Positions 1 to 47,143 of a stretch of DNA of 47,143 nt are shown piece by piece. Position numbers and translations under genes: made by a program. Within the stretch, counting starts at the first letter, position 1; every line of letters begins with the position of its first letter. This DNA is from an uncultured Bacteroidales bacterium (GTDB lineage: Bacteria; Bacteroidota; Bacteroidia; Bacteroidales; P3), in the NCBI GenBank assembly GCA_900315935.1, contig ONBB01000028.1:1-47143 (forward strand). The letters are read 5' to 3'. The notes beneath the pieces were generated by a model that searched no databases, was not told the DNA's origin, and worked only from the letters and a program-made list of their open reading frames with translations.

Positions 1-162
1 GAAGCGCTCGGGGAATTCCTTGGCGAAGCCGTCCATCTTGACGCTGCCTTTCACGTCGGCGCTCAGGGCGACGACATTCTCGTTCTTGCGGCCAGCCTCG
101 ACAAGGCCTTCGCCCATGCCGGCGCGCAACTCTTTGCTTGATTGTTTTTCGTAGTGGGTCAT
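1..162 (-). CDS. Transketolase C-terminal subunit (partial)
   Basis: Fragment cut off by the window edge; only the first 54 codons are present, starting at ATG 160-162. The translation begins MTHYEKQSSKELRAGMGEGL and continues with NENVVALSADVKGSV, typical of the pyrimidine-binding domain of the C-terminal half of a split transketolase. The matching N-terminal half is at 3188-4036 on the same strand, so the two subunits are encoded about 3 kb apart with three unrelated genes between them. Together the halves would form the thiamine-diphosphate enzyme of the non-oxidative pentose phosphate pathway. Identification rests on a short but characteristic N-terminus. Confidence 0.8.
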   Translation of the reverse strand, partial: MTHYEKQSSKELRAGMGEGLVEAGRKNENVVALSADVKGSVKMDGFAKEFPERF

Positions 163-215
163 TGTTATTGTTGTTTTTATTTGTTTGTTTTCTTTTGGTG
201 GGGTTAATGGGTTTT

Positions 216-286
216 ATGGGTTTAATGGGCGGCTGAAGCCTAATATTTGTTTTGCCCATTAGACCCATTCTGCCCATTAAACCCAT
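216..286. repeat. Inverted repeat at the end of the four-helix-bundle gene
   Basis: Two 15-base arms, at 216-230 and 272-286, are perfect reverse complements of the form ATGGGTTTAATGGGC. They lie among further ATGGG/CCCAT units between 200 and 290. The right arm is inside the last codons of the gene at 240-836 and the left arm is beyond its stop. The hairpin could act as a transcript end for that gene. It also means the Asn/Gly-rich C-terminus of the protein is encoded by repeat DNA. Confidence 0.55.
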
Positions 287-836
287 TGTTATCTCTGTAG
301 GCTTTCCTCGCCCTGTACATCTCTTCTTTTATTCCGCCGTTCTCGAGGAAGTTCTTCTTCTGCCATTCTATCAGCCCTTTTATCAGCACGTCGCACTGGT
401 GTATCAGCGTGATGGCGATATTGGCGATGGTCTCGTCGGAGCGGTCTTTTATCTTCTCGCGGTAGACCGCCGAGTCGAGGTGTCGCTTGCAGAACTCGCG
501 CGTCTGCACACAGCGCGGGTCGTTGTACGGCCACTGCTCCAAACCTCGCACTCGCAGGTAGTCCTCATAGTCGAGCAGCAGCTCGTGTAGAGAGGCCCGG
601 TTGACGTTGGTGAGTTTTATCTCCATCTCCTTGGAGGTTACCCCGTCGATGTTACCCTCCGCCAGATTCTGCTTACCGCTCCGTGCGGCCTGCACCATCT
701 GGTCAATGGTGCGATCGCCCTTCTGCAGGAACTTGTTGGCAAAATAATAGGTCACGTCGTAGACGCATTCCGCCTTCCGGAATGCCTTCAACGTCCTGTA
801 GTTGTTATCTTGCCGTATGAAGTCCTTGTTATCCAT
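240..836 (-). CDS. Four-helix bundle protein
   Basis: 198 aa, all-helical, related to the four helix bundle (23S rRNA intervening-sequence) family with a suffix domain. The segment around residues 40-75 (QMVQAARSGKQNLAEGNIDG) is the family signature, and Trp/Tyr-rich helices follow. The function of the family is unknown; members are common as stand-alone genes in Bacteroidota. The C-terminal 15 residues are a low-complexity NGFNGQNGSNGQNKY tail encoded by the inverted-repeat DNA at 216-286, so the tail is probably a late acquisition. The gene sits between the two transketolase halves without obvious functional connection. Confidence 0.8.
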   Translation of the reverse strand: MDNKDFIRQDNNYRTLKAFRKAECVYDVTYYFANKFLQKGDRTIDQMVQAARSGKQNLAEGNIDGVTSKEMEIKLTNVNRASLHELLLDYEDYLRVRGLEQWPYNDPRCVQTREFCKRHLDSAVYREKIKDRSDETIANIAITLIHQCDVLIKGLIEWQKKNFLENGGIKEEMYRARKAYRDNNGFNGQNGSNGQNKY

Positions 837-848
837 GCTATTTGTTAA

Positions 849-1700
849 TTATCGTTTCCTTTTTCTGTAAACAGTCAATAGGATAAACGCTACTGCAATT
901 ACTGCAGCCAAACTTATAATAACTCCTTTCCAATTGAAAGAGGCTTCGTTGTCTTCGTAATAGATGATTTGCCGGCGGACATAATAGTGGATGCTGTCCC
1001 TCTCAAAATCCATCGAGAGCCAGTTACCGTATTTGTCGCGGTCGGAGCCGTAGTTGAAGTGCACTGTCCCGTGATGGGCGTATATTCGTTGCTCCTCATC
1101 GCCGTATTTATTGTATACCACCTTGTGGTCGCCGCTAATGCTGTCAACCTGACCTTGCGGGTTGTAATACACTATCCAGCAACCCAGGCGCTCTGCCGAA
1201 AGCAGGCTGCCGTCGGAGCGGTATGTGTGTCTATACAGAGGCTTCTCTTTATCCGAAATCTCCAGTGTGCGACCTTGCTCGTCGTATGCTGTCACCCGTA
1301 AAGTGGTGTCATTCCTGTATATAGAATCAAAGTCGCTGTTGCACATATACAGGAGACGTCCGTCATCAGAGTAGATATAGTGGCAGCCAAATTCAGTGCC
1401 TTCATAATGTATGTTCGTCAACCGTCCCTCTTTATCCCAACCATAGAAAACAGTTTCGCAATAGGGCCATTCCGAGACGTAGGTGTTGTAAATCTTCAAA
1501 CCGTCTCTGCTATATACGTCAGTGGATGTATAGGGGAGTACGTCCTCATCGCCGTAATAATACCATCTTGAAGTCTGTACTATATGCACAGGTCCCCTCA
1601 ACCCTTCGCTTGCTGCAGTGGGGACAAACAGTTCCTGTTGTGCCGCAGCCGTTATTGCCACAGCGCAGAGAAGTATCGTCGTCAAGAGTGCTTTTTTCAT
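849..1700 (-). CDS. Secreted YD-repeat-like protein with C-terminal membrane anchor
   Basis: 283 aa. Residues 1-20 form a signal peptide (MKKALLTTILLCAVAITAAA, then Q). The body is rich in Tyr/Asp/Gly beta-hairpin units such as DKEGRLTNI, SDDGRLLYM, DEQGRTLEI, SDGSLLSAE and NPQGQVDSI, spaced like the YD/RHS-type repeats often seen in Bacteroidota secreted proteins. A hydrophobic helix near residues 258-277 followed by YRKRKR would anchor the C-terminus in the inner membrane, with the repeats facing the periplasm. It directly follows the VWA gene (one base apart), so the two are probably co-transcribed. Specific function unknown. Confidence 0.65.
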   Translation of the reverse strand: MKKALLTTILLCAVAITAAAQQELFVPTAASEGLRGPVHIVQTSRWYYYGDEDVLPYTSTDVYSRDGLKIYNTYVSEWPYCETVFYGWDKEGRLTNIHYEGTEFGCHYIYSDDGRLLYMCNSDFDSIYRNDTTLRVTAYDEQGRTLEISDKEKPLYRHTYRSDGSLLSAERLGCWIVYYNPQGQVDSISGDHKVVYNKYGDEEQRIYAHHGTVHFNYGSDRDKYGNWLSMDFERDSIHYYVRRQIIYYEDNEASFNWKGVIISLAAVIAVAFILLTVYRKRKR

Positions 1701-1701
1701 A

Positions 1702-3051
1702 TTAGAACTGTATCTTCGTTGTCTGAGAGCTTTCTATGACAAAGCGTTTGGTCTGGACTTTGTCGTATTTGGTGGCGTTCTGGGGGTGGAGGACTAGTTC
1801 GTATTGGCCGGGCTGCAATAATAACCTCTCGCCGGCGGTGCTGGGGTTGAGGTCGGTGGCGAACTCCACCTGGCCGTCGCGGAGGCGGAAGATGGCGCCG
1901 GTGGTGATGCCTTTGGGTTTGCTCAGCACCAGCATGCCGGGCATGGGCACCGAAAGCTCGGTGGCGGCGTTGCCACGCACCTCTACGCCGCGCAGGGTGG
2001 TAACAGGCAGGGTCTGCACCTCGACGTCGTAGCGACCGGCGAGGTACTGGCCGGTTTCGCCGACCTCCTGCGCTGCCACGCGGTCGCCACTGCCGGCACG
2101 GCGCACTATCGCATCCACATTAGGCTGCTGCCATTGCGGACGCTGGCCGGCGTACTGCACCTTGAGGGTGCCTTCGCTGACGGTGATGTCGATGTTGTTC
2201 ACGCGATCGATGCTGAACTGCATGGCCTCGCGGCGCAGCGGGGGGTGGGTGAAGACGGCCATGTCGTAGGTCACCAGCGGGTCCATCAGCAGCGTGTCGG
2301 GCTTCAACTTGCTGTCCACGCTATAGATGGTGCTGTGGCGGATGACGCCGGTGCGGTGGTCGTAGAAGGCCACGGGGTGCTCGGTCTCGTAGAGGTCGCC
2401 GCTGGCGTCCACCATGTTCAGCACCACCTTGGCCTTGTGTCCGCTGAGGCGGAAGATGTCGTAGAGTGTCTTGGAGTATTCCTCCTCGTTGACCACGGGG
2501 AAGACGCTGCCGGCGCACGAGGCGTGGGCCGACAGGTTGCCGCCGATGCAGAGCACGAAGGTCTGCACCACCACGCCGCTGAGCTGCACCTGGCGCGCCA
2601 CGTCGCATATCTCGGCGTCGCAGTCGTCCATGCCGTCGGTGATGATGAGTATCAGGTTGCGGCTGGAGCCCGTGGCGGGGAAGTCGGAGAGGGCGTCGGT
2701 CAGCGCCGCCGCCGCCGTGCAGCCGCCCTGCGGCACGAGGGTCTTGATCTTGCTCTGCAGCTGGTAGATGTTGTCGCTGCCGAAGGGTACCTCGAGGCGT
2801 GTGCCGAACTGCTCCTTGTTGAGGTGTCCGAAGACGCGGAGGGCCACGTCGACGTCGTGCTGGCGCGAGATGCTGTCGAGGAACGACAGCAGCACCTGCT
2901 GCGTTACCTTGATCTTGCTGTTACTCTGCCAGTGGTTCCACATGGAGTTGGAGCAGTCCATGATGAGTAGCAGGCGGGTCTTGTCGGGCTGCTGGGCCTG
3001 CGCGGCGACGCCTGTAAGCAACAGTAATATCACTATGAATACTCTACGCAT
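1702..3051 (-). CDS. Secreted von Willebrand factor A domain protein
   Basis: 449 aa from the chosen ATG at 3051; an in-frame ATG 27 codons upstream lacks signal-peptide character and begins in repeat DNA. MRRVFIVILLLLTGVAAQAQ is a clear signal peptide. The VWA domain spans about residues 25-215: the MIDAS motif DCSNS occurs in LLLIMDCSNSMWNHW, the threonine-containing loop is GGCTAA, and the acidic loop is ITDGMDDCD. Beta-rich segments follow (about 220-449), ending in RFVIESSQTTKIQF. It probably binds a protein ligand in a metal-dependent way in the periplasm or at the surface; the ligand is not evident. Confidence 0.8.
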   Translation of the reverse strand: MRRVFIVILLLLTGVAAQAQQPDKTRLLLIMDCSNSMWNHWQSNSKIKVTQQVLLSFLDSISRQHDVDVALRVFGHLNKEQFGTRLEVPFGSDNIYQLQSKIKTLVPQGGCTAAAALTDALSDFPATGSSRNLILIITDGMDDCDAEICDVARQVQLSGVVVQTFVLCIGGNLSAHASCAGSVFPVVNEEEYSKTLYDIFRLSGHKAKVVLNMVDASGDLYETEHPVAFYDHRTGVIRHSTIYSVDSKLKPDTLLMDPLVTYDMAVFTHPPLRREAMQFSIDRVNNIDITVSEGTLKVQYAGQRPQWQQPNVDAIVRRAGSGDRVAAQEVGETGQYLAGRYDVEVQTLPVTTLRGVEVRGNAATELSVPMPGMLVLSKPKGITTGAIFRLRDGQVEFATDLNPSTAGERLLLQPGQYELVLHPQNATKYDKVQTKRFVIESSQTTKIQF

Positions 3052-3087
3052 ATCTCTGTATATCTTTAGGCTCCTTGCCCTTTGGGC

Positions 3088-3185
3088 AGAAATCTTGTAA
3101 ATCTTGTAAATTATTTGCTGACGCAACAACATGGCGCAGCATATTTACTAGATTTACAAGATTTCGCGAGCGTAGCGAGCAGGAG
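3088..3185. repeat. Intergenic inverted repeat with TTTACAAGATTT arms
   Basis: AAATCTTGTAAATCTTGTAAA on one side and ATTTACAAGATTTCGCGAGCG on the other, followed by AGCGAGCAGGA, lie between the VWA and transketolase genes. The same units recur four times at 46505-46820, so this is a dispersed repeat family of this genome. The arms could form a hairpin ending the transketolase transcript. Confidence 0.6.
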
Positions 3186-3187
3186 GA

Positions 3188-4036
3188 TTAATAGTCGCCG
3201 AGGGTCTCGGGCAGCTGGGCGAGGGCCTTGGGGAGGTCGGCGGCGGGGACGACGGCGCCGTGGTACTTGTTGGTGTCCTGCATGAAGTCGACGCCGTAGC
3301 CCATCTGGGTGGTGAGGATGACGCAGACGGGAGCGCCCTGGCCGGTGAGGGCTTTGGCCTTGGCCATGCCGTCGAGCACCTGCTGCATGTCGTTGCCGTT
3401 GTCGATGACGACCACCTTCCAGAGGAAGGACTCGAACTTGGCGCGGAGGTCGCCGAGGGTCATCACCTCGTCGACGGTGCCGTCGATTTGCTGGTGGTTG
3501 TAGTCGATGGTGGCGACGAGGTTGTCGACGTGCTTGGCGCCCGCGAACATGGCGGCTTCCCATATCTGGCCTTCCTGCAGCTCGCCGTCGCCGTGCATGG
3601 TGTAGACGAGGTGCGGGTCGCCGGTCATCTTCTTGCCGAGGGCGGCGCCGATGCCGACGCTGAGGCCCTGGCCGAGGGAGCCGGAGGCCATGCGGATGCC
3701 GGGGAGGGCGTGGGCGGTGGAGGGGTGGCCCTGGAGGCGGGTGCCGAACTGGCGGAAGGTGGCCAGCTCGCTGACGGGGAAGTAGCCACGGCGGGCCATG
3801 GTGGAGTAGATGACGGGGGTGATGTGGCCCTGGCTGACGAAGAGCATGTCTTCGCCGGTGCCCTCCATGGTGAAGCGGGCGGGGTCGATGTCCATGATGT
3901 TGAACTGCATGGCGGTGAACCAGTCGGCGGTGCCGAGGGATCCGCCCGGGTGGCCGCTCTGTGCGGCGGTGGTCATGCGGAGGATGTCGCGGCGCACCTG
4001 GGTCGCGAGTTGCTGAAGGTCTTGTGTGGATTTCAT
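3188..4036 (-). CDS. Transketolase, N-terminal subunit
   Basis: 282 aa, the thiamine-diphosphate-binding half of a split transketolase (pentose phosphate pathway, two-carbon ketol transfer between sugar phosphates). Visible motifs: SGHPGGSLGTADWF near residue 28 and the cofactor motif GDGELQEGQIWEAAMFA followed by NLVATIDYN near 150, matching the GDG-N pattern of ThDP enzymes. Length is as expected for the N-terminal subunit. Its partner starts at position 162 on the same strand. In most Bacteroidota with split subunits the two genes are adjacent; here three genes intervene. Confidence 0.92.
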   Translation of the reverse strand: MKSTQDLQQLATQVRRDILRMTTAAQSGHPGGSLGTADWFTAMQFNIMDIDPARFTMEGTGEDMLFVSQGHITPVIYSTMARRGYFPVSELATFRQFGTRLQGHPSTAHALPGIRMASGSLGQGLSVGIGAALGKKMTGDPHLVYTMHGDGELQEGQIWEAAMFAGAKHVDNLVATIDYNHQQIDGTVDEVMTLGDLRAKFESFLWKVVVIDNGNDMQQVLDGMAKAKALTGQGAPVCVILTTQMGYGVDFMQDTNKYHGAVVPAADLPKALAQLPETLGDY

Positions 4037-4042
4037 ATATGC

Positions 4043-4480
4043 TTATTTTTTTAGTTTGAATACATACTGACGTGAGTTCTGGTCGACGGCGAAGAGTTCG
4101 TTGCCGTGGCGGGTTACGGAGACGGTGAGGGTGTTTTCGTCCCAGTCGTGGATGGTGCCGGTGCCGCGGTCGCCACGCATGGTAACGTGGCCCCATACGC
4201 GGCCCTGCGCGCCTTCGGTCTCGACATAGATGGTTTCGGCCGGCCCTTTGGCCTTGGGGGCGGGCTTGGCGGCAGGCCTGGCGGAGGGTGCCTTGGAGGC
4301 GGGCCTCTTGGGGGCGGGCCTGTCGACACGCATGACAGGTATCTCCACCGTGTCGGTGAAGGCCACGGTGATGCTCATCGGCTCGGCGGGCAGGCTGTCG
4401 GTTGCGGCGTCGTTCTGCCCCTTGCAGGCCATCAGGAGGGCCAAACAGGGGAAAATCAGGGCTATACTACTGTGTTTCAT
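4043..4480 (-). CDS. Small Pro/Ala/Lys-rich lipoprotein
   Basis: 145 aa. The start at 4480 gives MKHSSIALIFPCLALLMAC, a lipoprotein signal with lipobox L-M-A-C. The middle (about 55-85) is a low-complexity run of Pro, Ala and Lys (KRPASKAPSARPAAKPAPK) suggestive of a flexible cell-wall-spanning linker. The C-terminal 60 residues are a small beta domain (GRVWGHVTMRGDRGTGTI ... RQYVFKLKK). Six bases separate it from the downstream transketolase start. No known family recognised. Confidence 0.65.
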   Translation of the reverse strand: MKHSSIALIFPCLALLMACKGQNDAATDSLPAEPMSITVAFTDTVEIPVMRVDRPAPKRPASKAPSARPAAKPAPKAKGPAETIYVETEGAQGRVWGHVTMRGDRGTGTIHDWDENTLTVSVTRHGNELFAVDQNSRQYVFKLKK

Positions 4481-4516
4481 ATCGTTGTATTGTTTTTGCT
4501 CTATTGGGGGTGTTTC

Positions 4517-4606
4517 TGGGTTCTCTAGGGGAATGGTAGGGGAACGGTAGGGGAATACAAAGGCACTGGAAGGATATGGTAGGTTATGGTAGGATAGGTG
4601 TATTTC
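4517..4606. repeat. Dispersed CTAGGGGAATACAAAGGCACTGG repeat, copy A
   Basis: Contains runs of TAGGGGAA, then ACAAAGGCACTGGAAGGA and tandem TATGGTAGG units. Close copies occur at 15717-15801, inverted at 33953-34023, and at 38603-38672, always between genes. Confidence 0.7.
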
Positions 4607-4614
4607 CGCATGTT

Positions 4615-5391
4615 TTATCGCTCCCAGATTTTCCATTCGAAGGTGCTTTCGGCCGCCTCGGGCACCTGCGGGAAGAGGTTGCGCGAGATGAGCGCCTCCA
4701 CCTCGTCGACGGTGAGGGCATAGTGGCGGGGCGACTTGTCCTGGGCGTTGTTCTCGACGAGGAACGCCACGGTGTGGAACTTGCCGTCGACGCGCACGGC
4801 CAGCGCCTTGAAAAAGCGGTCGGGCACCATCACGGCGGCGTCGCCGATGGTGCCGTAGCGGTGCTCCTTGAAGATGGGGCCGGTAACGATGTAGACCGAG
4901 CCGTAGCGGCGCGCCATACGGCGGCAGAGCTGCTCGATTTTGTTCCACGCGCCGGCGTTCATCTTGCGGTTCTGGGGGCAGATGTTGGTGAAGTAGTCGC
5001 TCTCGGCCATGGCCTTGTGGCTCCACTTCATGTCGGCATGGGGCGCCATGTGGCCCTTGTCCCAGCCGGTGCCCGAGTAGTCCTCGCGGCTGGCCTTGGG
5101 GAAGCGCACCTCGGGGTCGCGGCTGAAGTTGCGCTGTTGCTCCAAGCGGCCGTCGGCCTCGTCGGCCGTCAGCTCCCACGCCACCCAGTCGGAGACCAGC
5201 GTGCGGTGATTGTAGGAGGCGGTGTAGCCGAGGTGGACCACAACATCCTCGTCGTCAGTGTACTCCGGAATCTCCAGACTTTCGGGCACCGCCCCCGGCA
5301 GCTCGCGCGGCTGTGGCGGCTGCTGGGCGCGGGGATGGCAACCGCCGGCCAGCAGGCAACCAAGGATGAGAAAGGCAATATGCTTGTTCAT
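4615..5391 (-). CDS. DNA/RNA non-specific endonuclease (NUC1-like lipoprotein)
   Basis: 258 aa. N-terminal MNKHIAFLILGCLLAGGC is a lipoprotein signal (lipobox A-G-G-C). The fold is the beta-beta-alpha metal nuclease: the signature D-R/K-G-H appears as GWDKGHMAPHADM near residue 115, with the catalytic His in DKGH; downstream FTNICPQNRKMNAGAWNKIE supplies the metal-binding Asn of the family (N-x-x-P-Q). The ending YVTGPIF ... VPDRFFK is also typical. It would degrade extracytoplasmic nucleic acid for nutrients. It lies six bases upstream of the beta-CASP gene in chromosomal order, with the same orientation. Confidence 0.9.
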   Translation of the reverse strand: MNKHIAFLILGCLLAGGCHPRAQQPPQPRELPGAVPESLEIPEYTDDEDVVVHLGYTASYNHRTLVSDWVAWELTADEADGRLEQQRNFSRDPEVRFPKASREDYSGTGWDKGHMAPHADMKWSHKAMAESDYFTNICPQNRKMNAGAWNKIEQLCRRMARRYGSVYIVTGPIFKEHRYGTIGDAAVMVPDRFFKALAVRVDGKFHTVAFLVENNAQDKSPRHYALTVDEVEALISRNLFPQVPEAAESTFEWKIWER

Positions 5392-5397
5392 AACGGT

Positions 5398-6798
5398 TTA
5401 CAATTCTACTTCTTCACGGAATTCGGGGATGCTGACGCGGTGCCAGCCGTTCTTGCTGAGCGTGGCGGCGAAGTGCTGCTGCGTCTCGGCCTCGCCGTGG
5501 ACGAGGAAGAGGCGCTTGACCTTCTTCTTGTCCTGGCAGTCGATGTAGCGCATCATCTCGTTGTAGTCGCCGTGGCCGGAGAAGGACTCGATGCGGCGCA
5601 GCTCGGCGCGTACCTTGTGGCGCTGGCCGAAGATGGAGACCTCCTCGTCGCCGCGCATAATCTTGGCGCCCAAGGTGGAGGGCTCGCAGTATCCGACGCA
5701 GAGGACGGTGGTGGCGGGGTTGTCGATGTGGTTGGCCAGGTGGTGCTTGACGCGCCCGGCCTCCATCATGCCGCTGGCCGAGATGATGACGCACGGCTTG
5801 TGGCGCACGTTGAGTTGCTTGCTCTCCTCGACACTTTGCACGTAGTGCAGGCGGTCGAAGCCGAAGGGGTCGGGGTCGGTCTTGCAGTACTCGGCGATGT
5901 CGTCGTTGAAACTCTCGCTGTGGAGGCGCATGATGTTGGTGGCCGAGACGGAGAGGGGGCTGTCGACGAAGACGTCGATGTCGGGCAGGAGCTTGACGTG
6001 CTCCAGACGGTCCAGCGCGTAGATGATTTCCTGTGCGCGGCCGATGGCGAAGCTGGGGATGATGAGTTTGCCCTTCTTCTTGGTGCAGGTGTCGAGTACG
6101 GCCTTGAGCAGCTCGGTCTCGGCATCCTGAAGGCTCTCGTGCAGGCGGTCGCCGTAGGTGGACTCCATGATGAGGTAGTCGACCTGGGGGAAGGGCTCGG
6201 GGTCCTTGAGGATCTGCTTGCCGTAGCGCCCGATGTCGCCGCTGAAGCCGAGGCGCACCTTGCGGCGGCCGTCCTTGATTTCGAGGTAGACGAAGGCCGA
6301 GCCGAGGATATGGCCGGCGTCGAAGAACTCGACCGTAACCTCGCCCTCGATGTTGAACTTCTTGTGGTAGGGCACGCTGATGAAGCATCCCATGCAGGCT
6401 TGCGCGTCCTGCTCGTCGTAGATGGGCTCCACGGGGTCGAGGCCCTGCGCCTTGCGTTTCTTGTTGAAGGTCTGGGTGTCCTGCTCCTGTATGCGGCCAG
6501 CGTCGGCCAGCATGATGGCGCAGAGGTCGCGCGTGGCGGGGGTGCAGAGCACGGTGCCGCGGAAGCCCAGCTTGTAGATATAGGGGATGAGGCCGCTGTG
6601 GTCGATATGGGCGTGGGAGAGCACCAGGTAGTCGATCTCCTCGGGGTCGAAGCCGAGGTCGCGGTTCATCGCGTCGGTCTCCAGGCCCTTGCCTTGGTAC
6701 ATGCCGCAGTCGAGCAGTATTTTCAGCCCGCTCTTGGTGGTGATGAGGTGCTTGCTGCCCGTAACCTCGCGGGTGGCTCCCATGAATTGCAGTTTCAT
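5398..6798 (-). CDS. MBL-fold beta-CASP ribonuclease-like metallo-hydrolase
   Basis: 466 aa from ATG 6796-6798. It starts MKLQFMGATREVTGSKHLI as in the CPSF73/YsiH-type family. The metallo-beta-lactamase metal motif H-x-H-x-D-H appears as LSHAHIDHSGLIP near residue 68; further metal ligands are in FDAGHILGSAF and FSGDIG. The beta-CASP domain ends in VIISASGMMEAGRVKHHL and the final FSGHGDYNEMMRYI carries the last conserved His. It probably cleaves RNA in the cytoplasm; no signal peptide. Such enzymes are frequent in Bacteroidota with unknown physiological targets. Confidence 0.93.
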   Translation of the reverse strand: MKLQFMGATREVTGSKHLITTKSGLKILLDCGMYQGKGLETDAMNRDLGFDPEEIDYLVLSHAHIDHSGLIPYIYKLGFRGTVLCTPATRDLCAIMLADAGRIQEQDTQTFNKKRKAQGLDPVEPIYDEQDAQACMGCFISVPYHKKFNIEGEVTVEFFDAGHILGSAFVYLEIKDGRRKVRLGFSGDIGRYGKQILKDPEPFPQVDYLIMESTYGDRLHESLQDAETELLKAVLDTCTKKKGKLIIPSFAIGRAQEIIYALDRLEHVKLLPDIDVFVDSPLSVSATNIMRLHSESFNDDIAEYCKTDPDPFGFDRLHYVQSVEESKQLNVRHKPCVIISASGMMEAGRVKHHLANHIDNPATTVLCVGYCEPSTLGAKIMRGDEEVSIFGQRHKVRAELRRIESFSGHGDYNEMMRYIDCQDKKKVKRLFLVHGEAETQQHFAATLSKNGWHRVSIPEFREEVEL

Positions 6799-6821
6799 TT
6801 TCGTGGATAGTTTATGTGGTT

Positions 6822-8189
6822 TTACTTGATGACTATTTTGCGTCCGGCCTGGTTGTCGACCTGGACGATATAGGTGCCGGCCGCGGCCAGCTGCAGGCGT
6901 GTCGGCGCAGCCTGGGCGGTGAGGGTGGCGACGAGGCGCCCCTCGAGGTCGTACACTTTGATAATGCTGCCCGCCTGACACGACACCTCCACCTGGCGAC
7001 CCAGCACCTGCACGCTCCACCCGGGCACGGCCGAGGGTGGCAGGGCGAGGGATTCGAAGCGCGCCGTCAGCGTGGTGGCGGCAGCGAGGGTGAGGCGGCG
7101 CGGATTGTCGGTGCTGCCGTCGTCCCACGAGAGGAAGCGGTAGCCCTCCAGCGGCAAGGCTCCCACCTCGGCCTCGGTGCCGGCCGGCAGCAGGGCGTTG
7201 CCGATACCGATGCCTGCCGAGGCGTTGTCGGAGAGCACCTGCAGGCGGTAGAAGGTGGGCTGCACCAGCACGGTGTCGGTGCGGTAGAGCGTGTCCGTCC
7301 CGAAGAGGTAGGTGGTATCGTGCACCTCGACCGTGTCGTGCACGCGGACGACTACCGTGTCGGTCAGGCGCAGCGTGTCCACATGGAAGACCACCATGGT
7401 GTCGCGCAGCGGCAGCTGGAACACGGCCGCGAGGTGCAGGTCCTGCAGCAGGGTGAGGATGCGGGGATTGAGCGTGTCGCCGTCGCTCCAGCAGGCAAAG
7501 CGGTAGGGCGCGACGGGCGTGGCCGTGAGGGTAACGTTGGTGCCGGTGGCGTAGGTGCCGGCACCGCTGACGCTGCCACGCGAGGGGTCGGTGGAAGCGA
7601 GGGTGAGGGTGGCGGACTCATGCCCATCCGATACAAAACCAAAGTTATCCCAAGGAAGACCCGAATAGTTTGCCAACGCCCCCGAGGGAACATGTAATGT
7701 GCATGAAGAAAGAGGTGTTTGGTAAAAGGCGTTGACATGAGTGTTAGTCGGCGGGGTCGAACCATGCATATAAACATCGGTGAGCGCACTATCAGAGGCA
7801 AAAGCACTAATATTGAGGGCAGTGAGTGATGCCGGCAGGGTTATTTCTCCCAAAAAGGAACATCTAGCAAAAGAGTTGTTCCCAATTTCCGTCACCCCAT
7901 TTTCAATGACCAAAGATGTTATATCTGTGCCATACAGTGCTTTCATCCCAATCCTTAGTACAGCATAGGTCGTGGATCCACTGGTAACCGTGGACGGGAT
8001 AATCAATGCGCCAGATGGAACATCAGAACCGAGCCATGGGTTCGTAGCAGTGTTAGGGAAAACCACCTCCACCCCACCCTCAATCACGTTGAAGTATAGC
8101 GTCTGGCCGCCGGGCACCTGGGCGGAAAAGTCGTAAGCCCTGGCAACCAGCGACATCAACATCGATATAGCAATCAGATATTCCTTCAT
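6822..8189 (-). CDS. Secreted BspA-like leucine-rich-repeat protein with T9SS sorting domain
   Basis: 455 aa from the second ATG (8189), which starts the signal peptide MKEYLIAISMLMSLVARAYD; the upstream in-frame ATG adds only six residues. About residues 55-165 are BspA-type LRR units (KALYGTDITSLVIENGVTEIGNNSFARC ... ASLTALNISAFAS). Two InlB-B-like repeat modules with YRFACWSDGDTLNPR and YRFLSWDDGSTDNPR flank a stretch of repeated HDTV/RTDTV residues. The last 70 residues (VYDLEGRLVATL ... GTYIVQVDNQAGRKIVIK) are a type A C-terminal sorting domain of type IX secretion. Likely a surface adhesin. Confidence 0.85.
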   Translation of the reverse strand: MKEYLIAISMLMSLVARAYDFSAQVPGGQTLYFNVIEGGVEVVFPNTATNPWLGSDVPSGALIIPSTVTSGSTTYAVLRIGMKALYGTDITSLVIENGVTEIGNNSFARCSFLGEITLPASLTALNISAFASDSALTDVYMHGSTPPTNTHVNAFYQTPLSSCTLHVPSGALANYSGLPWDNFGFVSDGHESATLTLASTDPSRGSVSGAGTYATGTNVTLTATPVAPYRFACWSDGDTLNPRILTLLQDLHLAAVFQLPLRDTMVVFHVDTLRLTDTVVVRVHDTVEVHDTTYLFGTDTLYRTDTVLVQPTFYRLQVLSDNASAGIGIGNALLPAGTEAEVGALPLEGYRFLSWDDGSTDNPRRLTLAAATTLTARFESLALPPSAVPGWSVQVLGRQVEVSCQAGSIIKVYDLEGRLVATLTAQAAPTRLQLAAAGTYIVQVDNQAGRKIVIK

Positions 8190-8249
8190 AATTCTAACAC
8201 AACGCACATTCGCACTTTATATTGTACATTATTTAAAATAAAATAAACT

Positions 8250-8279
8250 TGCCGCATTCAAATAATATGTGTACCTTTG
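8250..8279 (+). promoter_or_regulatory. Bacteroidetes-type promoter of yidC
   Basis: TTG at 8250-8252 and TACCTTTG at 8272-8279 are separated by 19 bases, matching the -33/-7 consensus of the Bacteroidetes primary sigma factor. Transcription would start near 8286, about 70 bases before the yidC ATG. Confidence 0.75.
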
Positions 8280-8354
8280 CATTTTCCAATCCTTGACATG
8301 GGATTGACTATTGTATTGTATATCAACAGCTAAAAAGAAAAACAAGAATACTGA

Positions 8355-10307
8355 ATGGATAAGAAATCGATTATCGGACTGGTACTGATTATGGGCATCT
8401 TCGTGGGCTACATGTTCTGGGTGGCCCCGTCGAAAGAGGAACTGGCCGAGCGGCAGCGTGTCTACGACAGCACGATGCAGGCCAACCTCGAGGCGCAGCG
8501 CGTGGCCGACAGCCTCGCCGCCGAGAAGATGCGCCTGGACAGCCTCGCCGCCGCCGGCGACAGCACCGGCAGCCTGCGCGCCGTGGCCGACATGGGCGCC
8601 TTCAACGCCGCCGCACAGGGCTCCGCAGCCACCCTCGCCTTCGCTAACGAACGCATGAGCCTCGAAATCAACACCCTCGGCGCTATGGTCAACCGCGTGG
8701 TGCTGGCCGACTACGTTACTTTCGACAAGCAGCCCCTCGAGCTGGTCTCGCCCGCCGACGACCACCTCAACCTCGTATTCTCCACCGAGGACAACCGCGT
8801 GGTCAACACCAAGGACCTCGTCTTCACCCCCTACCTCGACGGACAGCGGGTGGAAAGTGGCGAGTGGCGACTGGAAAACGAGGACTCGCTGCTGCTCAGC
8901 CTGCGCGCCGAGCTCGAAGGCGGCTACCTTGAATTCGCCTACACCCTGCACGGCAACAGCTACGAGGTGGGCTTCGACATCCGCTTCGTCGGCCTCGACC
9001 AAGTGGTGCGCAACACACCCTACATCGACCTCCAGTGGCGCAACCGCATGAACCGCCAGGAGAAAGTCTCCGACAGCGACCGCGGCAAAGGCAACCGCAA
9101 CAGCGACCGCGAGCGCTTCTACAGCAGCATCTACTACAAGCCGCCGAAAGACAAGGTGGACCACCTCTCCACCGGCCGCGACGACCAGGAGCAGGTGCGA
9201 ACCAACCTCGACTGGATAGCCTTCAAGCAGCAGTACTTCTGCGCCATCCTCACCGCCGAAGGCGGACAGCCTTTCGAGAACGCCGAGCTGGAAATCAGCA
9301 CCGACCAGCGCGACACCGCCCGCAACTACCTCACCGACATGCGCGCCACCATCGGCCTCCCCTACTCCGGCAACAACAACGAGACCCGCATGGGCTTCTA
9401 CTTCGGCCCCACCAAGTTCCGCGACCTCAAGGCCATGGACCGCGGCTTCGAGAAAATGCTGCCCCTCGGCTGGACCGTCTTCTCCAAAAGCGTCAGCCGC
9501 TGGCTCATTATCCCCATCTTCAACTTCCTGGAGAACTTCATGACCAACTACGGCCTCATCATCATCCTCTTCACCCTCCTCATCCGCTTCATCCTGCTGC
9601 CCCTGGTCTACAAGAGCTACAGCGGCAGCGCCATCATGCGCATCCTCAAGCCCGAGATGGAGGCCCTCAACAAGAAATACCCCCAGCCCGAACAGGCCAT
9701 GCAGAAGCAGCAGGCCATGATGGCCCTGCAGAAGAAGGCCGGATACAGCCCCATGGCAGGCTGCCTGCCCATGCTCATCCAGATGCCCTTCCTGACGGCC
9801 ATGTTCATGTTCTTCCCCATCGCCATCGAGCTCCGCCAGAAGCCCTTCCTCTGGTGCGACGACCTCTCCAACTTCGACTCCATCCTCGACTTCGGATTCA
9901 ACATTCCGCTCTACGGCGACCACATCTCGCTCTTCTGCCTGCTGATGTTCGGCATGCAGTTCTTCTACACCTGGTACACCATGCGCGGACAAAACATGAA
10001 CGCCGGTATGCCCGGCATGAAGGCCATGATGTACTTCATGCCCTTCATGATGCTCTTCATCTTCAACAGCCAGTCGGCCGGTCTGAACCTCTACTACTTC
10101 GTCTCGCTCACCTTCACCATGATTGTGATGATGCTTATCCGCCAGTTCACCAGCGAGCAGAAGGTACGCGCCCGCATGGCCGCCTACGACGCCAAGCAGG
10201 CCTCCGGCAAAGGCAAGCCTCAGAAGAAGAGCAAGTTCCAGCAGCGTCTCGAAGAGATGCAGAAGATGGCCGAGCAGATGCAGAAGGAACAGAACAAACG
10301 CAAATAA
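8355..10307 (+). CDS. yidC: Membrane protein insertase YidC
   Basis: 650 aa. Residue 1-20 form the N-terminal membrane helix (IIGLVLIMGIFVGYMFWVA); a large periplasmic beta domain runs to about residue 365; then the conserved five-helix insertase core begins at MTNYGLIIILFTLLIRFILLPL. The core contains the conserved Arg (LLIRF) of the hydrophilic groove and MAGCLPMLIQMPFLTAMF. A basic tail (KKSKFQQRLEEMQKM ... EQNKRK) would contact ribosomes. It inserts and folds inner-membrane proteins alone or with SecYEG. Length and two-domain layout are normal for the phylum. nhaD follows 38 bases downstream. Confidence 0.98.
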   Translation: MDKKSIIGLVLIMGIFVGYMFWVAPSKEELAERQRVYDSTMQANLEAQRVADSLAAEKMRLDSLAAAGDSTGSLRAVADMGAFNAAAQGSAATLAFANERMSLEINTLGAMVNRVVLADYVTFDKQPLELVSPADDHLNLVFSTEDNRVVNTKDLVFTPYLDGQRVESGEWRLENEDSLLLSLRAELEGGYLEFAYTLHGNSYEVGFDIRFVGLDQVVRNTPYIDLQWRNRMNRQEKVSDSDRGKGNRNSDRERFYSSIYYKPPKDKVDHLSTGRDDQEQVRTNLDWIAFKQQYFCAILTAEGGQPFENAELEISTDQRDTARNYLTDMRATIGLPYSGNNNETRMGFYFGPTKFRDLKAMDRGFEKMLPLGWTVFSKSVSRWLIIPIFNFLENFMTNYGLIIILFTLLIRFILLPLVYKSYSGSAIMRILKPEMEALNKKYPQPEQAMQKQQAMMALQKKAGYSPMAGCLPMLIQMPFLTAMFMFFPIAIELRQKPFLWCDDLSNFDSILDFGFNIPLYGDHISLFCLLMFGMQFFYTWYTMRGQNMNAGMPGMKAMMYFMPFMMLFIFNSQSAGLNLYYFVSLTFTMIVMMLIRQFTSEQKVRARMAAYDAKQASGKGKPQKKSKFQQRLEEMQKMAEQMQKEQNKRK

Positions 10308-10345
10308 CAAACCTAAAAAAAATAACAACTTAAAAAAACAACGTT

Positions 10346-11677
10346 ATGGTAGTAACCCTTGTTACCATATTCATTCTGGGTTATGCTTGCATAGCCCTCG
10401 AGCATCCGCTCAAAATCAACAAAACCGCCACTGCCCTGCTGCTGGGCGGACTGCTGTGGGCCATCTTCGCGCTCTCTCACGTCATGCCTGCGGAGGCCAT
10501 CAGCGAGCACCTCATCGAGAACCTCGGCGAGACGGCCGAGATTGTATTCTTCCTGCTCGGTGCCATGACCATCGTTACCTTGATTGAAGACTATCAAGGC
10601 TTCCGCGTCATCACCGACAAGATTACCACCACCGACAAGAAGAAGCTCCTCTGGACGCTCTCCATCCTCACCTTCTTCCTCTCGGCCCTGCTGGACAACA
10701 TGACCACCGCCATCGTCATGGTGGCCCTGCTGCGCAAACTGATTGCCGACCAGAAGGAGCGCTGGCTCTACGCCGGCATGGTCATCCTCGCCGCCAACGC
10801 CGGCGGCGCCTGGAGCCCCATCGGCGACGTAACCACCATCATGCTGTGGATTGGCGGACAGGTAACCACCGTCAACATCATCGTCAAGACCATTGTCGCC
10901 AGCTTCGTCTGCATGGTGGTGCCGGTAGTCATCCTGAACCTCACCCTCAAAGGCGAAATCGTGCGCCCGAAGGAGGACACCTCCGGCATCGAGGTGCCTG
11001 CCCACCTGCGCAAACTGGTGCTCATCATGGGTGTCTGCGCCCTCATCTTCGTCCCCATCTTCAAGACCATCACCCACCTGCCGCCCTACCTCGGCATGCT
11101 GATGGGTCTGGCTGTGCTGTGGGTTACCACAGAGATTATCAGCCGCAAATACGAGAAAGAAGGCCACAAGCTGCCCACCGCCGTCAGCACGCTGGAGCAT
11201 GTGGACACCCCCACCATCCTCTTCTTCCTCGGTATCCTGATGGCCGTCTCCTGCCTCAAGGTGGCCGGCATCCTGGGCAGCCTGGCCGGCGGCCTCAACG
11301 AGGCCTTCGGCACCACCGCCCCCGGCTTCTTCTTTATCGACCTTATCATCGGCGTCCTCTCGTCGGTGGTCGACAATGTGCCGCTCGTGGCCGCCGCTAT
11401 GGGCATGTATCCCATCACCGGCACGGACGTCATCTTCGAGGTCAACCACCCCTTCTGGGAGTTCCTGGCCTACTGCGCCGGTACCGGCGGAAGCCTCCTC
11501 ATCATCGGCTCTGCCGCCGGCGTGGCCGTGATGGGCATGGAGAAGATAGACTTCATCTGGTACGTCAAGAAAATCACCCTCCTCGCCTTCGCCGGCTACA
11601 TCGTCGGTGCCTTGGTGTTCGTCCTGATGGATGTAACGCTCTTCGAGCAGGTGGAGTGGCTGCGCAACCTAGTATAA
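10346..11677 (+). CDS. nhaD: Na+/H+ antiporter NhaD
   Basis: 443 aa polytopic membrane protein of the ion transporter superfamily. About 12 hydrophobic segments are visible. Motifs typical of NhaD: LSALLDNMTTAIVMVALLRKL near residue 113, AANAGGAWSPIGDVTTIMLW near 152, SSVVDNVPLVAAAMGM near 335 and GTGGSLLIIGSAAGVAVMGME near 378; the paired Asp-Asn motifs lie in the two inverted structural halves. It would exchange sodium for protons across the inner membrane. It follows yidC closely and may share its transcript. Confidence 0.95.
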   Translation: MVVTLVTIFILGYACIALEHPLKINKTATALLLGGLLWAIFALSHVMPAEAISEHLIENLGETAEIVFFLLGAMTIVTLIEDYQGFRVITDKITTTDKKKLLWTLSILTFFLSALLDNMTTAIVMVALLRKLIADQKERWLYAGMVILAANAGGAWSPIGDVTTIMLWIGGQVTTVNIIVKTIVASFVCMVVPVVILNLTLKGEIVRPKEDTSGIEVPAHLRKLVLIMGVCALIFVPIFKTITHLPPYLGMLMGLAVLWVTTEIISRKYEKEGHKLPTAVSTLEHVDTPTILFFLGILMAVSCLKVAGILGSLAGGLNEAFGTTAPGFFFIDLIIGVLSSVVDNVPLVAAAMGMYPITGTDVIFEVNHPFWEFLAYCAGTGGSLLIIGSAAGVAVMGMEKIDFIWYVKKITLLAFAGYIVGALVFVLMDVTLFEQVEWLRNLV

Positions 11678-11718
11678 CCTAGTATTACTAGATAAACTAG
11701 AATTTCTAGTACCCTCTC

Positions 11719-13020
11719 ATGAAACAACTCTGGCTCGACTTCAAGAGCCGCCCCCTCTGGCGGAAAGCGCTGAACATCGTTTCAGCGCTTTTCGCCATTG
11801 CTGGCATGGCTATTATCGGAGCCTGGGGCATCTACCAGCTGGGGCTCACCAACGACCGCGGAGCCGCCGACCAAAACCACCGCTCCTTCCTCACAGTGGC
11901 CGAGATGGAAAGCCTCCAGGGAGCCAAGCTCTCGCAGGAACGCATCGACGAGCAGTGGGCGCTGCAGTACGGCCGCCTGGCCGCCCTGGCACGCTATTAC
12001 CCCGAGAATGCCCGCCTCATGCTGGCTGCCGCACAACGCAGCGGCGACCCGCTGGTGGTGGACCGCATGTTGGCCGCCGCCCGCATCTATATGGACCAGA
12101 ATCCAGCCCTCGACAGCCTGGGCGACCGCATCGAAGCCATACTCGTAGCGGCACCGCAGCGGCAGCGCCGCAACGTCATCCCCTGGATGGACAACCCCGA
12201 GTGGACAGTGCTCAAGCAGGCCATCCTGCGCGACAGCGCACTCATCAACCGCGCCGCCGACCTCACCGGTGTCGAGGCACGCCTCATCGTGGGCTGCCTC
12301 ATCGGCGAGCAGGTGCGCCTCTTCCATACCGACCGCGAAGTGCTGAAGCAGTACCTCGGCCCGGTACGCACACTGGGCGTGCAGAGCCAGTTCTCCTACG
12401 GCGTCAACGGCATCAAGGAACGCACCGCCGTGGCCGTGGAGCAACACCTGACCGACCCCTCGTCGGAATACTACATGGGTCGCAACTTCGAGCACCTGCT
12501 GGATTACCCGGGCGGGGTGGACCAGACGCAGGAACGCTACCACCGCCTGGTGGACTACGGCAACCACCTCTATTCCTACCTCTACACCGGCTGCATCCTG
12601 CACCAGACGATGCTGCAGTGGCGGCGCGCCGGCTACGACATCAGCGACCGCCCCGACATCCTCTTCACCCTCTTCAACGTCGGCTTCCGCCAGTCGGTGC
12701 CCAAGCCCAACCCCGTGGCCGGCGGCAGCCGCATCACCATCGAGGGGCGCCAGTACACCTTCGGAGCCATCGGCTTCGACTTCTACTACAGCGGCGAGCT
12801 GGCCGAGGCATTCCCCTACCGCCGCCAGCGTTTCTCGCAGCCCGACCACCCATTGACGGCGACCGACATTGAGCATATCCAGCAGGGCATCACCGACTGC
12901 CGCCGCCCAGGCTACCACCACGAATACCGCCGCGACAGCACAGCCGCATCCAGCACTGGCTACACCCCCGAGCCGCCCGACCCCTTCGGCATCGACCACT
13001 CGCGCGTGAAACCGCAATAA
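11719..13020 (+). CDS. Membrane-anchored lysozyme-like protein, unassigned
   Basis: 433 aa. A single membrane helix at about 18-42 (ALNIVSALFAIAGMAIIGAWGIYQLG) is followed by a periplasmic helical domain. Residues about 170-250 (DLTGVEARLIVGCLIGEQVR ... LGVQSQFSYGVNGIKERTAVAVE) resemble the core of lysozyme-fold transglycosylases, with the Glu of IGEQVR in the position of a possible catalytic acid; this is inference from pattern, not a firm match. The C-terminus is Pro/Tyr/His-rich. The gene is 41 bases after nhaD, separated by a CTAG-rich stretch, and ends at a strong terminator. Confidence 0.5.
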   Translation: MKQLWLDFKSRPLWRKALNIVSALFAIAGMAIIGAWGIYQLGLTNDRGAADQNHRSFLTVAEMESLQGAKLSQERIDEQWALQYGRLAALARYYPENARLMLAAAQRSGDPLVVDRMLAAARIYMDQNPALDSLGDRIEAILVAAPQRQRRNVIPWMDNPEWTVLKQAILRDSALINRAADLTGVEARLIVGCLIGEQVRLFHTDREVLKQYLGPVRTLGVQSQFSYGVNGIKERTAVAVEQHLTDPSSEYYMGRNFEHLLDYPGGVDQTQERYHRLVDYGNHLYSYLYTGCILHQTMLQWRRAGYDISDRPDILFTLFNVGFRQSVPKPNPVAGGSRITIEGRQYTFGAIGFDFYYSGELAEAFPYRRQRFSQPDHPLTATDIEHIQQGITDCRRPGYHHEYRRDSTAASSTGYTPEPPDPFGIDHSRVKPQ

Positions 13021-13025
13021 AAAAG

Positions 13026-13055
13026 AAATCCGCCCCGAAGCACCGAGGCGGATTT
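13026..13055. terminator. Terminator hairpin between convergent genes
   Basis: AAATCCGCC (13026-13034) pairs with GGCGGATTT (13047-13055) around a 12-base loop. A runs lie before and T-rich sequence after the stem, so it could serve the plus-strand gene ending at 13020 and the minus-strand gene ending at 13081. Confidence 0.75.
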
Positions 13056-13080
13056 CCCGTTTAGAAAAGCACTTAAATCT

Positions 13081-13725
13081 TCATTCGGCATTGCCAATGG
13101 TGTCATCAAAAAGGCCATTGCCTTCGTCACACCCAGTGTCGAGGAGGTCTATAAGTTCCCACTCATCATCGCAACCTAACGAGGGGAAGCTAGAGCCTGC
13201 GTTCCTTAATACGTGCATCAGCTCCTGGTGGGTAAACAGGTCGGCGGTCTGCAAGGCAGGGTCGGACGAGATGAAGAGGCAGCGCGCTACCACAAGGGCG
13301 AGATACTTGACATCGAAGGCCACACCGTCGGAGGTTACCTTGGGGGCCGTGTACTTAACAGTGTGGGGCATGTGGCTGGCTGTCTTGACGCGCCAGGAAC
13401 CACCCTTGAGCGGGAGGAGCTGGAAGAAGGAGGTGTCGACGACGAAAACATCGGCGGGAAACTCGAAACTGTCGCCAACGATGCTGTCGGAGTCATAGTA
13501 CACTACAATGCCGCACAGGAGGCTGTCGAGCCAGCCGTAGTATACAATCTGTTGGCATTCGCGGTTCGCGATGAGGGCATAGTCGCAGCCCCTGGCTTTC
13601 ATCTCGGCGCGCACATGGTCGGGGGTAAGGCCATTGGCATAGGGTTCGAAGCCCTTCCCGCTGGGATAGCAGCCCACGGCCAGCAGGCTGGCGAGGGCAA
13701 GGAGTATGAATGTTGTGTGTTTCAT
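13081..13725 (-). CDS. Lipoprotein of unknown function
   Basis: 214 aa. MKHTTFILLALASLLAVGC is a lipoprotein signal (lipobox A-V-G-C). The remaining sequence is a mixed alpha/beta domain with several Tyr/Val strands (CQQIVYYGWLDSLLCGIVVYYDSD) and no recognised family. Its ATG overlaps the TGA of the GntR gene upstream in the operon (ATGA), implying coupled translation. This is the only gene in the window that ends in a stand-alone TGA stop not overlapping another start. Confidence 0.65.
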   Translation of the reverse strand: MKHTTFILLALASLLAVGCYPSGKGFEPYANGLTPDHVRAEMKARGCDYALIANRECQQIVYYGWLDSLLCGIVVYYDSDSIVGDSFEFPADVFVVDTSFFQLLPLKGGSWRVKTASHMPHTVKYTAPKVTSDGVAFDVKYLALVVARCLFISSDPALQTADLFTHQELMHVLRNAGSSFPSLGCDDEWELIDLLDTGCDEGNGLFDDTIGNAE

Positions 13726-14066
13726 TGTTGCAGGTGTTTGGTTAATTCTTCGATAGTGATGCCGAGGGCATTGATACGCTTACGGATGACGGGTAAATCA
13801 TCCTCGAGGAACTCCCTCCGCTGCTCGGCCAAGATGCGCTCGCGTGCATCGGCACCGACGAAGTAGCCCACGCCGCGGCGCTGGAAGATAATCTCGTTGG
13901 CCTGCAGGTGGTCGAAGGTGCGCACCACGGTGTTGGGGTTGACGCCCATGAGGGCGGCCACCTCACGCACCGAAGGCATGCGCTCCTCGACCTTCCCAGC
14001 CATAATCTGCTCCATCAGCCGGTCGGCTATCTGGAGGTATATCGGTTTCTGTTTCATGAAATCCAT
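13722..14066 (-). CDS. GntR-family regulator, YtrA subfamily
   Basis: 114 aa. Winged-helix DNA-binding domain only: MDFMKQKPIYLQIADRLMEQI, then RMPSVREVAALMGVNPNTVVRTFDHLQANEIIFQRRGVGYFV, the classical GntR helix-turn-helix and wing, followed by a short dimerisation helix (RREFLEDDLPVIRKRINALG). Length is typical of YtrA-type regulators, which repress ABC transporter operons. It lies in the same operon as the ABC genes 14081-16657, though near its 3' end rather than first, where such regulators usually sit. Confidence 0.9.
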   Translation of the reverse strand: MDFMKQKPIYLQIADRLMEQIMAGKVEERMPSVREVAALMGVNPNTVVRTFDHLQANEIIFQRRGVGYFVGADARERILAEQRREFLEDDLPVIRKRINALGITIEELTKHLQQ

Positions 14067-14080
14067 AGAGACGGGAGGGA

Positions 14081-14923
14081 TTAGTAAGCCATACGATTCA
14101 GTCTGCGCCAGCTAAGCCAGCCGAAGAGGATTATCTCCAGCACATCGAAGGCGATGACACCCATCAAAAAACAGCGGGCAACCCATTCCTCGTCGTAGCG
14201 CTCGAAGAGGGAGAGGATCCATTCCCCGAAGTCGGGCTGCGAGACGACGGCGATGCAGACCGGGATAAGGATGAGGGTGAAGACGAACTGGATGAGGTAG
14301 AGCCAGAGGAAGGTCTGGAGCACCTTGTGGCGCTTGAAGAGGGTGCTGGTGAAGAGGAAGAGCAGCACGCCGCCGATGTGCCCGAGGAGCATGCCGACGA
14401 ACCACCAGGTGCCGTAATAGCGCAGAATCTGGTCTTCCTGGCCGCCGCCGAGGTCGGCCAGCAGGGAGAAGTCGGTAGTGAAGGGGAAGCCGCCCCCCCC
14501 CTGCCATATCCAGCTCTGGTAGGACCCCCACGGGAGGGCGGTGAGCAGCATGTCGAGCGCCAGGCCGCCGAGGTAGACCGCCAGGGGAATCACCACGATG
14601 GAGAATATGAGCGCCGAGAGGAATTTCTCGAGCTTGGAGGCTGGCAGCATGGCAAAATGGACGCCCTCGTTGCGGAGGTTCCACGTGCGGTAGAGGCGCG
14701 ACGGCGCCATCAGGGCGGCGAACATGGCCAGGAATTCAATAATGGCCAGGCGCAGGTCGGCCGGGAATGCCATCGAGCTGCCTGCCACCACCAGTATGAG
14801 CAGCCACAGCGCCAGCGGCAGGGCCACGAGGATGAGCATGGTGGTGCCGAAAGAGGGCCAGAGGTTCTTGAGGTCCTTGTGGACCACCTTGCAGAAACGG
14901 TTCCAGTCAAATGTATTGTTCAT
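14081..14923 (-). CDS. ABC transporter permease-like membrane protein
   Basis: 280 aa with six hydrophobic segments (for example TMLILVALPLALWLLILVV and LIFSIVVIPLAVYLGGLAL). A conserved segment MLPASKLEKFLSALIFSIVV is shared with the neighbouring permease 14952-15686 (LLPASKAEKYWSMYLVSVVI), showing that the two are paralogues. It probably forms the membrane part of the exporter powered by the ATPase at 15827-16657. The substrate is not evident; YtrA-type systems commonly respond to envelope stress. Confidence 0.75.
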   Translation of the reverse strand: MNNTFDWNRFCKVVHKDLKNLWPSFGTTMLILVALPLALWLLILVVAGSSMAFPADLRLAIIEFLAMFAALMAPSRLYRTWNLRNEGVHFAMLPASKLEKFLSALIFSIVVIPLAVYLGGLALDMLLTALPWGSYQSWIWQGGGGFPFTTDFSLLADLGGGQEDQILRYYGTWWFVGMLLGHIGGVLLFLFTSTLFKRHKVLQTFLWLYLIQFVFTLILIPVCIAVVSQPDFGEWILSLFERYDEEWVARCFLMGVIAFDVLEIILFGWLSWRRLNRMAY

Positions 14924-14951
14924 TGTTGTAATCTATTGTTTTTGTTTACGA

Positions 14952-15686
14952 TTAATATGTCATTCTATCCAGCTTCCTGCGGCCCAGCCAGACGACCAGC
15001 GCCAGCATCGCCAGCTGAACGGCGAGGAATATGGCCATCCAGCGGACATTCCCATGAGCGACCTCATGCCAAATAACGAGCTGTCCGAGGCACCCCGCCG
15101 TCATCCAGACGAGCGCCCCTATCCATCCCAGCGCAACGACAACCTTGTTGCGGAAGGCGCTGATCCACAGTACACCTGCCATGCACAGCAGCATGGCTAC
15201 AGCCATATTGGCCAGCATCCAGGGGGTGAAGGGGTGTTTCAGGGGGCCGATTTGCCAGAAGAACTGTTGCCAGGGGCCGACGTGGAAGAGGGCGATGAGG
15301 GTGTCGAGCGCAAGGGCACTGGCAGCGAGGATGCCGGGCACTATCACCACCGACACCAGGTACATGCTCCAGTACTTCTCGGCCTTCGAGGCGGGCAGCA
15401 GGGCAAAGTAAATGCCCCTGCCCTTCTTGGGCTGCGGAGAGTAGAGCTGGCCAGGAAGCGTGAAACTCATCATAAAAGGGAAGCCCACGGCGAGCAGCAA
15501 GCGGTAGAGCGGCTCGCCATAGTTGGTGGACCCCATGCCCATCAAGAGCTGCATGAGCACCATGAGCACAGGGAAAAGCGGAGCACTCACCAACGAGCCA
15601 CCGACCGTGCTGTAGCGCGGGTCCAACATCTGCAGGTTGTGCCGGACCAGCTTTCCGAAGCGGCGTAGATTGAATGTTGATTGCAT
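14952..15686 (-). CDS. ABC transporter permease-like membrane protein
   Basis: 244 aa, about six membrane segments. It carries the FALLPASKAEKYWSMYLVSV motif shared with its paralogue 14081-14923. The N-terminus (NLRRFGKLVRHNLQMLDPRY) resembles that of its neighbour (DWNRFCKVVHKDLKNLWPSF), and the C-termini of both end in RRKLDRMTY or RRLNRMAY. The shared ends support recent duplication. Likely second permease of the same ABC exporter. Confidence 0.75.
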   Translation of the reverse strand: MQSTFNLRRFGKLVRHNLQMLDPRYSTVGGSLVSAPLFPVLMVLMQLLMGMGSTNYGEPLYRLLLAVGFPFMMSFTLPGQLYSPQPKKGRGIYFALLPASKAEKYWSMYLVSVVIVPGILAASALALDTLIALFHVGPWQQFFWQIGPLKHPFTPWMLANMAVAMLLCMAGVLWISAFRNKVVVALGWIGALVWMTAGCLGQLVIWHEVAHGNVRWMAIFLAVQLAMLALVVWLGRRKLDRMTY

Positions 15687-15716
15687 TGTTTTCGATTAAT
15701 ATTTAACGGCAGTATG

Positions 15717-15801
15717 GGCGGGGTTCTCTAGGGGAACGGTAGGGGATCTCTAGGGGAATACAAAGGCACTGGAAGGATATGGTAGGATATGGTAGGATAT
15801 G
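15717..15801. repeat. Dispersed CTAGGGGAATACAAAGGCACTGG repeat, copy B
   Basis: Same orientation as copy A. It contains GGTTCTCTAGGGGAACGG, ATACAAAGGCACTGGAAGGA and three TATGGTAGGA-like units. It separates the ABC ATPase gene from the permease genes. Confidence 0.7.
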
Positions 15802-15826
15802 AGTTTCCTTCTCCGCCGCCACATGG

Positions 15827-16657
15827 TTACATCTTAAACAACTCCTTGATAGTGTTTTTGTTACGCAACACAGCATTAAACAACGCCTCGATGTTGAGCT
15901 TGCTCTCCTCGCCGGAGGTGTTGGGCAGCACGTTGAGGTAGCCGCCGGGCTGCATCTCGCTGTAGAGGGCGTCGGGGCGCTGCTCGCCACCGTACTCGAA
16001 GAGGAGCTTCTCGGTGATGCGGTCGACCGGCGCGTTGAGCAGCACGGCGTTGTTGGAGAGGATGACTATCGGGTCGATGAGGTTCTCCACGTCGCGCACC
16101 TGGTGGGTGGAGATGATGATGGTCCGGCCTTCGCCGGCGCAGTTGCTGAGGATGGTGCGGAACTGTGCCTTGGAGGGGATGTCGAGGCCGTTGGTGGGCT
16201 CGTCGAGCAGGATGTAGTCGGTGCCGAGGCCGAGGGTGGCGGCGATGAGGCTCTTCTTCTGCTGGCCGAAGCTCATCTCGCGGAACTTGCGGTCGGGCTC
16301 CACCTCGAACTCCTGCATCAGGTGCAGGAAGGTGCCCTGCGAGAAGGTGGGGTAGAAAGGCGCCAGCTCGTCCACATAGCGCTGTGGGGTGGCCATGTCG
16401 GGCAGCAACACCTCGTCGGGAAGGAAGACGACGCGCTGGAGCATCGACGGCAGACGGTCGTGGCAGGTCTGCCCGTCGAGGATGCAGGTGCCCATGGTGG
16501 GGCGCTGCAGGCCGCAGATAAGTTTCAACAGGGTGGTCTTGCCCACGCCGTTCTCGCCCAGCAGGCCGTAGATGCTGCCCTCGGGGAAGGTGAGGTTGAT
16601 GCCGCTGAAGACGGGCGTCTTCTTGTAGCTGAATTCGAGGTTTTTGATTTCAATCAT
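15827..16657 (-). CDS. ABC transporter ATP-binding protein
   Basis: 276 aa. Walker A is GLLGENGVGKTTLLKLI near residue 35; the signature-like segment is FREMSFGQQKKSLIAATLGLG near 128; Walker B is YILLDEPTNGLDIPSKA near 153 and the switch His is in IIISTHQVRDVENLID. The last 70 residues are an extra C-terminal domain as in BcrA/YtrB-like ATPases. It hydrolyses ATP for the exporter formed with the two permeases at 14081-15686; a repeat element separates it from them. Confidence 0.95.
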   Translation of the reverse strand: MIEIKNLEFSYKKTPVFSGINLTFPEGSIYGLLGENGVGKTTLLKLICGLQRPTMGTCILDGQTCHDRLPSMLQRVVFLPDEVLLPDMATPQRYVDELAPFYPTFSQGTFLHLMQEFEVEPDRKFREMSFGQQKKSLIAATLGLGTDYILLDEPTNGLDIPSKAQFRTILSNCAGEGRTIIISTHQVRDVENLIDPIVILSNNAVLLNAPVDRITEKLLFEYGGEQRPDALYSEMQPGGYLNVLPNTSGEESKLNIEALFNAVLRNKNTIKELFKM

Positions 16658-16668
16658 AAGCGTATCGG

Positions 16669-16816
16669 CCTCACCCCCAGCCCCTCTCCTGCCAGGAGAG
16701 GGGAGTGGATACCCGGCCGCGGGGTTGTTTTATAGGTTAATCATCAAATTTCGTTTTTCTTTTTTTTTTACTCCATCCACTCCCCTCTCCTGGCAGGAGA
16801 GGGGTCGGGGGTGAGG
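16669..16816. repeat. Palindromic MITE/REP-like element, copy 1
   Basis: Outer arms CCTCACCCCCAGCCCCTCTC and its near-complement ending in TCGGGGGTGAGG flank a centre with AGTGGATACCCGGCCGCGGG, TTATAGGTTAATCATCAAAT and a T-rich tract. A second, longer copy lies at 17140-17374. No ORF inside. The element touches the stop codon of the YbjQ gene, so it may also end its transcript. Confidence 0.75.
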
Positions 16817-17128
16817 CTACTTGTACCTGATTGCGGTTCCGAAGGCCAGCACCTCGGCGGCCTGGGCCATGATGGCGCTGGTGGTGTAGCGCACGCCGAT
16901 GATGGCGTCGGCGCCGAGGCGGACGGCCTGGTCCACCATGCGCTGGGTGGCCTGGTTGCGCGCCTTCTCCATCATGCCGGTGTAGCTCTTCAGCTCGCCG
17001 CCCACGATGGACTTCAGCCCCTGGCCGAAGTCGCTGAACATGTTCTTGCTCTGGATGGTGCTTCCGGTAACCACTCCGAGCTCCTCATACCGTTGACCCT
17101 GAAGGGTCTCTACTGTTACTATTTTCAT
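16817..17128 (-). CDS. YbjQ/UPF0145 family protein
   Basis: 103 aa from the ATG at 17128 (an ATG two codons upstream is also possible). Family features: start MKIVTVETLQGQRYEELGVV, then TGSTIQSKNMFSDFGQGLK, and the conserved core GGELKSYTGMMEKARNQA and LGADAIIGVRYTTSAIM. These small cytosolic proteins form oligomeric rings; their biochemical role is unsettled. The gene is bracketed on both sides by copies of the palindromic element. Confidence 0.93.
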   Translation of the reverse strand: MKIVTVETLQGQRYEELGVVTGSTIQSKNMFSDFGQGLKSIVGGELKSYTGMMEKARNQATQRMVDQAVRLGADAIIGVRYTTSAIMAQAAEVLAFGTAIRYK

Positions 17129-17139
17129 AATCATTTCGG

Positions 17140-17374
17140 CCTCACCCCCAGCCCCTCTCCTGCTAGGAGAGGGGAGTGGATACCCGGCCGCGGGGTTGTT
17201 TTATAGGTTAATCATCAAATTTCGTTTTTCTTTTTTTTTACTCCATCCACCTAGGAGAGGGGAGTGGATACCCGGCCGCGGGGTTGTTTTATAGGTTAAT
17301 CATCAAATTTCGTTTTTCTTTTTTTTTACTCCATCCACTCCCCTCTCCTCCCAGGAGAGGGGTCGGGGGTGAGG
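17140..17374. repeat. Palindromic MITE/REP-like element, copy 2 with internal duplication
   Basis: Same outer arms as 16669-16816. The central unit (AGGAGAGGGGAGTGGATACC through the T-rich tract to ACTCCATCCAC) is present twice in tandem, about 88 bases apart, making this copy longer. The inner duplication breaks within CACCTAGGAGAGG, consistent with unequal recombination or nested insertion. Confidence 0.75.
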
Positions 17375-17377
17375 CCA

Positions 17378-19810
17378 CTACATCTGCGGTGCATTTCCTG
17401 TGTCGGAGGCACCCTGGCGGGCTTTGCTTTCGAGTTCCATCTTGCCGATGCGCCAGGTGAGGCCGAGGCTGACAAAGCGCGAGTTGTAGCGCTGGCTGCC
17501 GGTAGTCTGGTAGCTGGGGGCGGTGGTGTTGCTGCCCCACTCGCTCCAGCCGAAGATGTCGTTGACATTGAAGAAGACGGAGAGCTTGCGTTCGAGGAAG
17601 TCGGCCGAGCAGCCGAAGTCGATGCCCTTGTTGGCATTGGTGAGGCTGTAAAGGCCGAGGCGCGGGCTGCTGTAGCGGGCGTTGGCAAAGACCTCCAGCC
17701 GGTTCCACACCTTGGCCCAGAGGTTGAGGCGCGCGCTCCAGCTGACCTTGCTGTCGGAGTCTCCGTTATATTCGTAGGCGTAGTTGAACACCGAGGCGTT
17801 AAAGCGCACGTTGAAGAAGCCGTTGGGGCGGTACATGACGTTGGCCTCGATGCCCTCGGTGTGGCTCGAACCGATGTTGTCGGGGAAGGTGTAGTGCACC
17901 AGCTGCGTGGCGGGGAAGTAGGCCGGGGCGTAGCCGGCGGCGGTCATGGTGCCTATCTCGTCGGTGTTGGCGCGGAAGTAGGCGTTGAGCCCCACGGTGC
18001 CGAAGCCCATGATGTACTTGCTCCAGGCGGCCTCCAGGTTGTGGGTGTAGGAGACGAGCAGGTTGGGGTTGCCTGTTTCGTAGCTGTAGTCATCGTAGCG
18101 GACGAAGGGGCTGAGCTGGGTCATGCCGGGCATGGAGTGTCGGCGGGTGTAGGAGAGGCTGTAGGAGGTGAAGGACTTGGTCTGGTAGCTGAGGTGGAGG
18201 CTGGGCACAGGCGCGAGGAAGAAGGTGTCCACCTCGGTGAGGCCACTGCCGTCCCCGTAGGTCCAGCGGCTGTGCTTCCACTCGGCCTCGGCACGGAGGC
18301 CCAGCTTGGCGGTGAATCCGCCCCAGCGTTTCTGCAGGGTGAGGTAGGCGGCCAGGTCGCGGCCACGCTCCACCCCATCCTCGGAACGGAGCGGCACGTT
18401 GACATACCGGCCCGCGACCAGGCTGTCGAGCGACTCCACCGCAGTGCCGCCGCCCATGCCGGCCTCCAGGCCCGCGCCGAGCTCCCAGTCGTGCTTCATC
18501 GGGTGAACGTAGTCGAGCCCGAGGCTGATGTGGGGATTGTGCTTGGGACCGCCCTGGCGGCGGCGCAGGGTGTCGCGGGCAGGGTCGTCGTAGGCAAAGG
18601 TCTCATGGCCATAGCCGCTATTGTTCGAGGTGTTGCCGTTGAGGCTGACGGAGAGCTTACGGCCGGTGGAGTCGAAGCGGTGCTCGAGCCAGGCGCCAAG
18701 GTAGCCGCCCCAGAAGAAGCCGTCGTCGTTGCGGAAGTCGTACTGGTAGCCGAGGTCGCGGCGCATGGGCAGGTACTCGGTATATTGGAAATCGGTGGAC
18801 GAGCGGTTGGTGCCCCAGTAGGGGTAGATGCCGGCCCAGGTGGCGAGGTGGGTGCGGTCGGAAATATTCCAGTTGAGGTTCAAGCCGGTGTAGCCGCCGA
18901 AATTGCGGCTGCGCGACTCGGTGTTGTATGCCTGGTGGCGGCTGGTGTCGCCGCCGTCGGTGAGGAGAGTCGAGGTGCCGTCGGAGGCCATGCTGTGCTG
19001 CGCGTAGTTGGCGTTGACATAGAGGTTCACGTCGAACTTCTCATTGGCATAGACAAACGACGCCCAGGGCGAGAAGCTCGGCATCGTGTTGGCGCGGAAA
19101 CCGAGGCAGAGCAGCTCGTTGCGCGTAACGCGCTGGTTGGTGACGATGTTGATGACGCCGCCCTTGGTGGAGTAGCGCGCCGAGGGGTTGGTGATGACCT
19201 CGATGCGGTCGATGGCGTTGGCCGGCATCTGCTTGATGTACTGCTTCAGGGCCTCCTCGTTCATGTGGGAGGGGCGGTCGTTGATCCAAATCTCCACACT
19301 GGAGACGCCGCGCAGCGTGATATTGCCCTCGGCATCCACCTCCACGCCCGGGGCATTCTGAAGGGCGTCGCTGGCCGTGCCGGTCTGCACCGAGGGGTCC
19401 TCGGCAGCGTTGTACATGTTCTTCTCGCCATCCATCACGTAGAGCGGCTTGTCGGAGACGATTTCGACCGTCTGCAGGGTGGTGCCGGCCCGCAACTTGA
19501 GGTCTAGATTCTCTAGATTTTCTAGAACCTCTAGATTTTCTAGCACAGTTTCATACCCCACAAACGAGGCCTGCAGGAGGTACTGCCCGGGGGCGACGTC
19601 GGCGATGGCGAAGCGCCCCTCGGCATCGGTCGTGGCGCCACGCATAAATATGGTATCGTGCGTACGCATGAGGGCCACATTGACGAAAGGCATCGCCTCG
19701 CCGCTCTGGGCGTCGCTGACCCTGCCGCTGACCGCGTGGCGCTGCGCCACGGCAGGCAGCATCGTTCCGATTGAGAACAGAATTGCTAGAAGTGTCTTTT
19801 TGTTCAACAT
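17378..19810 (-). CDS. TonB-family outer-membrane beta-barrel receptor
   Basis: 810 aa from ATG 19810; four residues upstream is another ATG but MLNKKTLLAILFSIGTMLPAVAQ is the natural signal peptide. Order: carboxypeptidase-like regulatory domain (HAVSGRVSDAQSGEAMPFVNV, about 24-110), plug domain (SDALQNAPGVEVDAEGNITL, about 130-240) and a large barrel of the OMP_b-brl_3 type to the end. It likely imports or exports a ligand across the outer membrane; no SusD partner is nearby. Oddity: within the first domain the sequence LENLEVLENLENLDL is encoded by tandem TCTAGATT-like DNA (19501-19544), apparently a microsatellite absorbed into the gene. Confidence 0.88.
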   Translation of the reverse strand: MLNKKTLLAILFSIGTMLPAVAQRHAVSGRVSDAQSGEAMPFVNVALMRTHDTIFMRGATTDAEGRFAIADVAPGQYLLQASFVGYETVLENLEVLENLENLDLKLRAGTTLQTVEIVSDKPLYVMDGEKNMYNAAEDPSVQTGTASDALQNAPGVEVDAEGNITLRGVSSVEIWINDRPSHMNEEALKQYIKQMPANAIDRIEVITNPSARYSTKGGVINIVTNQRVTRNELLCLGFRANTMPSFSPWASFVYANEKFDVNLYVNANYAQHSMASDGTSTLLTDGGDTSRHQAYNTESRSRNFGGYTGLNLNWNISDRTHLATWAGIYPYWGTNRSSTDFQYTEYLPMRRDLGYQYDFRNDDGFFWGGYLGAWLEHRFDSTGRKLSVSLNGNTSNNSGYGHETFAYDDPARDTLRRRQGGPKHNPHISLGLDYVHPMKHDWELGAGLEAGMGGGTAVESLDSLVAGRYVNVPLRSEDGVERGRDLAAYLTLQKRWGGFTAKLGLRAEAEWKHSRWTYGDGSGLTEVDTFFLAPVPSLHLSYQTKSFTSYSLSYTRRHSMPGMTQLSPFVRYDDYSYETGNPNLLVSYTHNLEAAWSKYIMGFGTVGLNAYFRANTDEIGTMTAAGYAPAYFPATQLVHYTFPDNIGSSHTEGIEANVMYRPNGFFNVRFNASVFNYAYEYNGDSDSKVSWSARLNLWAKVWNRLEVFANARYSSPRLGLYSLTNANKGIDFGCSADFLERKLSVFFNVNDIFGWSEWGSNTTAPSYQTTGSQRYNSRFVSLGLTWRIGKMELESKARQGASDTGNAPQM
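19501..19544. repeat. In-gene CTAG-rich tandem repeat
   Basis: Repeats of TCTAGATT/TTCTAGAA lie inside the receptor gene and encode alternating Leu-Glu-Asn residues. Other CTAG clusters are at 11678-11712 and 19842-19865. Confidence 0.6.
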
Positions 19811-19870
19811 ATTGATTTTCAATTTATAATTTGTCTTACCATACTAGTGTACTAGTCAACTAGTACACTG

Positions 19871-19902
19871 CAAAAGTAGTACACTTTCCGATACTGACCA
19901 AA
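19871..19902 (-). promoter_or_regulatory. Bacteroidetes-type promoter of the receptor gene
   Basis: On the minus strand TTTG (19902-19899) and TACTTTTG (19878-19871) are 20 bases apart. Transcription would start near 19864 and give a leader of about 55 bases before the receptor ATG. Confidence 0.7.
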
Positions 19903-20128
19903 TTTTTTTGCCATTTTTTTGAAAATATTTTGCAAACAATTGAAAAACAAATCGTTGCAAAGCAAAAATTTTTCCATCAAAAAACAGAAAAAAGGGTCAA
20001 AATTGCAGGTTCACAACCCGCTGATAGTCAGCGAATAATATCGCTCCCCTTTTTCTCCTCTTCTTACCCTCTTCTTCCCCTCTAGGGCAACCGGGGCGGA
20101 CCGGGCAGGCGCACATTGGACAACCGCA

Positions 20129-20243
20129 GCCAAACCATAAAACAAAACTGCGCCAAATCATAAAATAAAATCGCGCCAAATCATAAAATAAAATCGCGCC
20201 AAATTATAAAACAAAACTGCGCCAAATTATAAAACACAATGCA
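20129..20243. repeat. Five tandem 23-bp repeats
   Basis: Units start at 20129, 20152, 20175, 20198 and 20221, each of the form GCCAAAYYATAAAAYAAAAYYGC. The five units diverge mostly by C/T changes at fixed positions. The period of 23 bases is close to two helical turns. The array lies 100 bases upstream of the Wzz-like gene. Confidence 0.85.
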
Positions 20244-20344
20244 GCGACACCGCATCGGAGATATTTTTATGGGGGCGATATACTAAACCGCGGGCGGGGG
20301 CGTTATTGGGTTGATACTTTTTTAGAACAAAAACAAACTCCAAC

Positions 20345-21199
20345 ATGCAAGAACAGAACACTTCGCTGAGCAATGCCTACGACCACGCCGCCACGGTGCG
20401 TTTCTTCCGCCGCTGGTGGAAGCTGCTGACGGCGGTGGCCGTGGTGGCGCTGGCGGCCTCGACGGTGGCGGCCTTCCTCATCAAGCCGCTCTACAAGTCG
20501 TCGGCCGTCATTTTCCCCACCAACTCGAACCGCCTCTCGAAGGCCATCATGGGCTACCACTACAGCCTCGACTTCATGGACTACGGCATCGAGCGCGACT
20601 GCGAGTACGCCATCCAGATACTGAGCTCGAAGCGCATGCAGCAGGCTGTGTGCGAACACTTCAACCTGATGGAGCACTACGGCATCCCGGCCGACCACCA
20701 GCACCGGCAGCACAAGCTGGACGTGCAGTACAAGAGCAACATCACGGTGCGCCGCACCGACTTCCTCGGGGTCGAAATCGGTGTGCTGGACCAGGATGCG
20801 CAGTGGGCGGCGGACATAGCCAACTACATCGCCGCGATGTACGACACGCTCTGCCACGACATACACAGCGACCGCGCCGAGTCGGCCGCCGAGGTGATGG
20901 TGGAGGTATGCACCGCGATGGAGCGCGAGATTGACTCGCTGTCGCAGCTGCCGGCCACCCCCTGGCGCACCAAGCTGATTGCCGACAAGTGCGAGCAACT
21001 GGCCGACCTTCAAACGCGCTCGACGCAGACCACGGTGGACAAAGGGCTGACGGTCAGCTACAAATACAGCGTCGACACCGCCACCCCGGCCGACAAGAAA
21101 GCCTACCCCAAGCGGCTGCTCATCATGCTGGGCGGCATGCTGGGCGCGGTGGTGGTGTGCATCTTCGCCCTGCTGCTTTTCGTCAAAAAGGAGGACTAG
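20345..21199 (+). CDS. Wzz-type polysaccharide chain-length/co-polymerase protein
   Basis: 284 aa. Two membrane helices bracket a periplasmic domain: residues about 30-55 (WKLLTAVAVVALAASTVAAFLI, followed by KPLYKSSAVIFP) and about 258-280 (LIMLGGMLGAVVVCIFALLLF). The segment KPLYKSSAVIFP is the typical Wzz N-terminal motif. No tyrosine kinase domain follows. It would set chain length of the polysaccharide handled by the ligase/polymerase-like protein encoded four bases downstream. Confidence 0.8.
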   Translation: MQEQNTSLSNAYDHAATVRFFRRWWKLLTAVAVVALAASTVAAFLIKPLYKSSAVIFPTNSNRLSKAIMGYHYSLDFMDYGIERDCEYAIQILSSKRMQQAVCEHFNLMEHYGIPADHQHRQHKLDVQYKSNITVRRTDFLGVEIGVLDQDAQWAADIANYIAAMYDTLCHDIHSDRAESAAEVMVEVCTAMEREIDSLSQLPATPWRTKLIADKCEQLADLQTRSTQTTVDKGLTVSYKYSVDTATPADKKAYPKRLLIMLGGMLGAVVVCIFALLLFVKKED

Positions 21200-21203
21200 C
21201 CCC

Positions 21204-22644
21204 TTGCGCGGATGGTTCACTAGCCATGCACGGCTGCTGACGGCCCTGGCCGTTACGCTGGCCTTCATCGCGGCCGAGGCGTTCGCCCTGTGGTACAGGG
21301 GCAACGCCATGGTGGCCCTGGTGCCGGCGGCGCTGCTGGCGGTGTGGCTGGTGGTGATGCGCCTCGAGACGGCGCTGCTCTGCATGGCCCTGCTGACGCC
21401 CTTCGCCATCAATATGGCCCTGCTGCCGGGCATGGAGCTGTCGATGCCGGTGGAGCCGATGATGATTCTCTTCTCGGCCGTGTTCATCTTCCGCGTGCTG
21501 GCCGAGCGCGACTACGACCGGCGCCTGCTGCGGCACCCCGTAACGCTGCTGCTCACCGCCTCGCTGGCGTGGATGGCCGTCACCTCGGCCACCTCGGAAC
21601 TGCCGTGGGTGTCGGTCAAATACACCCTGGCGCGCCTCTGGTTCGTGCTGCCGTTCTTCTACGCCTCGGCACAGATCTTCCGCCAGCGGCAGCGCATCCG
21701 CCAGTTCTTCTGGGCCTACGCCATCGGGCTGGGCGTGGTGATACTGATTGCCACCTCGAAGACGCTGGGCAACTTCAGCGACCTTCAAACCCTGCACCGC
21801 GTGATGAAGCCCTTCTACAACGACCACACGGCCTACGGCTGCGCCATCGCGCTGATGCTGCCGGTGGCGGTGTACTTCTGTGCTGTAGGGACGGGTGCTT
21901 GCCTTACTCCTCATAGCACTGCTCTGCACGGGCCTCTTCTTCTCCTACTGCCGCGCGGCCTGGATCAGCGTGGTGGGCGCCATCGGGGTCTACATGCTGG
22001 TCAGAATGGGCATGAAGGTGAAATGGATGATACTGCTGTTCGCCCTGGGCGTGGGCGGCTTCTTCGCCTACCAGGGCGACGTGCTCTACCGCCTGGAGAA
22101 AAACACGCAGGACTCCTCCTACACCCTGGCCGACCAGGTGAAGAGCATCTCCAACATCTCGACCGACGCCTCCAACCTCGAGCGCCTCAACCGCTGGGCG
22201 GCGGCGCTGCGCATGTGGGGCGAGCGCCCCGTAACCGGCACCGGCCCGGGCACCTACCAGTTCCTCTACGCCAGCTACCAGCGCTCCTACCAGCTCTCCA
22301 CCATCAGCACCAACGCCGGCGACCTGGGCAACGCGCACAGCGAATACATAGGCCCGCTGACCGAGCAGGGCGTGCCCGGCACACTGCTGGTGGCGGCGCT
22401 CTTCCTGGCCACCTTCGTTACCGGCGTGCGCGTCTACCGCACCGCCAAAGACCCCGCCGTAGGACGCATGGCACTGGCATTTACCCTCTCGCTGCTCACC
22501 TACTACATCCACGGAGTCTTCAACAACTTCCTCGACACCGACAAACTCTCCGTCCCCTTCTGGGCCTTCACGGCCGCCGTTGTCGCCCTCGACGTCTACA
22601 GCGAAAAGTCCGACCCAGAACGAAAAGAAACTTTACCACGGTAA
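21204..22644 (+). pseudogene. O-antigen ligase/polymerase-like protein, frameshifted
   Basis: Membrane protein of the WaaL/Wzy type in two overlapping frames. The first (from TTG 21204) gives about seven membrane segments and runs to GCAIALMLPVAVYFCAVG near 21890. The sequence then continues in the +1 frame as VLALLLIALLCTGLFFSYCRAAW and keeps the ligase motif region (TGTGPGTYQFLY, GNAHSEYIGPLTEQGVPG) to TAA 22644. A single missing G in ACGGGTGCTT at about 21890-21895 would explain the break. It may be a real inactivation, phase variation or a sequencing error. The start TTG follows the Wzz-like stop by four bases, indicating coupled translation. Confidence 0.75.
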
Positions 22645-22661
22645 GAAGGCTCAAAAAAAAA

Positions 22662-22692
22662 TTGGACAGTTTCAAAAAAACACGTATCTTTG
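22662..22692 (+). promoter_or_regulatory. Promoter upstream of the leader ORF and tRNA cluster
   Basis: TTGG at 22662-22665 and TATCTTTG at 22685-22692 have 19 bases between them, matching the Bacteroidetes consensus. The start would be near 22698, about 20 bases before the leader ATG and 170 bases before the first tRNA. Confidence 0.75.
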
Positions 22693-22718
22693 CAACACAG
22701 ACTAGTATAGAAATACAA

Positions 22719-22859
22719 ATGCAACTTACTGATAACAAACAACTTACCCCCCCCCCCCAACACAGAACACATCCCGTAAAGTTTTCCGCCTGCGGGAACA
22801 CTGATATGCCGTCCGACATCCATGTGCCATGTGGATGCCGGACGCGCTTTTTATTATAA
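22719..22859 (+). CDS. Short leader ORF crossing a C12 tract and a terminator hairpin
   Basis: 46 codons, ATG 22719 to TAA 22857-22859. It begins MQLTDNKQLTPPPQHRT and ends CGCRTRFLL. The 12-C run supplies the Pro codons, and the final 16 codons span the hairpin at 22810-22844, with the stop right after the T tract. Ribosomes translating the ORF would thus melt the hairpin. Loss of one C would create a stop at about 22775; gain of one C moves into a frame that meets CGG (22793), TGA (22802) and CGA (22814) codons. This arrangement suggests an attenuation leader but translation is unproven. Confidence 0.4.
   Translation: MQLTDNKQLTPPPQHRTHPVKFSACGNTDMPSDIHVPCGCRTRFLL
22747..22758 (+). repeat. 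Homopolymeric C12 tract
   Basis: Twelve consecutive C in the leader ORF. Such tracts mutate by slippage, so the reading frame of the leader could vary among cells. Sequencing error in its length is also possible. Confidence 0.85.
22810..22856 (+). terminator. Intrinsic terminator or attenuator before the tRNA cluster
   Basis: CGTCCG (22810-22815) pairs with CGGACG (22839-22844); beyond one mismatch CATCCA (22817-22822) pairs with TGGATG-type bases at 22832-22837, leaving a short loop. The tract CGCTTTTTATT follows. The first tRNA begins 12 bases downstream, so either this hairpin attenuates tRNA transcription or the tRNAs use another start (a TATAAT-like sequence lies at about 22855-22860). 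Confidence 0.6.
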
Positions 22860-22867
22860 TGTATCGC

Positions 22868-22962
22868 GCGAGAGTAGTGTAGTGGCAGCACGCAAGACTT
22901 CAGATCTTGATCGGCGTACCTCCAGTGCGCAGGCGCGGGTTCGATTCCCGTCTCTCGCTCCA
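22868..22962 (+). tRNA. Type II tRNA with UCA anticodon (reads UGA); probable glycine acceptor
   Basis: Full cloverleaf. Acceptor GCGAGAG (22868-22874) pairs with CTCTCGC (22952-22958); discriminator U at 22959; encoded CCA 22960-22962. D stem GTGT/GCAC with loop AGTGGCA. Anticodon stem CAAGA/TCTTG around loop CTTCAGA, so the anticodon (22900-22902) is UCA. The variable arm is 25 nt (22910-22934) with a six-pair stem GCGTAC/GTGCGC. T stem GCGGG/CCCGT, loop TTCGATT. It is not tRNA-Sec (7-bp acceptor, 4-bp D stem, U73) nor tRNA-Trp. G1:C72, C2:G71 and U73 match the acceptor-end determinants known for bacterial glycyl-tRNA synthetase; a long variable arm is abnormal for tRNA-Gly. It supplies decoding of UGA in 24547-26610. 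Confidence 0.9.
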
Positions 22963-22977
22963 ACAACAACGGCACAC

Positions 22978-23071
22978 GCGGGCATAGTGTAACGGTAGCA
23001 CGCAGGCTTTCGGGGCCTGATTGCCGGCTTCCAACCCGGTAGAGGTGGTTCGACTCCGCCTGCCCGTGCCA
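22978..23071 (+). tRNA. Type II tRNA with UCG anticodon (reads CGA)
   Basis: Acceptor GCGGGCA (22978-22984) pairs with TGCCCGT (23061-23067), the first pair being G-U; discriminator G 23068; encoded CCA 23069-23071. D stem GTGT/GCAC. Anticodon stem CAGGC/GCCTG, loop TTTCGGG, anticodon UCG at 23010-23012. The variable arm is 24 nt (23020-23043) with stem TGCCGG/CCGGTA. T stem GGTGG/CCGCC. Normal tRNA-Arg has a short variable loop, so this is not a standard arginine tRNA. G73 plus a long arm would suit SerRS; C35 is also shared with glycine tRNAs. The amino acid is undetermined. Confidence 0.85.
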
Positions 23072-23087
23072 AGCACAATCCGCACAC

Positions 23088-23181
23088 GCGGGCATAGTGT
23101 AACGGTAGCACACAGGCTTCCGGGGCCTGATTGCCGGCTTCCAACCCGGCAGAGGCGGTTCGACTCCGCCTGCCCGTGCCA
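23088..23181 (+). tRNA. Type II tRNA with CCG anticodon (reads CGG)
   Basis: Near-identical to the tRNA at 22978: same acceptor and D arms, anticodon loop TTCCGGG with anticodon CCG at 23120-23122, variable arm 23130-23153, T stem GGCGG/CCGCC, discriminator G and encoded CCA 23179-23181. The few differences include compensated or wobble changes in the T and variable stems (T to C restoring G-C pairs), which argues for selection on structure. The 16-base spacer before it ends in GCACAC, as does that before its sister copy. CGG encodes the glycine position of the G-T-S motif of the recoded gene (26089). The protein gene at 23185 begins three bases after the CCA. Confidence 0.85.
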
Positions 23182-23184
23182 TCA

Positions 23185-24189
23185 ATGGACACTCCGGCCA
23201 TACACCACCAGCAGCCCAACCCTCGAGACAACTTCAAGGGCTGGCGCGACCCGGCCTACAACGACCTACGCCGCATCTTCTCCAAAAGCTACCTACAAAA
23301 GGTGCTCACCCACAGCTCTTTCTACGAGACCAAGGGCAAGGGCAACAGCCGCGACATCTTCGCCGGCATGTTCGTCTTCAAGGGGCAGGTGGCAGAACTC
23401 CTACACCGCCATGTACCCGAGGACGGCACTCGACTCCAGCACATCCTCGGCAACCTCTTCCGTCAGGAGCGGCTCCTCCGACTCTTCGACCAGTGGAAGC
23501 TCCGCCACTTCGTCCGCGCGGGTCAGAACTTCGACATCGACGCTCACCGCCACATCTTTGTCTACGCCATCTTCGGCTACGTCTCCACCCTCGACGAGCC
23601 CCTGCGCAACTGGTTCATCACCCGATATATCCTCAACAACGAGGCCGAGCACCTCTTCGCCCACCGACCATCCAACCGCAACCTCCTCCAGCAGGCCGAC
23701 GCCATGGTGCGCCAGACCGACGGCCGCCGACTGCAGCTCGAGATGGAGATTCTCGACGACGGGCTACACAAGGCCAAGGCCGTCCTCTCCGACGGCACAA
23801 TCCTCTGCGAGGCCACCAGCAAAAGCTGGCGCTACGCCCGCACCAAGGTGGTGAAACTGGCCCTCAACATGCTGGCCACACCCTTCCGCCAACAGCTGCT
23901 CTCCAACCCCGACTACCAGGCACGTGTGCTGGCACGCGAGGAGGAGAAAGTTGCCCAGCGCAAGGCCGACGTCGAACAGCGCGAAGCCGCCAAGGAGGCC
24001 CTGCGCCTCAAGAAACGCGAGGAACGCCGCCAGCAGGCGCGCCTAGCCGACGCCAAACGCCGCAAAAGCCAAGCCGAGGCCAAGAAGCGCAAAGCCGAGA
24101 ACGCCGCACGCGCCGCCGCCAAGGCCGCCAAGGAGGCTCGCCCCATGAGCGCCAAGAAACGCCGCCACCTCGAAGACAAGAAGAAGTAA
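23185..24189 (+). CDS. Catalytically dead RNase III-fold protein with dsRBD-like and basic tail
   Basis: 334 aa; ATG 23185 chosen because upstream in-frame codons are tRNA sequence. Residues about 28-160 follow the RNase III domain (YLQKVLTHSSFYE ... HIFVYAIFGYVSTLDE), but the signature NERLEFLGD reads NSRDIFAGM and the second motif D-x-x-E-A reads HIFVYA, so all four catalytic acidic residues are gone. Residues about 170-235 resemble a dsRNA-binding domain (LLQQADAMVR ... CEATSKSWRYARTKVVKLAL). The last 90 residues are a Lys/Arg/Ala-rich helical tail ending SAKKRRHLEDKKK. It would bind structured RNA without cutting it. Location directly after the three odd tRNAs suggests binding of these tRNAs or of the RNA at 24245. 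A family common in the lineage and unrelated to recoding is the alternative. Confidence 0.7.
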   Translation: MDTPAIHHQQPNPRDNFKGWRDPAYNDLRRIFSKSYLQKVLTHSSFYETKGKGNSRDIFAGMFVFKGQVAELLHRHVPEDGTRLQHILGNLFRQERLLRLFDQWKLRHFVRAGQNFDIDAHRHIFVYAIFGYVSTLDEPLRNWFITRYILNNEAEHLFAHRPSNRNLLQQADAMVRQTDGRRLQLEMEILDDGLHKAKAVLSDGTILCEATSKSWRYARTKVVKLALNMLATPFRQQLLSNPDYQARVLAREEEKVAQRKADVEQREAAKEALRLKKREERRQQARLADAKRRKSQAEAKKRKAENAARAAAKAAKEARPMSAKKRRHLEDKKK

Positions 24190-24208
24190 GTTGAAATCAA
24201 AAAAAAAT

Positions 24209-24239
24209 TTTGCCATTCCAAAAAAAGTTCGTAATTTTG
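24209..24239 (+). promoter_or_regulatory. Consensus Bacteroidetes promoter of the recoded gene
   Basis: TTTG at 24209-24212 and TAATTTTG at 24232-24239, exactly 19 bases apart, a perfect consensus match. Transcription would start near 24246, leaving a 300-base leader before the ATG at 24547. Confidence 0.85.
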
Positions 24240-24244
24240 CACCG

Positions 24245-24546
24245 TCGTTTAACCGAGCCAATCCTTTTTCCGCGAGCACCGGAGAAGGCCACCCGCGGGG
24301 GTAGCGCTTGTCTGCGTTCACAGCCCGCTGCGGTGGGAGAGGAACAGCCGGGAGCGCCGCGTGCAGGGGCGGGGAATAGAAAGTGTGCTGCATTATGCTG
24401 CATAGGGATATGCAGGCAAGACAGCATGGCTGCCGCCCGAAGACAGGCACAAAAAACTTGGCGACGCTCCGCCATAGGCAATGTTCTTGACCCTTGGAAA
24501 GCGCTCCATCGGAAGGACCACGCTCCTAAAAACACAGACCACGGAC
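24245..24546 (+). ncRNA. GC-rich structured leader or noncoding RNA, unassigned
   Basis: No convincing ORF. Possible helices include CCGCG (24270 region) with CGCGG before 24300; GCTTGTCT (about 24305-24312) with AGACAGGC (about 24441-24448, eight pairs, one G-U); and GGAGCG-C-CGC (about 24351-24360) with GCG-A-CGCTCC (about 24462-24471, nine pairs and one mismatch). These nest into one long-range fold of about 230 nt. I do not recognise RNase P RNA, tmRNA, SRP RNA or a known riboswitch. No terminator precedes the downstream ATG, so it may be the 5' leader of the recoded gene, or a separately processed RNA. Confidence 0.5.
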
Positions 24547-26610
24547 ATGAAGAAACGCTGAACCCACCACTGACCCGAAAGAAAAATCACGGCCCTCGCC
24601 GTCATCGCCCTCATAGGCATCGCACTGGTGCCGGGATGTGAAAAAGCCGAACTCGACACCGCCGGAACCGACACCATCGTCACCGACACCGTCCCCTCTA
24701 TAATTATGGACACCGTCGCGCCGGACATCCGCGTCGTGTGCGCCTCTTTCGACGTCACCTGGTGAAAGCTGCTCCTGGTGGACAGCAACCAGCTCCTCAT
24801 CGGCGGCGACCTGGCCGCCACCTGGAGCGACAACAGCGACACCGCCTGCTCCGTACTCCTTTCCGTCAACGACCAGACCGTCGCCTCCGGCGACTCCCTC
24901 CTCCAGGCCGGCACCCTCACGCTCCGCGTCGCCGACACCGCCGGCAACACACAGACGGCTCAGATCGAACTCACCGCCGACAACACTCCCATCTTCGGCC
25001 TCGAGTCCCTCAACGCACTCTTCATGCAGGTCGACCAGCCCGTGAACCTCCTCTCCGCCATCACCCTCGGAAGGGGCGTTACCCTCGTCAACGTGATACT
25101 CGAGATGGGCGGCGAGCGCAAGGTATTCGCCGCCCCCTCCAACTTCGTGCCTCCAATACCCGGCACCTGCAGGCTGCTCTTCACAGTCAGCTGAAGTCAG
25201 GACTGACGTAGTGAAATACCGTCAACTAATCTCACTATCAGACCACTCAATCATACATCTTTTCAGCCTACTAATATACAGCCAGCTTCTATTTTGCCAA
25301 TTATCAATCAAGTGACAAATGGAGATATAAATGCATACAATCACATAAATCATCTAAAAATCGCTGAAGCTACTAGGATGAGAGATATGATGTGGACATA
25401 CTGAGCATGAAATTATACTCCAGAGCAATATCAGACTTATATGTCTAGACTAAATGTGGGTATGATATGAGAGTATCCTACATGATATAATAACTTTACT
25501 TTTCTTGGATGAAGTTCTACTGACTCCCCAACAACCCATGCACATAATTGCTGGGGGCCTGTAAATACATTGATAAACCATGCAAATTTTTATGTTTTAA
25601 GAAAAAGCTATCGATTCGATGTTTTATTATCTTTTTGTCAATGAAATCAAAGCAGTGATAATCAGTGAAAAATAAATATTTTTTGATGCTCTATGTGAGC
25701 ATCTGTTAATAGAGATCAATATGATACTCGAGAGTTTACAGATGAAACTTTATGCGAAAGTTTAGATAATTTTATACTATTTCAATCATGATCGAATGTA
25801 GACTGATCAAAAAGAAAAATTTGTCATGAAAGTATCAATCCATTACCTGATACCAATTCTCTTTATTGACCAGCATCTCATGCAAACTGAAGTAGTGATA
25901 ATGCATCAAATTTGAGACATATGATAGTCACTGTATGAACAAACGCATCATGAAATGCTAATGTAACTACATGATACTCATGATCAAAATTCCCTGTATG
26001 ATTTCATAATGATGTACTCTTTGCATGACGTACTTTCCCTTTCCACTGAGCATCATGATGAACAATCACTGCCGAAACTAACAACTACCGGACATCTTAC
26101 ACAAATTTTGTAAACGTAGCGATGACATCTCTACTATTCCAACTAAGTGCTGATGTACTTAATGTAGATACTCTACTCAATAGAATCAGAAATACTTCAC
26201 TTACTGATCATATTACCTATGGATCTCAGACTCAGGCTCTACACCTCATCAACCCCGCAGGCTACATCAAGGCCTACCTCATGCCCAACGCCCTGCCCGC
26301 CCACATCAACGCCGGCACCCTGAACGACCCGGGACAAACCCTCCCGCTCAACAAAGGCTTCTACAAGGGCGTCCTCTTCGACATCCCGGGCGCCGAGGTG
26401 AAAATCGGCGGACAGTGGATACCCTACAACTCCGCCAACCGCTATCAGATCATCGCCCAGAACCCCTTGAACCTTGAGTGGAGGCTCAACGGCCAGCTCC
26501 TCAAGAAACTCGGCAAGAAAGGCCAGACCGTCAGCGGAACCCTCATCGTCGTCGACGACCAGTGCAACGGCCTCTCCATCACCAAGCCCTTCTCCATACA
26601 AGTCAACTAA
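24547..26610 (+). CDS. UGA-recoded lipoprotein with divergent subtilisin-like domain
   Basis: One frame of 688 codons with 27 internal TGA (24559, 24571, 24763, then 24 between 25192 and 26059) and no TAA/TAG until 26608. With UGA as Gly: a signal with lipobox L-V-P-G-C (Cys31); an Ig-like domain (about 65-150); an AT-rich core (about 216-560); a beta-rich C-terminal domain to residue 687. Core motifs follow subtilisin order: THAHNCWG (His331, H-x5-G as in HGTxVAG), INIFGCSMG, FQSGSN (Asn417, oxyanion-hole position), IVTVG, and xTSYTNF (Ser517), where x is CGG. The catalytic Asp is not obvious (VGMI-UGA-EY). The core has 4 GGN against 24 TGA, and Arg is mostly AGA. Ends and flanks are GC-rich with GGC and CGC. 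A pseudogene is unlikely because only one stop type occurs. Activity is unproven. Confidence 0.85.
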
Positions 26611-26643
26611 TCCCGCCGCACCCATACAAAGCACCCAAACAGC

Positions 26644-26684
26644 GATGTCCCCATACATATGCTATGGGGACATCCGTATTTTTA
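26644..26684 (+). terminator. Intrinsic terminator after the recoded gene
   Basis: GATGTCCCCAT (26644-26654) pairs perfectly with ATGGGGACATC (26664-26674), nine-base loop, followed by CGTATTTTTATA. It lies 34 bases after the TAA stop and also separates the convergent ClC gene. Confidence 0.9.
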
Positions 26685-26700
26685 TAAGCCAATGGAGAAA

Positions 26701-28482
26701 CTACTCGTCCGAAGTGTCGGAGATAAACTGACGGTATGCGCTGAAAGTATTGGCGCGGGAAAGAAAGCCGAGGTAACGGTTATCGGCGTCGACAACAACC
26801 AAATTGTAGCGATCCCCGATTTTGAATTTTTCCACCACGTCGCTCAACGTGTCGCTCGAACGCACCATGTCGCCCTCGCTGAGAGGGTGCATGAGGTCGT
26901 CCACCCAGACAGAATCATAGAGGTCGGGGCGGAAAATGATTTTACGCACATCGTCCAACGCAATAACTCCCAGGAACTTATCCTCGTCGTCAAGCACGGG
27001 AAAGAGGTTGCGGCGCGAAGTCTGGATGACCTCCACCAAGTCCCTCAACGAGTTGCCGCTACGGACAATAACGAAATTGGTCTCAATGAGGCGGTCCATG
27101 TCGAGCAGACGCCAAGCAGAGGCATCCTTGTCGTGGGTGAGGAGGTCTCCCTTCTCGGCCAACTTGCGGGCGTAGATGGAATGGCGCTCGAAGGGATTGA
27201 CACAGAGGTAGGTAACCGCCGAGGCGGTGAGCAGCGGCACCAGGAGCTGGTAGCCGCCGGTGATGTCGGCGATGAGGAAGGTGGCCATGAAGGGTGCGTG
27301 CATCACACCCGTCATTACGGCCGCCATGCCGACCAGGGCAAAGCTGGCGGTATCCAACGGCATGGTGCCCAGTTCGTTGCAGAGCATGGCCACAAAGTAG
27401 CCCGCCAGGCCGCCCAGAATGAGCGAGGGGCCGAAGGTGCCGCCCACGCCGCCGGAGCCGATGGTGGTGGCGGTGGCCACGGCCTTGAGCAGGATAAGGG
27501 CGAAGAGGATGCCGAGGGTGGCCCAGGTGTTGCCCGACAGCGAGCTGTATATCGTATTGTTAAACAGGCTGGTGGAATCGCCGTTGAGCAGCTCGGTGAG
27601 CATCCAGTAGCCCTCGCCGTAGAGGGGCGGGAAGAGGTAGATGAGCACACCCAGCAGCAGGCCGCCCATGAGGACGCGCGTCCAGGCATTGCCATGCTTG
27701 GCGAACCAGCCCTCGACCCTGTCGGCGGTGCGCAGGAAATAGAGCGACACGAGGGCGCAGAAGATGCCAAGCACCACGTAGAAAGGCAGTTGCGAGAGGG
27801 TGAAGTGGTGCATCACCTCGAACTGGAACTGCACCTCGCGCCCCATGAGGAAATAGGCCGTCGAGGCCGAGACCAGCGCCGAGATGAGCAGCGGCAGGGC
27901 GGTGGTGGCGGTGAGGTCGAAGAGGAACACCTCGACCACGAAGAGGATGCCGGCGAAGGGAGCCTTGAAGATGCCGGCGATGGCACCGGCGGCGCCGCAG
28001 CCGAGCAAGAGCCGCAGCGACTTGGGGCTCAGTCGGAACCACCGACCTATATTGCTCCCGATGGCCGAGCCGGTGGAGGCAATCGGAGCCTCGAGTCCCA
28101 CGCTGCCGCCGAAGGCCACCGTGATGGTCGACGCCACCAGCGAGGTCCACATATTCTTGGGCGGCAGTTTCGACCCCTTGCGGCTGATGGCCAGCAGCAC
28201 CGAGGGGAGCCCGTGGCCGATGTCGCCACGCACTATATACCTGACAAACAGCACTGTAAGCAGTATGCCCACCAGCGGAAACACCAGCATCATCACGTTG
28301 CCCCCCATGGGCGTCAGTTCGCCCATGCGCGACACCAGGCGGCCGGCGTAGTGCACCACATTTTTGAGCAGCACCGCAGCCAATCCGCTCATCAGACCCA
28401 CCACCACGGCCAGCAGCAGCAACATGCTCTGCTCGCTCATGTGGCGCAGGCGCCAACGGTATATGTTCCTGTAGAGTTGCAA
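26701..28482 (-). CDS. ClC-family chloride channel/transporter with CBS domains
   Basis: About 593 aa from TTG 28482, chosen because LYRNIYRWRLRHMSEQ aligns with the N-terminus usual in this family; ATG 28440 is the alternative, and an ATG at 28557 lies upstream of the promoter. ClC motifs: GSVGLEAPIASTGSAIGS (GxEGP-type selectivity loop, with G-S-V-G-L-E), GCGAAGAIAGIFKAPFAG and GGVGGTFGPSLILGG. Two C-terminal CBS domains (about 455-590) contain VVIRSGNSLRDLVEVI-like and DDLMHPLSEGDMVRSSDTL segments. It moves chloride across the inner membrane, possibly coupled to protons; CBS domains suggest nucleotide control. Confidence 0.93.
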   Translation of the reverse strand: MQLYRNIYRWRLRHMSEQSMLLLLAVVVGLMSGLAAVLLKNVVHYAGRLVSRMGELTPMGGNVMMLVFPLVGILLTVLFVRYIVRGDIGHGLPSVLLAISRKGSKLPPKNMWTSLVASTITVAFGGSVGLEAPIASTGSAIGSNIGRWFRLSPKSLRLLLGCGAAGAIAGIFKAPFAGILFVVEVFLFDLTATTALPLLISALVSASTAYFLMGREVQFQFEVMHHFTLSQLPFYVVLGIFCALVSLYFLRTADRVEGWFAKHGNAWTRVLMGGLLLGVLIYLFPPLYGEGYWMLTELLNGDSTSLFNNTIYSSLSGNTWATLGILFALILLKAVATATTIGSGGVGGTFGPSLILGGLAGYFVAMLCNELGTMPLDTASFALVGMAAVMTGVMHAPFMATFLIADITGGYQLLVPLLTASAVTYLCVNPFERHSIYARKLAEKGDLLTHDKDASAWRLLDMDRLIETNFVIVRSGNSLRDLVEVIQTSRRNLFPVLDDEDKFLGVIALDDVRKIIFRPDLYDSVWVDDLMHPLSEGDMVRSSDTLSDVVEKFKIGDRYNLVVVDADNRYLGFLSRANTFSAYRQFISDTSDE

Positions 28483-28506
28483 CTTTTTTTCGGAAAAAAT
28501 CGGGTG

Positions 28507-28514
28507 CAAAGATA
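28507..28514 (-). promoter_or_regulatory. -7 element of the ClC gene promoter
   Basis: TATCTTTG on the minus strand. No clear TTTG at the expected 19-base distance. It argues that translation starts downstream of about 28500. Confidence 0.55.
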
Positions 28515-28565
28515 CGAAAAATATTCCAACTGCGTTATAAATGTCGAATTTTAACAAATATTATT

Positions 28566-29571
28566 ATGAAAAAGACCCTCTTCGCCGCCGCGCTGGCCTC
28601 CATGCTGACGGCCTCGTGTGTATCGCTGAGCGAATTCGAGAACCTGCAAACCAGATACGACCAGACCACGCGCCAATACAACCTCACGCGGCAGGAGCTG
28701 GACGAGATCAAGGAGGAAAACGCCGCCCTGGCGCGACAGAACACGGCCCTCAACAGCGACTACGGCGACCTGGCCCTGGCCAAAAGCCGCTGCGAAGCCA
28801 CCAGCGACAGCCTCGGCCGCCTGCTTGAGCGCACCCGCCACCACTACGACACCACCATGGAGAACTACATGCAGGAGGTGGCCGGCAAGAGCCGCGACCT
28901 GACCCGCGCCCAGAACCTCCTCGCCGCCCGCACCAAGGAACTCAACGACAAGGAGGCCCTCCTCCAGATGCAGCAGAACCAGCTGCAGCAACAGCAGGAG
29001 ACCTTCGCCCTGCAGCGCAACGACCTGTTGGCCAAGCAGAAACAGCTGGAGCAGGACGAAGCCGCCGCCCGTGCCCAACTCGACGCCAAGGAGCGTGAAC
29101 TCGACGCCGTGCGCAACGCCGTCGCCAACGCCCTCACCGGCTTCGCCGACAAGGGGCTGAACGTCGAGGTGAAGGACGGAAAGGTCTATGTATCAATGGA
29201 AAACAAACTGCTCTTCCCCTCGGCCAGCTGGACCGTGAGCAAGGAGGGCCAGAATGCCATCAAGGAGCTGGCCAAGGTGCTCGAGCAGGACAGCACGCTG
29301 AGCGTCATGGTCGAGGGCCACACCGACAACGACCCCTACCGCGGCAACACGGCCGTCAAGGACAACTGGGACCTCAGCGTGATGCGCGCCACCTCGATTG
29401 TCAAACTGCTCCTGCAGCACGGCCCCGGCATCAACCCCGCCCGCATCGAAGCCTGCGGCCACGGCGAGTTCGCCCCCAAGGCATCCAACGCCACCGCCGA
29501 GGGCAAGGCCGCCAACCGCCGCACCGATCACCCCCGACCTCGAGAAAGTGCTCCGCCAACTGGGACGCTAA
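28566..29571 (+). CDS. OmpA-family lipoprotein with C-terminal frameshift
   Basis: Signal MKKTLFAAALASMLTASC (lipobox L-T-A-S-C), long coiled coil (about 25-190, rich in Gln/Glu/Leu) and OmpA peptidoglycan-binding domain (about 200-330: LFPSASWTVSKEGQNAI, VEGHTDNDPY, WDLSVMRATSIV, ACGHGEFAPKASN, KAANRRT). The usual ending R-R-T-E-I-I-I-TPDLEKVLRQLGR is disrupted: after CGCACCGA the frame shifts, and ITPDLEKVLRQLGR is found in another frame ending at TAA 29569-29571. An eight-base loss within a GATCATCATC-type repeat would explain it. The shifted frame runs past the terminator to 29684, so a longer protein with an aberrant tail would be made if this is real. Confidence 0.85.
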
Positions 29572-29591
29572 CCCCTCCCGTTCCACCCCTC

Positions 29592-29618
29592 AAGCCGACC
29601 CTCCGGGCCGGCTTTTTC
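29592..29618 (+). terminator. Terminator of the OmpA-like gene
   Basis: AAGCCG (29592-29597) pairs with CGGCTT (29609-29614); CCC pairs with GGG inside, then TTTTT. It lies 20 bases after the ancestral stop at 29571, supporting that stop as the original one. Confidence 0.85.
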
Positions 29619-29815
29619 TGTATGCTCCCCTACCCCCCTCCTTCCACCTCCCTAGAGAGGAAGAAGAGGGGAAGAAGAGGATAGGGTCAGACTACTGGAA
29701 ACCAGCATCTTGCAAACCTGCATTTTTCGGGTGTTTTTCACTTTTTTTGCCAAAAATTGCCGCAGTATGTAATACATTGTTTATCAGCACAGTTATCTAT
29801 TTTTCCAAAAAAGAG

Positions 29816-29847
29816 TTTGGCTTGTTCGGGGAAAAAGTGTATCTTTG
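29816..29847 (+). promoter_or_regulatory. Bacteroidetes-type promoter of the M28-like gene
   Basis: TTTG at 29816-29819 and TATCTTTG at 29840-29847, spacer 20. Likely start near 29854. Confidence 0.75.
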
Positions 29848-29923
29848 CGATTGCGGGTTGTTGCCCACAGGTAACATAACACGCTGAAAAATAAAGTAGT
29901 ATATAATAAATATAATTATAAAA

Positions 29924-31444
29924 ATGAAGAAAAACACGCTTCGCTGCCGCCTCGGGCGGCTCACTGCCGCCGCCGCAGTCCTGCTGACCCTGGCCGTGCC
30001 CGCCACGGCACAGGTGGTCCGCGACCCACTGCCCATGCCCGCTGCCAACAGCGACTCGATCATGAAGCACATCATTGAGCTTTCGTCGGAGACCTACCGT
30101 GGCCGCCAGGCCGGCACCGCCGGCTACGATGCCGCCGTGGCCTACGTGCGCCGCACCCTGGCCTCCTACGGCATAGGCTCCGACCTGCAGCATTTCACCC
30201 TCGAGGCCAACGAGGTGGAGAACTGCAAATTCAACGTCTACACCCCCGGCACCAAGGAGCGCCGCACCTTCATCCTCGGCAACGACTACTGCTGCGCCGG
30301 CATGACGGGCCGCGGATATATCGACTCGCGCATGGTCTTCGTGGGCTACGGAATCGACGACGAGGAGTACAACGAGTACGCCAAGGTCGACGTGCAGGGC
30401 CAGATTGTGGTGGTGCTCACCGGCCTGCCCGAGCATCCGTGGCTTCCCAGCACCGTAACCGACCACTACACCACCCTGCGCGACAAGGCCCGCGCCGCCG
30501 AGCGCCACGGCGCCATCGGCATGCTGGCCATCAACACCAGCCCCAGCTGCCTCCCCTACGAGCCGCAGGGGCGCATCTACTGCGGCGAGCCGCCCCACAT
30601 GGGCACCTTCCCCGTGCTGCAGCTCACCCTCGACTGCGGCCGCGAGCTGCTCCTCGACGAGGACATCCGCCTCGAGGAGGCCATCGACAACATCGCCAAG
30701 GATCACACCCCGCAGTCCTTCACCCTGCGCCGCAAGGCCGAAATCGACGTCAACGCCATCTACCGCCAGCATGCCCTGACGGCCAACGTAATCGGTCTCC
30801 TTGAAGGTAACGACCGCAAGCTCAACAAGGAGCTCATCGTGGTCGGCGCCAGCCTGGACCACGTCGGCATGCAGGGCGAGACCTGCCTCTTCCCCGGTGC
30901 CGACATCAACGCCTCGGGCGTGGCCTCGGTGCTCGAGGTGGCGCGCCTGCTCTCGCTGCCGCAGTACCGCCCGCGCCGCAGCGTCCTCGTGGTGTTCTTC
31001 AGCGGCAGCGAACAGCAGTTCCTCGGCTCGCGCATCTTCCTGTCGGGCTACCCCAAGCTGCGCAAAGTGGAAGCCTTCGTCAACGCGCAGAACCTCGGCT
31101 GCGGCGACAGCCTGCTGGTGCTGGGCGACAACCACTACCCCGGCCTCTACGACATAGCCCTGCGCCGCGACTCGGCCCACTTCGAACTCATCTCCGCCCG
31201 CTCCGCCAAGACCAATCCCCGCGGCGACGCACGCGCCTTCGACCAGATAGGAATCCCGTCGCTCGTCTTCACCACCCTCAACGGTATGCAGCACAACCGC
31301 GTAACGACCGACGTGTGGGAGAACATCGACCGCCGCATCCTGACCGCCGCCACCCAGGTGATGGCCGAAACCGTCCGCGAGCTCTCCGACGGCATCTACC
31401 AGGGCCGCAGCCGCAAAAGCAAAGCACGCAAATTCATCGAATAG
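29924..31444 (+). CDS. M28-family peptidase homologue lacking metal ligands
   Basis: 506 aa with signal peptide ending in LAVPATAQ. Residues about 50-130 and 290-480 follow the M28 metallo-aminopeptidase fold, with a PA-type insert between. The usual GAHxDHxG reads GASLDHVG (first His lost); GxxDNxSG reads GADINASG (bridging Asp replaced by Ile); SGEExGLxGS reads SGSEQQFLGS (first Glu lost); the N-x-D motif reads NAQNLG (Asp lost). The late His in MQHNRVTTD remains. It is therefore probably a periplasmic pseudopeptidase with a binding or scaffolding role. The GldFG gene follows nine bases later and may be in the same operon. Confidence 0.8.
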   Translation: MKKNTLRCRLGRLTAAAAVLLTLAVPATAQVVRDPLPMPAANSDSIMKHIIELSSETYRGRQAGTAGYDAAVAYVRRTLASYGIGSDLQHFTLEANEVENCKFNVYTPGTKERRTFILGNDYCCAGMTGRGYIDSRMVFVGYGIDDEEYNEYAKVDVQGQIVVVLTGLPEHPWLPSTVTDHYTTLRDKARAAERHGAIGMLAINTSPSCLPYEPQGRIYCGEPPHMGTFPVLQLTLDCGRELLLDEDIRLEEAIDNIAKDHTPQSFTLRRKAEIDVNAIYRQHALTANVIGLLEGNDRKLNKELIVVGASLDHVGMQGETCLFPGADINASGVASVLEVARLLSLPQYRPRRSVLVVFFSGSEQQFLGSRIFLSGYPKLRKVEAFVNAQNLGCGDSLLVLGDNHYPGLYDIALRRDSAHFELISARSAKTNPRGDARAFDQIGIPSLVFTTLNGMQHNRVTTDVWENIDRRILTAATQVMAETVRELSDGIYQGRSRKSKARKFIE

Positions 31445-31453
31445 CACCCTTCT

Positions 31454-33952
31454 ATGTGGACACTCTATAAGAAAGAACTCCGAGGCTTCTTCTCGTCGCT
31501 CACCGGCTACCTCACCATCGCCGTCTTCCTGGTGCTGACCGGGCTCATGCTGTGGGTGCTGCGCAGCGACTTCAATATCCTGGACTACGGCTATGCCTCG
31601 CTCGAGGGCCTCTTCCTCATCGGCCCCTTCCTCTACCTCTTCCTCATTCCGGCCATCACGATGCGCTCGCTGGCTGAGGAGCGCCGCACCGGCACCCTGG
31701 AGATGCTGCTCACACGCCCGCTGGGCGAGTGGACGGTGGTCTTCGCCAAGTTCCTGGCCGCCTGGACGCTGGTGCTGATTTCGCTGCTGCCCACCCTGGT
31801 AACTTACTTCAGCGTCTACGCCCTGGGCGACCCGGTGGGCAACATCGACACCGGCTCGGTCATCGGCTCCTACATCGGCCTGCTGCTGCTCGGCGGTGCC
31901 TTCACCGCCATCGGCCTCTTCTGCTCGTCGCTCACCTCGAACCAGATCGTCTCCTTCATCCTCGCCGCCCTGCTCTGCGCGGTGGCCTACCTGGGATTCG
32001 AGTCGGTATACAACATGGGGCTGCTCGGCAAGGCCGACCTCTTTGTCAAGCAGTTGGGCGCAGCGCACCACTACGAGAGCATCAGCCGCGGCGTGGTCGA
32101 CACACGCGACGTGCTCTACTTCCTCTCCGTCATGGCGCTCTTCCTGATGGCCACCCGCCTGGTGCTGCAGAGCCGCCTGTGGAACGGCTGGCAGGGTCGC
32201 AAGAACCTGCGCCGCAGCCACTGGCTCGAGATGGGCGCCGCGCTCCTCATCATCGTCTCGGTCAACGTCATCGGAAAATACCTCTTCCTGCGCCTCGACC
32301 TCACCTCCGAGCGCCGCTACACCCTGTCGAAGCACACCAAGGACCTCCTCAAGCGCATCGACGAGCCGGTGCTCTACCGCGTCTACCTCGAAGGCGAGTT
32401 CCCGGCCGACTTCAAGCGCCTGCAAAACGAGACCAAGGAGATGCTCAACCAGTTCCGCGCCTACAACAGCAACATCGAATACGAGTTCGTCAACCCCAAC
32501 CAGTTCGACACCCGCGAGGAGCAGCAGGTATTCTACCAGAAGCTGGCCGCCAAGGGCATACAGCCCACACAGATACAGGTGCAGACCGAGGGCGGCATGA
32601 CGCAGCAGATACTGCTGCCGGCGGCCGACGTCATCTACCGCGGCCGCGAAACCTCCATCCAGCTGCTGCAGAGCCAGAAGTATGTCAGCCAGGACGACCT
32701 GCTGAACAACTCGGTGCAGAACCTCGAGTACGCCCTCACCAGCGCCATCCGCGCCCTGGCCCGCGGACAGAAGCGCTCCATCGGCTTCCTGCAGGGACAA
32801 GGCGAGCTCTCCGGCCCCGTGCTCTACGACATACAGCGCTCGCTGCAGGAATTCTACAGCCTCGAATACATCACCATCGACGGTCAGATACAGTCGCTCA
32901 CCATGCACCGCCAGAACAACAGCGACTCGAGCTACCGCTTCATCAACCGCTTCGACCTGCTCATCGTGGCCAAGCCCACCCAGCAGTTCACCGACCAGGA
33001 CCTCTTCATCCTCGACCAGTACATCATGTACGGCGGCAAGGTGCTGTGGCTGATCGACCCGCTGGACGCCGACATCGACTCGCTGCAGAACCGCGGCCAG
33101 TTCCTCGCCACACGCAACGCCACCGGCCTGGACGAGATGCTCTTCACCTACGGCGTGCGACTCAACCCCAACCTGCTGATGGACATCCGCTGCCGCCCCA
33201 TCCCGATGCAGGTGGGCATGGTGGGCGAGAAACCCCAGTTCCGCTTCGTCCCCTGGTACTACTTCCCCGAGCTCATCCCCACCTCCGAACACCCCATCGT
33301 GCGCAACCTCGACGTCATCAAGACCGACTTCATCTCCAGCATCGACCTCATCGACAACGACATACAGAAGACCGTCCTGCTCACCACCTCGGAGTACACC
33401 CGCGTGAAGAACGCCCCGGCCATGGTCGACCTGGCCGACGCGCAGGCCGAGCCCGACCAGCGGCTCTACAACCGCAGCTCGCTGCCCGTGGCCGTACTCC
33501 TCGAGGGCGAGTTCCGCTCCGCCTGGCGCAACCGCCTCAGCCCCGCGCTCACCAACCAGGACGCCATCGGATACCAGGAACAGAGCAAGCCCACCAAGAT
33601 GATTGTCATCGCCGACGGCGACATCATCCGCAACCGCGTGGGATCCGAAGACGGCGCCATCTACCCCCTGGGCCTCGACAACTACACCCAGACACTCTAC
33701 GCCAACAAAGACCTCATCCTGAACTCGGTCAACTACCTGGTCGGCGACGACGGCCTGCTGGCCTCCCGCTCGCGCAACATCAAGCTCCGCAAACTCGACG
33801 TCATCAAGGTGCGCAACCAGCGTTCAGCCTACCAGATGCTCAACCTCATCGCCCCCCTGCTGCTCCTCGGTGCCGCCGGCGGCGCTATCGTACTTACACG
33901 CAAGAAGTTATACTCCAAGAGCAACATCCCCGAAAATCAAAAAGGCTCATAG
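31454..33952 (+). CDS. GldF-GldG fusion, gliding-type ABC transporter membrane component
   Basis: 832 aa. Residues 1-240 are GldF-like: an ABC-2 permease with six helices, start MWTLYKKELRGFFSSLTGYL and motif RSLAEERRTGTLEMLLTRP. Residues 250-800 are GldG-like: membrane helix (ALLIIVSVNVIGKYLFLRL), TSERRYTLSKHTKDLLKRI, a large periplasmic domain, and a C-terminal helix (LNLIAPLLLLGAAGGAIVL). These are separate genes in Flavobacterium but fused here in one uninterrupted frame. The ATPase partner GldA is not in the window. Homologues occur in non-gliding Bacteroidales. DUF4340 gene downstream is a common neighbour. Confidence 0.92.
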   Translation: MWTLYKKELRGFFSSLTGYLTIAVFLVLTGLMLWVLRSDFNILDYGYASLEGLFLIGPFLYLFLIPAITMRSLAEERRTGTLEMLLTRPLGEWTVVFAKFLAAWTLVLISLLPTLVTYFSVYALGDPVGNIDTGSVIGSYIGLLLLGGAFTAIGLFCSSLTSNQIVSFILAALLCAVAYLGFESVYNMGLLGKADLFVKQLGAAHHYESISRGVVDTRDVLYFLSVMALFLMATRLVLQSRLWNGWQGRKNLRRSHWLEMGAALLIIVSVNVIGKYLFLRLDLTSERRYTLSKHTKDLLKRIDEPVLYRVYLEGEFPADFKRLQNETKEMLNQFRAYNSNIEYEFVNPNQFDTREEQQVFYQKLAAKGIQPTQIQVQTEGGMTQQILLPAADVIYRGRETSIQLLQSQKYVSQDDLLNNSVQNLEYALTSAIRALARGQKRSIGFLQGQGELSGPVLYDIQRSLQEFYSLEYITIDGQIQSLTMHRQNNSDSSYRFINRFDLLIVAKPTQQFTDQDLFILDQYIMYGGKVLWLIDPLDADIDSLQNRGQFLATRNATGLDEMLFTYGVRLNPNLLMDIRCRPIPMQVGMVGEKPQFRFVPWYYFPELIPTSEHPIVRNLDVIKTDFISSIDLIDNDIQKTVLLTTSEYTRVKNAPAMVDLADAQAEPDQRLYNRSSLPVAVLLEGEFRSAWRNRLSPALTNQDAIGYQEQSKPTKMIVIADGDIIRNRVGSEDGAIYPLGLDNYTQTLYANKDLILNSVNYLVGDDGLLASRSRNIKLRKLDVIKVRNQRSAYQMLNLIAPLLLLGAAGGAIVLTRKKLYSKSNIPENQKGS

Positions 33953-34023
33953 CGGTCCATAGCGGTCCAGTGCCTTTGTATTCCCCTAGAGAACCCCTAC
34001 CGTTCCCCTAGAGAACCCCTACC
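33953..34023. repeat. Dispersed CTAGGGGAATACAAAGGCACTGG repeat, copy C (inverted)
   Basis: Opposite orientation to copies A, B and D: CCAGTGCCTTTGTATTCCCC, then tandem CTAGAGAACCCCTACCG units. Two CATAGCGGTC units precede it. Confidence 0.7.
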
Positions 34024-34046
34024 GAAAAGACGCAAATAAAACATCC

Positions 34047-35126
34047 ATGAATAAGAAAAAACGCAACCTCATCCTCGTCGCCGCGGCAGCCCTCCTGGCC
34101 GTGGTGGCCGTGGTGGTGGCCACCACACAGTCGCGCACCGCCACCTTCAAGCAAGATTACCACATAGCCGACACCTCGACCATCACCCGAATTTTCATCG
34201 CCGACAAGCAGGACTACCACGTAACCCTGCAGCGCCAGGCCGACAGCACCTGGCAGGTCGACGGCAACTACCCCGCCAACCAGCCCCTGGTCGACCTGCT
34301 GCTCGAGACCCTGCGCGACATGCGCATACGGCAGCAGGTGAACAAGAACGCCATCCCCAACACCGTCAAAGACCTGGCCGCCCGCGCCATCAAGGTGGAA
34401 GTCTACCAGCGCCAGCCCCGCATCAACCTCTTCGGCGGCCGCCTGCAGCTCTTCCCGCACGAGCGTCTCGCCGCCACCTACCACGTAGGCCGCGAGACCC
34501 AGGACATGATGGCCTCCTTCATGTACCGCGAAGGCGACAAAGTGCCCTACATCGTCCACATCCCCGGCTTCCGCGGCTTCCTCACGCCGCGCTTCCCGGC
34601 CGACCCGCTCAAGTGGCGCAGCCACACCATCGTCGACCTCGACGTCCACGCCATACAGCGCATTGAGCTCCAGCTGCCCGACAATCCCCAGGAGAGCTTC
34701 GCCGTGGTGCGCGACGGCGACGGCTTCGCCATGGAGATACTCGAGCCCCAACGCCGCGTCGACGGCTTCGACACCGCCCGCGTGGCGCAGATGCTCTCCT
34801 CCTTCACCTGGCTCAACTTCGACGAGTTCGCCGCCATCGTGCCCAACAGCTTCGCCGACACCTGCGTCAGCGGCACCCCGCGCTCCATCCTCACCATCAC
34901 CGACACCGCCGGCGCCACCCACGAAGTGCGCACCTACATCAAATACTCCAACCCCGACGACATCGCCAATATGCCCGACAAAGAGCTGTACGAGACCTTC
35001 GACCTCGACCGTCTCTATGCCATCGTCGACCGGAAAGACACTGTGCTGATACAGTACTTCGTCTTCGACAACATACTCCAACCCGCCTCCTATTTCCTCG
35101 GCAAAGACATCAGCCTCCAGCCATGA
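34047..35126 (+). CDS. DUF4340-type membrane-anchored protein
   Basis: 359 aa. N-terminal helix (KKRNLILVAAAALLAVVAVVVAT) anchors a periplasmic domain made of two similar beta repeats (TITRIFIADKQDYHVTLQRQ and IQRIELQLPDNPQESFAVVR), the layout of DUF4340 proteins found beside GldG-type transporters. It probably works with the transporter encoded upstream. The stop TGA overlaps the surE ATG (ATGA). Confidence 0.8.
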   Translation: MNKKKRNLILVAAAALLAVVAVVVATTQSRTATFKQDYHIADTSTITRIFIADKQDYHVTLQRQADSTWQVDGNYPANQPLVDLLLETLRDMRIRQQVNKNAIPNTVKDLAARAIKVEVYQRQPRINLFGGRLQLFPHERLAATYHVGRETQDMMASFMYREGDKVPYIVHIPGFRGFLTPRFPADPLKWRSHTIVDLDVHAIQRIELQLPDNPQESFAVVRDGDGFAMEILEPQRRVDGFDTARVAQMLSSFTWLNFDEFAAIVPNSFADTCVSGTPRSILTITDTAGATHEVRTYIKYSNPDDIANMPDKELYETFDLDRLYAIVDRKDTVLIQYFVFDNILQPASYFLGKDISLQP

Positions 35127-35890
35127 AACCCCTCATCCTCATCACCAACGACGACGGCTACCTGGCCAAAGGCATCCGCACGCTGACTGACATCGCCTGC
35201 GAATTCGGCGATGTGGTGGTCATGGCCCCCGAGCGCAACGCCTCGGGCACCAGCCACAGCATCACCTCCGCCCGTCCGCTGCGCGTCCACACCCTGGTGG
35301 AAAAGGAGGGGCTCGCAGCCCACTACTGCGACGGCACCCCCGTCGACTGCGTCAAACTCGCCGTCGAATACTTCTGCCCCCGTCCGCCGGCACTCGTCCT
35401 CTCCGGCATCAACCACGGCTCCAACTCCTCCATCAACGTCCTCTACAGCGGCACCATGGGCGCCGTCATCGAGGCTACCGCCCTCGGACTCCACGCCATT
35501 GGCTTCTCCCTCCTCAATCACAACCCTGAAGCCGACTTCTCAGGCGCCGCCCCATCGGTGCGCCAAATCATCGCCACCGCCCTCGAACGCGGCCTCCCTG
35601 CCGACGTGTCGCTCAACGTCAACATACCCCGCCTGCCCGCCGACCAAATCAAAGGGCTGCGCGTATGCCACGAAGCCTCGGCCAAATGGCTCGACAGCTT
35701 CGAGAAACGTTTCGATCCCCTCGGCCGCCCCTACTGGTGGCTCACCGGCAAGTTCCAGTGCGAGAACCCTCCCGACACCTCCGACGAATGGGCGCTGGCC
35801 AACGGCTACGTCTCCATCGTGCCCATACATCCCGACTTCACACACTACCCCTCGTTAGAAACCCTCACCAACACCTTCAGCCATGCTTAA
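35123..35890 (+). CDS. surE: 5'/3'-nucleotidase SurE
   Basis: 255 aa. Dephosphorylates nucleoside 5'- and 3'-monophosphates in the cytosol. Metal-binding motif ILITNDDGYLAKGI at residues 4-17, MAPERNASGTSHSIT near 35, SGINHGSNSSINVLYSGTMG near 95-115, and NVNIPRLPADQIKG near 160: all conserved SurE blocks. Length normal. Starts in a 4-base overlap with the previous gene and overlaps the next by eight bases, so part of a tightly packed operon. Confidence 0.96.
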   Translation: MKPLILITNDDGYLAKGIRTLTDIACEFGDVVVMAPERNASGTSHSITSARPLRVHTLVEKEGLAAHYCDGTPVDCVKLAVEYFCPRPPALVLSGINHGSNSSINVLYSGTMGAVIEATALGLHAIGFSLLNHNPEADFSGAAPSVRQIIATALERGLPADVSLNVNIPRLPADQIKGLRVCHEASAKWLDSFEKRFDPLGRPYWWLTGKFQCENPPDTSDEWALANGYVSIVPIHPDFTHYPSLETLTNTFSHA

Positions 35891-36176
35891 ACGACTGCTC
35901 GAGCGCGACACCATAGCCACCGGCCTCCTCCTCGGCCTCGGCGCCATCATCGCCACCGCAGTGCTGCTCACCCTCGGCCTGCTTGTCGCCGGCCAGCCCC
36001 TGGGGTCGCACCTGCGCTGGTATGCCGCCTGCTTTGTGCCGCCGCTGCTCCTGCTGCGCTATGTCATCAAACTGCAGCGCATCACCATCACCAAGACCCT
36101 CATCATCACCCTCTTCCTCACCTTCATCCCCTTCATGGCCTACCTCATACGCTCCAACAACCTGCTGATACAATGA
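35883..36176 (+). CDS. Small inner-membrane protein
   Basis: 97 aa with three hydrophobic segments (ATGLLLGLGAIIATAVLLTLGLL, WYAACFVPPLLLLRYVI, LIITLFLTFIPFMAYLI). No family assigned. Position between surE and lpxB, with overlaps on both sides, is consistent with a role in envelope biogenesis; this is inferred from context only. Confidence 0.75.
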   Translation: MLKRLLERDTIATGLLLGLGAIIATAVLLTLGLLVAGQPLGSHLRWYAACFVPPLLLLRYVIKLQRITITKTLIITLFLTFIPFMAYLIRSNNLLIQ

Positions 36177-37276
36177 AGTATTACATCATAGCCGGCGAAG
36201 CGTCGGGCGACCTGCTGGGAGCCCATCTCCTGCGTGCCCTGCGCCAACACGACCCCGAAGCCCGGTTCCGCTTCTGGGGTGGCGACGCCATGGCCGGCGA
36301 GGCCGGCACGCCGGTGCGCCACATACGCGACCTGGCCATCATGGGATTTGTCGAGGTGGCCATGCACCTGCGCACCGTGCTCGGCAACATAGACCTCTGC
36401 AAGCGCGACATTATGCAGTGGCAGCCCGATGCCGTCATCGGCATAGACTACCCGGGCTTCAACCTGAAGATTGAGAAATGGGCACACGAGCAGGGCTTCA
36501 AATCCGTGCACTATGTCTCGCCCCAGCTGTGGGCCTGGAAGAAAGGACGGCTGAAAGGCATGCGCCAGTATCTGGACCTGCTGTGCTACATCCTCCCCTT
36601 CGAGCAGCAGTTCTATGCCGAGAACCGCATGCCGCAGGCCACCTACGTGGGGCATCCCCTGCTGGACGCCATCCAAGCCGCCTCCTACCCCACCCCGCTG
36701 CCTACCGACCGCCCCGTGATAGCCCTGCTGCCCGGCAGCCGCAAGCAGGAGATACGCAACAGCCTGCCCTACATGGTGCGACTGGCACAGCGGCACCCCG
36801 GGTACCGATTCGCCGTGGCCGGCATGAGCCTTGTGGGCAAACCCTTCTACGACAGCCTGATACCCTCGGGCAGCAACGTTACCGTACTCTACGACCAGAC
36901 CTACCCCCTGCTCTCGCAAGCCTATGCCGCCGTGGTGTGTTCCGGCACGGCCACGCTGGAGACCGCCCTGTTCCACGTGCCGCAGGTGGTCTGCTACCGC
37001 GCCAACCCTGTCTCCATTGCCCTGGCCAAGGCACTGGTGGGCAGCAGGATAAACCACATAGCCCTGGTCGATTTGATTGACGACAGCGACGTGGTTACCG
37101 AGCTGTTGCAGGGCGACTTCAACGACGAGCGCCTCGAACGCGAGTTCAACCTCCTCACCGACGAGGAGAACCGGCAGCGGATGCTGGAGGGCTACCGCCG
37201 CGTAGAACAGAAACTGGGCGGCCCGGGTGCCAGCAGCCGCGCAGCCCAAGCCATAATAAACACCATCCAAAGATGA
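36173..37276 (+). CDS. lpxB: Lipid-A-disaccharide synthase LpxB
   Basis: 367 aa. Condenses UDP-2,3-diacylglucosamine with lipid X to make the lipid A disaccharide at the inner membrane. Family motifs: start YYIIAGEASGDLLGAHLL, GFVEVAMHLRTVLGN, IGIDYPGFNLKIEKWA, YVSPQLWAWKKGR, YVGHPLLDAI, ALLPGSRKQEI and CSGTATLETALFHVPQVV. Length normal. Overlaps both neighbours by four bases (ATGA), indicating coupled translation. Confidence 0.97.
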   Translation: MKYYIIAGEASGDLLGAHLLRALRQHDPEARFRFWGGDAMAGEAGTPVRHIRDLAIMGFVEVAMHLRTVLGNIDLCKRDIMQWQPDAVIGIDYPGFNLKIEKWAHEQGFKSVHYVSPQLWAWKKGRLKGMRQYLDLLCYILPFEQQFYAENRMPQATYVGHPLLDAIQAASYPTPLPTDRPVIALLPGSRKQEIRNSLPYMVRLAQRHPGYRFAVAGMSLVGKPFYDSLIPSGSNVTVLYDQTYPLLSQAYAAVVCSGTATLETALFHVPQVVCYRANPVSIALAKALVGSRINHIALVDLIDDSDVVTELLQGDFNDERLEREFNLLTDEENRQRMLEGYRRVEQKLGGPGASSRAAQAIINTIQR

Positions 37277-38601
37277 AACGTTTTCTAGCCATACTGCTCC
37301 TACTCGCCCTCGCCACCGCGGCCAAAGCCGACAAGGTGAAGGTGCGGCTGTACAGCAACAACACCATCAGCACGCTCAGCATCTCGTTCGACCTGGGGGC
37401 GTACAACCTCTACGTCGACGGCAACCGCCTGCTGGAGGACATGGTGGGCGACGGGCGCCTGGTGCAAATCCAGGCCAAGGGCGGCAGGATGAACATCAAG
37501 GTCAACGAGACAGACTACGGCACCTTCGGCAACCTGCGCCTCGAGGCCACCGACACGGCCTGCATCCTCTGCCTCAACCCCGAAGGGTGCAAGCAGCGCA
37601 CCTATGAGGGAGACCTCGAAGTAAAACCCCACAAGGGCGGCAGCCTGATGCTGCTGAACGACGTGGAGTTCGAGACCTATATCGCCGGTGTGGTGCAGAG
37701 CGAGATCTACGGCAAGCAGACCGACATCTTCCGCATCCAAGCCATCATCAGCCGCACCTGGGCGCTGCGCAACATTGGCAAGCACCGCAGCGAAGGCTAC
37801 AACTTCTGCGACCACGTGCATTGCCAGGCATACCTCAACCGCTGCATACGGCCCGACATCATGATGGGGGCCATACAGAGCAGCGGCGAGACGCTGGTGG
37901 ACAGCGAGGGCAAGCTGATTGAGACACCGTTCCACTCCAACTCCGGCGGCCAGACGGCCAACTCGGAGGACGTGTGGCGCGCCGCACTGCCCTACCTCCG
38001 CTCGGTGGTCGACACCTTTTCCTACCGCATGCGGCAGAGCGACTGGACGAAGACCGTCAGCGAGAGCCGCTGGCTCAACTACTTCGCCACCAAGCACAAG
38101 CTGAACACCAAAGACCCTGCCGTGCGCGACAGTCTGCTGCATTTCTCGCAGGAGACGCGCAAGGTGAGGATAGCGGGAGTGCCGCTGACGAGGGTGCGGG
38201 TGGACTTCCAGCTGAAGTCGACCTTCTTCTCGGTGGAGTGGGACAGCGTGGAGCACAACGTGGTGATACACGGCCACGGCTACGGCCACGGCGTGGGTCT
38301 CAGCCAGGAGGGCGCCATCCGCATGGTGGGTCTCGGCATCGCCTACGACTCTATCCTGTATCATTATTATACGGGAGCCATGCTGCACCACGACCCGTCG
38401 GCCAACCGCAACTATGTGGAGCACTACGTGGCGCAGATAGCCCGCATCATCGAGGAGGACAAGCACAAGAAGACCCAGACCCACTCGAAGAAGGACGACT
38501 GGCTGGGTCGCCTATTCCGCCTGCGCGACCGCGAGGAACGCGAGGAGGTATATGTCGAGTCGGAACAGGACAACGAGAAGGACTGGCAGTACGAGTGGTA
38601 G
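37273..38601 (+). CDS. SpoIID/LytB-domain protein
   Basis: 442 aa. Signal peptide KRFLAILLLLALATAAKA; SpoIID domain at about 130-375, with FETYIAGVVQSEI, IQAIISRTWALRN, QAYLN, TPFHSNSGGQTANSEDVW and GHGYGHGVGLSQEGAIRM. In spore formers SpoIID is a peptidoglycan lytic transglycosylase that removes stem peptides; Bacteroidota homologues are presumed cell-wall hydrolases in the periplasm. The C-terminal 60 residues are charged. Last gene of the surE-lpxB operon. Confidence 0.93.
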   Translation: MKRFLAILLLLALATAAKADKVKVRLYSNNTISTLSISFDLGAYNLYVDGNRLLEDMVGDGRLVQIQAKGGRMNIKVNETDYGTFGNLRLEATDTACILCLNPEGCKQRTYEGDLEVKPHKGGSLMLLNDVEFETYIAGVVQSEIYGKQTDIFRIQAIISRTWALRNIGKHRSEGYNFCDHVHCQAYLNRCIRPDIMMGAIQSSGETLVDSEGKLIETPFHSNSGGQTANSEDVWRAALPYLRSVVDTFSYRMRQSDWTKTVSESRWLNYFATKHKLNTKDPAVRDSLLHFSQETRKVRIAGVPLTRVRVDFQLKSTFFSVEWDSVEHNVVIHGHGYGHGVGLSQEGAIRMVGLGIAYDSILYHYYTGAMLHHDPSANRNYVEHYVAQIARIIEEDKHKKTQTHSKKDDWLGRLFRLRDREEREEVYVESEQDNEKDWQYEW

Positions 38602-38602
38602 A

Positions 38603-38672
38603 CGGTAGGGGATCCCTAGGGGAATACTAGGGGAATACTAAGGCACTGGAAGGATATGGAAGCTTATGGAAC
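38603..38672. repeat. Dispersed CTAGGGGAATACAAAGGCACTGG repeat, copy D
   Basis: GGTAGGGGATCCCTAGGGG, two CTAGGGGAATA units and AAGGCACTGGAAGGATATGG. Most divergent of the four copies. Confidence 0.65.
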
Positions 38673-38711
38673 CCCCAAAAAGACAGACAAAACATAAGAC
38701 ACTATAAATCA

Positions 38712-39248
38712 ATGGAAATGACAGCTATCAGGAAAATACTGACGACCACTTTCGCCATGCTGCTCCTCGCCGGGGTGCAGGCGCAGGTGAAGTGGCACAC
38801 CATCGACGAGGCATCGAAGGCCAAAATCGGCTCCAAGATGTACTTCGTCGACTTCTACACCGACTGGTGCGGCTACTGCAAGAAGATGGACCGCCAGACC
38901 TTCACCGACCCCACGGTGGCCAAGATACTGAACCGGTACTTCTACCCCGTAAAATTCAACGCCGAGAGCAGCCAGACCGTCCAGTGGGCCGGCAAGACCT
39001 ACCGCCCCGGCAGCGGCCGCGCCCGCAGCCACGAGTTCGCCGCCGGCCTCCGCGGGTTCCCCTCCTTCGTGCTCTACCGTGCCGACGGCTCTGTCATCCA
39101 GGTGATTCCGGGCTTCTACCCAGCCAAGGACTTCATCGTCGTGCTCTGGTACTTCGCCTCGGGCGACTGCGACCGCTACCCCTTCGAGCAGTACAGCAAG
39201 ATGTTCGACAAGGACATCAAACCCGCCATGTTGAAACAATTGAAATAA
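38712..39248 (+). CDS. Thioredoxin-fold periplasmic protein
   Basis: 178 aa. Signal sequence about 1-24 (KILTTTFAMLLLAGVQAQ). Thioredoxin-like domain with redox motif WCGYCKKM near residue 55 and cis-Pro segment RGFPSFVLYRADG near 120, as in DUF255/thiol-disulfide interchange proteins. A thiol reductase or isomerase in the periplasm. A second ATG two codons in is possible as start. ftsY follows nine bases later. Confidence 0.88.
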   Translation: MEMTAIRKILTTTFAMLLLAGVQAQVKWHTIDEASKAKIGSKMYFVDFYTDWCGYCKKMDRQTFTDPTVAKILNRYFYPVKFNAESSQTVQWAGKTYRPGSGRARSHEFAAGLRGFPSFVLYRADGSVIQVIPGFYPAKDFIVVLWYFASGDCDRYPFEQYSKMFDKDIKPAMLKQLK

Positions 39249-39257
39249 GATAGCATT

Positions 39258-40217
39258 ATGGGATTTTTCGACTTTTTACGCAAGAGCAAGGAAGAGGAGC
39301 GCCAGACACTGGACCAGGGCCTGGCCAAGACCAAGGAAAGCTTCTTCCAGAAAGTGGCCAAGAGCATCGTGGGCAAAAGCACGGTGGACGACGAGGTGCT
39401 CGACGACCTCGAGGAGACGCTCATCACGAGCGACGTGGGCGTGGACACCACGCTGAAAATCATTGAGAAACTGCAGGAACGCATCCGCCGCGACAAATAC
39501 ATCTCCACCTCGGAGCTCAACTCCATCCTCCGCGCCGAGGTGGCGCAGCTGCTGCGCAAGTCCGCCGACGGCTTCCCGAAGGACTTCGACGCCGAATTGC
39601 CGAAGAAGCCTTACGTCATCCTCGTCGTAGGTGTCAACGGTGTGGGCAAGACCACCACCATCGCCAAGCTGGCCTACCAGTACAAACTGGCCGGCAAGAG
39701 CGTCATGCTGGGCGCCGCCGACACCTTCCGTGCCGCCGCCGTCGAGCAGCTCATGCTCTGGGCCGAGCGCGTCGAGGTGCCCATCGTGCAGCAAGGCATG
39801 GGCGCCGACCCGGCCTCCGTGGCCTACGACACACTGCAGTCCGCACTGGCCAGGCAATCCGACGTGGTCATCATCGACACCGCCGGCCGCCTCCACAACA
39901 AGGTGGGCCTCATGAACGAGCTCTCCAAGATACGCAAAGTGATGCAGAAACTGGTGCCCGACGCGCCCCACGAGGTACTCCTGGTGCTCGACGCCTCCAC
40001 CGGCCAGAACGCCATCGAGCAGGCCCGCCAGTTCACCCAGGCCACCGATGTCAACGCCCTGGCACTCACCAAGCTGGACGGCACTGCCAAGGGCGGCGTT
40101 ATCATCGGCATCAGCGACCAGTTCAACATTCCCGTCCGCTACATCGGCCTCGGCGAAAAGATGACCGACCTCCAACTCTTCAACCCCGAGGAGTTCGTAG
40201 ACAGCCTGTTCGAATGA
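39258..40217 (+). CDS. ftsY: Signal recognition particle receptor FtsY
   Basis: 319 aa. GTPase that docks SRP-ribosome complexes at the membrane. NG domain: VVGVNGVGKTTTIAKLAY (G1), DTFRAAAVEQL (G2), DTAGRLHN (G3), TKLDGTAKGG (G4) and IPVRYIGLGEKMTDLQLF (G5). The acidic A domain of E. coli FtsY is absent, as normal for this phylum. The stop TGA overlaps the rimO start (ATGA). Confidence 0.97.
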   Translation: MGFFDFLRKSKEEERQTLDQGLAKTKESFFQKVAKSIVGKSTVDDEVLDDLEETLITSDVGVDTTLKIIEKLQERIRRDKYISTSELNSILRAEVAQLLRKSADGFPKDFDAELPKKPYVILVVGVNGVGKTTTIAKLAYQYKLAGKSVMLGAADTFRAAAVEQLMLWAERVEVPIVQQGMGADPASVAYDTLQSALARQSDVVIIDTAGRLHNKVGLMNELSKIRKVMQKLVPDAPHEVLLVLDASTGQNAIEQARQFTQATDVNALALTKLDGTAKGGVIIGISDQFNIPVRYIGLGEKMTDLQLFNPEEFVDSLFE

Positions 40218-41509
40218 AAATCAACATCATCACCCTGGGCTGCTCGAAGAATACCGTCGACAGCGAGAACCTGGCCGGGCACCTGGCGGCGGCCGGGCAC
40301 ACGGTGCACTTCGACCGCGAGCGCAACGACTGCGACGCCGTCATCATCAACACCTGCGGCTTTATCGGCGACTCCAAGGAGCAGTCGATAGAGACCATCC
40401 TGCAGCAAATCGGCGTGAAGGTGCGCGGCCGCAAGGCGCGCCGCCTCATCGTCTGCGGCTGCCTGGTGGAACGCTACCGCGAAGAGCTGCGGCAGGAGAT
40501 GCCCGAGGTGGACGGCTGGTATGGGGTGCACGAGTGGGAGAAGATAATTGCAGCCATTTCGGAATCTTCGGAATCGATGGATTTCCCTGGGAAGAGGGAA
40601 CTTTCCACCCCGTGCCACTACGCTTACCTGAAGGTGGCCGAGGGGTGCAACCGAAGTTGCTCCTATTGCGCCATCCCGCTCATCCGCGGAGCGCACCGCT
40701 CGCGACCCATCGACGACCTGGTGAATGAAGCCAAACAGCTGGTACAGAATGGAGTGAAGGAACTGCTGGTTATCAGCCAGGACACCACCTACTACGGCCT
40801 CGACCTATACCGCAAGCGGCGGCTGGGCGAGCTGCTGGAGCGGCTGGCCACCGAGAGCAGCGCCGAATGGATACGCCTGCACTACACTTACCCCACCTCG
40901 TTCCCCGAGGACGCCATCGAGGCCATCGCCCGCCATCGGAACATCTGCAACTATATCGACATCCCGCTGCAGCACATCAATTCGCGCATCCTCAACTCCA
41001 TGCAGCGCGGCATCGACCGAGAGGGGACGCTGCGGCTGATAGACCGCTTCCGCCAGCTGATACCCGACGTGGCCATCCGCACCACCCTCATCGCCGGCTA
41101 CCCGGGCGAGACGGAGAAGGAGTTTGCCGAACTGATGGACTTCGTGCGCGAGGCGCGCTTCGACCGCATGGGCTGCTTCGCCTACTCGCCCGAGGAAGGC
41201 ACCCCGGCCTACCGCCTGGGCGACCCCGTGCCGGAGGAAGAAAAGCAACGCCGTGTGGCCGAACTGATGGAACTGCAAGAGAGCATATCACTGGGAATCA
41301 ACCGCTCCCGAATCGGAAAGAGACTCCGTTGCATCGTTGACCGCCGCGAGGGCGACTACCTCGTCGGACGCACCGAGTACGACAGCCCCGAGGTAGACGA
41401 CGAAGTGCTCATCCGCCAGACTACCGGCGGTATCCGCAGCGGCGACTTCGTCGATGTACGCATCACCGACGCCCTGGAAAACGACCTAGTGGGCCACATC
41501 GAAAACTAG
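40214..41509 (+). CDS. rimO: Ribosomal protein S12 methylthiotransferase RimO
   Basis: 431 aa. Radical SAM methylthiotransferase modifying Asp of ribosomal protein uS12. N-terminal UPF0004 domain with three cluster Cys (TLGCSKNTVDSE, NTCGFIGDSKEQSIE, CGCLVERY); radical SAM motif CNRSCSYCAIP near residue 145; C-terminal TRAM domain (RCIVDRREGDYLVGRTEYDSPEVDD). Length normal. Coupled to ftsY by ATGA overlap. Confidence 0.97.
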   Translation: MKINIITLGCSKNTVDSENLAGHLAAAGHTVHFDRERNDCDAVIINTCGFIGDSKEQSIETILQQIGVKVRGRKARRLIVCGCLVERYREELRQEMPEVDGWYGVHEWEKIIAAISESSESMDFPGKRELSTPCHYAYLKVAEGCNRSCSYCAIPLIRGAHRSRPIDDLVNEAKQLVQNGVKELLVISQDTTYYGLDLYRKRRLGELLERLATESSAEWIRLHYTYPTSFPEDAIEAIARHRNICNYIDIPLQHINSRILNSMQRGIDREGTLRLIDRFRQLIPDVAIRTTLIAGYPGETEKEFAELMDFVREARFDRMGCFAYSPEEGTPAYRLGDPVPEEEKQRRVAELMELQESISLGINRSRIGKRLRCIVDRREGDYLVGRTEYDSPEVDDEVLIRQTTGGIRSGDFVDVRITDALENDLVGHIEN

Positions 41510-41592
41510 AATTCGCTTGCCATATACAATAAATCGAAAAACAACACGTTACGGAAAAAAACAACATCAGAAATTATACAAAACTAAACAAT

Positions 41593-42723
41593 ATGAACAT
41601 CATCATCACCGGCGGCGCCGGATTCATCGGCAGCCATGTGGTACGTCTCTTCGTGAACAAGTACCCGCAGTACAAGATTATCAACGTCGACAAGCTGACC
41701 TACGCTGGCAACCTGGCCAACCTGAAGGACATCGAGGACAAGCCCAACTACAAGTTCGTCCGTATGGACATCTGCGACTTCGACGGCATCTACAAACTAA
41801 TGCAGGACGAGCAGGTCAGCGGCATCATCCACCTGGCCGCCGAGAGCCATGTGGACCGCTCCATCAAAGACCCCTTCACCTTCGCCCAGACCAACGTGAT
41901 GGGCACCTTGAGCCTGCTCCAGGCCGCCAAGCTGTATTGGGAGAGCCTGCCCGAGAAGTATGAAGGCAAGCGCTTCTACCACATCAGCACCGACGAGGTG
42001 TACGGCGCCCTTGAGATGACGCACCCCGAAGGCATCAAGCCGCCGTTCAGCACCAAGGCATCCAGCGGCGAGCACCACCTGGCCTACGGCGACAAGTTCT
42101 TCACCGAGGAGCTCAAGTACCAGCCCCACAGCCCCTACAGCGCCGCCAAGGCCAGCAGCGACCACTTTGTGCGCGCCTTCCACGACACCTACGGCTTGCC
42201 CACCGTGGTTACCAACTGCTCCAACAACTACGGCCCCTACCAGTTCCCCGAGAAACTCATCCCCCTCTTCATCAACAACATACGCCACCGCAAGCCGCTG
42301 CCCGTCTACGGCAAGGGCGAGAACGTGCGCGACTGGCTCTATGTGGAGGACCACGCCCGCGCCATCGACCTCATTTTCCATGAGGGCAAAGTGGCCGAGA
42401 CCTACAACATCGGCGGCTTCAACGAGTGGAAGAACATCGACATCATCCGCGTGCTGATCAACACCGTGGACCGCCTGTTGGGCCGTCCCGAGGGACAGGA
42501 CATGGACCTCATCACCTACGTTACCGACCGCGCCGGCCACGACATGCGCTACGCCATCGACAGCAGCAAGCTGCAGCGCGAGCTGGGCTGGGAACCCAGC
42601 CTGCAGTTCGAGGAGGGCATCGAGAAGACCGTCCGCTGGTACCTCGACAACCAGGAGTGGATGGACCAGGTTACCAGTGGCGACTACATGAAGTACTACG
42701 AGGACATGTACGCCGGTCGATAA
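41593..42723 (+). CDS. rfbB: dTDP-glucose 4,6-dehydratase
   Basis: 376 aa. Second step of dTDP-L-rhamnose synthesis. NAD-binding GGAGFIGSHVVRLF at residues 6-20; HLAAESHVDRSI; HISTDEVYGALE; catalytic Y-x3-K in PYSAAKASSDH; NCSNNYGPYQFPEKLIPL and DWLYVEDHARAI. No rfbA/C/D neighbours in the window. A strong terminator follows. Confidence 0.96.
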   Translation: MNIIITGGAGFIGSHVVRLFVNKYPQYKIINVDKLTYAGNLANLKDIEDKPNYKFVRMDICDFDGIYKLMQDEQVSGIIHLAAESHVDRSIKDPFTFAQTNVMGTLSLLQAAKLYWESLPEKYEGKRFYHISTDEVYGALEMTHPEGIKPPFSTKASSGEHHLAYGDKFFTEELKYQPHSPYSAAKASSDHFVRAFHDTYGLPTVVTNCSNNYGPYQFPEKLIPLFINNIRHRKPLPVYGKGENVRDWLYVEDHARAIDLIFHEGKVAETYNIGGFNEWKNIDIIRVLINTVDRLLGRPEGQDMDLITYVTDRAGHDMRYAIDSSKLQRELGWEPSLQFEEGIEKTVRWYLDNQEWMDQVTSGDYMKYYEDMYAGR

Positions 42724-42745
42724 CCCACCCGACAGATACCAAACC

Positions 42746-42776
42746 AAAAGCCTCCCCGATGACAGGGAGGCTTTTT
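42746..42776. terminator. Terminator between convergent rfbB and transglutaminase gene
   Basis: AGCCTCCC (42749-42756) pairs with GGGAGGCT (42765-42772) with A and T tracts on both sides, so it can work in both directions. Confidence 0.9.
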
Positions 42777-42780
42777 CGTT

Positions 42781-44268
42781 TTACTTACCTTTCAGTATCA
42801 GGTCGCAGTGGCTGTGGTAGAGCACCATCAGCTGGCGGAACTGGGCGTAGTCCTCGACCGGGATAATGCTCTTCTTGAGCACCAGGCGACGTTTCGCCAC
42901 AATCTTGTTGCCTTTCTGCACGACGGAGACCTCCACCGAGCCGAGCCCTGCAAAGGAGAGCGACTCGTTCACGTCGCCGCCGACCACCTTCAGCCCCTTG
43001 GGCAGGAGGTAGGAGGCATTGTCGGTGAAGTCGCACATGGTAGCCTGCAACGGGGTGGTGCGGGTGGTGGGGAGTCTTGCGGGGGCAAACGCCACGGCAT
43101 CGCCGTTCAAATCCGTCAGGACCGACAAGGCGCTGCGGAAGTAACCTCCTCCGAGCGAATCCAGCTTCAGTTCCTGATTTTCATGGCTCATGGAGAATAC
43201 CTGCTCCACATCCCTGGCCTTGCCCAGGATGGCCAGCGGGGTGCGATGGTGCGGGTCGAGGGTATACTCGAGGGTATCGACGACAACGGCCACCTGGTCG
43301 TACATATCACCCACCACGCGGGCGGGGTAGCCCTCGTTGGTGAGGATGGAGGCCAGCAGGACGGCCTTCTCGGTGGCGGTGCCGCAACCTGAGTTCCACA
43401 CCTCGGCGGCGGTGGCGCGGGTGTAGTTGAGGTGGCGCGGATGGATGGCGTTGAGGTGGATGTTCTCAAGCACGAAATTGCGGATATGCTCCACATTGTA
43501 CATGTCGTCGCCAACCATACCGCGTGCCACATCGTCGGTGGCGGCGGTGAAAGGCTCGACCTGCACGGCGGGATTGAACTCGACCGGCCCGTTGAAGAAG
43601 CGGATGGTGGGTACGATATGCTCGGGCATGTAGGATTCACGGGGAGCCTGCGGCAGGTTGCGCAGGACGATATCGCCGTCGAGGAGCGACGACTTGGTTA
43701 CGCCGGCGGGCAGGTAATCCTCGCCGAGCAGCACGCGGCGCACCTCCATGTCACGCGGGGCGTTGACCTTGACTTCCAGGCGTTCCACCGGGCAGTCGCG
43801 CAGCAGGGGGAGGGTTTCGTAGAGGAAATTGTGGCGGCGGTGCACGGTGTAGTCGACCACCACCAGGCAACCTATCTCCATGCCGGTATGCACCATGGTG
43901 AGTTCGCGCAGGTGGTTGAAGCGGCCGCAGTCGGCGCACTCGGCGGGCAGCTGGTGGATGAAGGCGTTCTGCGGCATGTCCACGCGCGAGCCGTCGAGCT
44001 GTATGGTATAGACTTCGTTGACGGTAACCTCCTCGATGTCGGGGTTGTAGACGACGAAGGTCTCGCCCTTGTCGGCGTAGGCGGTGAGGGCGCGGTTGCG
44101 GAGTATCTGCACCTCGTGGCGGTAGCTGTAGTCGGAGGTGCCGTCGTCGTTGAGGGTCCACTCGTGGCGCAGCAGGCGGAACACGGCATCGGGCTGCTGG
44201 GCGTGGGAAACTGAAAATTGGAAATTGAAAATTGAAATGAATGCCGCAAGGAGGAATATCTTCTTCAT
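42781..44268 (-). CDS. DUF3857/transglutaminase-like secreted protein
   Basis: 495 aa. Signal peptide MKKIFLLAAFISIFNFQFS with cleavage after HA. DUF3857 domain about 30-190 (SYRHEVQILRNRAL, DIEEVTVNEVYTIQLDGSR). Transglutaminase-like core about 270-330: NSGCGTATEKAVLLASILTNEG has the catalytic-type Cys; the His/Asp partners are less clear (LDPHHRTPLAI). Paralogous to the gene at 44297-46300. Periplasmic or outer-membrane location expected; substrate unknown. Confidence 0.82.
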   Translation of the reverse strand: MKKIFLLAAFISIFNFQFSVSHAQQPDAVFRLLRHEWTLNDDGTSDYSYRHEVQILRNRALTAYADKGETFVVYNPDIEEVTVNEVYTIQLDGSRVDMPQNAFIHQLPAECADCGRFNHLRELTMVHTGMEIGCLVVVDYTVHRRHNFLYETLPLLRDCPVERLEVKVNAPRDMEVRRVLLGEDYLPAGVTKSSLLDGDIVLRNLPQAPRESYMPEHIVPTIRFFNGPVEFNPAVQVEPFTAATDDVARGMVGDDMYNVEHIRNFVLENIHLNAIHPRHLNYTRATAAEVWNSGCGTATEKAVLLASILTNEGYPARVVGDMYDQVAVVVDTLEYTLDPHHRTPLAILGKARDVEQVFSMSHENQELKLDSLGGGYFRSALSVLTDLNGDAVAFAPARLPTTRTTPLQATMCDFTDNASYLLPKGLKVVGGDVNESLSFAGLGSVEVSVVQKGNKIVAKRRLVLKKSIIPVEDYAQFRQLMVLYHSHCDLILKGK

Positions 44269-44296
44269 GACGATGGAATTCTATGGGGTTAATGAC

Positions 44297-46300
44297 TTAT
44301 TTGGTGAGTACCAGGGGTGTGTTGGCGGCGTTTTTCTGCGCGAGGGCGGCGGCGCGGAAGGCGGGCCAGTCGGCGGCCTCGTAGACACGCTTCGAGAAGA
44401 CGGCCTGCTCGCCGAAGGTGAGGGTGGCGCCATTGAGCTGGATGCCCATGCCGAAGCTGGCCACGGGGTCGGCGATGCCGTCGACCATCGGGTAGTGCAG
44501 CTGCTTGGGTTCGAAGGGGAGGGTAACGGTTTCGCGGATGTCCACCAGGCGCGAGCAGCGGTCGGCGAAGGGCTGGGTGCGGCTCTCGGACGTGAGGTCG
44601 AAGTTCAGGTGCCCCATGGCGCGGCTGAAGATGCCGCGGGCGGCCAGGGGGGTGAAGACGACGGCGTTCTTGTCGACGGCGGCATAGTGGGGGATGCGGT
44701 AGGAGTAGGTGATGGAGACGGGCTGCTCGAGGTAGCGGTCGGGGTCGGTATGGGTAATGTCGAGAATCTCGGCCTGCGGGGCGATGCGGAGCAGCTCGCG
44801 CTCGAGGTTGGCGCGCCACTCGCTCTGGCGGGCCGAGAAGACGGAGCGCACCGAGGCGTCGCTCTGCCCCTCGGCGGTAACGATGAGGGTGCCGGTGAGG
44901 GTGCCGTCGGCGTGGACGGTGCTGGTGCCTACGATGGAAAGGTAGTGATTCTCGGCGGGCGAGACGGGGGTCTCCATGAGGTCGCACCCCTCGGGGGTGC
45001 CGATGAGGTAGCCCTGCTGCTGCTCGGCGCTGGACCACAGCTCGCGCACGTTGGGCACCCAGGTGGGGTCGAGCAGCTCGAAACGTCCGTTACGGCGCTT
45101 GACGGCACAGACCGAGTGGTTGAACTGGTCGGCCGGTATGCGGTCGATGCGCTCGCCGGCCATGGTCATGGCGGCATAAGCCTCGAAGCCGGCGGCACGC
45201 AGCATGGCGATGAGCAGCGACGCCTTGTCCTTGCATACGCCGCAGCGGTCGGTGTAGTTCATGTCGGCGTTGTGGAGGGTGAAGCCCTCGCCGGGACCCA
45301 TCGAGATGCCGGCGTAGCGCATATTGTCGGCCACCCAGTGGGTGAGGATGCTGATGGAGTCGGTCTCGTCCTTGGCGCCGCGCAGCAGCTCGTTGACCTT
45401 CTTCTGCAATTCGGGCGTGGGGTGGAAGCTGCCGTAAGACTCGTTGACGCCGTAGAACCAGCGGCTTTTGGCCTGCCAGTCGGGGCTGGTGCTGAGGAGC
45501 AGCTTGCACTCGATGTCGTTGCCGGCCAGGGCGCGGGGCTCGCGCTCGAGGGGCATGATGTTGGCCTTGACGAAGGTGTAGAGCGAGCGGCCGGGCTCGT
45601 CGGCGGCGGCGCGGTGGGTGCCGACGGTGCCGTTGTACACCTGGTACTGCACCTTCTTGCTGTCCTGTATGTTAAGCTGATAGACCTTCTGCACGATAGG
45701 CTCCGAACTCCAGAAGGGGACGATGTCGTAGTAGTGGCCGCGCATGGGCGGTATGTAGCGCTCGTCGTCGTCGGGCAGCGAGGCGAAGGCGGCGTTCAGG
45801 CCGGCGGTATTGCTCTGGCCGTCAGCGAGCAGGGCGTAGGTGTATCCCTTTTTGTAGGTCCACACCTCCAGCTCGTCGTGGAGTTCGAGGCGTCCCACCT
45901 GCACCATCTTCTGGCTGGCGCCCCAATAAATCATGCGGGCCGGGGCGATGTAGTCGTACACCGGGCGGTTCTCCTTGCGGCCAGGCCAGACGAGGGTGTC
46001 GGTGCGGCCGGTGGAGGCGCGGTGGACCAGCACGCGCTCGATGTCGCAATGGGCCGAGAGGGGGTCGTAGTCGATTTTCACCGTGCTGTTCTGCGCGCAG
46101 CCCTCGAAAGAGAACATGCGCACGCGGCGGTGGTTGACGATATGGCTCAGGCCGCTCTCCTCGACGTAGACACCGGTCGAGTCGAAGAGGGTAACGGTGT
46201 TGCTGCCGGCATATTTGTGCGGCAGGGCTTGCAGCTGGGCGGCGGCACCGAAGGCCGTAGCCACTAGCAGAGAGAGGATTGCGTATGCTTTCTTGCTCAT
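44297..46300 (-). CDS. DUF3857/transglutaminase-like secreted protein
   Basis: 667 aa from ATG 46300, where MSKKAYAILSLLVATAFGAAAQ forms the signal peptide; upstream in-frame ATGs precede the promoter element. DUF3857 domain about 35-230; transglutaminase core with a complete triad: Cys in DRCGVCKDKASLLIAML, His in QFNHSVCAV, Asp in ELLDPTW. C-terminal beta domain to the end. Such pairs are common in Bacteroidales. It would cleave or cross-link peptides in the periplasm; exact role unknown. Confidence 0.87.
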   Translation of the reverse strand: MSKKAYAILSLLVATAFGAAAQLQALPHKYAGSNTVTLFDSTGVYVEESGLSHIVNHRRVRMFSFEGCAQNSTVKIDYDPLSAHCDIERVLVHRASTGRTDTLVWPGRKENRPVYDYIAPARMIYWGASQKMVQVGRLELHDELEVWTYKKGYTYALLADGQSNTAGLNAAFASLPDDDERYIPPMRGHYYDIVPFWSSEPIVQKVYQLNIQDSKKVQYQVYNGTVGTHRAAADEPGRSLYTFVKANIMPLEREPRALAGNDIECKLLLSTSPDWQAKSRWFYGVNESYGSFHPTPELQKKVNELLRGAKDETDSISILTHWVADNMRYAGISMGPGEGFTLHNADMNYTDRCGVCKDKASLLIAMLRAAGFEAYAAMTMAGERIDRIPADQFNHSVCAVKRRNGRFELLDPTWVPNVRELWSSAEQQQGYLIGTPEGCDLMETPVSPAENHYLSIVGTSTVHADGTLTGTLIVTAEGQSDASVRSVFSARQSEWRANLERELLRIAPQAEILDITHTDPDRYLEQPVSITYSYRIPHYAAVDKNAVVFTPLAARGIFSRAMGHLNFDLTSESRTQPFADRCSRLVDIRETVTLPFEPKQLHYPMVDGIADPVASFGMGIQLNGATLTFGEQAVFSKRVYEAADWPAFRAAALAQKNAANTPLVLTK

Positions 46301-46321
46301 AGACGAATATGTTTTGAACTG

Positions 46322-46329
46322 CAAAAGTA
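46322..46329 (-). promoter_or_regulatory. -7 element of the transglutaminase gene promoter
   Basis: TACTTTTG on the minus strand, 22 bases upstream of the ATG at 46300. A matching -33 element is not clear. Confidence 0.5.
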
Positions 46330-46504
46330 CGAAAATTTTTCGGATTTTTTCCATTTTTTTGCAAAAAAATCGACGCACACAACCCACTGACAGACAGCCG
46401 ATTAAAATCACCATCTTCTTCCCCTCTTCTTCTACTGTAAATGAACGGGCACAATACGGCGTTAAATCTGGCGTTATTAGTGAAAACTCCTAGCCGCTGC
46501 GCGG

Positions 46505-46820
46505 CAGAAATCTTGTAAATCTTGTAAATTATTTTTGTCAAAAAAAACAAACACCGCGAAGCAAAAAAATCTACAAGATCTACAAAATCTCGCGAGCAAA
46601 GCGAGCAGGAAAAAAAGAACAGCACCGCGAAGCGATAATTAACAAGATTTACAAGATTTCGCAAGCGAAGCGAGCAGGAAAAAAAAACAAGCATCGCAAA
46701 GCAAATAAATTTACAAGATTTACAAGATTTCGCAAGCGAAGCGAGCAGGAAAAAAAACAGCACCGCAAAGCAAATAAATCTACAAGATCTACAAGATCTC
46801 GCGAGCGAAGCGAGCAGGAC
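46505..46820. repeat. Tandem-like array of TTTACAAGATTT/CGCGAGCGAAGCGAGCAGG units
   Basis: Four imperfect units, each with TTTACAAGAT-type half sites, then TCGCAAGCGAAGCGAGCAGG, an A run and an AGCACCGCGAAGC-like spacer. The same unit is found once at 3088-3185. Confidence 0.8.
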
Positions 46821-46848
46821 AAAATAAAAACAAGATAATCAGACAGAT

Positions 46849-47143
46849 ATGGCAAAATTAGAGCAAGGCATCCTCGGGCCGTTCCGGGGCAAGGTGGGTA
46901 CCGTGGTGGGGTACCTGTGGCGCGGCCGCCACGTGGTGCGCGGCTACCGCAGGGAGATTAACTATCCGAATACGGAGAACCAACAGGCTGAAAGAGACTG
47001 GTTTGTGTCGATGGTGCGCTTCGCGGCCACGGCACGGCAGGCGTTGCTGTTGGGCTTGCGCGAGCGCGCCGCCCGCGACCAGATGACCGAGGGCAACGCC
47101 TTCGTCAAGATGAACAAGCACTGCTTCGGCCGTACACACGCCC
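46849..47143 (+). CDS. DUF6266-family protein (partial)
   Basis: Cut by the window end; 98 codons visible from ATG 46849. The start MAKLEQGILGPFRGKVGTVV followed by GYLWRGRHVVRGY and TENQQAERDWFVSMVRFA is characteristic of DUF6266, a small basic protein family found in multiple copies in Bacteroidota. Function unknown. The repeat array at 46505-46820 ends 28 bases upstream, so its promoter may lie in or before the repeats. Confidence 0.8.
   Translation, partial: MAKLEQGILGPFRGKVGTVVGYLWRGRHVVRGYRREINYPNTENQQAERDWFVSMVRFAATARQALLLGLRERAARDQMTEGNAFVKMNKHCFGRTHA

Follow-up and report, generated by a model that had tools for sequence, protein, structure and literature searches.

A putative dedicated module for decoding UGA as glycine beside one UGA-rich gene of a standard-code Bacteroidales chromosome

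The 47,143-nucleotide stretch analysed here (the window) is one whole contig (C23) of the genome assembly of an uncultured Bacteroidales bacterium (2.29 Mb, 31 contigs, 96.6% complete). It carries a 688-codon reading frame that is interrupted by 27 UGA codons and, upstream of this frame, three tRNA genes with long variable arms, a gene for an RNase III-like protein that we name RncX, and a leader RNA that is shared with a second genome. We consider it probable, at roughly 0.6, that these elements form a dedicated module that decodes the UGA-rich gene with UGA as glycine. More tentatively, and at somewhat less than even odds, we propose an mRNA-selective second code, by which the module would decode one secreted protein according to the code of Absconditabacteria while all other mRNAs are read by the standard code. 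The same combination of tRNAs and helper gene also occurs in members of two further bacterial families, an indication of a dedicated, local second genetic code. The features of the locus are:

22685..22692, + strand: motif TATCTTTG upstream of the tRNA cassette, which we take to be a -7-like promoter motif of the Bacteroidota type
22747..22758, + strand: tract of 12 C, separating this motif from tRNA 1; a similar tract lies in the relative G001 (L123 9291-9303)
22868..22962, + strand: tRNA 1, anticodon UCA (reads UGA), long variable arm; ARAGORN, and Rfam RF00005 with 60.9 bits
22978..23071, + strand: tRNA 2, anticodon UCG (reads CGA/CGG), long variable arm; ARAGORN, and Rfam with 48.6 bits
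23088..23181, + strand: tRNA 3, anticodon CCG (reads CGG), long variable arm; ARAGORN, and Rfam with 50.2 bits
23185..24189, + strand: RncX, 334 aa, RNase III-like; PF14622 at E 1.7e-4, under the curated cut-off
24232..24239, + strand: motif TAATTTTG before the leader, presumably also a -7-like promoter motif
24238..24546, + strand: conserved leader RNA, immediately preceding the UGA gene, common to genome G514 and outside Rfam families
24547..26610, + strand: putatively UGA-recoded, lipoprotein-type gene (the UGA gene), 688 codons with 27 UGA, 2 CGA and 1 CGG
24559..24573, + strand: UGA codons 5 and 9, between the start codon and the lipoprotein-type signal peptide
25192..26241, + strand: AT-rich core of the UGA gene, 33.7% GC, 350 codons with 24 UGA against 5 GGN

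As the sequence-only reading had claimed, a single frame runs from the ATG at 24547 to a TAA that ends at 26610, with 27 TGA and with neither TAA nor TAG until its last codon. An in-frame ATG is also present upstream, at 24481, and could serve as an alternative start. TGA stands at codons 5, 9, 73, 216 and 220 and then from 286 onwards to 505, and CGA or CGG at codons 356, 395 and 515 (three in total). The core has a coding-like GC content at the three codon positions (36/44/21%) and contains no TAA or TAG. Dinucleotide shuffles of the core (n=2000) held on average 14.4 TAA and TAG codons and never fewer than four, so that none of the 2000 was free of them; the earlier expectation that a sequence of this composition should contain such codons is thereby borne out. 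In the core, every one of the five remaining frames carries 8-22 TAA/TAG, which excludes that the core is merely the antisense strand of a normal gene. Of the codon counts given previously for the core, the 24 UGA could be reproduced, while a recount of GGN yielded five instead of four.

The flanks of the core are GC-rich (62.9% and 59.3%), and there the open frame is little proof by itself, because long frames with TGA and without TAA/TAG are common in the host genome: 10 of the 15 top frames of this kind listed elsewhere in it exceed 1000 codons and contain 5-26 TGA. These frames are probably antisense to genes. The core itself is an outlier (GC 0.29-0.34, up to 17 TGA per 150 codons) within 847 kb of host sequence, comprising the window and 40 further stretches out of the 2.29 Mb. 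Weaker TGA-rich segments are present in the same 847 kb, with a GC of 0.37-0.45 and up to 11 TGA. Since codons 5, 9 and 73 belong to the GC-rich 5' region of the gene, the reading of UGA would extend beyond the AT-rich piece. A lipoprotein-type signal, identified by eye (ITALAVIALIGIALVPGC), begins right after codon 9, and ATG, GTG and TTG are all absent between this codon and the signal. Synthesis of the signal therefore requires that both UGA codons are read, regardless of whether translation starts at 24547 or at 24481.

The surrounding chromosome uses UGA as an ordinary stop. In the 847 kb, UGA terminates 148 of 500 called genes (the 500 come from a simple codon-usage caller; the UGA gene itself contributes two fragments to them, and one further call in the window is probably false), and RF2 is encoded by the host (442 bits). 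The genome-wide loss of UGA stops that characterizes code 25, or Absconditabacteria-type, genomes is thus not seen in the host, and the proposal of a standard-code chromosome containing one gene with UGA as a sense codon is supported. Following a host UGA stop, the next UAA or UAG is reached after a median of 26 codons. CGA and CGG occur at 35 and 51 per 10,000 host codons (together 86), and the ordinary host tRNAs include Gly with the anticodons GCC, TCC and CCC, and Arg with ACG, CCG, CCT and TCT.

Three tandem tRNA genes (22868-23181), detected with ARAGORN and Rfam, are located 1.4-1.7 kb upstream of the UGA gene. Their anticodons, UCA, UCG and CCG, cover exactly the codons that separate the Absconditabacteria code from the standard code, UGA being glycine and CGA and CGG tryptophan in the former according to PMC8629427. 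In the same paper, a tRNA-UCA is scored as glycine when it has G1:C72, C2:G71, G3:C70 and U73, and tRNAs for CGA/CGG are provisionally assigned to tryptophan when they have G73 and a base other than A at position 20, with A/G1:U72 as a supportive feature. By these published identity rules, tRNA 1 looks like a glycine tRNA, as all four of its elements (G1:C72, C2:G71, G3:C70, U73) are present; the host tRNA nearest to it is tRNA-Gly(CCC). tRNAs 2 and 3 look like provisional tryptophan tRNAs, with G1:U72, G73 and N20 read as U. Their second pair is C2:G71 as in tRNA-Gly, whereas the host tRNA-Trp has G2:C71. The variable regions of the three tRNAs measure 24-25 nt, and their acceptor and T arms are of the 7/5 type. 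When the 314-base cassette was searched against 98 relatives, the best match spanned 51 bases at E<=0.001.

On present evidence, glycine is the best residue for UGA. It is favoured because the upstream tRNA-UCA has the four glycine identity elements and because the core would otherwise contain only 5 Gly in 350 residues (1.4%), a content as low as that of just 1 of 356 host proteins. With UGA as glycine, the core would reach 8.3% Gly, near the host median of 7.4%. Read as serine, UGA would raise the core to 16.6% Ser, compared to a host maximum of 14.0%, and read as tryptophan to 7.4% Trp, compared to a maximum of 6.1%; the reference for these figures consists of the 356 host proteins with a length of 250 aa or more, of which two are AT-rich (GC<0.45) and the rest GC-richer, and it excludes genes whose start falls inside 24.0-26.7 kb. 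A neighbour-context test over the 24 core sites ranked Asn first and Gly eighth, and therefore does not favour glycine; we set this ranking aside because its calibration identified the true Gly just 15 times in 200 trials. Similarly, a Dirichlet composition likelihood placed Asn, Ser and Thr on top and Gly 16th. This likelihood is badly posed, as it rewards residues that are already common, and for this reason plain Gly and Ser counts were used. The glycine assignment of the sequence-only reading thus holds as the best residue by tRNA identity and Gly content, with the context and composition scores not favouring it. The searches gave no homologue of the UGA gene with which the residue could be compared site by site, and CGA/CGG occur only three times in the gene.

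The rncX gene begins 3 nt past tRNA 3 and encodes a protein with a long basic C-terminal tail. RncX aligns with canonical RNase III (rnc) along the catalytic domain, and PF14622 matches the three RncX proteins of the window and of two further genomes, G514 and G798, at E 1.7e-4, 1.1e-6 and 3e-8, all below the curated cut-off. In RNase III, the NERLEFLGDA and ALEA motifs contain the catalytic residues. The NERLEFLGDA signature is replaced in all three RncX (NSRDIFAGMF, NGRLVFEGMF and NSRFVFLGMY), as are the catalytic Glu/Asp of both this signature and the ALEA motif, and RncX is therefore probably inactive as a nuclease. The basic tail of all three proteins ends in KKRRHLEDKKK or a near variant. 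No RncX was found in 60 relatives, and among 393 genomes of the order there were two strong homologues, both from other families (G514, 48% identity; G798, 39%). A profile search of a largely identical set of 393 genomes yielded scores above 500 bits only in the host genome (G000), G514 and G798, plus five weak matches of 19-24 bits; four of these five loci have the canonical RNase III signature, and one is without it.

The leader of the window (24238-24546) can be aligned with a leader in the corresponding place of G514, after RncX; blastn matches the two over 54 nt at 76% identity (E 2e-6), and a similar promoter motif precedes the leader in G514. Searching Rfam with the leader returned chance-level matches only. 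RNAalifold on the two leaders gave 48 pairs, 14 of which are changed on both sides, a result matched by none of 500 shuffles. As the two leaders served both to derive the structure and to test it, this covariation only leans towards a leader structure. Slid versions of the two-leader alignment pair in 31-44% of cells, and each leader folded singly did no better than shuffles. The leader pattern matches the copies at the window and in G514, and none of the other loci compared.

In both G514 and G798, the RncX homologue lies downstream of long-arm UCG and UCA tRNAs. Glycine identity elements are present in all three UCA tRNAs (window, G514, G798), and A/G1:U72 together with G73 in all four UCG/CCG tRNAs of these loci despite their divergence. 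N20 is read as U in the same four, less surely so in G798, where the D loop is one base longer. The loop of the variable arm contains UCCA in 7/7 module tRNAs and UUCCAAC in four of them. A sequence pattern for the tRNAs detects the copy in the window as well as those of G514 and G798, and it had no match in viral contigs.

In G514, a 245-codon ORF stands immediately 3' of the leader; its codons 4, 27 and 235 are UGA, and codon 192 is CGA. A hydrophobic, signal-like stretch (by eye) follows UGA codon 27, so that UGA precedes a signal-like segment in both loci that have the leader and a gene (window and G514). The ORF carries only three UGA, which we count against the proposed module, and it could not be assigned convincingly to a family (query P0006; best Pfam match DivIC at E 0.0045, below the cut-off). 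A second short frame in G514, with UGA at codons 8 and 25, ends just upstream of a DDE transposase gene. In G798, neither blastn nor the leader pattern found a leader and no UGA gene was seen beside the module; as its RncX is also frameshifted near the start, this copy may be decayed. The tRNA cassette, the RNase III-like and probably dead gene, the leader RNA, the CGA/CGG side and the recurrence had all been overlooked in the first reading of the window.

The predicted product of the UGA gene has a lipoprotein-type N-terminus and weak, below-threshold Ig-like matches in Pfam. Its earlier identification as a subtilisin-type (S8) peptidase had to be abandoned, as neither Pfam nor PDB gave a match for the product as such a peptidase. 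The score of our own S8 HMM fell inside the shuffle range, the glocal profile gave a z of 0.15 (57 for a true S8 control, which is a member of the profile), and hhalign returned E 0.27, compared to 0.09-0.66 for ten shuffles. From the glocal profile and hhalign tests, the S8 loci L088, L089 and L093 were excluded due to poor alignment; L069 and L077 are without the motif used to choose the S8 frame. Subtilisin-like motifs are visible by eye in the UGA=Gly translation, yet four tests reject the S8 identity. A structure predicted for the core from its single sequence reached a pLDDT of 30 and was discarded. Homologues of the UGA gene were found neither in 98 relatives and 394 further genomes of the phylum nor among phages, plasmids and viral contigs, and the queries P0001 and P0003 had no match in phages and plasmids. 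A peptide-pattern scan of genome contigs matched ten stretches, none of which is a relative of the UGA gene.

We propose that a mobile 'second-code' module sits as cargo in a slot of a chromosome that otherwise follows the standard code. The three dedicated long-variable-arm tRNAs and RncX would be made from one promoter, the UCA tRNA supplying Gly for UGA and the UCG and CCG tRNAs probably Trp for CGA/CGG. A second promoter would produce an mRNA with the conserved, presumably structured leader, encoding a secreted protein with UGA as sense. The UGA codons ahead of the signal peptide could act as a gate, as no product would be made without the tRNAs. The leader and RncX may help to recruit the special tRNAs to the mRNA of the UGA gene, comparable to SECIS and SelB, and ordinary UGA stops would be spared. 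Given RF2 and common UGA stops, 27 read-through events demand very efficient decoding: a read-through of 90% per site would, over 27 sites, leave about 6% full-length product. We favour an mRNA-selective device because decoding must be efficient while UGA is a common stop of the host. The selectivity step could fail while a simpler suppressor model holds.

Such a suppressor model shares the decoding step with our preferred explanation and rejects only the selectivity. The tRNAs alone would suppress UGA (and CGA/CGG) cell-wide, at a low or switched level, with the leader and RncX just regulating or processing transcripts, and the gene would be made weakly or only with the cassette switched on, for instance by slippage at the C tract. 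The 7/5 arms of tRNAs 1-3 fit this model, as ordinary EF-Tu could carry tRNAs of this type, and so do the 12-C tract before the cassette and the 26-codon median distance to the next UAA/UAG, with which read-through past UGA may be survivable. We nevertheless regard the model as unlikely, if deserving serious attention, since reading UGA as Gly and CGA/CGG as Trp throughout the cell would be costly where UGA ends 148 of 500 genes and CGA/CGG make up 86 per 10,000 codons, and since the shared UCCA arm loop (7/7 tRNAs) and the conserved leader would require another purpose. Compatible with either decoding model is a charging of the UCG/CCG tRNAs, and perhaps of the UCA tRNA, with serine, so that CGA/CGG would be Ser and UGA either Gly or Ser. 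Serine for CGA/CGG is conceivable because SerRS recognises a long arm plus G73, according to PMC7609411, and tRNAs 2 and 3, like all four UCG/CCG tRNAs, combine both. This charging appears rather improbable to us, as the UCA tRNAs have U73, as the Ser content of the core with UGA=Ser would exceed that of every host protein in the reference, and as the first two acceptor pairs are G1:C72 and G2:C71 in the four Ser tRNAs of the host, compared to A/G1:U72 and C2:G71 in the module UCG/CCG tRNAs.

ARAGORN labels tRNA 1 as SeC, and tRNA 1 could accordingly be read as selC and the gene as that of a selenoprotein. We give this next to no credence: 27 UGA would fall in a single protein, the sister tRNAs have the anticodons UCG and CCG, and tRNA 1 has an acceptor and T arm of 7+5 with U73, while tRNA-Sec has a 13-bp acceptor domain and G73 (PMC7609411). 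A chimeric assembly, in which 1 kb of Absconditabacteria or Gracilibacteria DNA was misjoined into the contig, would account for the sharp GC drop in the core and for a UGA use like that of code 25 organisms, and the assembly does consist of 31 contigs. It is very unlikely in our view, because neither join interrupts the open frame, three of the UGA (codons 5, 9 and 73) fall in the GC-rich part, the tRNAs, RncX and the leader are situated outside the core and have counterparts at other loci, and the flanks are 92-98% identical to G001. Hardly more probable is that the tRNAs are a weapon, induced for example by phage and controlled by RncX, with which read-through of stops and miscoding of Arg codons would halt the cell. 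The rarity of the module, its position in a variable slot, its absence among the relatives searched and the wide use of UGA stops in the host would suit such a weapon; it would not explain why a 27-UGA gene with a shared leader adjoins the tRNAs and why UGA stands before a signal-like segment in two loci.

Selenocysteine insertion employs selC, SelB and SECIS. It resembles the module in a long-arm UCA tRNA, an RNA element on the mRNA and a special delivery, which is here proposed, and differs from it in that the module has a 7/5 tRNA with U73, many UGA per gene, a 5' leader, and an RNase III-like protein in the place of SelB. RncX resembles RNase III (rnc) in the alignment of the catalytic domain, and differs in its replaced signature, long basic tail and linkage to tRNAs. 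Unusual long-arm tRNAs, some of them with UCA and likewise found computationally, are known as allo-tRNAs, some of which have 9/3 arms, and as selC*-type tRNA-Cys. As described in the review PMC7609411, the selC* tRNAs have 8/4 arms, while the module tRNAs combine 7/5 arms with Gly- and Trp-type ends. The code of Absconditabacteria (SR1), as described in PMC8629427, is alike in having UGA read by a tRNA-UCA with glycine identity, in UCG and CCG tRNAs with provisional tryptophan identity (G73, not A20, A/G1:U72), and in the high frequency of UGA within an AT-rich coding region. Unlike there, a single gene is concerned here, in a genome that retains UGA stops and RF2, and the tRNAs have long arms and are accompanied by a leader RNA and RncX. 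Code-switching phages, according to PMC10746230, also encode a stop-codon tRNA next to the genes that depend on it, within a host of the standard code. Here, in contrast, the location is a chromosomal slot, sense codons are addressed as well, and the gene would encode a secreted protein instead of late genes. The island showed no release factor or synthetase of its own and no match to phages or plasmids.

Among the matches listed in searches of the open-access literature, there was no chromosomal module of this kind, no decoding of UGA as glycine outside the lineage of Absconditabacteria and Gracilibacteria, and no long-arm tRNA with Gly- and Trp-type ends. Genetic codes are regarded as a property of a whole cell, an organelle or an infecting phage. 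A one-gene code module with its own tRNAs, protein and leader would, if true, mean that a code may be confined to one locus and be passed from species to species. Such a module would also suggest how a code change could start, and it would be a naturally evolved model for orthogonal translation. Should the tRNAs alone matter, UGA as glycine outside Absconditabacteria and Gracilibacteria and long-arm tRNAs of Gly and Trp type would still be without a counterpart among the matches listed.

The island occupies a slot that is variable in the genus, between a Wzy-like gene (by eye) and a CLC gene. Of 59 genomes that represent the genus, the host's included, 58 have the CLC gene (Pfam) and 57 a Wzz-like gene (by eye). 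The context is thus not that of a phage or plasmid, as the slot lies between two genus-conserved genes, and RncX and the leader had no match in viral contigs. In 16 slots from relatives, ARAGORN found no tRNA, and there was no match to the island outside the promoter region. Slot ORFs were examined in three relatives: those of G001 and G004 are lipoprotein-like (by eye; the five tested had no Pfam match), and G012 carries other genes. In G009, G015 and G024 the distance between the Wzz-like and CLC genes is about 1.5 kb, and we conclude that the slot is empty there. The closest relative, G001, is 92-98% identical to the window on both flanks of the island and has a different cargo inside; its slot begins with a segment that shares 72% identity with the promoter region at 22653-22758.

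The region 22609-26700 of the window is a genus-wide variable cargo slot bounded by Wzy-like and CLC genes, and the gap between the Wzz-like gene and the CLC gene spans about 1.5 to 9 kb among the genomes compared in the genus. In the adjacent gene (21204-22644), which by eye is Wzy/O-antigen-ligase-like, a frameshift near 21.89 kb breaks the reading frame in two; there the gene is also about 114 bp shorter than its intact counterpart (509 aa) in G001, the closest relative, whose slot holds other cargo. Within the slot, a run of 12 C (22747-22758) lies between a promoter-like motif and tRNA 1, and slippage in this run could serve as a switch. A comparable C run is present in the slot of G001 (L123 9291-9303).

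Ahead of the module in G514, a genome of another family, lies an imperfect palindrome (L183 150-262) with 20-nt arms spaced 73 nt apart, which resembles an integron attC site. Myroides plasmids share 73% similarity with the stretch L183 145-269, which points to possible cassette mobility. Between the UCG and UCA tRNAs of G514 we observed a third tRNA-like copy (L183 417-508), on which ARAGORN made no call; this copy has the arm loop CTTCCAAC found in the module tRNAs and a degraded T arm. At L183 2833-4124, a second short UGA-containing frame stops just short of a DDE transposase gene, by which it was perhaps truncated.

In G798, which also belongs to another family, the frame of RncX is lost near the gene start at an A run (L184 about 1590-1665, minus strand), reflecting either an error, decay or a programmed shift.

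Elsewhere in the host genome, two fairly AT-rich frames (L170 14119-14658 and L167 2583-3332) are free of TAA and TAG and contain 7-11 TGA per 150 codons. These may be the antisense of normal genes.
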